This document shows, piece by piece, positions 1 to 64,000 of a stretch of DNA of 64,000 bases (the first letter of the stretch is position 1; each line of letters opens with the position of its first letter). The notes under the pieces are model-generated. The model worked only from the letters and a program-made list of their open reading frames with translations, was not told where the DNA came from and searched no databases. The translations under genes were made by a program, and so were the position numbers. Location of the stretch: the NCBI GenBank assembly GCA_021815405.1, contig JAKAGV010000001.1:1-64000 (forward strand), in the 5' to 3' direction. The DNA comes from Bacteroidota bacterium (GTDB taxonomy: Bacteria; Bacteroidota; Ignavibacteria; Ignavibacteriales; Ignavibacteriaceae).

Positions 1-1
1 A

Positions 2-79
2 GAAGGCACGGTTTTTATAATTGCAGTAGCTCATCAAAATAGGGAGCCGGAATATTGGGTAGACAGGGTATCAACTTAA
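2..79 (+). CDS. RelE/ParE-family toxin, C-terminal fragment (cut by window edge)
   Basis: An open frame enters from the left edge and stops at TAA 77-79. The 25 visible residues contain VFIIAVAHQNREPEYWVDR, which fits the last beta strand and tail of RelE/ParE toxins, where a VxAVAHxxRxPxYW pattern is typical of the ParE-like branch. Only the tail is seen, so neither integrity nor the partner antitoxin can be judged. It is the first of several toxin-antitoxin genes in the first 5 kb, which supports the reading. The family call rests on one short motif. Confidence 0.55.
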   Translation, partial: EGTVFIIAVAHQNREPEYWVDRVST

Positions 80-757
80 TTCAATTCTAAATTCAACATT
101 CTAGCCAAAGGACGGGCAGGCGATATTCATCATTAGTCATTTGCTAACGCGTCATTCGATATTAGTCAATGGTTCATTGATTGGATGCTTGATATTTGAT
201 AGAACCAACAAACAACAAACTAATCAGAGGTCAATGTCGTTAGGCGTCAGTCGGTAACTCACCTAGTGACTGCAATGCAGGAAGCCGGTATCGTAAAGCA
301 TCCTTCGTAAATGTATCAGAAACTGAATAACGTTACCACTAAACGAAACGGGCATCGATATACTTAACCGAATAACATGGTTGGACTGTATTGGGTAGTT
401 AAAACAAATTAGGTAGAAGGAGAGATTCTGAAACCAGTTCGGAATGACAGATGGGTGTATATGCTGGAAGCTGGATACTGGATGCCATCCCTTCCAGGAG
501 GTAAACCATTTCTATCAGGAGGTAAACTGGAAAAGGTAAGTGGTTTGTTGTATATATTCGTAATTAATAATGGATTTTGATATGTGCGACCACCAACTAC
601 CAACTATCTACCAAAGAGACAGATTCCGGAAGGCAGACGATATTCGCCATTTGTCAATAGCTTTACATCATTTGTAGTTATTGGTACTGGATACTAGTTA
701 CTTGGTTTGCTAAGCACTTGATATAAAAAGGTCAATTGAAATATTTGTTAGAATTAA
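80..757. other. Non-coding stretch with dispersed repeat debris
   Basis: No convincing gene on either strand. The stretch holds fragments of low-complexity phrases seen elsewhere between genes here, for example a GTCAATGTCGTTA phrase at about 231 that recurs at about 8378, and GGATACTGGATG-type phrases near 475 that recur near 5350. A direct repeat CAGGAGGTAAAC occurs twice between about 497 and 530. This looks like accumulated repeat remnants rather than a decayed single gene. Confidence 0.6.
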
Positions 758-764
758 TTACATT

Positions 765-886
765 CTGAAGTTACGCAAAATGAATAAAATGATCCATTTG
801 TCATTCCGAACTTGTTTCGGAATCTTTATTTTTAAGCTGTTTTTAGATGCTGAAACAAGTTCAGCATGACAAATGCGTAACTTCAG
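765..886 (+). mobile_element. 122-bp terminal-inverted-repeat element, copy A
   Basis: The ends are CTGAAGTTACGCA and TGCGTAACTTCAG, perfect inverted repeats. Inside are two hairpins, ATTCCGAA/TTCGGAAT and ATGCTGAA/TTCAGCAT, themselves arranged as an imperfect inverted pair. The element is flanked by identical 7-bp direct repeats TTACATT at 758-764 and 887-893, the mark of transposition with target duplication. It carries no coding capacity. It differs from the reverse complement of the copy at 15201-15322 by about one base, so one or both moved recently. The structure is MITE-like; the enzyme that moves it is not in the window. Confidence 0.88.
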
Positions 887-905
887 TTACATTTTAATAG
901 TTTGA

Positions 906-1304
906 ATGCCAGAAATTAGCATGTTTTATGATATCATAATTGCAATGTACTGGGAAAGAAAAACAGAACATCATTCTGCTCACTTTCATGAAATTTATAA
1001 TGAGTTTGACTGCAAATATAGCATACCTAAATTGAGTATTATGGAAGGCTCTTTGCCTAACAAGGCGCATAGAATGGTAATAAGCTGGGCGAAAAAACAT
1101 ATTAAAGACTTACATTACGCACAATTAAGGATCTAATTTACTTTGTCATTCCGAACTTGATTCGGAATCACATTTTTCAGCATTTTTGGGATGCTGAATC
1201 AAGTTCAGCATGACATGTGCGTAACATGAGTTAAAGAGTTAGAAGCTAATTGGAATATGGCACTTAATAATGAACCTTTGAGGAAAATTGAGCCTTTGTT
1301 ATAG
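906..1304 (+). pseudogene. DUF4160 protein gene split by a 122-bp element
   Basis: The N-terminal part reads MPEISMFYDIIIAMYWE and continues through HFHEIYNEF, the usual start of DUF4160 proteins. The frame runs into an inserted element at 1109 and stops early. Deleting the element (1109-1230) and one copy of the 7-bp duplication TTAAAGA rejoins the frame exactly: the residues HIKELEANWNMALNNEPLRK follow and the gene stops at TAG 1302-1304, giving an 89-residue protein with a normal DUF4160 tail. DUF4160 genes usually sit directly before a DUF2442 gene, as here, and such pairs are suspected toxin-antitoxin-like modules. The shortened 76-residue product probably does not work. Confidence 0.85.
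1109..1230 (+). mobile_element. 122-bp terminal-inverted-repeat element, copy B, inside DUF4160 gene
   Basis: Same length and architecture as copies at 765 and 15201, with more diverged ends (CTTACATTACGCA and TGCGTAACATGAG) and hairpins (ATTCCGAA/TTCGGAAT, ATGCTGAA/TTCAGCAT). It is flanked by a perfect 7-bp duplication TTAAAGA at 1102-1108 and 1231-1237. Because the host reading frame is known, the insertion boundaries are fixed independently of the repeat itself. The diverged ends suggest an older insertion than copies A and D. Confidence 0.88.
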
Positions 1305-1312
1305 GAGGAATA

Positions 1313-1564
1313 ATGAGACGTATAATTGAAGCTGAATATATCCATGACTATAAGATTCTGATAACTTTTAACAATGAAATAAAAAAAATAGTAGACTTGG
1401 AAAAAGATTTGTGGGGTACAATGTTTGAACCGTTAAAAGATAAAAATCTTTTCAAACTTTTCAGAGTTGATAAAGATATTCACACAATTGTTTGGTCAAA
1501 CGGTGCAGATTTATCCCCTGATAGTTTTTATAAAATCGGTATACCTCTCTCCGGTTCTCGATAG
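1313..1564 (+). CDS. DUF2442 domain protein
   Basis: An 83-residue protein with the compact DUF2442 layout: a start like IIEAEYIHDYKILITFNN, then VDLEKDLWGTMFEPLKD, then a tail with TIVWSNGADLSPDSFYK. DUF2442 proteins are commonly encoded beside DUF4160 and the pair is thought to behave like a toxin-antitoxin system, but no reaction is established. The ribosome site TAGGAGG at 1302-1308 overlaps the stop of the DUF4160 remnant, so the two were cotranscribed. This gene is intact while its partner is broken. Confidence 0.85.
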   Translation: MRRIIEAEYIHDYKILITFNNEIKKIVDLEKDLWGTMFEPLKDKNLFKLFRVDKDIHTIVWSNGADLSPDSFYKIGIPLSGSR

Positions 1565-1634
1565 AAGAAATCTTTCCTTTCCAGGGTTAAGTAAAATAAG
1601 GGAGAAAATTACTCTTGTCCCAATCTGCGGTGAG

Positions 1635-1705
1635 AAGATATTTTAACCACAGATTACACAGAGAAGAATAACGGATATTGGCTTGACCAACAACCGACAG
1701 ACAGA
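1635..1705 (+). repeat. Dispersed repeat of the AACCACAGATTACACAG type, copy 1
   Basis: The phrase TTTTAACCACAGATTACAC followed by AGAGAA, then a purine-rich stretch and several CAACAA/CCGACAGACAG words, recurs at about 2595-2680. Shorter relatives (CACTGATTACAC) lie near 15150, 19645 and 51835. All copies are between genes. Nothing suggests coding. Confidence 0.55.
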
Positions 1706-1783
1706 CTTGAAGATACGCACCGAATGTAATTGAATAACGGAATTAAAAGATATATATTTAGGGTATATATTCCAGAGGTAAGA

Positions 1784-2017
1784 ATGGATACTGCAAAGAT
1801 ATTTGAGAACGGGAAAAGTCAGGCTGTACGGATACCCAAAGCCTACAGGCTTAAGGGTAAGGAGGCTTATATAACGAAGATAGGCGATGCCGTAGTCTTG
1901 CTGCCTAAGAGGAATAAATGGGATTCATTAATATTTAGTTTAGAAAAATTTACACCTGATTTCATGTCGGAGCGAATACAGCCTAGACTTGAAGACAGAG
2001 AAACTATTTTTGAATGA
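1784..2017 (+). CDS. vapB: VapB-type antitoxin (AbrB/SpoVT fold)
   Basis: A 77-residue protein beginning MDTAKIFENGKSQAVRIPKA, the standard swapped-hairpin AbrB/MazE DNA-binding start of VapB antitoxins, followed by a short tail (residues 45-77) that would wrap the toxin. An upstream in-frame start at 1730 is open, but the ATG at 1784 is preceded by GAGGTAAG and fits the family. The gene ends in an ATGA overlap with the downstream VapC frame. VapB normally neutralises the VapC ribonuclease and represses its own operon. It stays intact although the toxin frame is interrupted. Confidence 0.9.
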   Translation: MDTAKIFENGKSQAVRIPKAYRLKGKEAYITKIGDAVVLLPKRNKWDSLIFSLEKFTPDFMSERIQPRLEDRETIFE

Positions 2018-2415
2018 AATACCTGCTCGATACTAACATCTGCATATATATAATTATAAAGAAGCCGGCAAAGGTAATAGAGCACTTTAAGATTTACAAA
2101 CCGTGAGACATTGGAATATCAAGCGTAAGTATTTCGGAATTTAATTTTGGAGTTGAAAAAAGCGGTAAGCCGGAAATAAATAAAATAGCTTTAGCTGAAT
2201 TTCTTCAGCCGTTAATAGTGGTGGATTATACAAAAGAAGATGCGGATTCTTACGGCAAGATAAGGATGGAACTTGAAAAGAAAGGCACGCCGATAGGTGC
2301 TATGGATTTACTTATTGCGGCTCAGGCAATTAATAAGGGATTAGTATTGGTGACAAACAATGAAAGTGAATTCAGAAGAGTAAAGGGGATAAAATTAGAA
2401 AATTGGACTAAGTGA
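2014..2415 (+). pseudogene. vapC: VapC toxin (PIN-domain RNase) with an in-frame stop at codon 31
   Basis: The frame starts MKYLLDTNICIYIIIKKPAK, with the first PIN aspartate in LLDTN, and continues after a TGA at 2104-2106 with ISSVSISEFNFGVEKS, then GTPIGAMDLLIAAQA (acidic active-site residues), then TNNESEFRRVKG and the final tryptophan. The whole would be 133 residues, a normal VapC length, with no frameshift. In relatives the interrupted position is usually glycine (KPGDIGISS), and GGA to TGA is a single change. So this is a nonsense-inactivated toxin behind an intact VapB, or a sequencing error at one base. Restart at the later ATG would lack the first catalytic aspartate. Confidence 0.87.
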
Positions 2416-2688
2416 CAAGGGTGAAGGTCATGGAATGACGAATTGAGAATTCCGCCATAGGCAGATCAGCCTTTGACTGAGAAGAGTACTGAATGAAGAA
2501 TAATTTGTTTAGTCATTTATTGTCCTTAGGTCATTCGATCGTAAATAAGGCTCTGTGTTTAATCTTGTCTTTCTCTTATCCGTCTTATTGGTGGCAAGAT
2601 TTTTTAACCACAGATTACACAGAGAAAAATAGCAGATTATTAGCTTAACCAACAAACTACAGGCAACAACCAACAGACAATTAGTATT
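2416..2688. other. Intergenic region with second copy of the AACCACAGATTACACAG repeat
   Basis: Contains no gene. At about 2595-2680 it repeats the phrase TTTTAACCACAGATTACAC plus AGAGAA and the CAACAA-rich tail found at 1635-1705, and this second copy lies directly before the next gene. The rest is low-complexity text similar to other intergenic segments. Confidence 0.5.
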
Positions 2689-4497
2689 ATGCAGAAAAGA
2701 ATTTATTTATACATGAGCTTAATTGCTCTTTACTCCATACTCATTACTCCTTGCTTATTCTCTCAGGTTGTTTATGAGCCTATACACAGTGGAGTATATG
2801 ATTTCTTGGACAGGATGGCGCAGAAAGGATTGATCGAGTTCCATGATGAGATAAGACCGGTCTCGAGACAATACATTGCGGAGAAATTGAATGAATTAAG
2901 AATGATGAATGAAGGAATCATCAATCGACATTCGACATTCGACATTCATTTGTCTGAGGTGGAGAGAGAGGATCTGGAGTTTTATTTGAAGGACTTTGGG
3001 ATGGAGTTGCAGGCAATTCAAAATTCTCAGCCAGTCCAAAGGACTCCTTCGGAGAGGCTTGATTCGCCTTTGGAGAAAAAATTCAAAATTCAAAATTCAA
3101 AAATTAACGATTCACCCATTCACCGATTTATAGATTCGACTAATAACCAAGAGTCAAGCACAACTTTATTTAATTGGGACCCTTACGGCAGATGGCGGTT
3201 GTTTTCTTATGAAGATAATTTGTTTAAGCTAAATGCGAGTCCGATACTTGGTTATGAAGTTGGAACAAGAGATGGGGCGAAGTATTCGCATAGGTGGAAC
3301 GGGATTTCTTTATATGGATATCTTTCGAATAATATAGGATTTAATTTCAGGTTCTGGGATAACTCGGAAGATGGAACAACAATAGATAAGACTAAGAGCT
3401 TTACCCCGAAGACGGGAGTAATTATAGCAAAGGCAGATGCGAATAATATACAGTACAGTGATATTAATGCTAATATAACATATAACTGGAAGTGGGGGGA
3501 TATATCAATCGGCAAAGATTTTTTGAACTGGGGATACGGACAGAGCGGTCTGCTGGTATTATCCGATAAAGCGCCGTCGTTTCCTTTTATAAGATTAGAT
3601 ATACAACCCACCAAATGGCTGAGGTTTAATTATTTCCATGCATGGCTGGCATCGGATATAATAGATTCAACTTCTTCTTATGCTACATTAATTCAGGGGA
3701 GAGACAGAACAATATACAGAAGTAAATATTTAGCTTCACATACAATTACGGTAACACCAACTAATGGATTGGATATTTCTATAGGCGAATCAATAATATA
3801 CAGCGATAATTTAGAATTTTCATATTTATTTCCTTTGATGTTTTTCAGAGCTGCTCAACAATATGTAAGCCAGAGAAATGATGGCGCGGGGGGTAACTCG
3901 CAGTTCTTTTTAGGAGTAAGTTCAAGAGACCAAATAAAAAATACGCACTTATATGGAACACTTTTTATTGATGAAATTACGCTGGAAGGTTTATTCAATC
4001 CTCAAACTCAAAGGAACCAAATTGGCTTTACTTTAGGCGGATCGGTTACTGATCTGCCGATTGATAATCTGACTTTTACTGTTGAGTACACAAAAATCTA
4101 TCCATACGTATATTCTAATTATATACAAACGCAAACTTATCAAAGTTCAGGCTATGTACTTGGTGACTGGATGGGTAATAATTCAGATCTCATTTATGGT
4201 TCATTAAATTATCATTTTCTGCGGGGGCTGCAGGCAACGGTGTGGGGGCAGTATATAAGAAAAGGAGCTGCTGAAACTGTACAACAAGATCAAATACAAC
4301 CGCAGCCGCCGTTCTTATTCGGGTTAAGAACAAACTATACATACTTCGGTGCTGAAGTAAAGTATGAGATAACTAACGAGCTGTTTGCGAGACTGCAGTA
4401 CCAGACAACTAATGTTTCTGCGCAGCAGACTAATCTTAGCTTTAATGATAACAGGCTGAATGAGTTTTATATTGCGCTGTATTACGGGATCATGTAG
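2689..4497 (+). CDS. Wzi-like capsule assembly outer-membrane protein
   Basis: A 602-residue protein with a signal peptide in residues 1-25 ending near PCLFSQ, a helical N-terminal part, and a long aromatic C-terminal region of alternating strands (residues about 165-602), as expected for an outer-membrane barrel. Features such as WDPYGRWRLFSYED, FLNWGYGQSG and a closing FYIALYYGIM fit the Caps_assemb_Wzi family. Wzi is an outer-membrane lectin that holds capsule at the surface; here it precedes export genes at 5547-8337. Residues about 112-165 are low in hydrophobics and read like translated intergenic repeat (FKIQNSKINDS), an apparent in-frame insertion. Function is assigned by family resemblance only. 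Confidence 0.68.
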   Translation: MQKRIYLYMSLIALYSILITPCLFSQVVYEPIHSGVYDFLDRMAQKGLIEFHDEIRPVSRQYIAEKLNELRMMNEGIINRHSTFDIHLSEVEREDLEFYLKDFGMELQAIQNSQPVQRTPSERLDSPLEKKFKIQNSKINDSPIHRFIDSTNNQESSTTLFNWDPYGRWRLFSYEDNLFKLNASPILGYEVGTRDGAKYSHRWNGISLYGYLSNNIGFNFRFWDNSEDGTTIDKTKSFTPKTGVIIAKADANNIQYSDINANITYNWKWGDISIGKDFLNWGYGQSGLLVLSDKAPSFPFIRLDIQPTKWLRFNYFHAWLASDIIDSTSSYATLIQGRDRTIYRSKYLASHTITVTPTNGLDISIGESIIYSDNLEFSYLFPLMFFRAAQQYVSQRNDGAGGNSQFFLGVSSRDQIKNTHLYGTLFIDEITLEGLFNPQTQRNQIGFTLGGSVTDLPIDNLTFTVEYTKIYPYVYSNYIQTQTYQSSGYVLGDWMGNNSDLIYGSLNYHFLRGLQATVWGQYIRKGAAETVQQDQIQPQPPFLFGLRTNYTYFGAEVKYEITNELFARLQYQTTNVSAQQTNLSFNDNRLNEFYIALYYGIM

Positions 4498-4685
4498 GAT
4501 TTTGGATTGACGATTGGGGAATGAAGAATGACAAGAATAGAGGTCGGAAATCGGTATAGAGTAAGATGTGTGTAAAGACGAAAGATAGGGGGCTTGTTTT
4601 CTTTCGCAGAATTTTCCGGTAATTTCGTTATATTTGAACTGGAGGCAAAATAACAGAGAAGTTAGATAAGTATTGAGAGGAAAAA

Positions 4686-4937
4686 ATGTTAAAAAATAAA
4701 AAGGCTCTAAAAAGCAGGGGGGCTCAACTACCATTATTCGTTGAGAAAGACGAAGATGGATTATATGTAGTTGAATGTCCGGTATTTGAAGGATGCTATA
4801 CGCAAGGTAAAACGCTTGATCAAGCTTTAAAAAATATCCGGGAAGTTATAGAGATGATCCTTGAAGAAGAGAGCAGCCAGAAAATATTACATTCCTATCA
4901 TCCACGCGAAATTAGTCTTCATACAATTACTTTATAA
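4686..4937 (+). CDS. hicB: HicB-type antitoxin
   Basis: An 83-residue protein with the HicB/UPF0150 core: LPLFVEKDEDGLYVVECP, then GCYTQGKTLDQALKNIREVI and a glutamate-rich tail. HicB is the partially degraded RNase-H-like fold that blocks HicA. The start ATG follows a GAGAGGAAAAA purine run. The following HicA frame begins a few bases after this gene's TAA but is broken, so this antitoxin is now without a working partner in this locus. Confidence 0.85.
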   Translation: MLKNKKALKSRGAQLPLFVEKDEDGLYVVECPVFEGCYTQGKTLDQALKNIREVIEMILEEESSQKILHSYHPREISLHTITL

Positions 4938-4939
4938 AC

Positions 4940-5158
4940 AAGACACAGTTACCGGTTCTTAAGGGTCGGGAAATTATTACCGCTTTAACTTAAATTGGCT
5001 ATTATGAAATTAGACAGCGCGGTAGTCATATCAGGCTTGAATGCCCGGGTAAAAAATCAATTACAGTACCTAATCATATAGTCGGACGCGGTCTTTTGAG
5101 AAAGATATTAAGAGACACAAAATTGACAGTTGAAGAATTCCAGGAATTGTTAAAATAA
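4940..5158 (+). pseudogene. hicA: HicA toxin, start codon lost and in-frame stop
   Basis: The frame reads KTQLPVLKGREIITALT, then TAA at 4991-4993, then IGYYEIRQRGSHIRLECPG, then KKSITVPNHIVGRGLLRKIL and RDTKLTVEEFQELLK to a normal end at 5158. This is a complete HicA double-stranded-RNA-binding-fold toxin including the active-site histidine of RGSHIRL. Two point lesions are visible: the place of the start codon is AAG (4940-4942), and the lysine expected in ALTKIGY is TAA. Neither is a frameshift. Two independent lesions make sequencing error unlikely. Confidence 0.85.
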
Positions 5159-5546
5159 GAAGGATGGAGACTTTGAGACTATGAAAACTTGAGACTGCGG
5201 AAAGGGGAAGATCGGTGTTAATTGGAGAGATGGAGTATTGGAATTAAGAATGACAAGTGAGAAATGATGGATGAGGAATCCCAGAGGGATGAAATATTTG
5301 GAATGAAGAATGACAAGACCAAAAGTCGGAAAAACAGTATTGAGTATGGAGAAAGATAGATGCTGGATGCTAGATTCTGGATATTGGATGCGGGGCTTAG
5401 ATGGGGATGTTTATAGAGGAAAACATGAGTAAAAATTTTTACCTTTTGACATCCTTTTGTATATCAATGCAGTGAGCCATTTATTTTTGAAATAAAGGAA
5501 TTATTATTTATTTTACTTAACTTAAATCCAAGGAAAAGATCATTTG
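5159..5546. other. Intergenic repeat remnants upstream of the export genes
   Basis: No gene seen. The phrase GGAATGAAGAATGACAAGA at about 5299, followed by AGTCGGAAA, repeats a phrase at about 4517. GATGCTGGATGCTAGATTCTGG near 5351 is one of several such phrases in the window. A TTGACA at about 5446 could be part of a promoter for the export genes, but no matching -10 box at normal spacing stands out. Confidence 0.4.
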
Positions 5547-6068
5547 ATGCGAAATTTATTTAGTGTTTTTACAATTATATTTTTATTAGGCAGCGGTTAT
5601 ATATTTGCGCAAAATGAGGGAGTACAAATAGGAAGCAGTATCACCCCAAGATTACAAAGTGCAGGCGGATATTATGACTATTCCGATCCGCAGGCTGTAA
5701 ATATTAAGGTTGCGGTTTGGGGATGGGTGAGGTACCCGGGCAAGTATGTAATACCGGCTTATAGCAATGTAAATGATTTATTATCTTATGCAGGGGGACC
5801 GACAGACGCGGCACATCTGCAAGATTTAAAACTTATAAGAACGAGTAAAGACTCCACTCAAAAAATTATAGATATAAAATACCAGGATGTTTTAGTTGAT
5901 AACAATATTACCAGCTTTCCGAAAGCGCCGCTGCTACAGCCGGGGGATGTATTGATTGTATCCGGAGAGCCGAGGCTGTATTTTAATAATTACCTTTCGA
6001 TTACGCTATCTGTTGTGTCTACTCTTATCTCGATCGCTACTTTTGTGTATTTGATAGTGAAAAAATAA
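5547..6068 (+). CDS. SLBB-domain polysaccharide export protein
   Basis: A 173-residue protein with a signal peptide (residues 1-21, ending YIFAQ), an SLBB-like segment (about 48-130: VAVWGWVRYPGKYVIPAYSN, LLSYAGGPTDAA, then LLQPGDVLIVSG) and one C-terminal transmembrane helix (about 148-170). SLBB domains occur in Wza-type exporters and bind sugar chains in the periplasm. The classical Poly_export domain is missing, so this is a reduced version, perhaps anchored in the inner membrane. It lies 10 bases before the Wzc-type kinase and is surely cotranscribed. The start could also be the TTG three bases upstream; ATG is preferred after AAGGAAAAG. Confidence 0.75.
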   Translation: MRNLFSVFTIIFLLGSGYIFAQNEGVQIGSSITPRLQSAGGYYDYSDPQAVNIKVAVWGWVRYPGKYVIPAYSNVNDLLSYAGGPTDAAHLQDLKLIRTSKDSTQKIIDIKYQDVLVDNNITSFPKAPLLQPGDVLIVSGEPRLYFNNYLSITLSVVSTLISIATFVYLIVKK

Positions 6069-6078
6069 GGAAGAGTTT

Positions 6079-8337
6079 ATGGATATGAATTCAAATAATA
6101 ACGGACATACAAATAATAATAATTTTAGTCCGGAAAATACTAAGTCGCTGAAAGATTATATTAATCTTGTAAGGAACAATTTAGTCCCGGTTTTAATAAT
6201 AAGTATAACTGCATTTGCCGTAGCAGTATTATACGCAATTAGTGCCAGGAATATATACGAATCAACGACGTCATTAAAGATTTCAAAGCCCCAGGGAAGT
6301 GTACTCACGTCTGCCATAATGCCGGATATACAAAGCTTTACAGACGACAGATTTATTTCCACAGAAATTGAAGTAATGAAAAGCTACAGTGTACGGTATA
6401 ATGTTGCGAGGGCGTTAATTGACAGCTTTAAAGTAGTGGGAGTGCGCGATAGCTTTTATTTAATATTTAATCACAGTTTGAAAAAATCCGAGCTTCTAAC
6501 TCCAAGAGAAATAGCAAAGGTTTTAAGCAGCGATGTAAAAATTGAACAAAAGAGAGGGATTGATATTGTTGATATAACAGTAAATTCTCCTTCGCCTTTT
6601 GAAGCGGCGATGATTGCAAATATATACGCCGACCAGTATAGACTATTTGACCTGGAGATGAACAGGAACCAGCTTACGACAGTAAGAGAATTCTTAGCCC
6701 AGCAGGTAAGAGACAAGCAGGCGGAGCTTCAGAAAACCGAAGATATATTAAGTGCGTTCCAGGCGAAGAACGGGATAATAGCGCTTGATGCTCAGTCTCA
6801 GTCATTGATAAAGCAGCTTGCAAGTTTTGAAGCGCAGAGGGATGATGTTGTTATAAGCCTTGCAGGCACTAATAAAATGCTTAAGCAATTGAAAGATGAG
6901 CTGAAGCAGCAGAACCCAAAGATAGCAGATTACCTTGAGAGCGTTGCACAGCAGTCCTCGCTGCAGGCAATACAGGACGGTATAGCAAAGCTGGAGGTAA
7001 ACAAGGAAATTGCATTAGCAAACAACTCTCAGATAGACAAATCGGCTGTAGTTAAGGATTACGATAATCAGATTAATGCATTGAAAGCTCAGTTAAAGCA
7101 GAAGGTTGATGTGGTAAAGCAGGGGATCTTTGCCAGCAACCCGGATGAGATAAAAGACCTGACAGGTAAAATACTAGATGCAGAGGTACAGGCGCAGTCT
7201 TATACAATACAGGCTGAAGAGCTAGATAAAATAGTATCGAAATACGAATCACAGTTTAATAAGCTGCCGTCGACAGCGATAGAGTATGCAAGCCTTGAGA
7301 GGAACCGGGAAGCAGCGGAAAAGCTGTATGCCCTGCTTGAAGAGAAATACCAGGAAGCAGTAATTAATGAGCAGTCGCAACCTGGAAATGTATTTATAGT
7401 TGACCATGGTATGATACCATCTTCTCCCGCTAAACCCAACAGGATATTGATAGTGCTGATAGGATTTGTATTGGGCGTTGGACTGGCGTTCGGATATGTA
7501 TTTGTTAAAGATTATTTTGATAATACAGTAAAGACACCGGAAGACATACAGAACAGGAATATAAATGTTCTTGCATGGATACCACAGATTGAAGGTGTTA
7601 CGAGCAGGGAGAACAGAGAGTTTGAGTTTATAGTATCTAAGAAGCCGGACTCTATTCCGAGCGAAGCATTCAGAGCATTGAGAACGAGGATACAATATTC
7701 AAAGCTTGGCAGCGATGCAATAAGAACAATTTTAATAACGTCATCAGCACCTTCCGAAGGAAAAACTACTGTTGCCGTTAACCTGGCAGGGACTTTTGCT
7801 TTAGCAAATAAGAAGACGCTTATAATTGATTCTGATCTTAGGAAGCCGAGAATACATACAGTGTTCAAAGCCAATAAATATCCCGGTATGATTGATTACC
7901 TTTTCGGACAGGTAAAGCTGGAAGAGGTCATCCGTCCGACAGTTATTGAGAACCTTCATTACGTACCATCGGGAACTATACCGCCTAATCCCTCTGAGAT
8001 GATAAGCTCAAAGCCTATGCAGGATTTTCTTAATGAGATGAGAAAGAGATATGACCTTGTAATACTTGACTCAGCGCCTATAATAGCGGTAACAGATTCG
8101 GAAATATTAGCTGCGCTTGTGGATGCTTCAATAATGGTTGTATCTGCGGAGAAGACGGAGCTTGACCTTATGATGAAGGCTTCGGAACTAATTAAGTCCG
8201 GAAGCTCATCCTTTATCGGGGCAGTGCTGAACAACTTTACATACAAGAGCGGATACGGATCATACTATAAGTATTATTATTACTATTCGAATGGGACGAA
8301 GGAAAAGAAGAGCAGATCGACGAAGATGAAGGCGTAA
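6079..8337 (+). CDS. Wzc-type polysaccharide co-polymerase and tyrosine autokinase
   Basis: A 752-residue protein with two membrane helices (about 33-53 and 453-477) enclosing a long periplasmic coiled-coil region, the Wzz/GumC layout. The cytoplasmic BY-kinase follows: Walker A in SSAPSEGKTT (about 554-563), Walker A' in LIIDSDLRKP (about 582), Walker B in DLVILDSAPI (about 658), and a tyrosine cluster near the C-terminus (YGSYYKYYYYYS, about 728-740) that would be autophosphorylated. Such proteins set chain length and drive polymerisation and export of capsule or exopolysaccharide with an outer-membrane exporter. The preceding SLBB protein is the probable partner. No matching phosphatase gene is next to it. 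Confidence 0.92.
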   Translation: MDMNSNNNGHTNNNNFSPENTKSLKDYINLVRNNLVPVLIISITAFAVAVLYAISARNIYESTTSLKISKPQGSVLTSAIMPDIQSFTDDRFISTEIEVMKSYSVRYNVARALIDSFKVVGVRDSFYLIFNHSLKKSELLTPREIAKVLSSDVKIEQKRGIDIVDITVNSPSPFEAAMIANIYADQYRLFDLEMNRNQLTTVREFLAQQVRDKQAELQKTEDILSAFQAKNGIIALDAQSQSLIKQLASFEAQRDDVVISLAGTNKMLKQLKDELKQQNPKIADYLESVAQQSSLQAIQDGIAKLEVNKEIALANNSQIDKSAVVKDYDNQINALKAQLKQKVDVVKQGIFASNPDEIKDLTGKILDAEVQAQSYTIQAEELDKIVSKYESQFNKLPSTAIEYASLERNREAAEKLYALLEEKYQEAVINEQSQPGNVFIVDHGMIPSSPAKPNRILIVLIGFVLGVGLAFGYVFVKDYFDNTVKTPEDIQNRNINVLAWIPQIEGVTSRENREFEFIVSKKPDSIPSEAFRALRTRIQYSKLGSDAIRTILITSSAPSEGKTTVAVNLAGTFALANKKTLIIDSDLRKPRIHTVFKANKYPGMIDYLFGQVKLEEVIRPTVIENLHYVPSGTIPPNPSEMISSKPMQDFLNEMRKRYDLVILDSAPIIAVTDSEILAALVDASIMVVSAEKTELDLMMKASELIKSGSSSFIGAVLNNFTYKSGYGSYYKYYYYYSNGTKEKKSRSTKMKA

Positions 8338-8807
8338 CTGGAAATCAGAGGTTGGTAGTCAGAGATCAGCGATCAGAAGTCAATGTCGTTAAGCTTTATT
8401 TGGTTACGATGCCCGTATCGTAGATCGTTGTTCGTTAAGCCATTATTTACATTCGATATACGAGACTAGAATCCTGCATAGTAATCTTTTAAGGAACAAC
8501 CTGATACAAATTTCCGAATATGTTGGTTTATGGTGTAGGGAGGAAAGATAATAACTTCGATTTCGTAATTTAAAAACTCTTTGCATAATTTTAATTGAAA
8601 AGAACCCGCATAAAAAACGCGGGTTTATTTTTTTTAGGATTGATTATTCAGTGGAATGACTTAATCAAGATGATTCTTTATATTAGAAAGGATGTTTAAA
8701 CAATTTTGTTTGTGGATTTAGCATAAAATTGGGATGAGGATAGTGACAGGATAAAGGGTATGGTGGAATGCTTAAGTTCCAATAAAAGAATCATTGAGAA
8801 AGAGTAA
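8338..8807. other. Intergenic region with repeat phrase and a terminator
   Basis: No gene seen. The first 130 bases contain a GTCAATGTCGTTA phrase shared with about 231-243 and other low-complexity text. The centre holds an intrinsic terminator, listed separately. The last 150 bases are A+T-rich and presumably carry the promoter of the HAD hydrolase gene. Confidence 0.45.
8603..8635 (+). terminator. Intrinsic terminator after the polysaccharide export genes
   Basis: A perfect stem AACCCGC/GCGGGTT with a 9-base loop is followed by a T-rich run at 8623-8635. It lies 266 bases after the kinase stop, so it may end either a long export transcript or a small transcript from the intergenic region. 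Confidence 0.75.
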
Positions 8808-9656
8808 ATGTTCGATAAAAATAAGTTAAAAAAAATAAAATTGATTGTAGCCGATCTTGACGGCACGTTATTGACTAATACGGGAGAAATAAGCAGTAAA
8901 ACAAAAGAAGTGATCAAAGAGTTAAAAAAGGAAGGAGTATTAATTTCATTTGCATCCGGGAGGCTACATTCTGCGCTTACCGATTTTGCGGAACAGCTTG
9001 AAATAAAGACACCGATAATATCACTTGACGGATCTATGATAAAAGATTATCCGCGAGGTGATATCTTGTTTGAGTCATACGTCCCTGCGAAATATGTAAA
9101 AAAAGCATTGGCGTATGCAGATAAGTTTTTAATCAATGTTGCTCTTTGCCATTCGGATGATATTTATTACACTGAACAGAATTCAGTTGTTCCTACTATA
9201 ACGGAAAAGTTTGGGGCCAGGTTTAAGGAAGTTCCGGAGTATAACGGTTATATTAATAATACACTTGAAATAACAATGCTAAGTGATTTCAAGGATAACA
9301 TTAAGCATGTTCGCGACAAAATGAGCTTTCCATATTCATTCGGATTAACATCTTCGTATTTTAGATCCCAAAGGCATAACGGAATTTATTATCTGGAGAT
9401 AAGAAGGAAAGGCTGCAATAAAGGCAAAGCACTAAAAAAGCTGCTGAGGTATTTAAAAATAAGCCAGGCAGAAACTGCCGTAATGGGCGATTGGCATAAT
9501 GACATATACTTGTTTCTGCCGAAGACATTAAAAATAACGTTAACAAACAGTCTACCGGAGTTGAAGCGGATGGCTGATATTCAAATTCCTAAGGATAATA
9601 ACCAGGACGGTGCAGCAGAGTTCCTTGAGATGGTACTGAGAGCAAAGAGGAAGTAG
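8808..9656 (+). CDS. Cof-type HAD-IIB hydrolase
   Basis: A 282-residue HAD phosphatase with motif I VADLDGTLLT (nucleophile Asp16, second Asp18), motif II in FASGR (about 49-53), a C2-type cap in the middle and motif IV near MGDWHNDIYLF (about 225). Cof-type enzymes dephosphorylate sugar phosphates or flavin nucleotides; the substrate here cannot be read from sequence. Motif IV has WHND rather than the common GDNxND form, with the two acidic residues kept. It sits among polysaccharide genes without operon linkage. Confidence 0.88.
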   Translation: MFDKNKLKKIKLIVADLDGTLLTNTGEISSKTKEVIKELKKEGVLISFASGRLHSALTDFAEQLEIKTPIISLDGSMIKDYPRGDILFESYVPAKYVKKALAYADKFLINVALCHSDDIYYTEQNSVVPTITEKFGARFKEVPEYNGYINNTLEITMLSDFKDNIKHVRDKMSFPYSFGLTSSYFRSQRHNGIYYLEIRRKGCNKGKALKKLLRYLKISQAETAVMGDWHNDIYLFLPKTLKITLTNSLPELKRMADIQIPKDNNQDGAAEFLEMVLRAKRK

Positions 9657-9820
9657 GATGTTGGCGTTGGCGGGATGATGAATTAAAGATTTTAGATTTA
9701 TGATTGACGAACGGATATTAGATGCTTGATGCTGATATACGGAAAGTGACTTTCTTACATAATAATTTGTTTACTTTAAAACTTGAAACTATTTTTTTCT
9801 TATACAATAAATAATTCCAT

Positions 9821-10108
9821 ATGAGAAACAAACGAAGTGTTTTCAGGAAAAACCCATTATTTGAAAAGTGTCCTTCATGCGGAAACTATAATACGCTTCA
9901 CCGTTCACATGCCCGTAGTTTAAGAGAAAGGCTGGTAAAGAATTTTACTCCTTACAAGAAATACAGGTGCGGACAGTGCGGGTGGAGGGGCTACAGGTCA
10001 ACGCTGAATTTTTCCAGAGGATCGGCTAAGGTAATAATATTTTATATTGGATTGATTGTAGTAGTAGCCTGGCTGGTAAAACAGATACTTGGAAGGTTTA
10101 TGCCGTAG
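9821..10108 (+). CDS. Small zinc-ribbon membrane protein, unknown function
   Basis: A 95-residue protein with two cysteine pairs, CPSC (about 18-21) and CGQC (about 50-53, in RCGQCGWRG), spaced as in a zinc ribbon, followed by one transmembrane helix (about 69-88: VIIFYIGLIVVVAWLV). The basic region between the pairs could contact nucleic acid or phospholipid. I do not recognise a named family. It stands alone, 164 bases after the HAD gene and 152 bases before rmlA. Confidence 0.7.
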   Translation: MRNKRSVFRKNPLFEKCPSCGNYNTLHRSHARSLRERLVKNFTPYKKYRCGQCGWRGYRSTLNFSRGSAKVIIFYIGLIVVVAWLVKQILGRFMP

Positions 10109-10260
10109 GATTGACGATATACGATTTGAGATTGACGATTAGTTAGGATTGATGATATTGGATTTACGATTTGCGGAACTTAGAATGATGAATGAAGTAT
10201 CAAAAATGTGGAATGGCTAATTAAATCGAAAATAGTAAATAATAAATCTAAGGAAATTGT

Positions 10261-11124
10261 ATGAAGGGAATTATACTTGCGGGGGGATCGGGATCGAGGC
10301 TGTACCCGGTTACTAAAGTCTATAGCAAGCAGCTTACGTTAATATATGATAAGCCGCTAATTTATTATCCGCTCTCTATGCTTATGCTTGGCGGGATAAA
10401 GGATATTCTTATCATTTCCAACAAAGAAACGATCCCTTTGTACAAACAACTTTTTAACAGCGGCGCTCATTTAGGATTAAATATCGAGTATGCAGTACAA
10501 GATGCACCTAACGGTATAGCGGAGGCGTTCATAATCGGGGAGAAATTTATAAACGGCGAAAGCGTATCATTGATATTAGGCGATAATATTTTTTACGGAA
10601 ATCTCGAGTTCTTTTATAAAGCTTTGAGGAATAATGTTGATGCAACGATATTCGGCTACCAGGTTAATGATCCGGAGAGGTACGGTGTAATTGAGTTTGA
10701 TGAAAGTGGCATAGCATTGTCCATTGAAGAAAAACCTTCAAAGCCCAAATCGAATTATGCAGTTCCGGGAATTTATATTTATAATAATGATGTTGTAAAC
10801 ATTTCAAAGAATTTAAAACCATCTGCCCGGGGCGAGCTTGAAATTACTGATGTGAACCGCGAGTATTTAAAACAAGGCAAGCTTAAAGTAGAAAAGATAG
10901 GCAGAGGCATTGCCTGGCTGGATACCGGTACCCCGGAAGCACTGCTGCAGGCGGCAAACTTCTTCGGTGTAATTGAACAGAGACAGGGATTGAAGGTTGG
11001 ATGTGTAGAAGAGATTGCATATAGGATGAAGTTTATATCAAAAGAGAAGTTTGAGAAATTAATTAACTCAATTCCAAAGTCATCGTACAGAAGTTATTTA
11101 GAAAGAGTGATGGTGGATTTTTGA
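10261..11124 (+). CDS. rmlA: Glucose-1-phosphate thymidylyltransferase
   Basis: A 287-residue enzyme that makes dTDP-glucose from dTTP and glucose 1-phosphate, the first step to dTDP-rhamnose and related sugars. The start MKGIILAGGSGSRLYPVTK holds the nucleotide-binding loop; LILGDNIFYG carries the metal-binding aspartate, and GRGIAWLDTGTPEALLQA is typical of the short RmlA class. Length is normal. RmlC follows at 12217, separated by the GIY-YIG/repeat island, but RmlB and RmlD are not in the window, so the pathway is completed elsewhere or leads to another dTDP-sugar. Confidence 0.96.
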   Translation: MKGIILAGGSGSRLYPVTKVYSKQLTLIYDKPLIYYPLSMLMLGGIKDILIISNKETIPLYKQLFNSGAHLGLNIEYAVQDAPNGIAEAFIIGEKFINGESVSLILGDNIFYGNLEFFYKALRNNVDATIFGYQVNDPERYGVIEFDESGIALSIEEKPSKPKSNYAVPGIYIYNNDVVNISKNLKPSARGELEITDVNREYLKQGKLKVEKIGRGIAWLDTGTPEALLQAANFFGVIEQRQGLKVGCVEEIAYRMKFISKEKFEKLINSIPKSSYRSYLERVMVDF

Positions 11125-11141
11125 TGTTGTAGGACCCGTAT

Positions 11142-11370
11142 TGTCATCCCGAACTTGTTTCGGGATCTGTATCGAGATGCTGAAATAAATTCAGCATGAC
11201 ACTTTCATCCTCGAGTAATAAAGAAATGAAAAACTATTTATATTTATATATTAATAAATTATAGAGAATAAATTAAATGGTTCATTTGTCATCCCGAACT
11301 TGTTTCGGGATCTGTATTGAGATGCTGAAATAAATTCAGCATGACACTTTCATCCTCGAGTAATAAAGAA
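11142..11370 (+). repeat. Tandem 145-bp repeat units leading into the GIY-YIG gene
   Basis: The phrase TGTCATCCCGAACTTGTTTC starts at 11142 and again at 11287, exactly 145 bases later. Each unit has the double hairpin of the 122-bp elements, then TCATCCTCGAG, then ATGAAAAACTATT. In the first unit the ATG phrase runs into a short dead end; in the second it is the real start of the GIY-YIG gene at 11371. A second pair with the same 145-base spacing (11736 and 11881) lies after the gene. The unit therefore contains a fragment of the gene's 5' end. Confidence 0.82.
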
Positions 11371-11661
11371 ATGAAAAACTATTATGTTTATATATTATCA
11401 AATAAATCTAAAACACTTTATATTGGCGTTACAGATGATTTGGTTAGAAGACATTATGAACACAAAAATAAATTAATAGAGGGATTTACAAAGAAGTATA
11501 ACATATCAGTATTAGTTTATTTTGAAACTTTTTCTTCCATTGATCACGCAATCAAAAGAGAAAAGCAACTAAAGAATTGGCATCGTCAATGGAAGATTAA
11601 TCTGATCGAAAGTAAAAATAAAGAGTGGAACGATTTAAGCGAAGAAATAATACAGTATTAA
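11371..11661 (+). CDS. GIY-YIG nuclease family protein
   Basis: A 96-residue single-domain protein with the GIY-YIG core: YYVYILSNKSKTLYIGVT near the start, the conserved arginine in DLVRRHYEHK, and a tail KREKQLKNWHRQWKINLIE typical of the small stand-alone class (UPF0213/YhbQ-like). These domains cut DNA using one metal ion. An in-frame start 30 bases upstream exists, but it lies in the repeat hairpin, and MKNYYVYILSN is the usual beginning. The gene is flanked on both sides by the 145-bp hairpin repeats and sits between rmlA and rmlC as an obvious insertion in the sugar operon. A role in spreading the repeats is my inference, not known. Confidence 0.88.
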   Translation: MKNYYVYILSNKSKTLYIGVTDDLVRRHYEHKNKLIEGFTKKYNISVLVYFETFSSIDHAIKREKQLKNWHRQWKINLIESKNKEWNDLSEEIIQY

Positions 11662-11701
11662 AGGAATTAAACTTTGTTGAAATATCAGTAAAAATTAATA
11701 A

Positions 11702-11970
11702 CTGAAGTTACGCAAAATGAATAAATTGGTTCATTTGTCATTCCGAACTTGTTTCGGGATCTGTATTGAGATGCTGAAATAAATTCAGCATGACACTTTC
11801 ATCCTCGAGTAATAAAGAAATGAAAAAGCATTTATATTTATATATTAATAAATTATAGAGAATAAATTAAATGGTTCATTTGTCATCCCGAACTTGTTTC
11901 GGGATCTGTATCTTTAAGCTGTTTTTTTAGATGCTGAAACAAGTTCAGCATGACAATTGCGTAACTTCAG
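11702..11970 (+). mobile_element. Composite terminal-inverted-repeat element, copy C
   Basis: The outer ends CTGAAGTTACGCA and TTGCGTAACTTCAG match those of the 122-bp copies, and the element is flanked by a perfect 7-bp duplication TTAATAA at 11695-11701 and 11971-11977. At 269 bp it is the 122-bp element enlarged by about one 145-bp unit: two double-hairpin segments start at 11736 and 11881, with the ATGAAAAA gene fragment between them. This links the mobile element family to the repeats around the GIY-YIG gene. Confidence 0.85.
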
Positions 11971-12026
11971 TTAATAAATCAATTAATTGGAGACTAGAAG
12001 CTAAACTTCTTACTTTTTCTTAATAA

Positions 12027-12115
12027 CTGAAATTATGGGAAATAATATTTTTGCATTGTTTTAAGATGCTGAAATAAATTCAGCATGACACTTTTATGAT
12101 GTCACGTAACTTCAG
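12027..12115 (+). mobile_element. Degenerate, shortened copy of the inverted-repeat element
   Basis: Begins CTGAAATTA and ends CACGTAACTTCAG, keeps only one hairpin (ATGCTGAA/TTCAGCAT, as GATGCTGAAATAAATTCAGC), and is 89 bp long. The left flank is TTAATAA, but the right flank no longer repeats it. It appears to be an old copy that has lost one internal hairpin. Confidence 0.6.
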
Positions 12116-12216
12116 CTAATTGTTTAAAATAATGATATCAAAAAATTTCGCAGCAGCATGTCATTTCGAATTTTTATAGTATTTCCCGAAATACAGAAAT
12201 ATAAGTATCAAGAAAT

Positions 12217-12759
12217 ATGAAAGTAGAAAAAACATTTATACAGGATTTGTTAGTTATTGAGCCGGACGTGTTTGGAGATGACCGGGGATATTTTTTTGAA
12301 TCGTTCAGTTATAAAAAATATGAAGCATACGGGATTGAATTGAATTTTGTGCAGGACAATATCTCGAAGTCCAGGAAAGGAACGCTGAGAGGACTGCATT
12401 ACCAGGTCGGTGAAAAAGCACAGGGAAAACTTTGCCAGGTTATTAAGGGAAAGGTTCTGGATGTTGCTGTAGATATAAGATCCAGCTCGCCTACATTTGG
12501 AAAATATTTTTCAGTTGAACTTTCGGAGGAGAACCATCTTCAGTTATGGATACCGAAAGGATTTGCTCACGGCTTTTCGGTTATCTCGGATGAAGCAGTC
12601 TTTCATTATAAGTGTACGGAATATTACAGTAAGCCCGATGAACGGGCAATTCTTTACAATGATCCTGACTTAAAAATTGATTGGCGGGTTGATAATCCTA
12701 TTGTTTCCGAAAAGGATAAACAAGGCAAACTGTTTAAGGATATTGAACGGGATTTCTAA
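12217..12759 (+). CDS. rmlC: dTDP-4-dehydrorhamnose 3,5-epimerase
   Basis: A 180-residue cupin enzyme that epimerises dTDP-4-keto-6-deoxyglucose at C3 and C5. Family motifs are clear: PDVFGDDRGYFFESF, TLRGLHYQ (catalytic histidine), GKVLDVAVDIR (aspartate partner), WIPKGFAHGF, and the tyrosine region KCTEYYS. Length is normal. It follows the repeat island that separates it from rmlA, so the original rmlA-rmlC linkage has probably been interrupted by insertions. No rmlB or rmlD is nearby. Confidence 0.95.
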   Translation: MKVEKTFIQDLLVIEPDVFGDDRGYFFESFSYKKYEAYGIELNFVQDNISKSRKGTLRGLHYQVGEKAQGKLCQVIKGKVLDVAVDIRSSSPTFGKYFSVELSEENHLQLWIPKGFAHGFSVISDEAVFHYKCTEYYSKPDERAILYNDPDLKIDWRVDNPIVSEKDKQGKLFKDIERDF

Positions 12760-12867
12760 TTCTTTAAGTATAAAGAGAAAAAATGGTAATAATTTTCCTG
12801 CACACAACATTTTTTATCTCTTTTCAATTCTTTGTAAGTTAGTATAATAAAATATTTGGAGTAGTAA

Positions 12868-14064
12868 ATGAGAGTTCCCTTACTCGACCTCAAGCCTCAA
12901 TACAAGGCATTAAAAAAAGATATTGATGAAGCAATAATCAGGGTTGCCGAATCCCAGCAGTTTATACTAGGCTCAGAAGTAGAAAAGATGGAGCAGGCAT
13001 TCCGCGATTACCTAAAATGTAAATATGCAATTGGAGTTTCTTCGGGAACAGATGCATTGCTTATAGCATTGATGGCAATAGATATAAAGCCTGGCGATGA
13101 AGTGATAGTTCCTTCATATTCATTTTTTGCAACGGCAGGAGTAGTTTCCAGGTTAAACGCAGTTCCGGTATTTACAGATATTGATCCTGTTACTTTTAAT
13201 ATAGATCCTGAAGAAATAAAAAGAAAAATCACGAAGAAGACGAAAGCAATCATCCCGGTCCATTTGTATGGTCAATGTGCGGAGATGGATGCAATAATGG
13301 AAATTGCCCGAGCAAATAAAATAAAAGTGATAGAAGATGCTGCGCAAGCGATCGGGGCGCAGTATAAAGATAATAGATGTGCAGGGACGATAGGAGATAT
13401 CGGATGCTTTTCTTTCTTCCCAAGCAAAAACCTCGGATGTTTCGGCGATGCTGGTCTTGTTGTAACCAATGATGAAGAGCTGGCGAAGAAATTGAAGATA
13501 CTCCGAGTTCATGGAGCCGAGCCGAAATATCATCATAAAATAATCGGCGGTAATTTTAGGATAGATGCAATTCAAGCGGCTGTATTAAATGTAAAGCTTC
13601 CTTCATTAAATAAATGGTCTGAGAAGAGGAGACGGAATGCAGAATCGTATAATAAGCAATTTGCAAAGCTTCGTCTTGCAGATACACCGGGAAGAATTAC
13701 ATTTGATTCCAGAAATTTAGTGCTTATCCCAAAGGCTGTTTTTAAGCCTGAAAAGGGTCCACAGCCGGGAGAAGTACCGCAGCTTGTTAATTACCATATT
13801 TATAACCAATACATTATTCGTGTTGCTAAGAGAGATGAGCTGAGGCAGTTCCTTACCGACAATAATATAAGCACAGAAATTTATTATCCAGTCCCGTTCC
13901 ATCTACAGGAATGCTTTTCATATCTTGGATATAAGCTGGGGGACTTCCCTTATGCTGAAGAGGCTGCAAATACTTCTATCGCGATACCGATCTATCCTGA
14001 GTTGGGTAAAGAGCAGATTGAATATGTAGTCAGTAAGATAAGAGAGTTTTTTGATAAGCAGTAG
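12868..14064 (+). CDS. DegT/DnrJ/EryC1/StrS sugar aminotransferase
   Basis: A 398-residue PLP enzyme of the sugar aminotransferase class: VPLLDLKPQYKALKKDID at the start, VSSGTDALLIAL (phosphate cup), VIEDAAQAIGA, and the PLP lysine in FFPSKNLGCFGDAG (about residue 193). These enzymes put an amino group on a keto nucleotide sugar for surface glycans. The start resembles WbpE-like 3-amino-sugar enzymes but the substrate is not certain. Residues about 288-310 (a proline-rich KPEKGPQPGEVPQL) form a small insertion compared with the usual fold. It belongs to the polysaccharide cluster. Confidence 0.92.
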   Translation: MRVPLLDLKPQYKALKKDIDEAIIRVAESQQFILGSEVEKMEQAFRDYLKCKYAIGVSSGTDALLIALMAIDIKPGDEVIVPSYSFFATAGVVSRLNAVPVFTDIDPVTFNIDPEEIKRKITKKTKAIIPVHLYGQCAEMDAIMEIARANKIKVIEDAAQAIGAQYKDNRCAGTIGDIGCFSFFPSKNLGCFGDAGLVVTNDEELAKKLKILRVHGAEPKYHHKIIGGNFRIDAIQAAVLNVKLPSLNKWSEKRRRNAESYNKQFAKLRLADTPGRITFDSRNLVLIPKAVFKPEKGPQPGEVPQLVNYHIYNQYIIRVAKRDELRQFLTDNNISTEIYYPVPFHLQECFSYLGYKLGDFPYAEEAANTSIAIPIYPELGKEQIEYVVSKIREFFDKQ

Positions 14065-14174
14065 GAAGTATGTTTGCATGAATGCATGTATGCAAGAAAT
14101 TTATCATGGACCCATGCATTTCTCAGCTTCCATGCAAGCCGGAAAATAATTTTGATAATACCTAAGAAACATTT

Positions 14175-15143
14175 GTGGATACAAGAACGAATTATTTAAA
14201 GAAAAAGATATATCTTGCGGGTCACCGCGGGATGGTCGGCTCTGCAATATTGAGGAAGCTTGAAGAAAGCGGGTACAGCAATTTTGTGTTGCGTACATTT
14301 TCAGATTTGAACTTAATAAGGCAGAGTGAGGTCGAGAAGTTTTTCAATGAAGAGAAGCCGGAGATTGTAATTGTTGCTGCTGCAAAAGTAGGAGGGATAC
14401 TTGCAAACAATACTTACCGTGCAGAGTTCATCTATGATAACCTGATGATCGAATCAAACATAATCCATGCGGCACATGAGAGCGGAGTTGAGAAGTTGAT
14501 TTTTCTTGGAAGCTCGTGTATCTATCCTAAGCTTGCACCTCAGCCGCTTAAGGAGGAATATCTTCTTTCGGATTACCTTGAATTTACTAATGAGCCTTAT
14601 GCTATTGCGAAGATAGCCGGAATTAAGTTGTGCGAAAATTACTACCGTCAATACGGAGATAATTTTTATTCCGCCATGCCGACTAACTTGTACGGTTACA
14701 ACGACAACTTTGATTTAGAAACCTCTCATGTTCTTCCGGCACTGATAAGGAAGTTTCATGAGGCGAAAGTTCAGAAGTCAGAAAGCAGAGTGGAGATATG
14801 GGGGACGGGAAAGCCGAAGAGAGAATTTCTTTTTGTTGATGATCTTGCAGAAGCAATTTTATTTCTGATGGAAAACATAAACGCAAAAGATTTGTATGAT
14901 AAGGGAATTTCGCAAATCAATATCGGAACAGGAGAAGATTTAACTATCGGCGAATTGGCAGGTATGGTTGCAAAGATTATTGATTTTAAAGGTGAGATAG
15001 TATATGATTCTTCCAAGCCAGACGGTACACCAAGAAAGCTGATGGATGTTTCGAGGATACATGAATTAGGCTGGCATCATAAGACTTCGCTGGAAGAGGG
15101 AATTAGGAAAACGTATGATTGGTTTAAAACTATAAATTCTTAA
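14175..15143 (+). CDS. fcl: GDP-L-fucose synthase
   Basis: A 322-residue SDR epimerase/reductase converting GDP-4-keto-6-deoxymannose to GDP-L-fucose. Seen: the NADP loop [23 protein letters not shown], the catalytic tyrosine-lysine pair in [10 protein letters not shown], and [10 protein letters not shown]. The start is taken as GTG at 14175 because no ATG precedes the nucleotide loop; the ribosome site is weak. The next sugar gene, gmd, supplies its substrate. Residue length is normal for the family. Confidence 0.95.
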
Positions 15144-15148
15144 TACAA

Positions 15149-15375
15149 TAGAACACAGATAACACTGATTATACAGAATGTCACTGATAAAAATTAATAA
15201 CTGAAGTTACGCAATTGTCATGCTGAACTTGTTTCAGCATCTAAAAACAGCTTAAAAATAAAGATTCCGAAACAAGTTCGGAATGACAAATGGATCATTT
15301 TATTCATTTTGCGTAACTTCAGTTAATAATTTGTGTAAATAAAAGTTATCCGTGTCATCAGTATCCTATTGATTT
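15149..15375. repeat. Inverted repeat of the CACTGATTACAC type, interrupted by element D
   Basis: The flanks of the 15201 element, read together after removing it, give ATAGAACACAGATAACACTG on the left and ATCAGTATCCTATTG on the right, which are roughly inverse to each other. A similar unit without insertion lies at 19638-19745. The 122-bp element therefore landed inside an older repeat of a different family. Confidence 0.6.
15201..15322 (-). mobile_element. 122-bp terminal-inverted-repeat element, copy D
   Basis: Exactly 122 bp, ends CTGAAGTTACGC and GCGTAACTTCAG, flanked by a perfect 7-bp duplication TTAATAA at 15194-15200 and 15323-15329. Its sequence is the reverse complement of copy A (765-886) apart from about one base, so it is inserted in the opposite orientation. 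It separates fcl from gmd. It has no coding capacity. Confidence 0.9.
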
Positions 15376-15400
15376 TATTTTTTTTATAAAAGGATAATTA

Positions 15401-16528
15401 ATGAAGAAAGCATTAATAACAGGAATTACAGGTCAGGATGGAAGCTACCTGACGGAGATACTTGTTGAAAAAGGATATGAAGTCCACGGTATTATAAGAC
15501 GAAGCAGCTCTTTCAATACGGCGAGGATAGACCATCTTTATGCCAATAGAGATGTATTAAATAAAAAAATGTTTCTGCACTACGGCGATTTAGTTGATAC
15601 GAGCAATCTAAATCGTCTGCTTGAAAAGATAGAACCGGATGAAATTTATAACCTTGCTGCCCAGAGCCATGTAAAAGTATCTTTTGAAATTCCGGATTAC
15701 ACTGCACAGGTAGATGCTCTCGGAACATTGAGATTTCTAGATGCAATCCGCGAAGTAGGATTGAAGCAGGTAAAGTTTTATCAAGCATCAACAAGCGAGT
15801 TGTTTGGAAAGGTTCAAGAAATTCCGCAATCAGAGAAGACTCCCTTCTATCCCCGCTCTCCATACGGTGTGGCTAAGCTGTATGGTTACTGGATGATTGT
15901 AAATTACAGAGAAGCTTACAACATCTTTGCATGCAACGGAATTTTATTCAACCATGAATCGCCGAGAAGAGGCGAGACTTTTGTTACAAGAAAAATTACA
16001 CGTGCAGCAGCAAGAATTGCGGCGGGCTTGCAGAAGACTCTTCTGCTCGGCAACATGGATGCTAAAAGAGACTGGGGATTTGCGCCTGAATACTGCGAAG
16101 GAATGTGGCGGATACTTCAGCATGAGAAGGCTGAAGATTTTGTGCTTGCAACCGGTGAGACTCATACTGTAAGAGAGTTTACCGAAAAAACTTTCGGAGA
16201 GCTGGGAATCGAGATTGAATGGAAAGGCAGCGCTGAGAAAGAAATAGGCATCATCAAAAAGATTGATCTGGATAAGGCGAGATCACTTATCAACCATTCA
16301 GGTAATTTTAAAAATTATCATTTTGAATTTTCAAAGGAAATTAAAAGAGGCGATGAAATAGTTGGTGTTGATTCTAATTATTACCGTCCTACAGAGGTTG
16401 ATTTGTTAATTGGAAATCCGGCAAAAGCAGAAAGAGAACTTGGCTGGAAAGCCACGACAAAGTTCGAAGAGCTCGTTAAGCTGATGATAAAATCGGATAT
16501 GGATAAAGTGCTGCGCAGAGGATATTAG
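15401..16528 (+). CDS. gmd: GDP-mannose 4,6-dehydratase
   Basis: A 375-residue SDR dehydratase that makes GDP-4-keto-6-deoxymannose, the substrate of the fucose synthase just upstream. Motifs: [18 protein letters not shown] (NADP loop), [21 protein letters not shown] (catalytic Thr and Glu), and the [10 protein letters not shown] tyrosine-lysine pair. Length and order are normal. The order fcl then gmd with a mobile element between them suggests that cotranscription has been disturbed or that gmd has its own promoter in the 260-bp gap. Confidence 0.96.
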
Positions 16529-16635
16529 GATTGACGATTTTCGAATTTATATTGACGATTGAAAATGTTAGACTGGATGCTAGATACCAGAAACTGGATC
16601 AAATGAGTTAGTTTAAAATTTAGCTTTTAAGAATT

Positions 16636-16674
16636 AATGCGGAGATGAATGAGAATTCACTCCGCATTTTTTTT
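16636..16674 (+). terminator. Intrinsic terminator after gmd
   Basis: The stem AATGCGGAG (16636-16644) pairs with CTCCGCATT (16660-16668), followed by a run of T to 16674. It closes the polysaccharide cluster before the OmpA-like gene. Confidence 0.85.
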
Positions 16675-16731
16675 GTTATACAAAAAATTCCATTAAATTA
16701 GAACATCTCTATAAATTTAGTTGGAGAGATA

Positions 16732-18222
16732 ATGCAGACGATTGTTAAGGCAGCTTTAATTTTTTTATTTATTTCCGGCATCAGCTTATCACAAGTAGAA
16801 TCTAGAAGGTACAACGCTTTCTCAGGTACAATGGTATTTACAGTTGACGGTGGAGTTACAATTGGCAAGACAGACTATTCTCAAATCAAACCAGACTATT
16901 TAGGTAAAGTATCCTTAGATTATTTTTTACCGGCTTATTCAAAAAGTAACTTCGGCTTCAGAGTTTTCGGCGGAGGCGGTTATATAGCCGGCAAGGATGT
17001 TACGCTTGTTCCTGCCGTGTTTAGAACGAAATTATCTTTTATCGGCGGAGGGGTTATATATTCGCTTGAAGCCGGAAGATATGCCTTCCCGTACTTTTTT
17101 GCAGGTGCATCGTACTTATGGTTTGATCCTCTTGGACCAGGCGGGGTAAAGCTTCCGAATAATTTGAACAATGTTTATAAGAAACACGAAATTGATTATA
17201 ACGGAGAACTAGGTTTTCGATTCCTGTTGACAGATAACTTTAGTGTTAATGTAAGTGGGGGAATTCAATTAAGTCCAAATGATTATCTTGATGATGTAGC
17301 AATAGGAACTAACAACGATATGTTTTATTATGCTTCGGTAGGATTTTCTTTTTCATTCTTCACAGATAATGATTCGGATGAAGACGGAGTTCCTGACTCG
17401 AGAGATCATTGTCCGAACACACAAAGAGGTGTTGCTGTTGATGAATTCGGATGCCCGATAGATTCAGATCATGATGGTGTTCCAGACTATATGGATAAAT
17501 GTCCGAATACGCCCAAAGGAGTTGCGGTTGATAAAGACGGCTGCCCTTTAGATTCCGATGGAGACGGTGTTCCTGATTATCGAGATGTTTGTCCGAATAC
17601 GCCGAAAGGAGTGAAGGTTGATGACTTAGGCTGCCCGCTGGATTCGGATGGAGATGGAGTTCCGGATTATAAAGACAAATGTCCAAATACACCAGCAGGA
17701 GTTCAGGTAGATTCGGAAGGCTGTCCGATCGATTCAGACCATGATGGCGTTCCTGATTATCTTGATAAGTGCCCTGATACACCGGCGGGAGTGAAAGTTG
17801 ATTCAACAGGATGTCCGGTTAAAGAAGAGGTCAAAAAAGAAGTAAAGAAAGAAGTTCCGGAAGTAGTTTCCGAAGAAGCCGCCAAAGTTACATTAAGCGC
17901 AGGGGCAACATTTGCATTCGGGAAAAGCAAACTGCTTCCTTCAGCCTTTCCTGAACTTGATAAATTGATTAAAGTAATGAAAGAGAATTTACGCAGCCGG
18001 TGGCTTATTGCAGGCTATACCGATAATATTGGTTCGGATAACGCTAATAAAAAAGTTTCATTAGAAAGAGCAAAAGCTGTAATGGAATACCTGGTTGCAA
18101 AAGGAATAAATATTAGATGGCTAAGAGTGATAGGATACGGAAAGGCGAATCCGGTAGCCAGCAATGCAACTGAAGAAGGAAGGGCGAAAAACCGCCGTGT
18201 AGAAATTACAAGAATAAATTAA
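16732..18222 (+). CDS. OmpA-family outer-membrane protein with thrombospondin-3 repeats
   Basis: A 496-residue protein: signal peptide (about 1-21, ending SLSQ), a beta-barrel-like region (about 25-210), five calcium-binding thrombospondin type 3 repeats of 30 residues each (about 214-363, pattern DSDGDGVPDYKDKCPNTPAG), a lysine/glutamate linker, and a C-terminal OmpA peptidoglycan-binding domain (about 380-496) with AGYTDNIGSDNANKKVSLER. Such proteins tie the outer membrane to the wall and are common in Bacteroidota. It has its own terminator upstream and stands as a single gene. Confidence 0.92.
   Translation: MQTIVKAALIFLFISGISLSQVESRRYNAFSGTMVFTVDGGVTIGKTDYSQIKPDYLGKVSLDYFLPAYSKSNFGFRVFGGGGYIAGKDVTLVPAVFRTKLSFIGGGVIYSLEAGRYAFPYFFAGASYLWFDPLGPGGVKLPNNLNNVYKKHEIDYNGELGFRFLLTDNFSVNVSGGIQLSPNDYLDDVAIGTNNDMFYYASVGFSFSFFTDNDSDEDGVPDSRDHCPNTQRGVAVDEFGCPIDSDHDGVPDYMDKCPNTPKGVAVDKDGCPLDSDGDGVPDYRDVCPNTPKGVKVDDLGCPLDSDGDGVPDYKDKCPNTPAGVQVDSEGCPIDSDHDGVPDYLDKCPDTPAGVKVDSTGCPVKEEVKKEVKKEVPEVVSEEAAKVTLSAGATFAFGKSKLLPSAFPELDKLIKVMKENLRSRWLIAGYTDNIGSDNANKKVSLERAKAVMEYLVAKGINIRWLRVIGYGKANPVASNATEEGRAKNRRVEITRIN
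17371..17820 (+). repeat. Five tandem 90-bp repeats coding for thrombospondin-3 units
   Basis: Five in-frame 90-bp units, each coding for a DSDxDGVPDYxDKCPNTPxG-type unit. The DNA copies have diverged at silent positions, so this is old, protein-selected repetition rather than a recent expansion. Confidence 0.9.
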
Positions 18223-18392
18223 TTTTGAATTTATAGACCAGTTAATCATGAACCAAATTGTAAACAACCAGAGGTAGAGCATAGAGCAAAGGGTATAATG
18301 CTGCTTTTCGCCATGCACTTTACCAAGAAAAATTTTTAATTTCACACAAAAATTAATAACGAATAGTATAACAAAATAATAGAGAGGTAATT

Positions 18393-19643
18393 ATGTTTGA
18401 CAAAAATTATAAGTTCACCGTTACCGACAAATTCTTAAAGTACGTAAAGTATGATACTCAATCGGATGAAGATTCAACAAGTTTTCCTAGTACTGAAAAG
18501 CAGAAGACTTTTTCAAAGGAACTTGCCGAAGAGCTTAAAGGCATGGGGCTGGCAGATGCTCATATGGACGAATGGGGATACGTTATGGCTACACTTCCTT
18601 CTAACACAGATAAGAATGTGCCAGTAATAGCCTTGATCGCACATATAGATACATCGCCGGCTGTTACCGGTGCAAATGTCAACCCGGTTGTTCATAATAA
18701 TTATAGAGGCGGGGATATAATTCTGCCAAAAGATCCAAATCAGATTATCAAGGTTGAAGATAATCATGAATTAAAGGATATGATTGGATACGATATAATA
18801 ACAACTGACGGGACAACTTTGTTAGGTGCAGATAACAAAGCGGGTGTTGCAGAAATTATGGATGCGGTAAATTATATGCTGACTCATCCGGAAGTAAAGC
18901 ATGGAACGATAAAAGTCTGTTTCACTCCTGATGAAGAAACGGGAAGAGGCACTGAAAAAATTGATCTTAAAAAACTTGGGGCTCAGTTTGCATACACAGT
19001 TGATGGATCAGGTCGAGGAGAAATCGAAACAGAAACATTCAGTGCCGATGCAGTAGTAATTAAATTTCATGGAAAGAATATTCATCCCGGATACGCAAAA
19101 GGAAAGATGATAAACTCGGTTAAGGTAGCCGCAGCTTTTATTGAAAGCCTGCCGAAGGATAAACTTTCACCGGAAACAACAGACGGAAGAGATGGCTATA
19201 TCCATTGCACAGGCTTTAACGGGATGGAAGAATTGACTACGCTGAAATTTATTATCCGCGATTTTGAAACACCGAAACTAAAAGAATATGAATCATTATT
19301 AAAAAATTTAGCTGAAGCTGCAGTGAAAAAATTCCCAGGTGCAAAAATGGAATTTGAAGTGATAGAGCAGTACCGGAATATGAAGGAAATACTGGATAAA
19401 TTTCCCTCTGTTGCAGGTAATGCAGTTGAAGCAATGAACCGGTTAAACATTAAGCCGATATTCAGCCCAATTCGCGGCGGTACAGATGGATCGAGATTAT
19501 CATTCATGGGCTTGCCTACACCAAATATTTTTGCTGGCGAGCATAGCTTCCATTCAAAATTGGAATGGGTTGCAGTACAAGATATGGAATTGGTGGTAAA
19601 ACTTCTCGTAGAAACTTGTAAAGTATGGGAGGAAAAACAATAG
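18393..19643 (+). CDS. pepT: Peptidase T (tripeptide aminopeptidase)
   Basis: A 416-residue M20 metallopeptidase that removes N-terminal residues from tripeptides in the cytoplasm. Metal ligands are visible in ALIAHIDTSP, TLLGADNKAGVAEIM, FTPDEETGRG, VDGSGRGEIE and the last histidine in AGEHSFHSKLEW. The dimerisation domain lies between (about 210-325). Length is normal. It has a good ribosome site (AGAGAGG) and appears to be a single gene. Confidence 0.94.
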   Translation: MFDKNYKFTVTDKFLKYVKYDTQSDEDSTSFPSTEKQKTFSKELAEELKGMGLADAHMDEWGYVMATLPSNTDKNVPVIALIAHIDTSPAVTGANVNPVVHNNYRGGDIILPKDPNQIIKVEDNHELKDMIGYDIITTDGTTLLGADNKAGVAEIMDAVNYMLTHPEVKHGTIKVCFTPDEETGRGTEKIDLKKLGAQFAYTVDGSGRGEIETETFSADAVVIKFHGKNIHPGYAKGKMINSVKVAAAFIESLPKDKLSPETTDGRDGYIHCTGFNGMEELTTLKFIIRDFETPKLKEYESLLKNLAEAAVKKFPGAKMEFEVIEQYRNMKEILDKFPSVAGNAVEAMNRLNIKPIFSPIRGGTDGSRLSFMGLPTPNIFAGEHSFHSKLEWVAVQDMELVVKLLVETCKVWEEKQ

Positions 19644-19745
19644 AACACAAATGACACTGATTACACGGATTTACACAAATAGAATTTATAAATATTTTAT
19701 TCATGTTCATCAGTAATATTTGTGTAATCAGTGTACTATTTATTG
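19638..19745. repeat. Inverted repeat of the CACTGATTACAC type
   Basis: The left arm ATAGAACACAAATGACACTG and following bases are roughly the inverse of the right arm TTTGTGTAATCAGTGTACTA, about 60 bases later. It lies between pepT and the U32 gene and contains the false upstream start of the latter. A relative at 15149-15375 is interrupted by element D. Confidence 0.6.
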
Positions 19746-19750
19746 AAGAT

Positions 19751-20956
19751 ATGAAAAAACCCGAACTAATGGCTCCGGCAGGTGATTGGACAATGCTTTC
19801 AGCCGCTATTAATGCCGGTGCAGATGCTGTTTACTTTGGAGTCGATAAGCTTAATATGCGCGCTAAGGCGGCTAATTTTATAGTTGATGAATTGCCTGAG
19901 ATCGTTCAAGCCTGCAGACAGAAAAATGTAAAGACGTATTTAACTCTTAACACAATCGTCTTTGAAGAAGAATTGAATGACTTAGAAGAAATTATATCTT
20001 CCGCAAAAAAAGCCGGAGTAGACAGGATAATATGCTGGGATCTGGCGGTTACGCAAATCTGTAAAAAGCATGAAGTGTCTTTCTGCATATCCACTCAAGG
20101 CTCGGTTTCAAATTCACTCAGCGCAGATTTATATAAACAGCTCGGTGCAGTAAGGATTGTTCTTGCGCGAGAATGTTCCCTTGAAGAAATAAAAAGGATA
20201 AGAGCTTTAACTGAGTTAGAGATCGAAGCATTTATTCACGGTGCAATGTGTATTGCTGTAAGCGGAAGATGCTTTATGAGCCACCACATGTTTGGACCGA
20301 GCGCTAACAGAGGAGAGTGTATCCAGCCTTGCCGGAGAGAGTATGAGATAACAGATACGATTACCGGAAAGCAAATAATTATCGGCGAGGATTATGTTTT
20401 ATCCGCAAAAGATCTCTGCACAGTTGAGTTCATTGATCAATTAATTGAAGCGGGAATCGATTCATTTAAAATAGAAGGTAGAAAAAGGAGTCCGGAATAT
20501 GTTGGCAGGGTAGTTTCTGTATACAGGCGTGCGATCGATTTATATTTTGAAAAGAAGCTGACACCAGAAATCAAAAAAGAATTTATGAAAGAACTTGAAG
20601 AGGTATATAACAGAGGCTTCTCATCGGGATTTTATTTCGGCAAGCCGAGTTCTGAAGACTATGCTGATATATACGGAAGCAAAGCCACGACCCGGAAAGA
20701 ATTCATCGGAACAGTAATCAATTATTACAAGCAGGCTGAAGTTGCCTATGTTGAATTAGAATCGGGGAAAATTTCTTTAGACGATGAACTTTTAATTATT
20801 GGTCCGACATCCGGTGTCGTCAGCATAAAATTAAATGAAATGATGAATGAAGATAGAAAAATATTGGAAGCCGTAAAAGGAGACAGAATAACTTTCCCAT
20901 GCGGCGAACAAGTAAGACCCCACGATAGAGCCTACAAGGTCGTCAAGAATATTTAG
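19751..20956 (+). CDS. U32 family peptidase-like protein
   Basis: A 401-residue protein that starts MKKPELMAPAGDWTMLSAAI and carries the U32 signature around IEAFIHGAMCIAVSGRCFMS, with cysteines in NRGECIQPCRREY that in this family belong to an iron-sulfur-binding or structural set. Members such as TrhP take part in tRNA hydroxylation; others are called collagenases on weak grounds. The long upstream extension is rejected because it lies in a dispersed inverted repeat. The exact role is uncertain; tRNA modification is the better guess for this length. Confidence 0.8.
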   Translation: MKKPELMAPAGDWTMLSAAINAGADAVYFGVDKLNMRAKAANFIVDELPEIVQACRQKNVKTYLTLNTIVFEEELNDLEEIISSAKKAGVDRIICWDLAVTQICKKHEVSFCISTQGSVSNSLSADLYKQLGAVRIVLARECSLEEIKRIRALTELEIEAFIHGAMCIAVSGRCFMSHHMFGPSANRGECIQPCRREYEITDTITGKQIIIGEDYVLSAKDLCTVEFIDQLIEAGIDSFKIEGRKRSPEYVGRVVSVYRRAIDLYFEKKLTPEIKKEFMKELEEVYNRGFSSGFYFGKPSSEDYADIYGSKATTRKEFIGTVINYYKQAEVAYVELESGKISLDDELLIIGPTSGVVSIKLNEMMNEDRKILEAVKGDRITFPCGEQVRPHDRAYKVVKNI

Positions 20957-21141
20957 ATATTGGCTTTTTACCATCGAAATAGATTAAAAATTTTTCGATT
21001 TATCTTTGCATCTTAATTTTAATACTTTTAATTTCTAGTGTGCTTTTAATTATTTGAAAATCTATCTGCCTACAAATAGATTAGTTATAAAATAGTTCCT
21101 ATAATTCTTGTTTTAGCAGTCCTCATCATTTGAAAATTAAA

Positions 21142-21147
21142 TGGAGG
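21142..21147 (+). promoter_or_regulatory. Strong ribosome binding site of the pyrimidine operon
   Basis: GGAGGT lies 7 bases before the ATG of mmsA at 21155. The 198-bp gap before it is A+T-rich and presumably holds the promoter, including an ATCGAAA/TTTCGAT inverted repeat near 20977-21002 that may be the terminator of the preceding gene. Confidence 0.6.
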
Positions 21148-21154
21148 TCAGTTA

Positions 21155-22609
21155 ATGGATTACCCTTCTTTAAAAAATTATATTGAAGGAAAGTTCGAAG
21201 AAATCAGGTACACTGAGATAGAAGTTCTATCTCCCACAGACGGAAGAGTTATTTCTTCTGTACCACTCTCAAATTATGATGCCGTTGACAGAGCGGTATT
21301 TGCCGCAAAGAAAGCATTTCCTTCATGGTCAAGCATTCCAATTAAAGAGCGCGCCCAGGTATTTTACCGCTATAAATATCTTCTTGAAAAAAATATGGAA
21401 GAACTTTCACAGCTTGTTCAAGAAGAGAACGGAAAAACTTTTTCCGAAGCCAAAGCTGAGGTTGAAAAGAGCGTTGAAGTAACCGAGTTTGCATGTTCGA
21501 TTCCGCAAATTGCGGCAGGTGAAATTTTGGAAGTAAGCAAAGGCGTTGAATGCCGCATTGACAGGCATCCGCTTGGAGTTGTAGCATCTATTACCCCGTT
21601 TAATTTTCCCAACATGGTTCCTAATTGGACAATACCAAATGCTTTAATTCTTGGTAATGCTATGATCCTGAAACCATCCGAACAGGTTCCCTTAAGCGCA
21701 AACAGGATTGCGGAGCTCTTAAAGGAAGCCGGACTGCCCGACGGGGTATTTAATGTTGTTCATGGTGCGCGCGAAGTAGTAGAAGCTATTTGCGATCATC
21801 CGGGGATAGAGGCTGTTTCGTTTGTAGGCTCTACCAGGGTTGCCAAGATTGTTTACGCAAGGGGTACTTCAAAATTAAAAAGAGTTTTAGCCTTAGGCGG
21901 AGCTAAAAATCATTTAATCGTATTGCCGGATGCAAACGCTAGTATGACTGCATCGAATGTTGCAGCATCAATGACCGGATGCGCAGGACAGCGGTGTATG
22001 GCTGCTTCGGCAATGGTTGCTGTTGGTCCGGTAGATCATATTATTTCGCACCTTGTTGAAGAAGCTAAGAAAATAATTCCGGGAAAAAATCTCGGTGCGG
22101 TTATTTCCCGCCAGGCAAAAGAAAGAATTGAAAATTATATTACAGAAGCTGAAAGGGACGGCGCAAAAGTTCTGCTTGACGGCAGAAATTGTAAAGTCGA
22201 TGGGAAAGAAAATGGATTTTATGTAGGTCCGACAATTCTCGATTATGTCCGCCCGGAAATGAAGATAGCAAAGGAAGAAGTTTTCGGACCGGTGCTTTCA
22301 ATTATGCGGACAGAAAATATTGATGACGCAATTAAGATTCAAAACAGTTCGATGTATGGAAATGCCGCGGCAGTGTTTACTCAGAGCGGCGGCATTGCAA
22401 AGTACATAATGGAAAAAGCCAGTGCAGGGATGATCGGTGTTAATATAGGAGTCCCCGTTCCAAGAGAACCTTTTTCTTTTGGCGGATGGAATGAATCGAA
22501 ATTTGGTGCGTGTGATATTACAGGAAAAAGCTCTATTGAATTTTGGACAAAGCTGAAAAAGACGACTATCAAATGGAATCCGGAGTCTAGAACCAACTGG
22601 ATGAGCTGA
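21155..22609 (+). CDS. mmsA: CoA-acylating (methyl)malonate-semialdehyde dehydrogenase
   Basis: A 484-residue aldehyde dehydrogenase of the acylating branch: ITPFNFPNMVPNWTIPNAL, the NAD-binding VSFVGSTRVAKIVY, and the nucleophile Cys281 in GCAGQRCMAAS. It turns malonate semialdehyde into acetyl-CoA or methylmalonate semialdehyde into propionyl-CoA with loss of CO2. Here it heads an operon for pyrimidine breakdown, where these aldehydes come from beta-alanine (uracil) and beta-aminoisobutyrate (thymine). The acylating enzyme would let the carbon enter central metabolism directly. Confidence 0.93.
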   Translation: MDYPSLKNYIEGKFEEIRYTEIEVLSPTDGRVISSVPLSNYDAVDRAVFAAKKAFPSWSSIPIKERAQVFYRYKYLLEKNMEELSQLVQEENGKTFSEAKAEVEKSVEVTEFACSIPQIAAGEILEVSKGVECRIDRHPLGVVASITPFNFPNMVPNWTIPNALILGNAMILKPSEQVPLSANRIAELLKEAGLPDGVFNVVHGAREVVEAICDHPGIEAVSFVGSTRVAKIVYARGTSKLKRVLALGGAKNHLIVLPDANASMTASNVAASMTGCAGQRCMAASAMVAVGPVDHIISHLVEEAKKIIPGKNLGAVISRQAKERIENYITEAERDGAKVLLDGRNCKVDGKENGFYVGPTILDYVRPEMKIAKEEVFGPVLSIMRTENIDDAIKIQNSSMYGNAAAVFTQSGGIAKYIMEKASAGMIGVNIGVPVPREPFSFGGWNESKFGACDITGKSSIEFWTKLKKTTIKWNPESRTNWMS

Positions 22610-22651
22610 AAATAAGATTCAAAATTTTAATCATAAACTAAGGGTAAGAAG

Positions 22652-23527
22652 ATGCCAAGATTAGTTCGTGCAGGTTTAATTCAAACGAAGCTTGATGTAT
22701 CGACGGAGCAGCCGATTGAAAAAATAAAATCCTCGATGCTTGAGAAGCATCTTTCAATGATTGAAGATGCAGCTAAGCAAGGTGTACAGATATTGTGCTT
22801 GCAGGAGTTGTTTTATGGTCCTTATTTCTGTGCAGAGCAGAAGGCTAAATGGTATGCCATGGTTGAAAGCATTCCGGACGGTCCAACTACAAAGTTAATG
22901 CAGGAAGTAGCGAAGAAGAATCAAATGGTTCTGGTAGTTCCAATTTATGAAGAGGAAATTACCGGAGTTTATTATAACACTGCCGCAGTAATAAATTACG
23001 ATGGAACGTATTTAGGGAAATACAGGAAGCATCATATTCCTCACTGCGATCCGGGTTTCTGGGAAAAGTTTTACTTCAAACCTGGCAATCTTGGTTATCC
23101 GGTATTCAAAACTCCTTTCGCGGATATAGGAGTCTATATTTGCTACGACCGTCATTTCCCGGAAGGCGCAAGAATACTAGGGCTAAACGGAGCTGAAATA
23201 GTCTTCAATCCATCAGCTACAGTTGCAGGATTATCGGAATATCTTTGGGAGCTTGAACAGCCGGCGCATGCTGTTGCAAACGGATATTTTGTAGGCGCTA
23301 TTAATCGAGTTGGAAAAGAAGCTCCATGGAACATAGGAGAGTTTTACGGAAAGAGTTATTTCTGTTCGCCCCGCGGAAAAATTATTGCACAGGCAAGCAG
23401 AGACAAAGATGAACTTGTTGCTGCCGATTTGAATCTTGATGAAATTCAGGAGGTAAGGAACATCTGGCAGTTCTACAGGGACAGAAGACCGGAAACATAC
23501 GGAGCGATAACAGGAATAGATGTTTAA
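22652..23527 (+). CDS. Beta-ureidopropionase (nitrilase-superfamily amidohydrolase)
   Basis: A 291-residue carbon-nitrogen hydrolase with the catalytic triad Glu52 (QELFYGPYF), Lys126 (KYRKHHIP) and Cys164 (GVYICYDRHFPEGA). It resembles N-carbamoylputrescine amidase as well, but its place between MmsA and the transaminase, with dihydropyrimidinase in the same operon, supports hydrolysis of N-carbamoyl-beta-alanine to beta-alanine, ammonia and CO2. It lies 42 bases after mmsA. Confidence 0.88.
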   Translation: MPRLVRAGLIQTKLDVSTEQPIEKIKSSMLEKHLSMIEDAAKQGVQILCLQELFYGPYFCAEQKAKWYAMVESIPDGPTTKLMQEVAKKNQMVLVVPIYEEEITGVYYNTAAVINYDGTYLGKYRKHHIPHCDPGFWEKFYFKPGNLGYPVFKTPFADIGVYICYDRHFPEGARILGLNGAEIVFNPSATVAGLSEYLWELEQPAHAVANGYFVGAINRVGKEAPWNIGEFYGKSYFCSPRGKIIAQASRDKDELVAADLNLDEIQEVRNIWQFYRDRRPETYGAITGIDV

Positions 23528-23606
23528 ATAAAAATTCTTGTGCATGTCATTCACGTAAGAGCAGGGATGACAAATCCTATAAAAATGAAATCTAAAAAGG
23601 CTGATC

Positions 23607-24941
23607 ATGACATCAGATGAAATAATTAAAATTACTGCGGAGAACACTTACGGTACCTGGCGCTATCAGAAAGGATGGAAACCGCTTCATATAGTTGATG
23701 CAGAAGGCTGCTACTTTTATGACGGCAACGGGAAAAAATACCTTGACTTTTCCTCGCAGCTGATGTGTGTTTCACTGGGGCATAAAAACAAAGCTGTTAT
23801 ACAGGCAATTGAAGAACAGGCAAAAAAGCTTCCGTATGTGAGCCCGGGTTTTACAACAGATGTTCGTGCGGAATTAAGCAAGCTTCTACTTGAGGTACTT
23901 CCCGAAGGATTAGAAAAATTTTATTTTTCAACTTCCGGTACTGAAGCGAATGAAGCGGCAATAAAAATTGCCAGAATGTATACAGGAAAATATAAAATTA
24001 TTTCGCGCTATAATTCTTATCATGGTTCAACAGCCGCATCAATTGCAGCTACAGGCGATCCGCGCAGATGGCTGATAGAACCCTCGGGAAAAATTGATGG
24101 AGTAATCTTTGCCCCGGAATGTAATTGCTACCGGTGCCCGTTAGATCATCATTATCCGGAATGCAATATTGCCTGCGCAAATTATATCGAACACATGATA
24201 CGAAACGAATCAAATGTAGCAGCAGTAATTGTTGAACCGGTTGTCGGCACTAACGGAATTCTTGTCCCACCGGATGAATATTTACCGCGGTTAAGAAGAA
24301 TTTGCGACGATAATAATGTTCTTTTAATTGCCGATGAAGTTATGAGCGGCTGGGGAAGAACAGGAAAATGGTTTGCAGTTAATCATTGGAATGTAAATCC
24401 GGATATTTTAACAACCGCGAAAGGAATCACATCTGCTTATGTCCCGCTGGGATTAACAGCGACAACGAAAAAGATTGCCGAATATTTTAACGATCATTAT
24501 TTCGCTCATGGTCATACCTACGAAGCGCACCCGATGACCTTAGCCCCGGCAATAGCGGCTATAAACGAGATAAGGAAAAATAATCTCGTCGAAAGATCCT
24601 TTGAACTTGGGAAATATCTCGAACAAAAATTGGCTGAGCTAAAAGTAAAGCACAATTCAATCGGCGATGTTCGGGGTTTGGGATTGTTCAGGGCAATTGA
24701 GATAGTGAAAAACAAGAAAACCAAACAACCCTTCAATACGAAGCAGGATAAGATTAATGGCGCTCCACTTTTAGTTGATAAGATTGCCGGAGAATTAATG
24801 AAGAAAGGAATTTACGTTTCTCCATGGCTGAGTCATTTTGTCTTGGCTCCGCCGCTTATAATTACTAAAGAAGAAATAGATACCGCTGTAAATGCTTTTG
24901 ATGAGGTTTTAAAAATTGCTGATGATGAAGTTGATAAATAA
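23607..24941 (+). CDS. Class III aminotransferase, probable beta-alanine transaminase
   Basis: A 444-residue PLP enzyme: FYFSTSGTEANEAAIKIARM, the DEVMSGWGRTGKWFA motif, and PLP-binding Lys272 in TTAKGITSAYVPLG. The segment CNCYRCPLDHHYPECNIACA (about 172-191) is rich in cysteine and occurs in one branch of this class. The genetic context points to removal of the amino group from beta-alanine or beta-aminoisobutyrate to give the semialdehydes used by MmsA. The amino acceptor is not certain. Confidence 0.88.
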   Translation: MTSDEIIKITAENTYGTWRYQKGWKPLHIVDAEGCYFYDGNGKKYLDFSSQLMCVSLGHKNKAVIQAIEEQAKKLPYVSPGFTTDVRAELSKLLLEVLPEGLEKFYFSTSGTEANEAAIKIARMYTGKYKIISRYNSYHGSTAASIAATGDPRRWLIEPSGKIDGVIFAPECNCYRCPLDHHYPECNIACANYIEHMIRNESNVAAVIVEPVVGTNGILVPPDEYLPRLRRICDDNNVLLIADEVMSGWGRTGKWFAVNHWNVNPDILTTAKGITSAYVPLGLTATTKKIAEYFNDHYFAHGHTYEAHPMTLAPAIAAINEIRKNNLVERSFELGKYLEQKLAELKVKHNSIGDVRGLGLFRAIEIVKNKKTKQPFNTKQDKINGAPLLVDKIAGELMKKGIYVSPWLSHFVLAPPLIITKEEIDTAVNAFDEVLKIADDEVDK

Positions 24942-25018
24942 ATATTTGAGTACTTGATTATTTCGGGAAGAAAATAGTAAGTCAAATAAATATAATTTAG
25001 AATTTTGGAAATGAATTT

Positions 25019-26362
25019 ATGAAGAACCTCGCTCCAAAGCTTTCACTTAAAGAATATGAAAATAATTTTGCAGAGCTGCATCCGCCGTTTACCCCTTTAA
25101 CAGCAAAGGCGGAAGCCGAACGATGTTTATACTGCTATGATTCACCTTGTACTAAATCGTGTCCGACTCATATCGATATCCCGGCATTCATAAAAAAAAT
25201 ATCGACAGATAATTTACTTGGTTCTGCAAAGACAATATTGGACTCTAACTGGGTTGCGCTTACCTGTGCGAAAGCTTGTCCTGTCGAAGTACTTTGTGAA
25301 GGCGCATGCGTTTACAATGATAAAGGAGAAAAGCCGATTGAGATTGGAAGACTTCAGCGATATGCAATGGATAATTATTTTAGAAACTCATCGCCAAACA
25401 TTTTTACTTTTTCTAAGAAGAAAAATAAATCAGTTGGAATAATCGGCTCTGGACCGGCAGGTCTTGCATGCAGCGCAGAATTAACATTGCTGGGATATGA
25501 TGTAATAATTTATGAAGCGAATAAAATTCCCGGCGGATTAAATACTTGGGGTATTGCACCGTATAAAACCAGGCGTCAAGACAGTTTGAAAGAAATCAAA
25601 TTAATTAAAAGCTTAGGAGTAAAAATTAAGACAGGAATAAAGGTAGGAGAAACTGTCTCGGTTGAAGATATAATAAAAAAACACGATGCGGTTTTCCTTG
25701 GCGTGGGCTTAGGGAAATCATCCGAACTAGAAATTCCGGGAGAAGAATTGAAAGGCGTTTATAACGCTATAAATTTTATTGAAAAAGTAAAATCTGAAAA
25801 CTGGAACTCCGTAAAAGTTGGGAAACGTGTAGCCATTATAGGTGCAGGCAATACTTCAATTGATGCAGCAACAGAAGCTAAACGGCTTGGCGCAGAACAA
25901 GTCTATATAATATACCGAAGAGATACTTCTCAAATGTCCGCTTACGATTTTGAATTCCTTCTTGCCAAAAAGGATGAAATTTTATTTTACTTTAACTCAG
26001 CGCCTAAAAAAATTGTTGGTAAAAAATATGTTGAAGGAATAGAATGTATAAAAACCAAATTAATTTCTAAAGGTTTAAAGGATAAACCTAAATTGACCGT
26101 AATCCCAAAATCAGAATTTATAATTCCGGTTGATATGGTAATAAAAGCAATCGGACAAAAATCTCATAACAATTTTTTAAACTCAATTAAGGAATTAAAA
26201 ATGAGAGATGGTAAAGTTGTTGTTAATAAAAAAAATTACCAGACTGGAAATGCAAAAGTCTTTGCCGGCGGCGATTGCATAAACGGCGGCAAAGAAGTTG
26301 TTAATGCTGCTTACGACGGTAAGATGGCAGCACATGGCATTGACGAATATCTTTCAAATTAA
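25019..26362 (+). CDS. preT: NAD-binding subunit of dihydropyrimidine dehydrogenase
   Basis: A 447-residue protein with an N-terminal iron-sulfur region containing two cysteine groups (CLYCYDSPCTKSCP and CAKACPVEVLCEGAC), then a FAD-binding GIIGSGPAGLACSAEL (about 139-154) and an NAD-binding VAIIGAGNTSIDAA (about 273-286). This is the electron-input half of the two-subunit bacterial enzyme; PreA, 21 bases downstream, is the catalytic half. It is homologous to glutamate synthase small subunits, but the neighbour decides the assignment. Confidence 0.92.
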   Translation: MKNLAPKLSLKEYENNFAELHPPFTPLTAKAEAERCLYCYDSPCTKSCPTHIDIPAFIKKISTDNLLGSAKTILDSNWVALTCAKACPVEVLCEGACVYNDKGEKPIEIGRLQRYAMDNYFRNSSPNIFTFSKKKNKSVGIIGSGPAGLACSAELTLLGYDVIIYEANKIPGGLNTWGIAPYKTRRQDSLKEIKLIKSLGVKIKTGIKVGETVSVEDIIKKHDAVFLGVGLGKSSELEIPGEELKGVYNAINFIEKVKSENWNSVKVGKRVAIIGAGNTSIDAATEAKRLGAEQVYIIYRRDTSQMSAYDFEFLLAKKDEILFYFNSAPKKIVGKKYVEGIECIKTKLISKGLKDKPKLTVIPKSEFIIPVDMVIKAIGQKSHNNFLNSIKELKMRDGKVVVNKKNYQTGNAKVFAGGDCINGGKEVVNAAYDGKMAAHGIDEYLSN

Positions 26363-26383
26363 ATTATTCTTTTAGGAGATTAA

Positions 26384-27703
26384 ATGATTGATCTTTCAAC
26401 CGACTGCGGCGGAATAAAATCACTAAATCCATTCTGGCTTGCATCTGCGCCGCCAACTAATTCGGCATATCAAGTCTGCAAAGCATTTGAACAAGGCTGG
26501 GGCGGCGCTGTATGGAAAACAATCGGTGAGCCTGTAATGAACGTCTGCAATCGCTATGGCGGATATGATTATAATGGTCAAAAGCTTATCGGAATAAATA
26601 ATATAGAATTGATAAGCGATAGACCGATAGAAAAAAATCTAAAGGAGATTTCTGAAACAAAGCGATTGTTTCCAAATAATGCTGTAATAGTATCTCTAAT
26701 GGTAGAATCAAAAAAGGAAACCTGGCATGAAATTGTAAAGCGAACAATCGATACAGGATGCGATGGAATAGAATTAAACTACGGCTGTCCGCATGGTATG
26801 AGCGAAAGAGGAATGGGCTCAGCAGTCGGGCAGGTTCCGGAGTACTGTAAGATGATTACTGAGTGGGTTACAGAAGTTTCGACAATACCGGTGCTGGTAA
26901 AATTGACGCCGAATGTAAGCGATATAATTTATCCTGCACGTGCTGCGAAAGCGGCGAAAGCAGATGGAATTTCGCTGATCAATACCATAAACAGCATTAT
27001 CGGAATTGATCTTGATACCTTTCAAATTATGCCAAGTGTTGCCGGAAAAAGCGGACACGGAGGTTATGCAGGCGCTGCAGTTAAACCGATTGCTTTGCAT
27101 CTTGTCTCTCAGGTTGCAAGAGATAAAGAAGTTAATCTGCCGATTTCTGCGATTGGCGGTATTACTAACTGGAAGGATGCAGTTGAATTCATCCTGCTGG
27201 GTGCTTCGAGCGTTCAAGTTTGTACGGCTGTTATGCATTATGGATTTAGAATCGTAAAGGATATGATTGAAGGATTGACAAACTGGATGGAAGAAAAAGG
27301 ATTTTCATCGATTGAAGATTTTAGAGGAAAATCTTTGCCTCAGCTTGATGATTTCGGCAACTTCAATCTTCTGCATAAAACTGTTGCAAGGATAGATCAG
27401 AAAAAATGTATTCACTGCAATTTATGTTATATAGCTTGCGAAGACGGCGCTCATCAATGCATCGACTTAATACCGGTAAACGGACATAATAAAACAGTTG
27501 TTAGGGAGAGTGAATGTGTAGGCTGCTCGCTTTGCTCATTAGTCTGCCCGGTTGAAGAATGTATTTCAATGGTAAGTGTTGATGAAAAATCCGAAAGTAA
27601 GTCGTGGAATGAATTGATGAATGAATATAAAAACGAAAACAAACCACTGACTTGGGATAGCCTTGCAGAATTTCAACACAAGCATGGAATTGAAATTCAT
27701 TAA
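26384..27703 (+). CDS. preA: Catalytic subunit of dihydropyrimidine dehydrogenase
   Basis: A 439-residue FMN barrel enzyme reducing uracil and thymine to the 5,6-dihydro forms. The catalytic cysteine is Cys135 in the loop YGCPHGMSERGMGSAVGQ, matching the mammalian SCPHGMGERGMG loop. The C-terminus (about 335-405) has two 4Fe-4S motifs, CIHCNLCYIAC and CVGCSLCSLVCP, which take electrons from PreT. Length is normal. It has a good ribosome site (AGGAG). Confidence 0.94.
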   Translation: MIDLSTDCGGIKSLNPFWLASAPPTNSAYQVCKAFEQGWGGAVWKTIGEPVMNVCNRYGGYDYNGQKLIGINNIELISDRPIEKNLKEISETKRLFPNNAVIVSLMVESKKETWHEIVKRTIDTGCDGIELNYGCPHGMSERGMGSAVGQVPEYCKMITEWVTEVSTIPVLVKLTPNVSDIIYPARAAKAAKADGISLINTINSIIGIDLDTFQIMPSVAGKSGHGGYAGAAVKPIALHLVSQVARDKEVNLPISAIGGITNWKDAVEFILLGASSVQVCTAVMHYGFRIVKDMIEGLTNWMEEKGFSSIEDFRGKSLPQLDDFGNFNLLHKTVARIDQKKCIHCNLCYIACEDGAHQCIDLIPVNGHNKTVVRESECVGCSLCSLVCPVEECISMVSVDEKSESKSWNELMNEYKNENKPLTWDSLAEFQHKHGIEIH

Positions 27704-27726
27704 AAATAAAATTTATTGGAGACGAT

Positions 27727-29115
27727 ATGTCAACCTTAATTAAAAACGGAAGAATAATTACAGCAGAGCAGGATTACCGTGCCGATATATATATTGAAAA
27801 AGATTTGATCACGACAATCGGCTCGAATCTAAATATGCATGCGGATTCGGTAATCGATGCTAAAGGGAAATATGTTATACCCGGCGGTATAGATGTCCAC
27901 ACTCATCTCGATATGCCGTTCGGTGGGACAACATCCTGCGATGATTTTGAGACGGGAACTCGTGCTGCAGCTTTCGGCGGAACAACTTGCATAGTTGATT
28001 TTGCAACTCAGAGTAAAGGTAGTCGAATGCGAAATGCTCTCGACATCTGGTGGAAAAAAGCGGAAGGTAAAGCAACAATAGACTACGGTCTGCATATGAT
28101 TGTTACGGACCTACCCGAAGCACATCTCGAAGATATGAGCGACATGGTTCGCGAAGGAGTTACCAGCTTTAAATTATTCATGGCATATCCTAATGTTCTA
28201 ATGGCAGATGATGCTACAATATTCCGGGCGATGAGGCATACTGCTAAGACCGGCGCATTGGTCTGCATGCATGCTGAAAACGGAAGCGTTATTGATCTGA
28301 TTGTTCAGCAGGCATTGGCAGAAGGAAAGACAGCGCCGATATTTCATGCTTTAACTCGTCCAACGACTGCGGAAGCTGAAGCAGTAAACAGATCGATTGC
28401 ACTTGCGGAGATGGCGGGCGCCCCGGTTTATATAGTTCATCTTTCGTGCAATGATGCGCTTGAAAAAGTAGCTGAAGCAAGAGATAAAGGCTTACCTGTT
28501 TATGCAGAAACATGTCCGCAATATCTTTTCCTTTCACTTGATGATATGAATAAACCCGGATTTGAAGACGCAAAAGTTGTTTTCACTCCGCCGCTGAGAG
28601 AAAAATGGAACCATGAAAAATTATGGTCAGGTTTGAAAAAAAATACATTACAGGTTGTTTCAACTGATCATTGCCCTTTCTGTTTTAAAGAGCAGAAAGA
28701 GTTAGGCAAAAATAATTTTACAAAAATCCCGAATGGAGGTCCCGGTATAGAACATAGACTTCAATTAATGTTCGACGGAGGCGTGAGGCAGGGAAGAATT
28801 TCCTTGAACCGCTGGGTGGAATTAACTTCCACAACGCCGGCAAAAATGTTCGGGCTTTATCCAAGGAAGGGAACAATTGCGGTTGGTTCTGATGCAGATA
28901 TTGTTATATGGGATCCGGAAAAAGATTATACTATTTCAGTCAAGACACATCACATGGCTGTAGATTATTCAATGTTTGAAGGAAGAAAAGTCAAAGGGAA
29001 TATCGACACGGTTTTTTCACGCGGAGAAAAAATAATTCAGAACGATAGATTTTTAAGTAAAGCCGGCAGAGGAAATTTCGTTAAGCGCGATACATATGCC
29101 GGCGCCTGGAAATAG
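27727..29115 (+). CDS. hydA: Dihydropyrimidinase
   Basis: A 462-residue amidohydrolase that opens dihydrouracil or dihydrothymine to N-carbamoyl-beta-amino acids. The metal-binding HxH is in GIDVHTHLDMPFGG (about 55-68), the carbamylated lysine is Lys149 in SFKLFMAYP, and further ligands lie in MHAENG, VHLSCNDAL and STDHCPF. Length is normal. It follows preA by 23 bases. In the operon it acts between PreTA and beta-ureidopropionase. Confidence 0.94.
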   Translation: MSTLIKNGRIITAEQDYRADIYIEKDLITTIGSNLNMHADSVIDAKGKYVIPGGIDVHTHLDMPFGGTTSCDDFETGTRAAAFGGTTCIVDFATQSKGSRMRNALDIWWKKAEGKATIDYGLHMIVTDLPEAHLEDMSDMVREGVTSFKLFMAYPNVLMADDATIFRAMRHTAKTGALVCMHAENGSVIDLIVQQALAEGKTAPIFHALTRPTTAEAEAVNRSIALAEMAGAPVYIVHLSCNDALEKVAEARDKGLPVYAETCPQYLFLSLDDMNKPGFEDAKVVFTPPLREKWNHEKLWSGLKKNTLQVVSTDHCPFCFKEQKELGKNNFTKIPNGGPGIEHRLQLMFDGGVRQGRISLNRWVELTSTTPAKMFGLYPRKGTIAVGSDADIVIWDPEKDYTISVKTHHMAVDYSMFEGRKVKGNIDTVFSRGEKIIQNDRFLSKAGRGNFVKRDTYAGAWK

Positions 29116-29258
29116 AAAGTAGCATAGACATATATTCGTCAAAGTGAAGTTTGATTGCATGTCAGCAGAATTTTTCATGCATTCATACCGTTATGCTATT
29201 TTAAGTTCATCAAGTTTGATTTTAATAATAGTTAAATAATAATTATCAAGGGATAGTT

Positions 29259-30716
29259 ATGTCTTTAATTTTCAGTTCCAAACTTATTGAAACAAATCTG
29301 GATGAACTTGACGAAAACATTTTGGGAAACAAGGACCTTGCGCCTACCAAAGTTACAGATAGAACTTGGGATACTTATCATATCGCAGCATTGTGGATAG
29401 GCATGAGTGTTTGTATTCCAACTTACATGCTTGCAAGCGGGTTAATAGCGGGCGGCATGAATTGGTGGCAGGCAATTTTTACTATCGCGCTCGGTAATAT
29501 AATTGTCCTTATTCCGATGATACTCAATGCCCATGCCGGGACAAAGTATGGCATACCATTCCCGATACTTGCAAGAGCGCCTTTCGGAATTTTGGGATCT
29601 AATGTCCCTGCTTTGCTAAGAGCGATTGTGGCTTGCGGTTGGTTCGGTATTCAAACATGGATTGGAGGGCAGGCGATTAACTCGCTTATTTCAATTTTAC
29701 TCCCCTCATGGCAAGCTTATTCATGGGGACCAGCTGTGGGATTTTTATTATTCTGGGGAATGAACATTTATTTTATTATTAATGGAGTGGAATCGATCAA
29801 ATGGCTTGAATCTTACAGCGCTCCATTTTTGATAGTAATGGGATTAGTTTTACTTTGGTGGGCTTATGAAAGAGGCGGCGGCTTCGGTCCGATATTAAGC
29901 CAGCCGAGTAAGTTTCAAACAACCGGCGAGTTCTGGAAATTTTTTATTCCGTCTTTAACCGGTATGATAGGTTATTGGGCAACATTATCATTGAACATTC
30001 CAGATTTTTCAAGATATTCAAAAAGCCAGAAGACACAGATGCTTGGTCAAGCATTCGGGCTTCCGCCGACTATGACTTTGTTCTCTTTCATCGGAGTTGC
30101 GGTTACATCTGCAACGATAATTATTTTCGGTAAAGCTATCTGGAATCCGGTAGAGCTGCTTTCAAAATTTCATAGTCCGATTATAATTATGCTTTCGCTT
30201 ATCGCTTTGATAGTTGCAACCCTAACAACAAACATAGCAGCTAATATAGTTTCGCCGGCAAATGATTTTTCAAATTTGTTCCCGAAGAAAATAAATTTTG
30301 TCAGAGGGGGCTTGATAACTGCAGTAATCGGGATAATAATTCAGCCGTGGAAACTTCTCTCAGATTACAGTGCTTATATATTCGGATGGCTTGTAGGCTA
30401 TTCAAGCTTTCTCGGACCGATCGCAGGAATATTAATCTGCGATTATTATTTAGTTCGCAGAGCTAATCTAATTACTAAAGATTTATATTGCCGCGGCGGC
30501 AGTTACGAATATAAGAACGGATTCAATTTAAAGGCGATAGCAGCTCTTGCAGGAGGGATCTTTTTAGCTTTAATTGGTTTGGTCGTTCCTTCACTAAGCT
30601 TCCTTTATGATTATGCATGGTTCGTCGGATTTTTCATATCGTTTACCATTTATTATTTTATAATGGAAAAGCCCGAAGCTGCGGTTACACCTTCTTTTGA
30701 AACTGAAGAAGCCTAA
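29259..30716 (+). CDS. NCS1 family nucleobase permease
   Basis: A 485-residue membrane protein with about 12 helices. The N-terminal DLAPTKVTDRTWDTYHIAAL and WIGGQAINSL are typical of nucleobase-cation-symporter-1 proteins carrying uracil, cytosine, allantoin or hydantoin. As the last gene of the pyrimidine operon it most probably imports uracil or thymine; hydantoin cannot be excluded. The 143-base gap from hydA is larger than the others, so it may have an additional promoter. Confidence 0.9.
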   Translation: MSLIFSSKLIETNLDELDENILGNKDLAPTKVTDRTWDTYHIAALWIGMSVCIPTYMLASGLIAGGMNWWQAIFTIALGNIIVLIPMILNAHAGTKYGIPFPILARAPFGILGSNVPALLRAIVACGWFGIQTWIGGQAINSLISILLPSWQAYSWGPAVGFLLFWGMNIYFIINGVESIKWLESYSAPFLIVMGLVLLWWAYERGGGFGPILSQPSKFQTTGEFWKFFIPSLTGMIGYWATLSLNIPDFSRYSKSQKTQMLGQAFGLPPTMTLFSFIGVAVTSATIIIFGKAIWNPVELLSKFHSPIIIMLSLIALIVATLTTNIAANIVSPANDFSNLFPKKINFVRGGLITAVIGIIIQPWKLLSDYSAYIFGWLVGYSSFLGPIAGILICDYYLVRRANLITKDLYCRGGSYEYKNGFNLKAIAALAGGIFLALIGLVVPSLSFLYDYAWFVGFFISFTIYYFIMEKPEAAVTPSFETEEA

Positions 30717-30812
30717 AAGCAAAACACCGTAGTATAAAGGCATGGCTGAATGAAATATTAAAACAGGTTTATCTAAATTTTTCTTGTAAACGTACAATCA
30801 TGCGGATACATT

Positions 30813-31454
30813 CTATTCCAACTGAGATCTAAATTCTTCAAAATTTTTCTTTAATTCTTCAAGATCATTTTTTAATGATTCGACCTGTCCTTCAAGCTTT
30901 TGAATTCTCTCCGTGTCTGAAATTGGTATTCCCTCTTGATTATCCTCTTTGATTAATTCGGGCTCGCCGGAAAGAAGATGGGCGTAACGAGATTCTTTAG
31001 TTCCAGGCTGCCGGGGAAGCTTTATAGCAAGAGGATTTTCTCTCCCCACTAATTTATCAATTGTATCAATTACTTGATTAAGAGATTCGAACTTAAACAT
31101 GCGGCTTGCACGGCTGTTTAGTTCGCCGGGAGTTTGAGCACCGCGATTCATTAGTTCGCACAACACAGCAGTTTCTTCGGGAGAAAGATTTAATGCTTCA
31201 GTAAAAACTTGTCTATATTTCGGGACCCTCATATCGCTGCCAGTTACACGGCTTACTAAAGATTTTTCGCGAAGACGCTCAATTGTTTTCTCAATCAAGT
31301 TTTCGTCAAATGAAACTACCGGATTACGATTCGACTTCTGGTTGCATGCGTTCTTCAATGCATTAAGCGTTAGAGGATAATATTCCGGTGTTGTTAATTC
31401 TTTTTCAATTAATGAACCGATTATCCGGGTTTCTTCAAAAGTTAAATTGTTCAT
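30813..31454 (-). CDS. YceH family protein (DUF480)
   Basis: A 213-residue protein with tandem winged-helix-like modules: LTFEETRIIGSLIEKELTTP, then YPLTLNALKNACNQKSNRNP, then LCELMNRGAQTPGELNSRAS. A C-terminal coiled coil (about 180-213) follows. YceH proteins are widespread and of unknown molecular role. Convergent with the permease gene. Confidence 0.9.
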   Translation of the reverse strand: MNNLTFEETRIIGSLIEKELTTPEYYPLTLNALKNACNQKSNRNPVVSFDENLIEKTIERLREKSLVSRVTGSDMRVPKYRQVFTEALNLSPEETAVLCELMNRGAQTPGELNSRASRMFKFESLNQVIDTIDKLVGRENPLAIKLPRQPGTKESRYAHLLSGEPELIKEDNQEGIPISDTERIQKLEGQVESLKNDLEELKKNFEEFRSQLE

Positions 31455-31534
31455 CTGGGTTATTCATTACAATTATTGAAAAATTAAATATTTCACGACT
31501 AAATTACATTAGATTATAAATAAGAGAAAAGAAA

Positions 31535-31800
31535 ATGACATCCAATGCATCGGAAACAGTTAAAAATCTTTACTATGCAAATGTAATCTTTGAACTTCAT
31601 CAAACAAAGGATAAGATAAGTCTGTTTGAAAAAAATATAATATAGATTTTGCCTCGTTTGAAAATGAAGTTAAAACAAAGCAATCGGAAGAATTCGAAAT
31701 GTGGGATAACTATATGGAATGGAATGGTTCCCAAAACTCCTATCAATTACTTCTGAGACAGAAGAAAGATATCAAAGATGGAAATATTAAAATTACTTGA
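31535..31800 (+). pseudogene. Remnant of a small antitoxin-like gene with a 1-base deletion
   Basis: The frame starts MTSNASETVKNLYYANVIFE and reaches LFEKN before stopping at 31643-31645. One extra A in the run of seven As at 31629-31635 would continue it as KKYNIDFASFENEVK and onward to DGNIKIT and a stop at 31798-31800. The order, size and overlap with the next remnant fit the antitoxin partner of a TumE-type toxin. A homopolymer deletion could also be a sequencing error, but the next gene is damaged too. Confidence 0.6.
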
Positions 31801-31990
31801 TATATCCGATATCATTGGCAAAGTAAAAACGGGAAATTATTAATACGATGGGACAATGAGCCACATTATAAAAAATCCCTCATCATAAACAAGAAAATGA
31901 TCAAGTCCTGACAAGCTATGAAATAGTATTTAAAGATATTTTAGAATACATAAAGGGAAAAAATTTCTGACAAAATTTAATATGCATTAA
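31778..31990 (+). pseudogene. Remnant of a TumE-family toxin
   Basis: A start MEILKLLDISDI at 31778 overlaps the antitoxin remnant. In another frame YIRYHWQSKNGKLLIRWDNE follows with PHYKK, the TumE (DUF6516) signature, and in a third frame PHHKQENDQVLTSYEIVFKD with ILEYI. At least two frame changes and a missing central segment (about 30 residues by comparison with the family's usual layout) are needed to join them. Clearly dead. Confidence 0.72.
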
Positions 31991-32103
31991 GAAATCATTT
32001 TGCCTTTTTATCAATCTATTCGTGGTCAAATTAGGTTATTTCCTTTCTAGCAATTTCATTTATTCATATTTTTGAAGCAAAGCTAAAAATTTGAGATTCA
32101 CAA

Positions 32104-33792
32104 ATGCGTTTAAGTAAATCTTTTATTCCAACATTAAAAGAAGTGCCGAATGATGCGGTTGTAAAAAGCCATATCTTGATGCTTAGAGCCGGTATGATCA
32201 GGATGGTTTCTGCAGGAATTTATTCTTTTCTTCCGCTAGGGTATAGAGTAATTAGAAAAATTACCGACATAATTAGAGAAGAGATGAATGCGATCGGCGG
32301 ACAGGAGTTTCATCTACCTGCATTAAATCCACGCGAAATATGGGAAGAAACTAACCGTGTAGAGTCATTTGGAGATATATTATTCCACGTGAAGAACCGG
32401 GATTATGTTTTAGCTCCGACACATGAAGAGATAATGACTTACCACGCGCGCAATGTTTTGAAATCTTATAAGGACCTTCCGCAAATCTGGTACCAGATAC
32501 AAACTAAATTTAGAAATGAAGCACGTCCTAGAAGCGGCGTAATTCGCGGAAGACAATTTTTAATGAAGGACTCTTACACGTTTGACGCAACTTGGGAACA
32601 GCTTGATTACGCATACGGACTTCATGATAAAGCATACAGAAAAATTTTTAACAAATGCGATTTAAAATATTTTGTTGTAGGTGCCTCCAGCGGCGCGATG
32701 GGAGGAACCGGATCAGAGGAGTTTATGGTTAAATCAGATGCCGGCGAAGATACAGTAGCTTACTGCGAACACTGCGGCTATGCGGCAAATGTTGAAGTTG
32801 CCGTTTCTAAGATTGAAGGAAAAAAGAGAGAAAGTAAAAGTGAAGAGCTAAAAGAAATTTCTACACCAAGTGTAAAATCTATTGATGAACTTTGTACATT
32901 CTTAAAGATTGGTGAAACGCAATGCGCAAAGTCGAGAGTTTATATTCATGACGGTAAAGCAGTTTTAATTTTGATGCTTGGTAATGATGAAGTTAATGAG
33001 ATGAAGCTTCAAAAAGTTCTGGGTGGCACTATTCGTCCTGCACATCCTGATGAACTAAAAGAAATGACAGGTGCGGATGCAGGCTCAATCGGCCCAATCG
33101 GATTTAAGGGAAGAATAATTGCCGACTTAAAATTAAAAGATTCGAATAATCTTTTTAGTGGCGCAAATAAAAATGATTTTCACATTGGAGGAATCGATTT
33201 GCAGCGCGATGTAAAAAATATTGAGTACGAAGACTTCCGGATTGTTAAATCTGGCGAACTCTGTGCTAAGTGCGAAAAACCTCTTGAAGTGTTTACTGCT
33301 ATAGAGCTTGGACATATCTTTAAGCTTGGTACAAAATATTCCGAATCAATGAAAGCAATGTTTCTTGATGAGAACGGTAAAGAGAACCCGCTGATAATGG
33401 GAAGTTACGGGATAGGTGTTGAGCGTGTAATGGCATGTTACATTGAGCAGCATCATGATGAAAAAGGAATGATCTGGGATAAAACGCTGGCTCCTTTCCA
33501 TGTTCACTTAATTGCGTTGAACATGCGTAAGCAGGATATTGTTGATGCGTGCGGTAAAATTTACGATGAATTGAGCCAAGTCGGTATAGAAGTATTATAC
33601 GACGACAGACTTGATGCTCAAGCAGGATTTAAATTTAATGACGCAGATCTGCTTGGTATGCCTTTGCAGATAATTGTAGGAGAAAAGAAACTGAGAGAAA
33701 ATAAAGTTGAGGTAAAAGTTCGTAAATCAGGAGAAAGGTTTGATATCATACTAGATGATCTAACAATTAAAGTTAAAGAATTGTTAGCGTAA
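32104..33792 (+). CDS. proS: Proline--tRNA ligase
   Basis: A 562-residue class II synthetase of the bacterial type. Motif 2 is RNEARPRSGVIRGRQF (about 137-152), motif 3 is GSYGIGVERVMA (about 435-446), and between them lies the YbaK-like insertion domain (about 225-400, with GADAGSIGPIGF) that edits mischarged alanine. The C-terminal anticodon-binding domain follows (about 460-562). Length is normal. Confidence 0.96.
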   Translation: MRLSKSFIPTLKEVPNDAVVKSHILMLRAGMIRMVSAGIYSFLPLGYRVIRKITDIIREEMNAIGGQEFHLPALNPREIWEETNRVESFGDILFHVKNRDYVLAPTHEEIMTYHARNVLKSYKDLPQIWYQIQTKFRNEARPRSGVIRGRQFLMKDSYTFDATWEQLDYAYGLHDKAYRKIFNKCDLKYFVVGASSGAMGGTGSEEFMVKSDAGEDTVAYCEHCGYAANVEVAVSKIEGKKRESKSEELKEISTPSVKSIDELCTFLKIGETQCAKSRVYIHDGKAVLILMLGNDEVNEMKLQKVLGGTIRPAHPDELKEMTGADAGSIGPIGFKGRIIADLKLKDSNNLFSGANKNDFHIGGIDLQRDVKNIEYEDFRIVKSGELCAKCEKPLEVFTAIELGHIFKLGTKYSESMKAMFLDENGKENPLIMGSYGIGVERVMACYIEQHHDEKGMIWDKTLAPFHVHLIALNMRKQDIVDACGKIYDELSQVGIEVLYDDRLDAQAGFKFNDADLLGMPLQIIVGEKKLRENKVEVKVRKSGERFDIILDDLTIKVKELLA

Positions 33793-33859
33793 TCATTTAT
33801 TCGGAACTGTAACTGTTTTAATCGAGTGAAATTTTATAAACAAATTAGATGATTCTACT

Positions 33860-34711
33860 TTATACCGGATCGATATGGACAAATACTTTATTTATTTCCG
33901 GTAAATTGTAAACAACCTCCTGAACTTTTTTACCGATGTTGTGAGACTTTTCAGTAGAAGTTTCTTTTGCAACGTCGATATGGATTTCGATATGGAACTT
34001 GTTCCCAACATAATGCGATTTAAGTTCATTTATACCGAGCACGCCGTCAACTTTCAAAGTAACATTTGCAATTTCCAGAATTAAATTTTCATCTGCAGCT
34101 TTACCCATCAGGTAATCAATATTTTCTTTTGCAATCTGGTAGCCGGAGCGGAAAATAAAAAGCGCAATAAGTATTCCGGCAATTCCATCTAAATAACGGA
34201 AGCCAAGCTGTACGCCAACTATTCCAACAATAGAGAGCGAAGATGCAAGTACATCATTTAAGCTGTCAACTGCACCTGCTTTCAATGCCGGGCTTTTGAA
34301 TTCCTTGCCAACCGAAGATTGATACCGGGTTAAAATTAATTTTGTAATTATTGTGGTAATTAAAATTATATATACTGGTGTAGTAATATTGGTTGGATAA
34401 GGTGTAAGAATTCTATTTACGGAAGCTTCAATCAGATTTATTCCGACAACGGCGGTGAACAAAGCTACAAGAAAAACTGCAAGCGGCTGTGCGGCATTAT
34501 GCCCGAACTGATGATCTTCGTCCGGCTTCTTTAATGACAGTCTTACGCTATACATTATAGCGCCGGAAGAAACAATGTCGGTCAGCGAATTGATTGCATC
34601 GGAAATAACGGCAATTGAGTTAGACATTATTCCCGCTGCGGCTTTTATGATAAATAAGAAAATATTTACAGCCAGAGAAAGATTAGTTGCTCTTTTTAAG
34701 ATTTTTACCAT
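33860..34711 (-). CDS. Cation diffusion facilitator family transporter
   Basis: A 283-residue protein with about six membrane helices (to about 200) and a cytoplasmic C-terminal domain. The metal-site aspartates lie in ISDAINSLTDIV (about 37-45) and AVDSLNDVLAS (about 146-156). Both have an Asp-Asn pair instead of the His-Asp of zinc-selective members, which suggests iron or manganese transport; this is inference. Transcribed divergently from the histidine kinase gene. Confidence 0.92.
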   Translation of the reverse strand: MVKILKRATNLSLAVNIFLFIIKAAAGIMSNSIAVISDAINSLTDIVSSGAIMYSVRLSLKKPDEDHQFGHNAAQPLAVFLVALFTAVVGINLIEASVNRILTPYPTNITTPVYIILITTIITKLILTRYQSSVGKEFKSPALKAGAVDSLNDVLASSLSIVGIVGVQLGFRYLDGIAGILIALFIFRSGYQIAKENIDYLMGKAADENLILEIANVTLKVDGVLGINELKSHYVGNKFHIEIHIDVAKETSTEKSHNIGKKVQEVVYNLPEINKVFVHIDPV

Positions 34712-34789
34712 ACTTGTTCATTGGAAGTCCGGCGGTAAAAATAAGGATATTTTTATATATTTAAATTGATTATTCTATATAAAAATTAA

Positions 34790-36412
34790 ATGATTGAAGT
34801 CTTACAAAATACTCTGGAAATAATCGGAAAATTATCCAACAGTTCAGCCGGGTACATTCTGATTCTAAATCCTGCGATAAAGAAAATAATGACTTCATTT
34901 GGTAAAAAAGAGGATATTCTGGATTTGGAAGCTTTATCATTTACCCAAAACAATAATGATATAGTTTATTCCGAAACAATTGTAAAGAAGGTTTTTTCTG
35001 CAAAGAAGTTTTTAAGTTCACATTCATGGAATTCGGTTTTTGTAAAGAACCTTGCCGCATCTTCAGACACCGGGGGAAATTATTTCCTAGTATTATTTTC
35101 AAGCGTTAAGGGAAATTTCTCTAAGGGAATTCAAACAACCATTTATCCATTACTGGATATTCTTATTGAACAAATTAATAAATTTGATAAGCTCCCAAAA
35201 CCCGAAACCGGAAAAGTTAATAATGGCAGCAGCAGTGCAACAGCAATTTTAATAGACAAATGCAGCGAATTGCTGGAGTCATTATTCGAAGCTTCGGAAG
35301 ATTTGATATTCTTTCTTGATAAAGACGGCTGTTTGGTTAAGGTAAATGAATACGGAGCGGCTTGCCTTGATTACTTGCAAAGTGAATTGCAAAGTATTCA
35401 TTTGATTGAACTTGTTACGACAAGTAACAAGCATTCTTTTGCGAAATCATTTCGTGAAATTCTTGAAGAAAATAAGCTGGTAACATTCGAAACAACATTG
35501 TTAAGCAAGTTTGGGAATGAAATTATTTTTCAAATAACCTGTAAACCGGTATATGAAGATGGAAAAATTTTAGGTGTTGCCGGAATCGGTAAGAATATTA
35601 CTTCCTTACGTAATTATGAAGAAAAGATAAATGATTTCAATTTGAAATTGATAGAGGCAAATAGAATTATTTCACTTGAGCGCCAGAGGTCAAACCGGCA
35701 TAAAGCAATTTTAGCTGAGCTGAACAAAATGAAGAGCGAGTTTATCTCGAACATATCACATGAGCTCCGAACACCGCTCGCTTCAATAATTGGTTTTTCG
35801 GAAACCATTTCATCTGATCCAAATATGCCTGCAGAAATGAAGCAAGAGTTCAACGAAATTATTCTTAACGAAGGAAAGCGTCTTGCAAAGCTGATAAATG
35901 ATATACTTGATCTTTCCAAGATTGAAGGAGGGCATATTGAACTTGCTAAAAGTAATTTTGATGTTTCGGCTCTGTTAATGGAAGCGATAGAAACTAACAG
36001 AAAGATTATGGAGGCAAAGGATATTCACTTAACCACTGAGATTCCTGCCGAACCCGTAATGCTAAATGCAGATAAAGAAAAAATATTCCGCGCTTTTTCC
36101 AGCTTGATAAACAATGCTGTTAAGTTTAACCACCCTAAAGGAAGAATAACCATTACAGCACAAAGTCTTTACAAAGAGTTTGAAGTTACTATCAGCGATA
36201 CAGGAATCGGCATTCCGGAAAGAGATCTTCCATATATATTTCAGAAATTTTATCGTGTAAGCCGCCCCGGGAGTGATATTCCGGGGACAGGCTTAGGCTT
36301 GGTTTTTGTGAAACAAATTGTAGATTTGCATAAAGGATTTTTATCAATACATAGTGAATTAAACAAAGGAACAACCATTTTACTTAAATTACCGAAAGAA
36401 TTGAGAGTTTAA
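34790..36412 (+). CDS. PAS-domain sensor histidine kinase
   Basis: A 540-residue soluble kinase without membrane helices: a poorly recognised N-terminal part (1-150, perhaps GAF-like), a PAS domain (about 160-280), a HisKA domain with phospho-acceptor His324 in ISHELRTPLAS, and a HATPase domain with N box NNAVKFN, G1 DTGIGIP and G2 GTGLGL (about 430-535). It ends 18 bases before the sigma-54 response regulator and is its probable kinase. The lack of a membrane segment suggests a cytoplasmic signal. Confidence 0.93.
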   Translation: MIEVLQNTLEIIGKLSNSSAGYILILNPAIKKIMTSFGKKEDILDLEALSFTQNNNDIVYSETIVKKVFSAKKFLSSHSWNSVFVKNLAASSDTGGNYFLVLFSSVKGNFSKGIQTTIYPLLDILIEQINKFDKLPKPETGKVNNGSSSATAILIDKCSELLESLFEASEDLIFFLDKDGCLVKVNEYGAACLDYLQSELQSIHLIELVTTSNKHSFAKSFREILEENKLVTFETTLLSKFGNEIIFQITCKPVYEDGKILGVAGIGKNITSLRNYEEKINDFNLKLIEANRIISLERQRSNRHKAILAELNKMKSEFISNISHELRTPLASIIGFSETISSDPNMPAEMKQEFNEIILNEGKRLAKLINDILDLSKIEGGHIELAKSNFDVSALLMEAIETNRKIMEAKDIHLTTEIPAEPVMLNADKEKIFRAFSSLINNAVKFNHPKGRITITAQSLYKEFEVTISDTGIGIPERDLPYIFQKFYRVSRPGSDIPGTGLGLVFVKQIVDLHKGFLSIHSELNKGTTILLKLPKELRV

Positions 36413-36430
36413 CAATGATTGAGGGATACA

Positions 36431-37813
36431 GTGGGTAAATTAGTATTCATAGTAGATGATGAACAAGCGATTTCCAAACTGCTCACCTATTGGGTGAAAG
36501 ATAAATGGAAATATGATACTGAAGTTTTTTCAAACGGCGAAGATGTTCTGCGCCGGTTGACAGTAAAACCTGATCTAATTCTACTTGATATAATGCTTCC
36601 CGGGATGGATGGCATTGAAGTTCTTAAAAAAGTTAAGCAGTTCGATGAGAATATCCCGGTAATCATGCTGTCTGCCCAGGGCAGCATTGAGGTGGCAGTG
36701 GATGCACTAAGATTGGGAGCTTTTGATTATTTCCCGAAGCCAATCGATATCCAGCGCCTGGAACCGGCTATCAAAAACGCAATTAAGAATTATGAGCTAA
36801 CAAAAGAACTTGAGAACTTAAAGGAAAATGTAAAGCGCGAATATAGCTTTGACAATATTATTTCTGCTGATGGAAAGATGCAGGACGTTTTCAAGCTTGT
36901 ATCCAAAGTTTTGAATAACGAAATAACAGTTTTAATCCATGGTGAAAGCGGTACTGGTAAGGAATTGATTGCAAGGGCAATCCATTATAACGGAAGAAGG
37001 AAAGATAAACCGTTCATCGTAGTAAACTGCGCTTCCATTCCCAGGGAACTGCTGGAAAGCGAATTATTCGGACATGAGAAAGGGTCGTTCACCGGTGCTT
37101 ATCAGAAAAAACTTGGAAAGTTTGAGCTTGCAAACGGAGGGACAATTTTTCTTGATGAAGTAGGCGAGCTTGAAATGATGCTTCAGGCAAAACTGCTGCG
37201 TGTAATACAGGAACGTGAATTTGAGCGTGTAGGCGGGACTGAACTTATCAAAACGGATGTTCGTATTATTTCTGCAACAAACCGCGATCTTAAACATGCT
37301 GTCGAAAATAAAGAATTCAGAGAAGATTTATTTTACAGATTAAATTCTTTTCCGATTGTTGTGCCTCCGCTTAGGCAAAGAAAGGGAGATATTCTTGTAT
37401 TAGCACAAAACTTCCTTATTAATTTTAACAATAAACTTGGCAAGAATGTAAAAGGATTTTCCAAAAAAGCACTGAAGCTGATATACGATTACAACTGGCC
37501 CGGTAACGTCCGCGAAATGGAAAATATGATTGAACGCTGCTTAATCATATGTGAAAAAGATACAATTGACATTGATGATTTGCCGTCGCATATTAGAACT
37601 GCGGAACCAGCTAACAATGCCGATTTCAGCACAGCATTATTCAGCGATGATAACATAGTTCCTTTCGAGAGGCTCAAGGAAGAATCGATACGGCACGCTC
37701 TAAAAGTAACTAATGGAAATATTGTTGAAGCTGCTAAAAAGCTGCAGCTTGGCAGAGCAACAATTTACCGCTTAATGGAAAAGTATAATATAGAAAATCG
37801 TTCATTCGAATGA
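36431..37813 (+). CDS. NtrC-type sigma-54-dependent response regulator
   Basis: A 460-residue regulator: receiver domain with phospho-acceptor Asp53 (LLDIMLPGMDG), AAA+ domain with Walker A GESGTGKE (about 170-177) and the sigma-54 contact loop GSFTGA (about 218-223, serine replacing the usual first alanine, a common variant), and a Fis-type helix-turn-helix at the C-terminus (about 420-458). GTG at 36431 is chosen as start because GAGGGA sits just before it; TTG at 36419 is also open. It would activate RpoN promoters in response to the kinase upstream. Confidence 0.93.
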   Translation: MGKLVFIVDDEQAISKLLTYWVKDKWKYDTEVFSNGEDVLRRLTVKPDLILLDIMLPGMDGIEVLKKVKQFDENIPVIMLSAQGSIEVAVDALRLGAFDYFPKPIDIQRLEPAIKNAIKNYELTKELENLKENVKREYSFDNIISADGKMQDVFKLVSKVLNNEITVLIHGESGTGKELIARAIHYNGRRKDKPFIVVNCASIPRELLESELFGHEKGSFTGAYQKKLGKFELANGGTIFLDEVGELEMMLQAKLLRVIQEREFERVGGTELIKTDVRIISATNRDLKHAVENKEFREDLFYRLNSFPIVVPPLRQRKGDILVLAQNFLINFNNKLGKNVKGFSKKALKLIYDYNWPGNVREMENMIERCLIICEKDTIDIDDLPSHIRTAEPANNADFSTALFSDDNIVPFERLKEESIRHALKVTNGNIVEAAKKLQLGRATIYRLMEKYNIENRSFE

Positions 37814-37843
37814 AAAAGTAAAAAATAATTGTCAGGTAACAGT

Positions 37844-38182
37844 ATGGATTTTATAAGAGAAAAGCATGGCGACATAATAGTTGAAGTTGTTAACCTTACC
37901 CGGGCAACCCTGAAGGAAGCGGAGGAGTTTAAACAAACATTAACTCAAGATATCGAGATGGGTGCCAGAAAAATAGTTGTTGATCTTGCCGAGTGCGAGT
38001 TTATAGATTCAACCTTTTTAGGAGCACTTGTAGTCTCTCTAAAAAAGATAACAAATTTAGCAGGAGATTTAAGGCTAGTTGGGTTCCAGCCTGCAGTTCA
38101 TTCCATGTTCGAGCTTACACGAATGTACAGAGTCTTCGAAGCTTATAAAACAAAAGAAGAGGCTATCAAAAGCTTCGATTAG
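37844..38182 (+). CDS. STAS-domain anti-sigma-factor antagonist
   Basis: A 112-residue single STAS domain with the phosphorylation site region AECEFIDSTFLGALV (Ser56/Thr57). In partner-switching systems such a protein is phosphorylated by an anti-sigma kinase and dephosphorylated by a PP2C phosphatase; a PP2C protein is encoded 6 bases downstream. The matching anti-sigma kinase is not in the window. ATG at 37844 is preferred over TTG at 37829 because AGGTAA precedes it. Confidence 0.9.
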   Translation: MDFIREKHGDIIVEVVNLTRATLKEAEEFKQTLTQDIEMGARKIVVDLAECEFIDSTFLGALVVSLKKITNLAGDLRLVGFQPAVHSMFELTRMYRVFEAYKTKEEAIKSFD

Positions 38183-38188
38183 TAAAAT

Positions 38189-39754
38189 ATGCCAAACGAT
38201 GAAAAGAAAAACATCCTGGTAATAGATGATGACATTACAATCAGGAAATTACTAAACCATCATTTAAAGAAAAATAATTACACCGTATTTGAAGCCGACG
38301 GCGCTTATCCGGCATTTGAACAGCTGAAAAAGGAGAATATTAATTTAGTCCTTTGCGACGTAACGATGGATGAGATGGATGGATTTACGTTCTGCAAGAA
38401 AGTGAGGGAAAATGAAAACTACCGAGCCTTGCCTTTCGTTTTTGTTACAGCTAAAACTAGTATGGAGGATAAGTCTAAAGCACTTGAAGCAGGCGGAGAC
38501 GATATTATAACCAAGCCCTTTGATATAAATGAACTACTCCTGAAAATTCAGGCTTTGATGCGCAGAGCAGAGATTTACAAAGTGTACGGCACTAAAAAGA
38601 GCTTAGAACAATCCTTTACTCAGACTACCTCAAAAATACTTTTAGTAGATGATGACCAATCACTGGCAAAATTGTTTGAATATAATTTGAAGAAAGCCGG
38701 CTTCGACTGCCATACTGCATTTAGTGCGCAGGAAGGATTAGATAAAGCAAAGGCGATCCAGCCTGACATAATAATTTCTGATATTATGATGCCGCAAGTT
38801 GATGGATTCGAATTTAGAAAGAGACTTCTTGCAGACGAAAATCTTAGATCTATCCCCTTTGTCTTTCTGACATCTAAAAACGAAGAGGATGATATCCTAG
38901 ACGGTTATGATCTTGGCATTGCCGATTATGTCTTGAAGACTGCCGGTCCTAGGGTCGTTGTAGCAAAAGTATCGGCAATAATTAAAAGCCTTGGTAAAGA
39001 AAGGCAGAAAATTGTCTCGGAACTCCATCATGCGGCAGACTCACTGCGTGTTAAGGTTGTACCGGACAATAGTCCTGTATTTGAAGGTTTCGAAATTGAA
39101 CACTGGCATGTCCCGTTCCATGGAATTCCCGGAGGTGATTTTATTGATTACTTTCGAATGGATGAGGATAATTTAGCTGTAGTTCTAGGTGATGTTATGG
39201 GTAAGAAATGGGGTGCTTGGTATTTTGCATTTGCTTATGCCGGTTACGTTAGGAGCGCTATTAGAGTTGCTCTTCAAACCACAAAAGAATTTTCTCCTAG
39301 TGATATTCTTGAGCAGGTTAATAGGTCTGTTTATCAGGATGCCAAAGTCTCAGAGGTGTTTGCAACTTTATCTATAATTACCATAAACAAAAAAAACAGG
39401 ACATTAAAATATACCGGGGCGGGAGATTTGCCCGTTATTTATAAGAATTCATCATTAGACACAGTTTCTAAAATAAAATCAAATGGTTTGCTGTTAGGTT
39501 TTGCTGAAAGTGGGAGTTATGAAGATTCCAGTATTAACCTGAATATCGGTGATTTTATATTGCTCGTTACTGATGGAATAATAGAATCCCGTAATGCCCA
39601 GGGTGAGCAATTTGGAGCCAACCGGATGGAAGAAATAATTAAAAACATAAAACCAGACCAGAAGCCGCTTAGTGTTCTAAAAGAAGCCTTTAATGCCTTT
39701 ACTGAGGGTAAATTTGAAGACGACATAAGTCTAATTGAAATTAAGGCAATCTAA
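38189..39754 (+). CDS. Double-receiver PP2C (SpoIIE-type) phosphatase
   Basis: A 521-residue protein with two receiver domains (about 8-125 with acceptor in LVLCDVTMDEMDG; about 148-265 with IIISDIMMPQVDG) followed by a SpoIIE/PP2C phosphatase domain (about 300-520) with metal-site residues in GGDFIDYF, LGDVMGKKWG, TDGIIE and DDISLIEI. This is the RsbU/IcfG-like output of a partner switch: phosphorylation of the receivers would control dephosphorylation of the STAS protein. Two receivers in series are unusual and could combine two signals. Confidence 0.92.
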   Translation: MPNDEKKNILVIDDDITIRKLLNHHLKKNNYTVFEADGAYPAFEQLKKENINLVLCDVTMDEMDGFTFCKKVRENENYRALPFVFVTAKTSMEDKSKALEAGGDDIITKPFDINELLLKIQALMRRAEIYKVYGTKKSLEQSFTQTTSKILLVDDDQSLAKLFEYNLKKAGFDCHTAFSAQEGLDKAKAIQPDIIISDIMMPQVDGFEFRKRLLADENLRSIPFVFLTSKNEEDDILDGYDLGIADYVLKTAGPRVVVAKVSAIIKSLGKERQKIVSELHHAADSLRVKVVPDNSPVFEGFEIEHWHVPFHGIPGGDFIDYFRMDEDNLAVVLGDVMGKKWGAWYFAFAYAGYVRSAIRVALQTTKEFSPSDILEQVNRSVYQDAKVSEVFATLSIITINKKNRTLKYTGAGDLPVIYKNSSLDTVSKIKSNGLLLGFAESGSYEDSSINLNIGDFILLVTDGIIESRNAQGEQFGANRMEEIIKNIKPDQKPLSVLKEAFNAFTEGKFEDDISLIEIKAI

Positions 39755-39896
39755 GAAAAAATTTACTTTTACAAAATTTTTTTATAGATTTTATAAAATA
39801 TTTTCCCAAACCTGTAATTTTCGTTCTATAATTTATACTGAATTAATTTTTTTTTGGTGAGAAAAAGTAATTTTTATTAAACATGGAGGGATGTTT

Positions 39897-40172
39897 ATGA
39901 AAGGTGTATTATCCTCAAAGCTTGAAGCTACTAAAAGCAGAGAGGGGACTAAATCATTTTTATTAGATTATATTTTTTATCCAATTCGTTCCGGAATTCT
40001 AGGATTTGTTTCGTTTTTTATTGTTCTGGCGGCAGCTAAATACCTTGGCTCGCTATTAAGAACTTCTGGATCTTTCAAAATTGATGGAGTAGATTTTCTC
40101 CTTTCTTTAATGGGATTTATCCTGGTTTTTCTAATTAAATTTTTAGAAAATTTTAAAGAGGAATCTTCTTAG
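39897..40172 (+). CDS. Small membrane protein, unknown function
   Basis: A 91-residue protein with two membrane helices (about 23-46 and 61-83) and charged ends. I recognise no family. ATG at 39897 is chosen over 39891 because the site GGAGGG (39885-39890) would be too close to the first ATG. Its stop overlaps the stop of the convergent prfA by 3 bases. It follows the signalling block after 142 bases and may or may not belong to it. Confidence 0.7.
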   Translation: MKGVLSSKLEATKSREGTKSFLLDYIFYPIRSGILGFVSFFIVLAAAKYLGSLLRTSGSFKIDGVDFLLSLMGFILVFLIKFLENFKEESS

Positions 40173-41248
40173 ATTTCTGCGCTGGCTTGAAGCTTTTCGG
40201 TCCGGTCCGCAATCTTTATTTGTTCGATTAATTCTGAAATATCGCCTTCCATTATATTGGAAAGATTATACAGCGTTAAACCGATGCGGTGATCAGTAAC
40301 TCTGTTTTGCGGGTAATTGTAAGTCCTTATCTTATCGCTGCGATCTCCGCTTCGAACCATTGATTTTCTTTGAGCAGAGATCTCTGCATCCTGCTCTTTC
40401 TGTTTCGCATCGAAGAGACGTGCACGAAGAACCTTCATAGCTTTTTGTCGGTTCTTTAACTGTGATCGCTCATCCTGGCATTGTACAACAATACCTGTAG
40501 GTATGTGAGTAATGCGGACGGCTGTTTCTACTTTATTTACATTTTGTCCGCCTGCCCCACCGGATCTAAAAATATCAATCCGCAGGTCATTCGGGTTTAT
40601 TTCAATTTGTACGTCTTCAGCTTCTGGAAGCACTGCTACTGAAGCTGCAGAAGTATGAACTCTTCCGTTTGCTTCGGTTTCCGGAACTCTTTGAACACGA
40701 TGGACTCCGCTTTCGAACTTCAGCTCGCTAAAAACATTTTCGCCATTAATTGAGAACACCGCTTCCTTTATTCCGCCGCGACCCGTATCGTTAATATCGA
40801 TAAGTTCAACTCTCCATCCTTTTTTTTCAGCGTACCTGTTATACATACGGAACAAATCACCGGCAAACAATGCTGCTTCTTCTCCGCCTGTACCGGCGCG
40901 GATTTCCATTATTACATCTTTATTATCATTTGGATCTTTCGGGAGTAAAAGGATTTTTATCTCCTCTTCAAGCAATATTTTTTTCCCTTCTAATTCAGCA
41001 AGTTCTGATTCTGCAAGTGATGAAAGCTCTTTGTCAAGTCCGGCTTCAATAATTTCTTTATTGCCTTCAATATTATTGAGTACGTGCTCATATTTTTCGT
41101 AGGCACGGACGATCCCCTCTAACTCGCTTCTTTCACGGCTTAGACTTACAATCTTATCTCTATCGTTTAGATATGCCGGATCTGAAAGCTGCTGGTTAAT
41201 TCTCTCAAACTTGTCTTTTATTTTTCTTAGTCGTTCTAATAATTCCAT
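40169..41248 (-). CDS. prfA: Peptide chain release factor 1
   Basis: A 359-residue class I release factor. The GGQ motif is in SGGAGGQNVNKVETA (about 228-242) and the stop-codon reading PxT motif appears as PET in RVQRVPETEANGRVHTSAAS, where PAT is usual. It ends translation at UAA and UAG. Length is normal. Confidence 0.96.
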   Translation of the reverse strand: MELLERLRKIKDKFERINQQLSDPAYLNDRDKIVSLSRERSELEGIVRAYEKYEHVLNNIEGNKEIIEAGLDKELSSLAESELAELEGKKILLEEEIKILLLPKDPNDNKDVIMEIRAGTGGEEAALFAGDLFRMYNRYAEKKGWRVELIDINDTGRGGIKEAVFSINGENVFSELKFESGVHRVQRVPETEANGRVHTSAASVAVLPEAEDVQIEINPNDLRIDIFRSGGAGGQNVNKVETAVRITHIPTGIVVQCQDERSQLKNRQKAMKVLRARLFDAKQKEQDAEISAQRKSMVRSGDRSDKIRTYNYPQNRVTDHRIGLTLYNLSNIMEGDISELIEQIKIADRTEKLQASAEI

Positions 41249-41386
41249 AAGTAAATTTATTTTTCAAAGCCAAATATACCAAACAAGCGAGTTAAAATCT
41301 AAGTAAGAAAATGTGATACCTTTAATTCGAATATGAAATCCGCAAGATATTTTTATATGTTTGGACTGCAAAAATATCTTATTAAG

Positions 41387-42616
41387 ATGAAGAAATTCGA
41401 GATACCAAATTTTTATAGAAGCTCATTTATATCAAAGATAAAGGATGCCAGGAAAATTGACGATCCGCTTAAGAAAGATTTCTCTCCTACAATTTTGGAT
41501 TTTGGTCCTGTCAGATTTTTAATTGCGCGTCATTTCGGATTCTGTTACGGGGTTGAGAATGCTATTGAGATTGCATATAAAACAATCGAGGAAAATCCGG
41601 ATAAAAGGATTTTCCTTCTCAGCGAAATGGTTCATAATCCGGAGGTAAATAAAGAACTAAAAAGCCTGGGAGTAAAATTTTTAATGGATACATCAGGCAA
41701 GCAAATTATAGATTGGCAGGAACTAAGTAAAGATGACATTGTTATTATACCGGCTTTTGGAACAACAATTGAAATCCAAGAAAAACTAAATGAAATTGGA
41801 ATTGATCCTTACAGCTACAATACAACATGCCCATTTGTAGAGCGGGTTTGGAACCGCTCAAACAAACTCGGCGAGGAAAATTTTACGGTTGTTATCCACG
41901 GCAAGCATTTTCATGAAGAGACTCGGGCTACTTTTTCCCACACTATTAAAAATGCAAAAGCTGTTGTTGTAAAAAATATTGAAGAAACAAAGTTCCTATC
42001 CTCTATAATACTTGGTGAGAAAAGTGAAAATGAATTTTATTCTTACTTCGAAGGAAAATATTCCGTAGGATTCGATATTAAAAAGGATCTGGAAAAAATT
42101 GGAGTAGTAAACCAAACGACTATGCTTGCTTCAGAAACTCAAGCAATCGCAGATATTCTTAAGCAAACAATGATTAAAAAATTCGGTGAACAAAACATAA
42201 AAGAACACTTTGCCGATACCCGTGATACGCTTTGCTATGCTACCAACGACAATCAGGAAGCAACATATGGTTTATTAAAAGAACGTGCTGATTTTGCAAT
42301 TGTGGTTGGAGGATATAATAGCAGCAATACCGGTCATATTGTTGAGCTTTGTTCGGAAAAGTTAATGACCTATTTTATTTCCTCTGCTGAAAAGATTTTG
42401 TCCCGCAATCGTATTACTCATTTCGATATCGAATCAAAGAAGGAAATTATAACAGAAAATTTTCTACCTAATAAATATAAAGTGGATATTATTTTAACAA
42501 GCGGCGCTTCATGCCCGGATGCAGTCGTAGATCAAGTTCTTCAAAAGCTGCTTTCCTTTTTTAACGGAGCCAAAGATATGGGCTCTGTACTGGAAGAAGT
42601 TCTGAAGACAAATTAA
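41387..42616 (+). CDS. ispH: 4-hydroxy-3-methylbut-2-enyl diphosphate reductase
   Basis: A 409-residue iron-sulfur enzyme for the last step of the methylerythritol isoprenoid route. The three cluster cysteines are in HFGFCYGVENAIEIA, YNTTCPFVERVW and TSGASCPDAVVDQ. It is of the long type (about 400 residues), also known from cyanobacteria and plants, rather than the short enterobacterial type of about 315. ATG at 41387 is preferred; an in-frame ATG at 41333 would add 18 residues without support. Confidence 0.94.
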   Translation: MKKFEIPNFYRSSFISKIKDARKIDDPLKKDFSPTILDFGPVRFLIARHFGFCYGVENAIEIAYKTIEENPDKRIFLLSEMVHNPEVNKELKSLGVKFLMDTSGKQIIDWQELSKDDIVIIPAFGTTIEIQEKLNEIGIDPYSYNTTCPFVERVWNRSNKLGEENFTVVIHGKHFHEETRATFSHTIKNAKAVVVKNIEETKFLSSIILGEKSENEFYSYFEGKYSVGFDIKKDLEKIGVVNQTTMLASETQAIADILKQTMIKKFGEQNIKEHFADTRDTLCYATNDNQEATYGLLKERADFAIVVGGYNSSNTGHIVELCSEKLMTYFISSAEKILSRNRITHFDIESKKEIITENFLPNKYKVDIILTSGASCPDAVVDQVLQKLLSFFNGAKDMGSVLEEVLKTN

Positions 42617-42636
42617 AAACCAATAAAATATTTATC

Positions 42637-42685
42637 CTAATCGTAATCCTAACCGAAAATTTGTTTCGGTTAAAATTACGATTAG
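42637..42685. terminator. Large inverted repeat between convergent ispH and DsbD-like genes
   Basis: CTAATCGTAAT (42637-42647) pairs with ATTACGATTAG (42675-42685), and inside it AACCGAAA pairs with TTTCGGTT. Together they give a long near-perfect hairpin. It lies between two genes that face each other, so a bidirectional terminator is likely, although no clean T run follows. Confidence 0.6.
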
Positions 42686-42699
42686 TAAATCTATTCCAT

Positions 42700-43182
42700 T
42701 TATTTTTTGATCTTCAAGCTAATTGAAAAGTTCTTCGAGGTTGGAAATAAACAAGTTTGGTTATTACACGGCTGATATTGAACCTCCCCATCTACCTTCA
42801 AAGCTTTTGCTTTAAAATCTTTTTTCACCATAAACTGAATTTTTAAGCTTGCTTCACCTTCGTATAAAGCCATCTGAGATTGTGAAAACTGCAGCTTAGT
42901 AATTACCGGTTCGGGATAAATTATCTTTTTGATTTGAATATTTGGATTGTTCTTAAACGAAATTACAGTCGGAGATAAATTCTCATCCAGAGGCTTGTTA
43001 GCATTTATATGCCATCCGTTTTTAATCTGAAGAATTATCTCGGCTTCGGTTATTTTGTTTGAAGAAACAACTTTGGGGACTTTTACTTTTACATCTACAA
43101 CTTTATCAGATGTGGATTGAGGAAAAATTATTCCTGTAAAGAAGATTAGAAAAAATGGCAAATAGAATTTATTAAGTTTCAT
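42700..43182 (-). CDS. DsbD N-terminal-like periplasmic protein
   Basis: A 160-residue secreted protein: signal peptide (about 1-21, ending IIFPQS), then an immunoglobulin-like fold like the N-terminal domain of DsbD, with NGWHINANKP and the cysteine pair in YQPCNNQTCLFP. In DsbD this domain passes electrons to periplasmic thiol proteins; here the membrane and C-terminal thioredoxin domains are missing, so it probably works with the thioredoxin-like protein encoded 25 bases upstream. An ATG at 43197 is also possible. Confidence 0.8.
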   Translation of the reverse strand: MKLNKFYLPFFLIFFTGIIFPQSTSDKVVDVKVKVPKVVSSNKITEAEIILQIKNGWHINANKPLDENLSPTVISFKNNPNIQIKKIIYPEPVITKLQFSQSQMALYEGEASLKIQFMVKKDFKAKALKVDGEVQYQPCNNQTCLFPTSKNFSISLKIKK

Positions 43183-43206
43183 AAAAAATATAGGCATAGT
43201 TTATTT

Positions 43207-45216
43207 TTATTTACTTCCAACATTCACAGAACTTTTGGGAACATCTACATAAAATGATTGCAGCACATCCTTGGTATCATTATTCTGAATCCACGCAGCA
43301 ACAGCAAGGTTGTTTCGGTCTATTTTATCTGTACGCTGGTTCCATCCTTTAAAAGGAACACCTTGTCTCCATGAAGCATCCTTTGTAGGATTATCAAGAT
43401 AGGCGGAAAGATTTTTTTCAATTTCCTCTACATTAAAAGACTCTGAAAACTTTTCATTTTTCTTGTCCATAGATAAAGGAATTCCATCAGCTCCTTTTAT
43501 TAAATTACGAACCACGAACATATGTTTTGTTATGCCGTTACTTCCATTGTAATGGATTGATTTCTCAACGAGCGCAATATGAAGGGACAAATCTTTATTT
43601 AGTTTTTTCTCTTTGGTCAATGTAAGATTAACTTTTACTTGATTTCCGGATTGATCAGCAGTTCCAGAAATTTTTACAGCGGGTTTTCCATCAAAGTATT
43701 TATCAATTGAATACTTGTAAATATTAAATCTATTTGCGGCAAGAAACTTTGGACCGCCGCCGGTTATTTTTTCCTTACCATCAAAAATAACAGTTGGAGT
43801 ACCGAAATTCCCCCCGTAAAATTTGTAACGCGCAAAAGTATCCGGATTGGTCATCGGATCCGGGGCAGGAATGTGTACGTGATATTCAAGTATTACAACC
43901 TCATTTCTTGGATAATATTCTGACAGAATATCGAAAGCATTATCGGCGGCTGCACACGGCGGGCACTGCGCACCGGTAAATAGTTCAGCCAAAACTACAT
44001 TGCCATTTGTCTTTCCGTTAAAATGTCCGGGATTAAAGGAACTGAGTTCTTCCTGCCTTTTCGAAATTAATTTTTGGATTTCATCATTTGAAATTTTTTC
44101 TTTATCGGCAAACTTATTAAGCTCACGAGTAATTTTATCCGAAGGATATGCTACTGAACCGTTGATAAATGCCTCCAAAGCTTTTTTGTTGTCGCCGGTT
44201 TTAATATAAGTTTGTGCTAATGAGTACCAAAAATCTCCATCCCATGGATCAGCAAGATCTTCAACAGATTGAAATTCTTTTAAAGCTTCTTTATCTTTTC
44301 CTTCGGCTGAAAGAACTAATGCATAATTCTTAGCATACAAGACTTTATCTTCAATGGAAGAATTTTTATTTAAAGATGAAAGAGCCTCCTTAGCCCATTT
44401 GCTTGCCTGAGGAAAATCCGATCCTGTGTAAGCAAGAAATGCTGCCGCAATTGAGTGAACTTTATTCTGATCTTCGTCTTGAGATTTTTCTAGAAAATTT
44501 TTCAAGACAGAATTAACGATTTCATTTCTAAGGTTTTGTTTTTCTTTTTCGTTTGTCTTTTCTTCCAAAATCCATTTGTTAAAGTTTGATAGAGCTTCAT
44601 CGGTACTTCCTAACAGAATTGCGTTAGCGGCAGTCTTTAGAGCATCTGTCTTTTGTCCTCCCGCGTTTAAATAAATTGCAAGGTTGGATTGATATGAAGG
44701 TTCTTCCATATTTCCAGAGACTGCTTCTTTTTCCAAAGTGATGGCAGAATCAATTTTACCGAGATCATAAAGTACTAATGCCTGAGTATCAAGGAATCTT
44801 CCACGTACTCTTAAGTTCATCTGACCGGTTGCATCTGCTACTCTTTGTGAATAAACTAATGCGGTATCCAAGCCGACCTTTTTCTTTGCCAGATCATATG
44901 CAATGTTATTGTAAATATTTACTCTTGCGCCTATTGGAAATGATTGAGCTGCAGAATCAGCAAATACAAGTGCCAGATCTACTTTGTTCAAATCAAGGTA
45001 GGCTGTGAATATTTCGTAATAAGCATAAGGTATGTATTGGCTAGATGGAAAATCTATTAAGAAACTTTTGAAAGCTTCGACCTTTTGGTTTCCGTCTTTT
45101 ATGCTTTCATATTTTTCAAATGCCTGCACATCCTGAGCTTTAACAACAGATGTTATGGAAAAGAGAAGGGAAAAAAGAACTGCGGCTAAAAATGCCCCTA
45201 TAAAATTGAACTTCAT
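43207..45216 (-). CDS. Secreted TPR/thioredoxin-like protein
   Basis: A 669-residue protein with signal peptide (about 1-28, ending VVKAQD), an N-terminal array of helical TPR-like repeats (about 35-385), a thioredoxin-like domain with active-site CPPC at 418-421 (TGAQCPPCAAADN) and a beta-rich C-terminal part (about 540-669). The ATG at 45216 is chosen because AAGGTG lies 6 bases before it. With the DsbD-like gene downstream it suggests a periplasmic redox pair. The substrate is unknown. Confidence 0.75.
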   Translation of the reverse strand: MKFNFIGAFLAAVLFSLLFSITSVVKAQDVQAFEKYESIKDGNQKVEAFKSFLIDFPSSQYIPYAYYEIFTAYLDLNKVDLALVFADSAAQSFPIGARVNIYNNIAYDLAKKKVGLDTALVYSQRVADATGQMNLRVRGRFLDTQALVLYDLGKIDSAITLEKEAVSGNMEEPSYQSNLAIYLNAGGQKTDALKTAANAILLGSTDEALSNFNKWILEEKTNEKEKQNLRNEIVNSVLKNFLEKSQDEDQNKVHSIAAAFLAYTGSDFPQASKWAKEALSSLNKNSSIEDKVLYAKNYALVLSAEGKDKEALKEFQSVEDLADPWDGDFWYSLAQTYIKTGDNKKALEAFINGSVAYPSDKITRELNKFADKEKISNDEIQKLISKRQEELSSFNPGHFNGKTNGNVVLAELFTGAQCPPCAAADNAFDILSEYYPRNEVVILEYHVHIPAPDPMTNPDTFARYKFYGGNFGTPTVIFDGKEKITGGGPKFLAANRFNIYKYSIDKYFDGKPAVKISGTADQSGNQVKVNLTLTKEKKLNKDLSLHIALVEKSIHYNGSNGITKHMFVVRNLIKGADGIPLSMDKKNEKFSESFNVEEIEKNLSAYLDNPTKDASWRQGVPFKGWNQRTDKIDRNNLAVAAWIQNNDTKDVLQSFYVDVPKSSVNVGSK

Positions 45217-45490
45217 TTCAATCACCTTTATTTAATTAGTGCAAAACTAAAAAATAAATCTTAGAAACCAAGCAGTAAATTGAAATTATTTTATCCACCA
45301 GGAAGTAGATAATAAGTTTTACAAATACTCTTCAACCGTGAAGATTGAAATATTGTAGACAAATCATATAAACAATAAGTAGATGAACGTGACTATATGT
45401 ATTTATGCCAATCCTTTAATTAGAAAATTATTTGTTATTCTTTAAGGGATTCGGTAATTTTAATATTCAAAAATCAAAGGTAAGGACGAA

Positions 45491-46468
45491 ATGCGAGCGA
45501 TTATACCGGTAGCTGGTTTGGGAAGCCGGTTAAAGCCTCATACTTATTCAACTCCTAAAGTCTTGTTAAATGTTGGAGGCAAGCCTATACTTGGGCACAT
45601 CCTTGATAAGCTTTTAGAGGAGGATGTTAAAAAAGCTACATTTGTTATAGGGCATCTCGGCGATAAAATTATCGATTACATTGAATCCTCTTACCCTTCT
45701 ATCAGTTCTGAATTTGTTGAACAGAAAGAAATGGAAGGACTAGGGCACGCAATTTACACTGCTATTCCTACTTTTGATGATGAAGAGATTTTTATAATTC
45801 TTGGAGATACGATTTTTGATGTTAACTTAAAAGAAGTCTTCAAGAAAAAGCGAACAGCCTTAGGTGTAAAAGAAGTTGATGATCCAAGAAGGTTTGGTGT
45901 TGCTGTAATGGAAAACGGTTTTATAAAAAGACTGGTTGAAAAACCGCAAAACCCTGTTTCCAATCTTGCATTAGTCGGTTTGTATTATATAGCTGATTCA
46001 TCAGCGCTGAAAAAAAGTTTAACTCAGCTTGTAGAAAAAAATGTAAGAACCAAAGGCGAGCTTCAGCTTACCGACGCATTGCAGATGATGCTGGATGACG
46101 GAGTGAAGATCGCTACTTTTCCGGTCGATGGATGGTATGACTGCGGAAAGCCGGAAACATTGCTTTCAACAAATCAATATCTGCTGGATCGAGAAAGTGT
46201 CAGCAAAAATTTTGATTCGGTAATAATCAACCATCCGGTGTTTATAGCCGAAGATGCTGAAATTTCAAATTCAGTGATTGGTCCTTATGCAACCATAGAC
46301 AGCGGCTGTAAAATAGATGAATGCATTATAAAAAATTCGATAATTGGTTCTAATGCCTTGATTTCAAAATCGCTTCTCGAGAATTCAATTATCGGAAGTA
46401 ATGCTGTTATTAACGGAATGTTTAAGAAGTTGAACGCCGGCGATTCATCTGAAATAGATTTTTATTAA
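45491..46468 (+). CDS. Sugar-phosphate nucleotidyltransferase with left-handed-helix tail
   Basis: A 325-residue protein: the nucleotide loop AGLGSRLKPHTYSTPKVLL at the start, LGDTIFDVNL and VDGWYDCGKPETLLSTN in the catalytic domain (about 1-235), and hexapeptide repeats (about 250-318, VIGPYATIDSGCKIDE). The substrate cannot be decided between glucose 1-phosphate and other sugar phosphates. It lies 30 bases before metK and may be cotranscribed. Confidence 0.9.
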   Translation: MRAIIPVAGLGSRLKPHTYSTPKVLLNVGGKPILGHILDKLLEEDVKKATFVIGHLGDKIIDYIESSYPSISSEFVEQKEMEGLGHAIYTAIPTFDDEEIFIILGDTIFDVNLKEVFKKKRTALGVKEVDDPRRFGVAVMENGFIKRLVEKPQNPVSNLALVGLYYIADSSALKKSLTQLVEKNVRTKGELQLTDALQMMLDDGVKIATFPVDGWYDCGKPETLLSTNQYLLDRESVSKNFDSVIINHPVFIAEDAEISNSVIGPYATIDSGCKIDECIIKNSIIGSNALISKSLLENSIIGSNAVINGMFKKLNAGDSSEIDFY

Positions 46469-46498
46469 TTACAACATACAAAATAGGAAAAAAAAGAC

Positions 46499-47641
46499 AT
46501 GTCATATTTCTTTACCTCAGAATCAGTTTCCGAAGGACATCCGGATAAAATGTGCGATGCTATTTCTGACGGAGTACTTGATGCAATATATCAACAAGAC
46601 CCGGAAGCAAGGGTTGCTTGCGAATCTTTTGTAACAACAGGATTAGTCTTAGTCGGCGGTGAAATTACAACTAAAGCCTATATTGAAGTACAGGATATCG
46701 TAAGAGATATTGTGAGACGCATTGGCTACACAAGTGCAGATTATAAGTTCGATGCCGAATCATGTTCGGTATTAAACGCTATTCATTCGCAATCTCCGGA
46801 TATTGCAATGGGTGTTGATAAAGGCGGTGCCGGCGATCAGGGAATGATGTTCGGCTATGCGTGCGACCAGACTCCTGAGCTAATGCCGATGCCGATAATG
46901 TATGCTCACAAGCTTGTTAAGAAACTTGCTGATATAAGGAAAAGAAATAACGGCTTGATGCCTTATCTTCGTCCGGATGCAAAATCTCAGGTTACGATTG
47001 AATATGATGATAACAATAAGCCGGTAAGAGTTGATGCAGTCGTTATTTCCACACAGCATGACGCAGATGTAAAACAAAAAACTATTAAGGAAGATGTAAT
47101 TGAGAATGTAATAAAATCGATAATTCCACAGCGTTATCTTGATAAGAAGACAAAATATTTTGTGAATCCTACCGGAAGATTTGAAATCGGCGGACCACAT
47201 GGAGACAGCGGATTAACCGGAAGGAAAATTATTGTAGATACTTACGGCGGATGGGCTCCTCATGGCGGCGGCGCTTTCTCTGGCAAAGACCCTTCTAAAG
47301 TTGATAGAAGCGCAGCATACGCAGCTAGGCATATTGCCAAGAACGTTGTAGGCGCTAAGCTTGCCAGTGAATGCATGGTCCAAGTAGCTTATGCAATCGG
47401 TGTTGCAGAACCGGTTTCCGTTTTTGTTGATACAAAAGGAACAGGCAAAATTTCTGACAAAGAAATTTCAAAAATGATTCGAGATGAAGTTGATTTAACT
47501 CCAAGAGGAATCATCAGCCGGTTAAATCTTAGAAGACCGATTTATCAGAAGACTTCTGCTTACGGACACTTCGGAAGAAACGATAAAGATTTTACTTGGG
47601 AACAACTTGATCTTGTACCTGTATTCAAAAAATATCTATAA
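46499..47641 (+). CDS. metK: S-adenosylmethionine synthase
   Basis: A 380-residue enzyme making AdoMet from methionine and ATP. Signatures: [20 protein letters not shown] at the start, [18 protein letters not shown], and [19 protein letters not shown]. Length is normal. AhcY follows 23 bases downstream, so the two form a methyl-cycle operon. The gap before metK is too short for a SAM riboswitch. Confidence 0.97.
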
Positions 47642-47664
47642 GATTATTTAATAAAGGAATTTTT

Positions 47665-48993
47665 ATGAGCGAAGTAATAGAAAAAAATGTGAAGAATAAA
47701 GTCGACTACAAGGTAAAAGATATTTCTTTAGCAGACTGGGGAAGGAAGGAAATAATTCTTGCTGAAGCTGAAATGCCCGGTTTAATGGCGCTTCGTGAAG
47801 AATACGGAAAGAAGAAGCCGTTGAAAGGTGCTCGCATTGCTGGTTGTCTGCACATGACAATTCAGACTGCAGTTCTTATCGAGACTCTGAAAGAACTTGG
47901 CGCTGAAGTCAGATGGTCTTCATGTAACATTTTTTCAACTCAAGATCATGCTGCTGCTGCTATAGCTGCTGCGGGCACTCCGGTATTTGCATGGAAAGGT
48001 GAAACGCTTGAAGAATACGACTGGTGTATTGAACAGACAATTTACTTTGGCGATGATAAAAAACCGCTTAACATGATTCTTGATGACGGCGGTGATTTAA
48101 CTAATACAATTTTAGATAAATATCCCGAACTTGTTTCCGGCATTAAAGGAATTTCTGAAGAAACCACGACCGGTGTTCACCGTTTATATGACAGAATGAA
48201 TAAAGGAACATTGCCTGTTCCTGCTTTCAACGTAAATGATTCGGTAACAAAATCCAAATTTGATAATAAGTACGGCTGCCGAGAATCTTTAGTTGATGCT
48301 ATCAGGCGCGCAACCGATTTAATGCTGGCTGGTAAAGTTGCTGTTGTATGCGGCTACGGAGATGTCGGCAAAGGTTCAGCGGAATCACTTGCGCATAATT
48401 CAGTTAGAGTTATGGTAACAGAAGTTGATCCGATCTGTGCACTGCAAGCTGCCATGAACGGATTTCAGGTAAAGACATTAGAACATGCGGTGTCTGAAGC
48501 TGACATAATTGTTACGGCAACCGGCAATACCGATATTGTCTCAGAGAAACATTTCAGAAAGATGAAACACAATGCGGTAGTCTGCAACATAGGTCATTTC
48601 GATAATGAGATTGACATGGCTTGGCTGAATAAAAATTACGGACATACAAAAGTTACGATCAAGCCGCAAGTTGATAAATATACAATTGATGGAAAAGATA
48701 TTATTGTACTTGCGGAAGGAAGATTGGTTAATCTTGGCTGCGCCACCGGTCATCCTTCATTTGTTATGTCAAACTCATTTACCAATCAAACTCTTGCTCA
48801 AATCGAACTATGGTCAAATCCGGGTAAGTACGAGAACAAAGTTTATGTTCTTCCAAAAAATCTGGATGAGATGGTCGCGAAGCTTCATCTTAAAAAACTT
48901 GGATGCGAGCTTGAGACGTTATCACAGAAGCAGGCTGATTATATTGGGGTTCCGGTTAATGGTCCATTTAAGCCGGATTATTACAGGTACTAA
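47665..48993 (+). CDS. ahcY: Adenosylhomocysteinase
   Basis: A 442-residue NAD-containing enzyme that splits S-adenosylhomocysteine and so removes the inhibitor of methyltransferases. Motifs: [30 protein letters not shown], the NAD loop [14 protein letters not shown], and the C-terminal PFKPDYYRY. Length is normal. It is in operon with metK. Confidence 0.97.
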
Positions 48994-49016
48994 GTTATAA
49001 TTCTATTAAAAAGAAT

Positions 49017-49046
49017 AAGGGCTTGTCTTATGCAAGCCCTTTTTTA
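49017..49046 (+). terminator. Intrinsic terminator of the metK-ahcY operon
   Basis: The stem AAGGGCTTG (49017-49025) pairs perfectly with CAAGCCCTT (49033-49041), followed by TTTTT. The right arm also codes for the last residues (KGLA) and stop of the convergent TIGR01777 gene on the other strand, so the terminator and that C-terminus share sequence. Confidence 0.9.
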
Positions 49047-49960
49047 TTTAGTAGATCTTTCAACGCGTCTTCAAGATTTTCAAACTGAAATTTAAATCCA
49101 TTATCCAAAAGTTTTTTAGGAATAACTCTTTGGCTTGCAGCGACGGCTTCCGCAGACTCACCTAATACAATTCTTAAAGCAGACAGAGGAACTTTGAAAA
49201 TTGATGGTCGATGCAATACCTTTCCCAGCGTTCTGGCAAACTGATTCATTGTTACTGGATTAGGTGCAGCTGCATTTACGGGTCCATTAAAAAAAGTATT
49301 ATCAAGTGTGGACAAAAAGATATTTACAAGATCATCTATATGAATCCAGGGAAACCATTGAGTACCGCTGCCAAGCGGACCACCGACAAAAAATTTAAAT
49401 GGAGTCAGCAATTGTTTTAATGCCCCTCCTTCATTGCTAAGAACGATGCCGGTGCGTATGCTTACTCTTCTAACGTTTAACTGCTCTACTTTTTCTGCTT
49501 CGCTTTCCCAGGCTTTACATACGTTAGATAAAAAATCATTTCCGCTATTTGAATTTTCGATTAGCAAATCATTCTCCTTATTGCCGTAATATCCTGTTGC
49601 TGAAGACGAAATGAATACAGTCGGTTTCCTTTGCGCTTTACTAATCGCATAAACAAGATTTTGTGTACTAACTATTCTGCTATTGAAAATTTCCCTTTTG
49701 TAATTTTCGTTCCATCTTTTACCGGCTATACTTGCACCGGCGAGATGAATTACAGCATCCTGGTTTTCCACATATTTTTCCCACTCGTTTACTTTATTAA
49801 AATCCCACCTGATAAATACTTTTGCATGGTGAATTATTTTAGAAGCATTTTCCGGACTGCTTGTAAAAATTGAAAGATCATTCCCTAGTTCAGCAAGTGC
49901 CTTACAGAGTTTTCTTCCAATTAAACCAGTTGCACCAGTAATTATAATTTTTTTATTCAT
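49028..49960 (-). CDS. TIGR01777 family SDR epimerase
   Basis: A 310-residue extended SDR protein: nucleotide loop IITGATGLIGRKLCKAL, AVIHLAGASIAGKRWNENYK, SSSATGYYGN, and WFPWIHIDDLVN. The C-terminal helix-rich domain (about 245-310) is DUF1731. Members are related to the cell-division-linked YfcH; the substrate is not known. Confidence 0.92.
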   Translation of the reverse strand: MNKKIIITGATGLIGRKLCKALAELGNDLSIFTSSPENASKIIHHAKVFIRWDFNKVNEWEKYVENQDAVIHLAGASIAGKRWNENYKREIFNSRIVSTQNLVYAISKAQRKPTVFISSSATGYYGNKENDLLIENSNSGNDFLSNVCKAWESEAEKVEQLNVRRVSIRTGIVLSNEGGALKQLLTPFKFFVGGPLGSGTQWFPWIHIDDLVNIFLSTLDNTFFNGPVNAAAPNPVTMNQFARTLGKVLHRPSIFKVPLSALRIVLGESAEAVAASQRVIPKKLLDNGFKFQFENLEDALKDLLNKKGLA

Positions 49961-50423
49961 AACATATCGTTATCTGAAGTTCTAAGTATAAATCTCAGAA
50001 TAAAATAATTAATTACCAAATAAGATATTAACTGAAAGTGTTAAGAAAAAAATAAAAATATGATTTTTTACTTGCATCTTTAAAATATTATTAGGACATT
50101 TTGTATGAAGAAATTCAGTTATTTGAAAAATTTATAGAGACCCCGCAGAAATAATTCACAGTTGTAATTTTGCAGGTTACTATGTTTTATAAATAGATTT
50201 TCTAAAAATAAAACGGGGCTATAAAAATATTCCGGGTTATTTCCCGACCCATGTTTCCTTCCGACGCTATAAATAATCCGGTAATGTTGCTAATAACGAG
50301 GGATAAGTGGAATTAGCGCATTATTGCAGTAATAATTTCCGTTACGTTATTTCTCCCTTATCAAACACCGGTAAGCAAAAAATTATTTGCTGCCTTTAAC
50401 CAATGTGTTTTTAGTAAGCTTTA

Positions 50424-50436
50424 GGTGTATTACACC
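50424..50436. promoter_or_regulatory. Palindrome GGTGTATTACACC, possible operator
   Basis: Arms GGTGTA and TACACC around one central base, 71 bases before the start of the secreted-protein gene. The size suits a dimeric repressor or a small hairpin. No family of regulator is implied. Confidence 0.35.
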
Positions 50437-50475
50437 GAATAGCGGTTATTCTTATGCTTAAGGAGTGACTTAACT

Positions 50476-50502
50476 ATGTTAAACAATAATGTCGGAGGGT
50501 AG
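50476..50502 (+). CDS. Possible 8-codon leader peptide
   Basis: ATG at 50476 follows AAGGAG at 50460-50465 at good spacing. The frame MLNNNVGG stops at TAG 50500-50502. Its last codons GGA GGG are the ribosome site of the next gene (start 50507), so translation of the leader would cover or free that site. This may be chance in such a short frame. Confidence 0.25.
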   Translation: MLNNNVGG

Positions 50503-50506
50503 AGTT

Positions 50507-51832
50507 ATGAAAAATAATTTACTGTTCTTCCTTGTTTTTTCTATTTTTATTTTGATGGGAAATTTTTGCTGGGGACAGAATCTTTTTGAGGAAAATTTTG
50601 ATTACGGTGTAGGAACCAAGTTAGAGAACAACGGATGGATGATTAAAACTGGTTCAAGTAATTCTGTCGTAATTGAATCAAACAATCTTAGTTTTCCTAA
50701 TTATCCATCGTCAAGCGGCGGAAGTATAAATATAGATGCTAACGGAAGTTGTTATTATAAACCAATCAACAACGTTTACAAATCAGGATCAATATATTTT
50801 TCAGCATTGTTAAATATTTCTGCTGCATATAATAGTTCATCCGATCATTATATTCTTTCACTTGGTTCTAACAGTGCAGGCTCACTAGCAGGTAAACTTT
50901 ATCTCAAAGGGAATGATTCTAATTTTGCTTTTGGAATTAGCAAAACCAGTGATGCACCAATTTATACAGATTATATTTATAATTTTAATGCTACATATTT
51001 AGTCGTAATTAAATACAATATTATAGATGGATCACAAAATGACAACGTTAGCTTGTATGTTATTGATGGCAAAATACCAATGGATGATTCATCGCCTACA
51101 ATTGCAATTGCATCCACCAGTACAAATGACCCAAGCACAATTGAAACAGTATATATTCGGCAAGAACTTGCTTCGAATAAAGCAAACCTTGATGGGATAC
51201 GTGTCAGTACTTCATGGTCGTTAGCCTCTCTTCCAGTAGAGCTTACTTCCTTTACCGGTAAATTATTTTCAAACAAAATTTATCTAAAATGGTCAACAGC
51301 TACTGAAATAAATAATTTCGGTTTTGATATTGAACGAACTTCGTCCCTTCGTAACTGGCAGAAGATAGGTTTTGTATGCGGGCATGGAAACTGCAACTCT
51401 ACTAACAATTATTCCTACATTGATGCTGAAGGCTGGAATGATGAAAGTGCTCTGAAGCCTGGAATTTTTTATTACAGGTTGAAACAAATAGATAATGATG
51501 GGACATTTAGTTACTCAAAGGAGATTGAGGTCAACTTAAATTCCCCATCCAGATTTACACTTGAACAAAATTATCCTAATCCTTTTAATCCTTTAACAGT
51601 TATCGGTTTTCGTTTGATTGAAGATAGTCATGTACATTTAAAGGTTTATGATATGCTCGGTAATGAGGTTAAAACTTTGGTTGATGAGAATAGAAAAGCC
51701 GGAACTCATACTGTAAAATTTGATGCAAGCAGGTTAAGCAGCGGAGTTTATATGTATAAACTTACAGCGGCACCTTCCGACGAGCAAGCGGTAAATTTTA
51801 CTGATGTTAAGAAGATGTTAGTTCTTAAATAG
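50507..51832 (+). CDS. Secreted protein with type IX secretion sorting domain
   Basis: A 441-residue protein: signal peptide (about 1-23, ending NFCWGQ), a jelly-roll-like N-terminal region (about 25-240), a linker domain (about 245-345, LPVELTSFTGKLFSNKIYLK, often seen just before the sorting domain), and a C-terminal sorting domain (about 350-441) with EQNYPNPFNPLTVIGF and DASRLSSGVYMYKL. Type IX substrates cross the outer membrane and are attached to the surface or released. The binding or enzymatic role of the N-terminal part is not evident. ATG 50507 is chosen after GGAGGG. Confidence 0.88.
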   Translation: MKNNLLFFLVFSIFILMGNFCWGQNLFEENFDYGVGTKLENNGWMIKTGSSNSVVIESNNLSFPNYPSSSGGSINIDANGSCYYKPINNVYKSGSIYFSALLNISAAYNSSSDHYILSLGSNSAGSLAGKLYLKGNDSNFAFGISKTSDAPIYTDYIYNFNATYLVVIKYNIIDGSQNDNVSLYVIDGKIPMDDSSPTIAIASTSTNDPSTIETVYIRQELASNKANLDGIRVSTSWSLASLPVELTSFTGKLFSNKIYLKWSTATEINNFGFDIERTSSLRNWQKIGFVCGHGNCNSTNNYSYIDAEGWNDESALKPGIFYYRLKQIDNDGTFSYSKEIEVNLNSPSRFTLEQNYPNPFNPLTVIGFRLIEDSHVHLKVYDMLGNEVKTLVDENRKAGTHTVKFDASRLSSGVYMYKLTAAPSDEQAVNFTDVKKMLVLK

Positions 51833-52363
51833 ACACTGATTTCACAGATTTACGCAGATAAATTGTTATGCGACAAATATTGTATTTGTAAATAACCTTG
51901 CGGCATTTGCGCCATCTTTACAGACTTGGAGTTAATATTTTCTTGTAATTAATACACAATATGAGTTTAGGATTTAATCCAGAATAAGGTAGAAAATTAA
52001 TTCTTATTAGTCTAAAATTTTTGACAATCAATTAGAAATGATTTTTATTGACATAAAATTTTGGACTGTCGATAAGAATCAATTCTGGTTCAGTAAAAAC
52101 TTTAGAATGTTAACCAAGAACAGATTTTTATAAACCTAAAATTTTAGACTTGAGATCAAAAAAAGTAGGATATTATATTAAAAATTTTGAGTGAATACAA
52201 AAATCAGTTTTGATTGACACATAATTTTTTTTCATTGGTCAGAAAATCTTGTTCTAAGTGTAAAAATAATAACCTAGGTAAGGCATTATTTCTAATATGC
52301 GAAAAAGACTTAGAATCAAAAGGAATTTAGTTGAATTATTAATAAAATTTCAGGAGGGTAGTT
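51833..52363. other. Intergenic region holding a degenerate tandem array
   Basis: The first 130 bases hold a short relative of the CACTGATT repeats (near 51835) and A+T-rich text. The remainder is the tandem array described separately. No coding frame of substance is present on either strand. Confidence 0.6.
52013..52260 (+). repeat. Degenerate tandem array, about 41-bp period, six units
   Basis: A box TAAAATTTTNGAC or close variant starts at 52013, 52054, 52094, 52137, 52179 and 52222, that is at steps of 41, 40, 43, 42 and 43. A weak seventh begins near 52261 and a weak earlier one near 51968. Between boxes most units hold a small palindrome such as AGAATCAATTCT or AAAATCAGTTTT and often end near TTGACA. 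Spacing is kept better than sequence, as in arrays of protein-binding sites about four helical turns apart. It lies directly before an unknown gene at 52364. Confidence 0.55.
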
Positions 52364-53095
52364 ATGCTAATTAATTTTTTCAAAAATCCTGTTGAAGCTT
52401 CTAAAATTGGTGCAGGTAAGTTTGGGAACTTTGCAGATACACATATTTCTAATTTAAAGACGCTCATACCTGCAGACGGAGCTACGCTTTTTGGAATACC
52501 GGTTAAGGATATATTAAACACCTTGATAATCGAATCCGAATCTTCTTATGATGAATGGGCTTCCTCCCTTAGCGACAAATCAACAAATAAATCCATGAGG
52601 GAGGGAAAGACTATAAATCTTGATGATTCACTTGAGAACTTAAGAGATTTAGTTTCCCGCAAAGCCGGCGTAATTGCCGATAAATTTCCGCGGGGAACCC
52701 CAGTGTATGAAGAACTATATCCGGGAGGCGTAAGCGAGTATAAAAGGGTAAGCAAAGAAAATGCGGCGAATATATTTGGGAGATTTATTAAGGTTCTTGG
52801 ATTGCACAAAAATGTATTGGGTGAAGATATTTTTAACGAAGTTAATGATAGCTACAATCTTTTTACTACTGCAAAGGATGAACAGTCCAGTTCCAAAAGC
52901 CAGGTAACAGATAAGATAGGTTTATATCAAGAGAAAAGAAGGCAATTAAGTGTACAGTTATTTAAAAACCTATTAACGCTACTTTTAATAAATCTTGAAC
53001 AACCGGAAAAAGCCGCAAAATATTTTGATGAATCAATGTTAGCAGTTAAGAATTCTAAAACTGAAGAACAGCCCATTGTTCCAGAGGTTAAATAA
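52364..53095 (+). CDS. Unknown protein, 243 residues
   Basis: A mostly helical, charged protein without signal peptide or membrane helix. Features visible: a hydrophobic helix near the C-terminus (about 200-215, LFKNLLTLLLINLEQPEKAA) and a glycine/proline-rich middle (GTPVYEELYPGGVSEYKR). No family recognised. The ribosome site GGAGGG is strong and resembles that of the secreted-protein gene at 50507. It is preceded by the 41-bp tandem array and followed by another unknown gene after 61 bases. Confidence 0.75.
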   Translation: MLINFFKNPVEASKIGAGKFGNFADTHISNLKTLIPADGATLFGIPVKDILNTLIIESESSYDEWASSLSDKSTNKSMREGKTINLDDSLENLRDLVSRKAGVIADKFPRGTPVYEELYPGGVSEYKRVSKENAANIFGRFIKVLGLHKNVLGEDIFNEVNDSYNLFTTAKDEQSSSKSQVTDKIGLYQEKRRQLSVQLFKNLLTLLLINLEQPEKAAKYFDESMLAVKNSKTEEQPIVPEVK

Positions 53096-53156
53096 ATTCC
53101 AAGTAATGTAAATAGCAATGGGCAAGTAATAACATTTTTATATTTTAGGGAGGTCT

Positions 53157-53411
53157 ATGGGAACAAATAAATCAGAGGATATACTGGCAAACACAACATT
53201 ATTGTTTGCAGTTAGAGAACAGGGGATGTCTTTTAAGCTTTATAAAACGGAAAGCGATGGGTTTATCCTGGTAATTAAATATTATCTTTTAAAATTTAGT
53301 TTTAAAAAAGAGCTGCTAAAATTCAATACATTTTACGAAGCCGAAGACTTCATTTTGCAGAATACCAGCGGATTTGTTAATATTAATTATCCGCGAAGTT
53401 CAATATTTTAA
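53157..53411 (+). CDS. Unknown small protein, 84 residues
   Basis: A small soluble protein with alternating hydrophobic strands (MSFKLYKTESDGFILVIKYY) and a short tail. No family recognised. It has a good ribosome site (GGGAGG) and lies 61 bases after the unknown 243-residue gene, so the pair is probably one transcript, ended by the hairpin at 53525. Confidence 0.65.
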   Translation: MGTNKSEDILANTTLLFAVREQGMSFKLYKTESDGFILVIKYYLLKFSFKKELLKFNTFYEAEDFILQNTSGFVNINYPRSSIF

Positions 53412-53490
53412 ATTTGTTAAACTTAATTTTATTGGCTGCTATTGAGTTTTGATACTAAATGTAAACGATAATAAATAATTTAATCACTTC

Positions 53491-53519
53491 TTGACATCTG
53501 TCCTTAAATTATTTAATTT
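53491..53519 (+). promoter_or_regulatory. Sigma-70-like promoter before greA
   Basis: TTGACA at 53491-53496 and TAATTT at 53514-53519 with a 17-base spacer. Transcription would start near the base of the hairpin at 53525, so the terminator of the previous unit and the 5' end of the greA message would overlap. Confidence 0.4.
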
Positions 53520-53524
53520 TCTAA

Positions 53525-53564
53525 TGCCACTGTGCCGGATATCGGGACGGTGGCAATTTTTTTT
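53525..53564 (+). terminator. Intrinsic terminator before greA
   Basis: TGCCACTGTGCCG pairs with CGGGACGGTGGCA with one mismatch and a G-T pair, followed by eight T at 53557-53564. It ends the two unknown genes upstream. It also lies just after a promoter-like pair. Confidence 0.85.
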
Positions 53565-53595
53565 AAATCTATAAACAAAAAAAGAGTTACAGATT

Positions 53596-54072
53596 ATGTC
53601 AGATGCAAATTTTGTTTATCTCACAAAAGAAAGATTAATGGAGCTCGAAAAGGAACTCCAGGAGATGAAAACAAACGGCAGGAAAGAGATAGCAGCTAAG
53701 ATAGCAGAAGCAAGGGCTCACGGTGATTTATCCGAAAATGCAGAATATGACGCAGCAAAAGAAGAGCAAGGCTTGTTCGAACTGAGGATTAGCAAACTAG
53801 AAAATGTCCTATCTCGCGCCAGAGTAATTGATCCGACGCAATTTCCAAACGGCGAGGCGCATATTTTATCTGTAGTAACTATAAAGAATTTGAAGACTCA
53901 AAAAATGTTTGAATACACTCTTGTCTCACCTGAGGAAGCTGATTTCCAGGCAGGTAAGATTTCAATTACTTCTCCTGTAGGACAAGGGTTAATGGGCAGC
54001 AAAGCTGGGCAAAAGGTAAATGTTAAAGCTCCGGCAGGTATTCTGGAATTTGAAATCCTATCAATAAAATAA
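53596..54072 (+). CDS. greA: Transcription elongation factor GreA
   Basis: A 158-residue factor that rescues backtracked RNA polymerase. The N-terminal coiled coil (1-75) carries the tip acidic residues in LSENAEYDAAKEEQG, and the C-terminal domain shows the typical ISITSPVGQGLMGSKAGQKV. Length is normal. RibD follows after 22 bases. Confidence 0.95.
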   Translation: MSDANFVYLTKERLMELEKELQEMKTNGRKEIAAKIAEARAHGDLSENAEYDAAKEEQGLFELRISKLENVLSRARVIDPTQFPNGEAHILSVVTIKNLKTQKMFEYTLVSPEEADFQAGKISITSPVGQGLMGSKAGQKVNVKAPAGILEFEILSIK

Positions 54073-54094
54073 TTTTTTAGCCGCTAGGAGGGCT

Positions 54095-55204
54095 ATGCCG
54101 CTAACCGACGAATCTTACATTCAGCTATCAATCGAAATTGCCAAGAAAGGAATGGGCAATGTTAGTCCGAACCCATTAGTGGGCTGTGTTATTGTAAAGA
54201 ATAACAAAATAATAGGAGCAGGATACCACGAACAGTATGGGAAGAACCACGCAGAAATAAATGCAATTAATTCTTCAATAGAAAATATAGAAGGCTCAAC
54301 CTTGTACGTTAATCTTGAGCCTTGCAGTCATTATGGTAAAACTCCGCCTTGCGTCGAAAAAATAATTGAAAGCAAAATAAAAAGAGTTGTAATAGGAACT
54401 CGTGATATGAATCCGCTGGTAAGCGGCAATGGTATAAAGGCACTTAAAAAAGCCGGTATTGAAGTTAAAGTGGGTGTACTTGAAAAAGAATGTATAGAAC
54501 TAAATAAATTTTTCTTCAAATACATTACTAAGAAAATTCCATATGTTACGTTGAAGATTGCACAAACTCTTGACGGGAAAATTGCTGACCAAAACCGTGA
54601 TTCCAAATGGATTACTTCAATTAGCTCAAGGCGATATGTACACCAGCTTCGATCGCGTTATGATGCTGTTTTAATAGGCTCAAACACAGTTGAGAAAGAT
54701 AATCCGAACTTGACTGTCCGGCTTGTCGAAGGGAGAAATCCTAAAAGGATAATTGCGGATACAAGGCTTAGTCTAAAACTTGATCATAAGATTTTCAGCA
54801 GCAACACTGATAAAAATTTAATTATATTAACATCCGAGGCAAGTGCTTCTAAAGAAAGAAAAATAAAACGGCTTCAGAAAATGGGAGCGAAGATTCTATT
54901 TATCAAAGAGAATGAAAACGGTTTGATTGACCTGAAGAGCGCTCTTAAAGAAATTGGCAAACATAAAATTGCCTCATTGCTTGTAGAAGGTGGCGGCAAG
55001 ATGTTTACATCAATTATAAAAGAAAATTTGTACGATAATATTTTACTTTTTATAGCTCCCAAAATTTTAGGAGGCGGGCTTTCTGCTGTGGATAATATTG
55101 GGAATAAAACAATTAAGCAAGCGCTTAAAGTTGAAATTAAAAGCGTTGAGCGTAACGGGGATGACTTGATGATTGAGCTTATCAAATTGGGAAAAGTTTT
55201 ATAA
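54095..55204 (+). CDS. ribD: Riboflavin biosynthesis bifunctional deaminase/reductase
   Basis: A 369-residue protein: the deaminase domain (about 1-145) with zinc ligands in KNHAEINAIN and EPCSHYGKTPPCVEKI, and the reductase domain (about 150-369) with SLLVEGGGKMFTSII. It performs the second and third steps of riboflavin synthesis. No flavin riboswitch fits in the 22-base gap before it. Riboflavin synthase follows after 135 bases. Confidence 0.95.
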   Translation: MPLTDESYIQLSIEIAKKGMGNVSPNPLVGCVIVKNNKIIGAGYHEQYGKNHAEINAINSSIENIEGSTLYVNLEPCSHYGKTPPCVEKIIESKIKRVVIGTRDMNPLVSGNGIKALKKAGIEVKVGVLEKECIELNKFFFKYITKKIPYVTLKIAQTLDGKIADQNRDSKWITSISSRRYVHQLRSRYDAVLIGSNTVEKDNPNLTVRLVEGRNPKRIIADTRLSLKLDHKIFSSNTDKNLIILTSEASASKERKIKRLQKMGAKILFIKENENGLIDLKSALKEIGKHKIASLLVEGGGKMFTSIIKENLYDNILLFIAPKILGGGLSAVDNIGNKTIKQALKVEIKSVERNGDDLMIELIKLGKVL

Positions 55205-55339
55205 TATGTGGTATGATACTAAAGGTTGAACTTATACTAAATATTCTCATGCCCACTAAATTTTATTCTTTTTTGTAATTGCCGTTTCTTATTTTTGTAT
55301 CCAATAAAATCATTTTTAATAATTTCCAATAGGGAGTGT

Positions 55340-55936
55340 ATGTTTACAGGTCTTGTCGAGGAAACCGGTAAGCTGATCGACAAACAAAAAAAAGGCGATG
55401 GCTACCAATTTACATTCATAGCTCAAAAGGTTATGGATGATCTTTCAATAGGCAGCAGTATTAGTGTAAATGGTGTTTGTCTAACGGTTGTAAAGAAGAA
55501 GCGAAACTCGTTTTCTGTAGATGCAATTGAAGAAACGCTGAAGAAAACAAACCTTGGCTCATTAAGTGTTGCGGATAAAGTAAATCTTGAAAGACCGCTG
55601 AAGTCGGACGAACGCTTAGGCGGGCACTTTGTGCTTGGTCATGTAGATACAACTGGAAAAGTAGTAAAGATACAAGAGCTTTCGCATAGCCACTTCGTTA
55701 CAATTTCTTTTCCGAAAAGATTTAAGAAGTATTTAATTTATGTCGGTTCGGTTGCTATTGACGGCGTCAGCATGACTGTTGCTGAGCTTGGAGAGAAAAC
55801 ATTTTCTGTCGGTATTATTCCGCATACATGGAAAGAGACAATCTTTTCCACAAAAAAAGTTGGAAGTACGGTTAACCTTGAATTTGATGTCCTCGGAAAG
55901 TATGTTGAAAGAATTATGAAGGGACAAAACGCTTAG
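55340..55936 (+). CDS. ribE: Riboflavin synthase alpha chain
   Basis: A 198-residue protein of two homologous barrels: MFTGLVEETGKL, SISVNGVCLTVV, and in the second half ALDGVSMTV-like VAIDGVSMTVAEL. The first residues MFTG and the SVNGVCLT motif form the active site. ATG 55340 is chosen because MFTGLVE is the fixed start of the family and AGGGAG precedes it. Confidence 0.95.
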   Translation: MFTGLVEETGKLIDKQKKGDGYQFTFIAQKVMDDLSIGSSISVNGVCLTVVKKKRNSFSVDAIEETLKKTNLGSLSVADKVNLERPLKSDERLGGHFVLGHVDTTGKVVKIQELSHSHFVTISFPKRFKKYLIYVGSVAIDGVSMTVAELGEKTFSVGIIPHTWKETIFSTKKVGSTVNLEFDVLGKYVERIMKGQNA

Positions 55937-56049
55937 TGCAAAGAGCAAAGCTCACCCCTAAGACAAAACAGTTTCTTTTAGCACTTTGCTCAATGCAAAT
56001 ACTTACTGCCTAAGATAACTAAAAAGTTGAGCGAATTAAATTTTAAGTG

Positions 56050-57414
56050 ATGGAAAAGATTGAACAGAAAGCCTTAAGGTTTATCGAAGAGAATAATCTT
56101 ATAACGAAGGGTGATAAAATCCTCGTTGCCCTTAGCGGAGGACCGGATTCGGTTTTTCTTCTGCATCTTCTTAAAAAATATGGAAGAAAATTCCGGATTG
56201 AGTTAAGCACAATTCATATAAATCATATGATAAGGGGCAAATCTGCCAACGAAGATGAAGAATTTTGCAAAGAACTTTCATTAAATTTAGGTGTCAAATT
56301 TTTTTCCTTGCGGAGAAACGTTAAAAATCAATCTAAAAAGAAAAGAATCTCAGTTGAAGAAGCAGGAAGAATTATCAGGTATGCCGAATTTGATAAAGCG
56401 GTAAAGAAATTTGGCATTGATAAATTAGCAACAGCACATAATTGCAGCGACAATGCTGAAACCGTTCTCCTAAATTTAATTAAGGGAACAGGATTGAAAG
56501 GAATTTCCGGTATTCCGGTTAAGCGCGGATATATTATACGTCCTATTTTGAATTTGAAGAAGGATGAAATACGTGAATATCTTAACAGGCACGGAATCGA
56601 ATATAGAACAGATGAATCAAACTTAAGCAGAAATTATGAGCGCAATTTTTTACGATTAAATGTAATACCATTAATCAAAGAAAAGCTCAATCCGGATTTT
56701 GAAATTTCACTGCTGAAGGAATCTGAAATCTTCAGGAATGTTTCGACGTACATCGACAATAAGATAAACGCTGAAGCGGATAAATTATTCGAGCCGTCTG
56801 TACATGAACTGAAAATAAATTCAGCAAGCTTCAAAAAAGTTGATGATGAATTAAAAAGTTATTTACTTAAATCAGCTATTGAGGAAAAATTTAAAGTTCA
56901 GCTTGAGTTTAAGGATTTTAAAAATATAATTAGCCTTCTGAAAAAAGAACCGGGTAAAAAAATAAATTTATCAAATAATCTTACTGCTTTTAACGAACGG
57001 GAAAGTACGATAATAAGCAGAATGAAACCGGCAGAAGAATTTAATCCGGTGAGTCTTTCGGCCGGAGATGAAATAAAAACCGGTGAAAAAGTTTTTTCAA
57101 TAAGATTGAGCGACAAGGTCCCCGGAAAATTTTTAAGAAATAAATTAAAAGAATATATAACAGCGGACAAATTAAACGAAAATTTCGTTTTAAGAAGATG
57201 GAAAACCGGCGATAGATTTTTTCCTTTCGGATTTAAAGGATCAAAGAAAATCTCCGATTTCTTGAATGAGCAGAAAATTCCATCATCTAAAAAGAAAGAG
57301 CAGTTGGTCTTAACATACCGCGGACAGATTGTTTGGGTACTTGGGCTACGGCTTGATGACCGCTTCAAAATTACTAACAATACAAAAAAGGTTCTTGAAT
57401 TATGCCTGAAGTAA
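56050..57414 (+). CDS. tilS: tRNA(Ile)-lysidine synthase
   Basis: A 454-residue PP-loop enzyme that turns C34 of the AUA-reading isoleucine tRNA into lysidine. The PP loop SGGPDS is at residues 29-34; the C-terminal domains follow (about 330-454), with the TilS motif FVLRRWKTGDRFFPFG. It overlaps hpt by 13 bases; tilS-hpt-ftsH is a widely kept gene order. Confidence 0.94.
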   Translation: MEKIEQKALRFIEENNLITKGDKILVALSGGPDSVFLLHLLKKYGRKFRIELSTIHINHMIRGKSANEDEEFCKELSLNLGVKFFSLRRNVKNQSKKKRISVEEAGRIIRYAEFDKAVKKFGIDKLATAHNCSDNAETVLLNLIKGTGLKGISGIPVKRGYIIRPILNLKKDEIREYLNRHGIEYRTDESNLSRNYERNFLRLNVIPLIKEKLNPDFEISLLKESEIFRNVSTYIDNKINAEADKLFEPSVHELKINSASFKKVDDELKSYLLKSAIEEKFKVQLEFKDFKNIISLLKKEPGKKINLSNNLTAFNERESTIISRMKPAEEFNPVSLSAGDEIKTGEKVFSIRLSDKVPGKFLRNKLKEYITADKLNENFVLRRWKTGDRFFPFGFKGSKKISDFLNEQKIPSSKKKEQLVLTYRGQIVWVLGLRLDDRFKITNNTKKVLELCLK

Positions 57415-57965
57415 AAAACGATTTAAGTAATAGAGTTGTAATTGGTTCTGATGTTTTTGTCCCTTTAATTAAGGAAGTGGAACTTCAGGAAAGAATTAAA
57501 GCGCTTGGTAAAGAAATCTCGGAAAATTATCGTGGTAAAGTTCCGGTTTTTATCGGTGTGTTAAACGGCGCATTTTTATTTCTTTCTGATCTTATAAAAA
57601 ATGTTACGGTAGATTGCGAAGTTGATTTTTTTAAATTATCAAGTTACGGCGATGAGAAAATATCTACTGGTAAAGTTAAGCTTATTAAGGAACTGAGTTG
57701 TGACGTAAGCGGACGTGATATTATTATTGTGGAGGATATTGTTGATTCGGGGTTATCGATGAAATTTATAGAAGATTTGATTGCACCGCACAATCCAGCC
57801 AGTATGAGCGTGGTTTCCCTGCTGGTAAAGCCGAATAGTCTTAGATATAATGTAAAAATTGATTATATTGGTTTCAATATTCCGAGCAAGTTTGTAATAG
57901 GTTATGGATTAGATTATGCGCAGAAATACCGAAACTTGAGAAGCATTTATGTGCTTAGTGAATGA
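57402..57965 (+). CDS. hpt: Hypoxanthine phosphoribosyltransferase
   Basis: A 187-residue purine salvage enzyme. The PRPP-binding loop is IIIVEDIVDSGLSM (about 107-120), and the flexible loop region is KLSSYGDEKIS. Length is normal. It lies in the tilS-hpt-ftsH order. Confidence 0.94.
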   Translation: MPEVKNDLSNRVVIGSDVFVPLIKEVELQERIKALGKEISENYRGKVPVFIGVLNGAFLFLSDLIKNVTVDCEVDFFKLSSYGDEKISTGKVKLIKELSCDVSGRDIIIVEDIVDSGLSMKFIEDLIAPHNPASMSVVSLLVKPNSLRYNVKIDYIGFNIPSKFVIGYGLDYAQKYRNLRSIYVLSE

Positions 57966-57983
57966 CGGAGAATTATATTAAAA

Positions 57984-60104
57984 ATGGAAAATAAATTAAA
58001 TAAATTATATATGGCGGATAATAGCGAAAACAAATCATCATCCAAGGGACCTAGAGGCGGAGGACCTAATAGACCTGATGATAATTTTGATTGGTCAAGA
58101 ATAATACGAATGGTCTTCGGATGGGGTGCTGTAATTGTTGCAGCAGTAATTATAATGCAGCTGTTCAAAACCAACTCTGTTAGTTATGTGGATGTGGATT
58201 ATCCTACATACGAAAAGCTGTTAAACGACGGTGACATACTTAAAGCTACAATTACTAAATCGGATGTAAACGATTATACTTTTAAAGCCGAATTAAAAGC
58301 TCAGCAAACTGTAACAGTCGGCGGTAAAGATATATCGGTAAAATATATTTCTGTTTACATGCCGGAACCGATTATCAAAGAACAGGAAGCTTTGTGGCAG
58401 CAAAAAGACATTAACTATACGTTTGATAAAGAGTCAAATGAGTGGATGCAGATTTTACTTGGTTTCCTTCCATGGGTTTTGATTATTGCTGTTTGGATAG
58501 TTATTATGCGGCGAATGCAAGGTGCAGGTGGCGGCACTCGCGGTATATTTTCATTCGGGAAAAGCAAAGCAAAACTTATTACTCAATCTGCACAACGGAT
58601 AACATTTAAAGATGTTGCCGGTGCTGATGAAGCTAAACTTGAGTTGAATGAAATAATAGAGTTTTTAAAAGAGCCGACGAAATTTCAAAAATTAGGGGGA
58701 AAAATTCCAAGAGGTGTTCTTTTATTAGGACCTCCAGGAACAGGTAAGACTCTTTTAGCACGTGCTGTTGCCGGTGAAGCTGGTGTTCCTTTCTTCTCAA
58801 TAAGTGGTGCAGACTTTGTCGAAATGTTTGTTGGTGTTGGTGCAAGCCGTGTAAGAGATCTTTTTGATCAAGGGAAAAAGAATGCACCATGCATAATTTT
58901 TATTGATGAAATTGATGCTGTTGGAAGACACCGCGGCGCCGGTTTAGGCGGCGGTCATGATGAACGTGAACAAACTCTTAACCAATTATTAGTTGAGATG
59001 GATGGATTCGAGCAGAACAGCGGTGTTATAATTATTGCCGCGACAAACCGTCCGGATGTTCTTGATCCAGCATTGCTGAGGCCGGGAAGATTTGACAGGC
59101 AGGTAGTTGTAGACCGACCTGATGTCAAAGGACGCGAAGGAATATTGAAGGTCCATACACGAAACATCCCGCTCGATACGAGTGTTAATCTGGAAGTACT
59201 TGCAAAAGGTACACCCGGCTTGGCAGGCGCCGAGCTTGCAAACCTTGCTAACGAAGCTGCTTTACTTGCCGCAAGAAAGAACAAGAAAAAAGTTGAGATG
59301 GTTGACTTTGAGGAAGCAAAAGACAAAGTTATGATGGGAATGGAACGCAAGAGCATGATCATTTCGGAAGAAGAAAAGAAAACTACTGCCTACCATGAAA
59401 TCGGACATGTACTTGTTGCAAGGATGCTTCCGGAAGCCGATCCGGTTCACAAAGTAACTATAATCCCGCGCGGAAGGGCTCTTGGTGTTACAAGCTATTT
59501 ACCAATAGATGAAAAGCATACTTATTCAAAAGAATATTTGGAAGCGATAATCACTTATGCTTTGGGCGGAAGAGCTGCTGAGAAGATTATCTTTAATCAT
59601 TATACTACCGGCGCAGGAAATGATATAGAGAAAGCAACAAGTATAGCACACAAAATGGTTTGTGAATGGGGTATGAGTGATAAACTTGGTCCGTTAAGTT
59701 ATGGTGCTAAGGAAGAAGAAATTTTCTTGGGCAGAGAGATACAACGTCATCGCGATTACAGTGAGCGTACCGCAATTGAGATTGATGATGAGGTAAGAAG
59801 AATTGTGAACTCGGCTATGGTTGGTGCAGAGAAAATTCTTACAGAAAACATTGACATACTCCATAAGCTTTCTAAGGAATTACTTGAAAGAGAAATCCTC
59901 GATTCAGATGAGATTGACAAGTTAATTCACGGAGAAACACTTCCACCTGTAAAGAAAGATGGTAACAATGGATCAGGAAATCCTGAAGAGATTCCTGATC
60001 ACGTAAAAAAGCTGATGGAGCAAAGAAAACAAGCGGCAGTAGAACCGTTAAAGACTGAAAATATAGAAGGAAAAGAATTTACTCCTACAGATGGCTCCAA
60101 TTGA
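57984..60104 (+). CDS. ftsH: ATP-dependent zinc metalloprotease FtsH
   Basis: A 706-residue membrane AAA+ protease. Two membrane helices (about 34-55 and 155-178), Walker A GPPGTGKT (about 249-256), Walker [13 protein letters not shown], second region of homology, and the zinc site HEIGH at about 471-475. The C-terminal tail after 645 is charged and flexible. It degrades misfolded membrane proteins and regulators. Its end overlaps the next gene by 14 bases. Confidence 0.96.
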
Positions 60105-60759
60105 TCAAGGTACTATTAATTATAGAGATGAATTAGTTAGAAAACTGATTCATCTCAGCTCTCTTTCTATACCTATCGTTTATTATTTTATCCCGAGGTC
60201 TGCTGCAATTATAATTTTAAGTATCCTTTCTGCAGCAGCGATAATATTAGATTTATCAAGATATTTTTATCCTCAAGTAGGAAAAGTTTTTTATTCTATT
60301 TTTGGTTTTCTTTTGCGCAGGCACGAAGTTGATACAAAAAAGAAAAACTTAAACGGCGCTACTTATGTTTTAATATCAGCTCTTATCTGCGCTATCTTTT
60401 TCCCTAAAATATTCTTTATCACCGGCTTTACGATACTTATAATAAGTGACTCCTCCGCCGCACTTATAGGCAGAAAGTTTGGGAAACATAAATTTCTTGC
60501 TAAAAGCTTGGAAGGAACGCTGGCATTTTTTGTAAGTGCAAGTATTGTCGTTTTGTTTACACCAAAGATAGAAAATCTATCAATCGAATATCTAATCGGG
60601 ATTATTGCAGCAGCGGTAGGCGCAATTGTGGAAAACGTTTCATTTGGTTTCGCCGATGATAACTTATCTATTCCCATTTCAATTTGCTTAACTATGTGGG
60701 TCCTATATCTTTTGATGCTTCCTGGATTGAGTCTTACACTCTCCAATGTGCCTCGCTAA
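60091..60759 (+). CDS. Dolichol/diacylglycerol kinase-like membrane protein
   Basis: A 222-residue protein with about seven helices. [17 protein letters not shown] at the start, [17 protein letters not shown] and [18 protein letters not shown] resemble the SEC59/DGK1/VTE5 group of CTP-dependent lipid kinases. The lipid substrate is not known. It overlaps the end of ftsH, so it is translated with it. Confidence 0.82.
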
Positions 60760-60856
60760 TAACTTTCTAGTAATATTTAATTACAAATAGATTGAACATT
60801 TTATACAGAAAAGTGAAAGTTTTTAGGCAGCGGGATTAGAATTTCAACTCAAATTT

Positions 60857-62809
60857 TTACTTCTCTAACACTTCAGCTAAACCTTGCGGTAAAATATAAT
60901 CTGGAAAATCCTGCTTGATTTTCTTAATATAGATTTTTGCACGGTCAACTTTATCAAATTGCATTTCATATAAAGCTCTTCGTGCAAGCATAGAGCCGAC
61001 AGTCTGCTCAATAAAATTTGTATAGCTGGTTTGAATTTTTGGAAAGCGAATGGTGAAGTTCGGATCGCCTGCCGGAACATAATTATTCCCTCTGACTACT
61101 TTGAACATTAATACATCCGGGACGAGAGTATAACCTTTAGGCAAAGTAAACTCGCCGCGCTGCATTTCATTATCAAATAATTCGGGGGCGATATAGAAAT
61201 CTCTATTTCCGATATTACTTGCCACCAAATCCGTCATTATTTTCCTGTAATAAAATTCTAAGGTCTTAGAATCATAATTGCCTCCACTTTCGAACGGAAC
61301 TAATGCTTTTAGAAAACCGTTTACATCCGGATGCAGGCCAGCTAACAAAAATGGATGGTCATTATTCAATTGGTGGTAGTACCAGGAGCGCCGCAAAAGT
61401 TCTTTATCAACTACAGTAACATCGGGTCTATATTTTTCAACATATTGAAAATATAGCGATGGAGAGACAAGATAGTCCCATTCATAACTAAAAAGAATCG
61501 AATTCTTACTGCAGTAATGAAGAACAGTTTTGGTATAATCTTCAAAAGTAAAAACGTCGCTCTGATTATCTTCAAAATAGTTAAAATAAATTTGAACCAG
61601 AATAAAAACTGAAATTAATATTGCCGGTGTTGCATAGGGATGATGGGAATGTTTCAGCAATGATAAAAGCCAAACCGAACCGAACACAGCCATGAACGCA
61701 AGTGAAACATATGCAAGAAGGAAGTACGAATCTATATCGTGAATATCGTAATTGATGGAATATAGGACAGTAAACAAAAAAGTGATGAATATAAATATGA
61801 AAAATTTTTTTCCTATTTTGAACGCATAAAACAATCCTACCAGACAAATAAAAAGACTCGCTAAAAATTCACTTGGTAAATTGGAAATAAAATAGCTAAG
61901 CTGTTTTCCGGCAGCCGCAGTTGATGAAAAGAGCCAGACATGGTACTGGTCTCCCTCAACATGACGAAGGAATCTCGCATAAGTATCCGGGTTGCCCCAG
62001 TCAAGAACCGGATTTTGCATTGCACGAAGCGGCAGATAAGAATACAACAATGCAAGAACAGGAATAAAAACTACGAACATCAGCGCAATTCTTTGGAAGC
62101 TTTTTTTGTTAAATCCATATTTAGTGAAATACAGATATGCAACACCGGGAATTACATAAAGTGTTGTCATGTGGTTGGAAAATCCAAGCGCGAGGAAAAA
62201 AGCAAACACCATCCATGGATTGAAGAATTTAATTTTTGCCGGATTGTCTTTACTAAGATATGCCTTGATTAGGAAAAGAATAATCAGACAAAACAAAAAT
62301 AACTGGAGCGAATAAACTTCAACAGACGTACCTTGCATCCAGAAAGTTTTATCGAAGGCTAAAATCAATCCGCCAAAAACGGCTCCGAGATATTTTTTTA
62401 ATTCAGGAATTTCAAATTTACCATTGTCAGGCTTAGGTATTTCTGTTTTCTTCTTACCTTTAGATTGCGGCTTGGATTGGAGATGAAGTTTTTCGGTCTC
62501 AAATTCTTTGATATTATCAAGAACTAATTTTGCCGTATAAACAAAAATCATAACGGCTAAAGAACACCAGATAGCCGTAAGTAAATTCAACTGATAAATT
62601 TTTGAAAGCGGCAATGGAATCAAATAGAATAAATGTCCCAGCATTGTAAACAGCGGATAACCTGTCGGATGCGCAATTCCCAAAGTTGCCTGGACAGTTG
62701 ATAACTCTCCCGCATCGATCTCCACAACCGACGGTGCCAGAGTGGTGAGATAAATTAAAAAGACAAATATTCCGGTTAGAACAGCATAATACTTTTTTAG
62801 AAACTTCAA
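60857..62809 (-). CDS. DUF2723 membrane protein (putative glycosyltransferase)
   Basis: A 650-residue protein with about 10-12 helices in its first two thirds and a soluble tail. The start VVEIDAGELSTVQATLGIAH and PTGYPLFTMLGH is the DUF2723 signature, which in recent work is related to protein O-mannosyltransferases (GT-C fold) of Bacteroidota. The acidic residues in the first loop fit a GT-C active site. It starts 2 bases after the GlnE-like gene ends and is in the same transcript. Confidence 0.88.
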   Translation of the reverse strand: MKFLKKYYAVLTGIFVFLIYLTTLAPSVVEIDAGELSTVQATLGIAHPTGYPLFTMLGHLFYLIPLPLSKIYQLNLLTAIWCSLAVMIFVYTAKLVLDNIKEFETEKLHLQSKPQSKGKKKTEIPKPDNGKFEIPELKKYLGAVFGGLILAFDKTFWMQGTSVEVYSLQLFLFCLIILFLIKAYLSKDNPAKIKFFNPWMVFAFFLALGFSNHMTTLYVIPGVAYLYFTKYGFNKKSFQRIALMFVVFIPVLALLYSYLPLRAMQNPVLDWGNPDTYARFLRHVEGDQYHVWLFSSTAAAGKQLSYFISNLPSEFLASLFICLVGLFYAFKIGKKFFIFIFITFLFTVLYSINYDIHDIDSYFLLAYVSLAFMAVFGSVWLLSLLKHSHHPYATPAILISVFILVQIYFNYFEDNQSDVFTFEDYTKTVLHYCSKNSILFSYEWDYLVSPSLYFQYVEKYRPDVTVVDKELLRRSWYYHQLNNDHPFLLAGLHPDVNGFLKALVPFESGGNYDSKTLEFYYRKIMTDLVASNIGNRDFYIAPELFDNEMQRGEFTLPKGYTLVPDVLMFKVVRGNNYVPAGDPNFTIRFPKIQTSYTNFIEQTVGSMLARRALYEMQFDKVDRAKIYIKKIKQDFPDYILPQGLAEVLEK

Positions 62810-62811
62810 CT

Positions 62812-64000
62812 TTAACCTTCAAGATATTTTATGAAAGCAGCCTGATTAGATTTGATAACTTCCGATAATTTTTTTTGGAATAATCCTACAGATTTGTATC
62901 CTATTTTTTTTGCAATTGGCAGCAGCCTTTCTTCGCTCAATGGAATTGAGATTGATGAACTGTTAAAAATGTTTTGATTCGTCATTTCAAAATTTTTAAG
63001 AAAATTAAAATTATCCTTAAGTCCTTGCAAATCGTCAAATATTCTGTCCTGCATAGTCAACCTGGAAATAATATCGTCAATTCGTTTACCTCTAAAACTC
63101 AAAAATAAACTTTTGTTCGATAAAAGAATAAACTGGATAATAAATTCAATGTCACTCAGACCGCCCCGGCTCTTTTTTATACTGAAGCTTTTGATTGTAG
63201 TAGGAGAAACTTGAGGATAAAGTTTTATTCTCATCTCCTTGATGTCAGTTTGTAATTTCTTTGGATCCGAAATTGAAATTCTATTTCTAATAGATTTATT
63301 CAATTTGTTAAATATTTTCTTATCTCCGGTAATAAAATTTAACTTGGTAAAAGCCTGCAGTTCCCAGGTTCTAGCGCGATGTAAAATGTAATCATTATAA
63401 TTTTCAGTATCCCAGGATAGATTGCTGCTCTTGCCTTCCGGACGGAGCCTGCAATCAACTTCAAACGGCTTAAGTTCTTCTTTAAGTTTCAGAAGAAGCT
63501 TCTGGAAATATTTTTGAACATCAGGAATTGAGTTGATATTATTCACTACAAAAATCAAATCGATGTCTGACTTAAATGTTAATTCGCCTGAACCGAAACT
63601 TCCCATTGCGGCAATCATGTAACCGAATTTATTTAATTTAGCCGGCAGCACTTTTTCTGCTAATCGTTTTATAGAACTGGAAAAATAATTTTTTAAGAAT
63701 TTTGACACTGTCTTTGAAGTAATTAAATCAAGAGTAAATTGCATTGCAGTAATAAATAAAATAGTCTTCGTTTGCAGCTTTTCGAGGCTTTTGCTATTTA
63801 GCTTTTCAAAGGCTTTTTGTGTTAGGAAGTATTCTCTCAAATCATGATCTTCCGCAAAGAGATCAATTGATAGTTGAGAGAACTCCGAAAGTTTTAAGAA
63901 AGCATTAAACAATTTCTTGTCCTGAAATTCTTTGTACCAGACAGATGGCAGTGAAGAATTACGGATTACTCTAACAAAGTTCTGAAGTACTTGATCCGAA
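62812..64000 (-). CDS. GlnE-type glutamine synthetase adenylyltransferase, 5' part outside window
   Basis: At least 396 residues are visible; the frame stays open to the window edge and the first possible TTG start at 63912 is not real, because the coding text continues upstream (NFVRVIRNSSLPSVWYKEF). The nucleotidyltransferase signature is GSFGSGELTFKSDIDLIFVV, with CRLRPEGKSSNLSW and SRGGLSDIEFIIQFI, matching GlnE. GlnE controls glutamine synthetase by adenylylation. Only one catalytic half is visible; whether it is single or double cannot be told. Confidence 0.85.
   Translation of the reverse strand, partial: SDQVLQNFVRVIRNSSLPSVWYKEFQDKKLFNAFLKLSEFSQLSIDLFAEDHDLREYFLTQKAFEKLNSKSLEKLQTKTILFITAMQFTLDLITSKTVSKFLKNYFSSSIKRLAEKVLPAKLNKFGYMIAAMGSFGSGELTFKSDIDLIFVVNNINSIPDVQKYFQKLLLKLKEELKPFEVDCRLRPEGKSSNLSWDTENYNDYILHRARTWELQAFTKLNFITGDKKIFNKLNKSIRNRISISDPKKLQTDIKEMRIKLYPQVSPTTIKSFSIKKSRGGLSDIEFIIQFILLSNKSLFLSFRGKRIDDIISRLTMQDRIFDDLQGLKDNFNFLKNFEMTNQNIFNSSSISIPLSEERLLPIAKKIGYKSVGLFQKKLSEVIKSNQAAFIKYLEG

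Follow-up and report, generated by a model that had tools for sequence, protein, structure and literature searches.

Introduction

The bacterial repeats known as CGTC-tagged REPs are short palindromes with a CGTC, TGTC or CCTC tag, a stem of 8 or 9 bp opening with AT, a loop of 4 or 5 nucleotides and a tail close to CCA; they occur mostly as head-to-head dimers, often made of two different stems (Di Nocera et al., 2013; PMC3733652). The dRS3 repeat of Neisseria is a member of this family (PMC3733652). That survey found no dedicated transposase for these repeats, the check made there having concerned transposase genes (PMC3733652).

In REP/RAYT pairs, the gene of an HUH tyrosine transposase is flanked by palindromes of its own class, which are also dispersed as non-autonomous copies. 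The locus described here has both properties, and differs from these pairs in that the enzyme belongs to the GIY-YIG family and the tag is TGTC instead of GTAG. A study of Ssn (Nat Commun, 2025) reportedly describes GIY-YIG single-strand nucleases that go with NTS repeats; Neisseria Ssn is reported to cut single strands at specific sites, with dispersed repeats as its targets and an effect on transformation. The protein studied here resembles Ssn as a single-domain GIY-YIG protein of about 95 aa whose presumed cognate repeat is found both near the gene and dispersed in the genome, with a repeat-specific partner in each lineage. The properties measured here are two-sided flanking, class matching over many phyla and capture by an IS701-type MITE. 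A literature search limited to titles and abstracts, with most subscription papers outside its coverage, returned no link between GIY-YIG genes and REPs and no description of Ssn.

Results

A small GIY-YIG gene lies among hairpin-pair units

The stretch of DNA analysed (the window) is 64 kb long and belongs to a 5.0-Mb genome of 31 contigs (G000). The gene and the hairpins around it are the following (positions in the window):

11141..11285, + strand: unit A, 145 bp, with a hairpin pair, a stub of the 5' end of the gene and a MITE-like arm
11142..11168, + strand: class A hairpin with TGTC tag, 8-bp stem and 5-nt loop
11175..11201, - strand: class A hairpin, inverted partner of the preceding one
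11286..11370, + strand: first part of unit B, a hairpin pair adjoining the gene on its upstream side
11288..11313, + strand: class A hairpin upstream of the gene
11320..11345, - strand: class A hairpin upstream of the gene, inverted
11371..11661, + strand: GIY-YIG nuclease gene, 96 aa plus stop (Pfam PF01541)
11737..11794: hairpin pair of unit C
11882..11954: unit D hairpin pair, ending in the right arm of the composite MITE listed below

In a profile search the 96-aa protein scored 56.2 bits against Pfam PF01541 (cut-off 22.6). The best PDB match to its AlphaFold2 model (mean pLDDT 92.7) was the UPF0213 structure 1zg2 (E 5.8e-5), and Slx1 was also among the best; the predicted fold is that of the GIY-YIG family. 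Residues Y7, Y17, G19, R27 and E64, which we take to be catalytic-type positions, are invariant in an alignment of 26 relatives. The dN/dS of the gene is 0.06-0.10 against three relatives, with dS saturated, and by this sequence-based ratio the open 96-aa gene is under purifying selection.

The neighbouring genes, named by eye from their translations, encode a sugar-nucleotide transferase (end at 11124) and an epimerase-like protein (start at 12217). In a scan across species, the nearest named relatives of the protein were from Ignavibacteria. The gene does not match group I intron homing endonucleases (15.1 bits against TIGR01453, cut-off 56.05, and the gene sits between genes), and a phage origin was rejected (all 10 matched phage records were at 34-35% identity, and none covered 80% of the query). 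Elsewhere in the window, five 90-bp repeats (17371-17820) were observed inside an OmpA-like gene with calcium-binding-type repeats, also named by eye.

The hairpin-pair units of 145 bp begin at 11141, 11286, 11735 and 11880 (units A, B, C and D), which confirms the 145-base steps that an initial annotation had placed before and after the gene, its starts being one base too high. Units A and C are identical at 141 of 145 positions; over the first 93 positions, unit B differs from unit A at a single one. Every unit opens with two inverted hairpins; both hairpins of unit A were folded and have a 4-nt TGTC tag, an 8-bp stem opening with AT and a 5-nt loop, with folding z-scores of -4.1 and -5.3. 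Such inverted, head-to-head pairs are present in the window at 800/845, 11143/11175, 11288/11320 and other places.

Unit B is continuous with the GIY-YIG gene. The stub in unit A matches the gene exactly through ATGAAAAACTATT, and about 40 nt of the gene align in all; the alignment contains small indels that break the frame, and unit C reads ATGAAAAAGCATT. The copy of the first codons of the gene that had been reported within the repeat is thus present, 'a dozen codons' being a generous description of it. A search of the 5-Mb genome with one 25-base pattern (up to 3 mismatches) found the stub-bearing unit at three places, all at this locus; therefore gene and repeat were copied together, as had been proposed, but only locally. 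Since in units A and C the gene stub is followed by a MITE-like arm, these units look like derivatives of the gene-bearing unit by internal deletion, and the array of 145-bp units probably formed by local duplication of that unit combined with such deletions.

The window hairpins share with CGTC-tagged REPs the tag, the 8-bp stem opening with AT, the loop and the head-to-head dimers. Their class A tails, in contrast, are CTG, CTT or CTC and not CCA, which is common in class B hairpins (see below), and class B resembles the dRS3 type. A further difference is that here a GIY-YIG gene accompanies the repeats. On the shared features, the window hairpins fit with the CGTC-tagged REPs.

Hairpins flank related genes in many phyla

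A GIY-YIG match (E 0.001) was found in 52 of the 61 genomes searched from the same taxonomic family, G000 included. Closer relatives of the window gene often have hairpins of the form GTCAT-stem-loop-stem-ATC on both sides, whereas more distant GIY-YIG genes are mostly without them. Using one fixed rule and genes with full 200-bp flanks, a hairpin was present within 200 bp of 35 of the 42 genes at 50% identity or more, compared with 3/30 below 50% (Fisher p 3e-10). Among these three is L003, which is in fact a 62% relative interrupted by a MITE. Seven of the 42 closer genes, L088, L090 and L091 among them, had no hairpin by the strict rule, and four of these seven (L076, the two of L052/L079, and L087) show degenerate hairpins by eye. 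As a separate observation, a more distant GIY-YIG gene occurs in tandem, with three copies at G026:C1:1384616-1385513 and two at G016:C26:25059-25702.

The window protein was also compared with one genome for each of 84,980 species, and the best 80 of 542 loci were analysed, a few of which are also in the 61-genome set. Among these best 80 of 542, a TGTC/CGTC-tagged hairpin lies within 200 bp of the gene at 75 loci, and the linked loci span 19 of 20 named phylum-level groups, 14 loci having no phylum name; most records are MAGs, so that single phylum assignments may be wrong. Still among the best 80, 70 loci have enough sequence on either side, and 52 of these have hairpins both upstream and downstream; the closest hairpin upstream is in + orientation in 50/62 cases and the closest downstream in - orientation in 51/68. 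Within 0-100 bp of the gene there were 131 hairpins in 15.8 kb, compared with 49 in 449 kb at a distance of 1-5 kb, by a rule that can count one hairpin twice; this fall of about 75-fold beyond 1 kb is inflated, near intervals being intergenic and far ones mostly coding. In conclusion, the tie between gene and hairpin is real and general.

Hairpin class follows protein clade

Flanking hairpins were sorted into five classes: A (GAAC-TTG-TTTC type), B (CCCGCG type), C (CTGAGCG type), D (TTCGA) and E (TGCGA). Hairpin class changes 20 times on a protein tree with 112 entries, of which 102 carry a label, compared with 44-58 times in 300 shuffles; this tree of a short protein is weakly supported, 65 of its 109 inner branches being open. 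Labels were assigned automatically by the nearest hairpin, and per-genome gene labels cover only the loci fetched. Two loci (L054, L083) are labelled B though D-type hairpins also flank both, and L052 (G029) is unlabelled, with a degenerate class A hairpin visible by eye. Together with the cross-phylum linkage and the rarity of hairpins at divergent GIY-YIG genes of the same genomes, the match on the protein tree supports the earlier proposal of a nuclease tied to a palindromic repeat, recalling REP/RAYT pairs but with an unrelated enzyme.

Ten genomes have a class A gene, and their median number of class A hairpins is 21.5, compared with 0 for the other 51 (p 7e-8); for class B the medians are 9 (13 genomes with such a gene) and 0 (48 lacking one; p 2e-5), both p values being too small since the genomes are related. 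There are exceptions. Class B hairpins occur with no class B gene among the fetched loci in G055 (25 hairpins), G013 (9) and G039 (9), whereas G029 and G060 are labelled class B yet have zero class B hairpins. In G029, moreover, 21 class A hairpins occur although the genome carries no class A label, its class A gene context being degenerate. The source genome holds six GIY-YIG loci, in which the class A gene is open and a class B gene has two stops; in the genus-mate G031, where class B hairpins number 200, the class B gene is free of stops. These two genomes are in line with the class matching.

Homologues on plasmids and in gonococcus

In Shinella plasmids, 3 of the 15 best records matching on both flanks have the gene and two hairpin pairs, placed between genes for an amidohydrolase and a carbon-nitrogen hydrolase; in the other 12 the match skips the gene region. 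In the four records without it that were aligned, about 600 bp with the gene and the pairs are absent and both sides align. One gain looks simpler than repeated loss at this site, judging from the alignment.

The gonococcal homologue, which we take to be Ssn, is 53% identical to the 96-aa protein over its whole length and is embedded in a dRS3-type array of 16 hairpins in 5.3 kb, on a 2.17-Mb record filed as a plasmid. Chromosome-size records are filed as plasmids in PLSDB for gonococcus and Aeromonas (NZ_CP119140.1, NZ_CP119142.1, NZ_AP026896.1). The initial annotation had considered the locus the best candidate for an undescribed system; this is doubtful, since its hairpins fit the published CGTC-tagged REPs and its enzyme presumably corresponds to Ssn, and this kind of locus is probably known in part.

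Other plasmid loci were more varied. For the S. meliloti homologue (L265) the strict rule gives no hairpin, and its flanks hold CTCAT-tagged palindromes by eye. On Planktothrix agardhii plasmid p1 (L264, 18847-19131), a GIY-YIG gene with class C hairpins has as neighbours an MmeI-type restriction gene on one side and drmA (DISARM) on the other. On Rhizobium plasmids, about 250 bp with a second dimer, 3' of the GIY-YIG gene, are present in three of five related plasmids and absent in the other two (L287-L290 compared with L266); this polymorphism falls at hairpin dimers, with no clean junction, and was left out of the argument.

How the nuclease may relate to its hairpins

The gene and the hairpins are linked on both sides, clade and class match, the two co-occur genome-wide, and at one site they are present or absent as a package. 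The explanation that we favour, and consider probable, is that the gene product is a GIY-YIG nuclease of the Ssn type, with the adjoining TGTC/CGTC hairpin as its cognate sequence, and that these hairpins have been captured by an IS701-type MITE. Gene and hairpins would then form one system, for which a GIY-YIG counterpart of REP/RAYT is the best reading, by analogy. The protein would bind the hairpin when it is single-stranded, on the lagging strand or in incoming transforming DNA. The extruded or single-stranded hairpin would be recognized by its tag and stem, and the GIY-YIG domain would nick near the tag or the base of the stem. Nicking could steer recombination or repair to the hairpins, and a gene held between hairpins could then be exchanged along with them.

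A stronger role for the enzyme, in which it mobilizes the hairpin dimers by excising and reinserting them with or without the gene (a GIY-YIG REPtron), strikes us as possible though rather unlikely. It would account for the position of the gene in the spacer of a head-to-head dimer (+ / -) at 34 of 55 two-sided loci among the best 80 of 542, and for hairpin pairs without CTGAAGTTACGC ends in other genera (G013 and G001; L209, L210, by eye). The joint presence or absence of gene and pairs in Shinella, and the way hairpin number tracks the cognate gene, also speak for it. However, at the Shinella site divergence is too great for a target duplication to be recognized and there is no clean junction, and the GIY-YIG gene copies in G000 are at most 62% alike, so that no recent jumping of the gene is seen in that genome. 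Moreover, GIY-YIG enzymes hydrolyse DNA and are not known to rejoin it.

Hairpins and small nuclease genes might instead gather by chance in mosaic intergenic islands, with no functional tie. Repeat arrays do surround the gene in gonococcus and Planktothrix, but divergent GIY-YIG genes of the same genomes rarely have a hairpin (the 3/30 given above), in G000 neither the five RAYT-like loci nor the four DDE loci have a tagged hairpin within 200 bp of the gene, and a chance gathering would hardly match hairpin class to protein clade; we regard this explanation as improbable.

Elements with CTGAAGTTACGC ends are putative MITEs of IS701-type transposons

The hairpin pairs of the window are in part enclosed in putative MITEs, listed here with one related pair:

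765..886, + strand: standard 122-bp MITE with a hairpin pair
1145..1230: diverged hairpin pair with a GCGTAACATGAG end, an end form common in G031
11695..11701: left TTAATAA, 7-bp target duplication
11702..11970: composite MITE of 269 bp with CTGAAGTTACGC ends, two hairpin pairs and one gene stub
11971..11977: right TTAATAA, 7-bp target duplication
12027..12115: degenerate MITE with one hairpin (12064-12089)
15201..15322, - strand: standard 122-bp MITE, inverted

The composite element at 11702-11970, already recognized from its family ends and its 7-bp duplication (TTAATAA on both sides), is a CTGAAGTTACGC-ended element that carries one extra 145-bp unit internally. The CTGAAGTTACGC-ended element is mostly 122 bp long and has many near-identical copies in G000, where CTGAAGTTACGCA has 147 matches with at most one mismatch, compared with 7 for the reversed control. 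Among 18 distinct elements from 30 loci (one mismatch permitted in the ends; a 260-bp candidate spanning two adjacent elements left out), 14 are 122 bp long, and exact duplications of 7 bp (TTAATAA, for example) border 13.

In the genus-mate G031, elements of about 143 bp with CTCATGTTACGC ends enclose a class B hairpin pair; the class B hairpins of this genome are 98 forward and 102 reverse, and the same element was present at nine places fetched. Several G031 contigs (e.g. C5, C8, C17-C20) start inside a class B MITE, so that the repeat breaks the assembly and its copy number is a lower bound.

The same ends enclose transposase genes in two genus-mates. In G061, CTGAAGTTACGC ends enclose a 1,175-bp element encoding a 358-aa transposase, with a 7-bp duplication that has one mismatch; this transposase (G061:C345) scored 328.8 bits against the NCBIfam IS701 profile NF049921 (cut-off 250). 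In G003, a 1,074-bp element with the same ends and exact TAAATAA duplications encodes a 337-aa relative of the G061 transposase, which at 185.9 bits is below the cut-off of NF049921. In all, genus-mates hold IS701-type elements and MITEs with CTGAAGTTACGC ends and unrelated interiors at L245, L222, L221, L223 and L233. Neither of the two transposases, both of which were searched, has a match in G000, and in G031 only fragments of the G003-type transposase were found, two of them at contig ends. The earlier statement that no transposase is present thus holds for the window and, for the two tested, for G000, but not for the genus-mates, which have IS701-type genes.

That the GIY-YIG protein itself spreads the CTGAAGTTACGC-ended element, to which the initial annotation had assigned it, is now very improbable and largely refuted. 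The composite element, with its two hairpin pairs, gene stub and target duplication, had suggested it, and in both G000 and G031 (n=2) the hairpin class in the amplified MITE is that of the unbroken gene. Against it, a transposase with the same ends, which the annotation had itself set against its reading, is found in G061 and G003; because these genes lie within the same ends, the nuclease is not needed for spread of the element, and it was rejected as owner of the ends. Elements with the same ends, no such hairpins and unrelated interiors also exist in genus-mates (L221, L223, L233). G000 has six GIY-YIG loci, and in no case is the gene enclosed by paired CTGAAGTTACGC ends; one of these genes, L003 (G000:C2, ~167555-167962), is itself interrupted by a MITE that carries class A hairpins and is bordered by a 7-bp duplication, TTATGAA, and the second half of the gene also carries stops.

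Given the transposases that they enclose, the ends would belong to IS701-type transposons, with the hairpins as cargo, and on this comparison of ends and genes the CTGAAGTTACGC elements are MITEs of such transposons, separate from the nuclease-hairpin system. Like MITEs of the IS701 family, they have ends in common with an element carrying an open transposase gene, and near-identical 122-bp copies; unlike them, their interior would be a REP dimer of the nuclease system and not a transposon remnant. IS701 makes a target duplication of 4 bp; as the duplications here are of 7 bp, the IS701 placement is by the transposase only. In the favoured explanation, an IS701-type transposon with CTGAAGTTACGC ends would have captured hairpin pairs and multiplied them as MITEs, the captured class being A in G000 and B in a genus-mate.

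Mobilization of the hairpins by RAYT/Y1 transposases, with the GIY-YIG gene as a passenger, can be given very little credit: G000 has five Y1_Tnp matches, but none of the five is a Y1/HUH transposase gene flanked by its REPs or has a hairpin at the gene, L070 merely lying between two MITEs, and tyrosine transposase genes were not flanked by CGTC REPs in the species surveyed in the earlier work (PMC3733652). Least credible of all, ordinary transcription terminators beside a small gene would also be stable stem-loops, but the window copies have no T-run after the stem, and the hairpins occur on both sides of the genes in inverted order and have a conserved unpaired TGTC tag.

Discussion

The observation is more general than first noted and is made of two systems. 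To the parts probably known already, this analysis adds linkage on both sides of the gene over a broad range of phyla, the matching of classes and the capture by MITEs. A wider proposal is that Ssn-type nucleases are the dedicated enzymes of CGTC-tagged REPs throughout bacteria: each clade would recognize and propagate its own hairpin class and travel within a hairpin dimer as a selfish REPtron-like unit that needs no transposase, and IS701-type transposons would have parasitized this system by taking its hairpins into MITEs. It is put forward tentatively, as a possibility that we think less likely than not.

The 2013 survey left open which enzyme, if any, serves CGTC-tagged REPs (PMC3733652). 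The linkage reported in this work points to a candidate enzyme, found in 19 named phylum-level groups, and the presence of relatives beside matching hairpins in many phyla makes the enzyme the likely missing partner of this repeat family. As matched enzyme-hairpin pairs of several classes are available, specificity and mobility become directly testable; if each enzyme cuts one hairpin class only, these proteins would be a ready set of site-specific single-strand nucleases. Finally, the capture of hairpin pairs by MITEs would be a case in which one mobile element multiplies the recognition site of another system.
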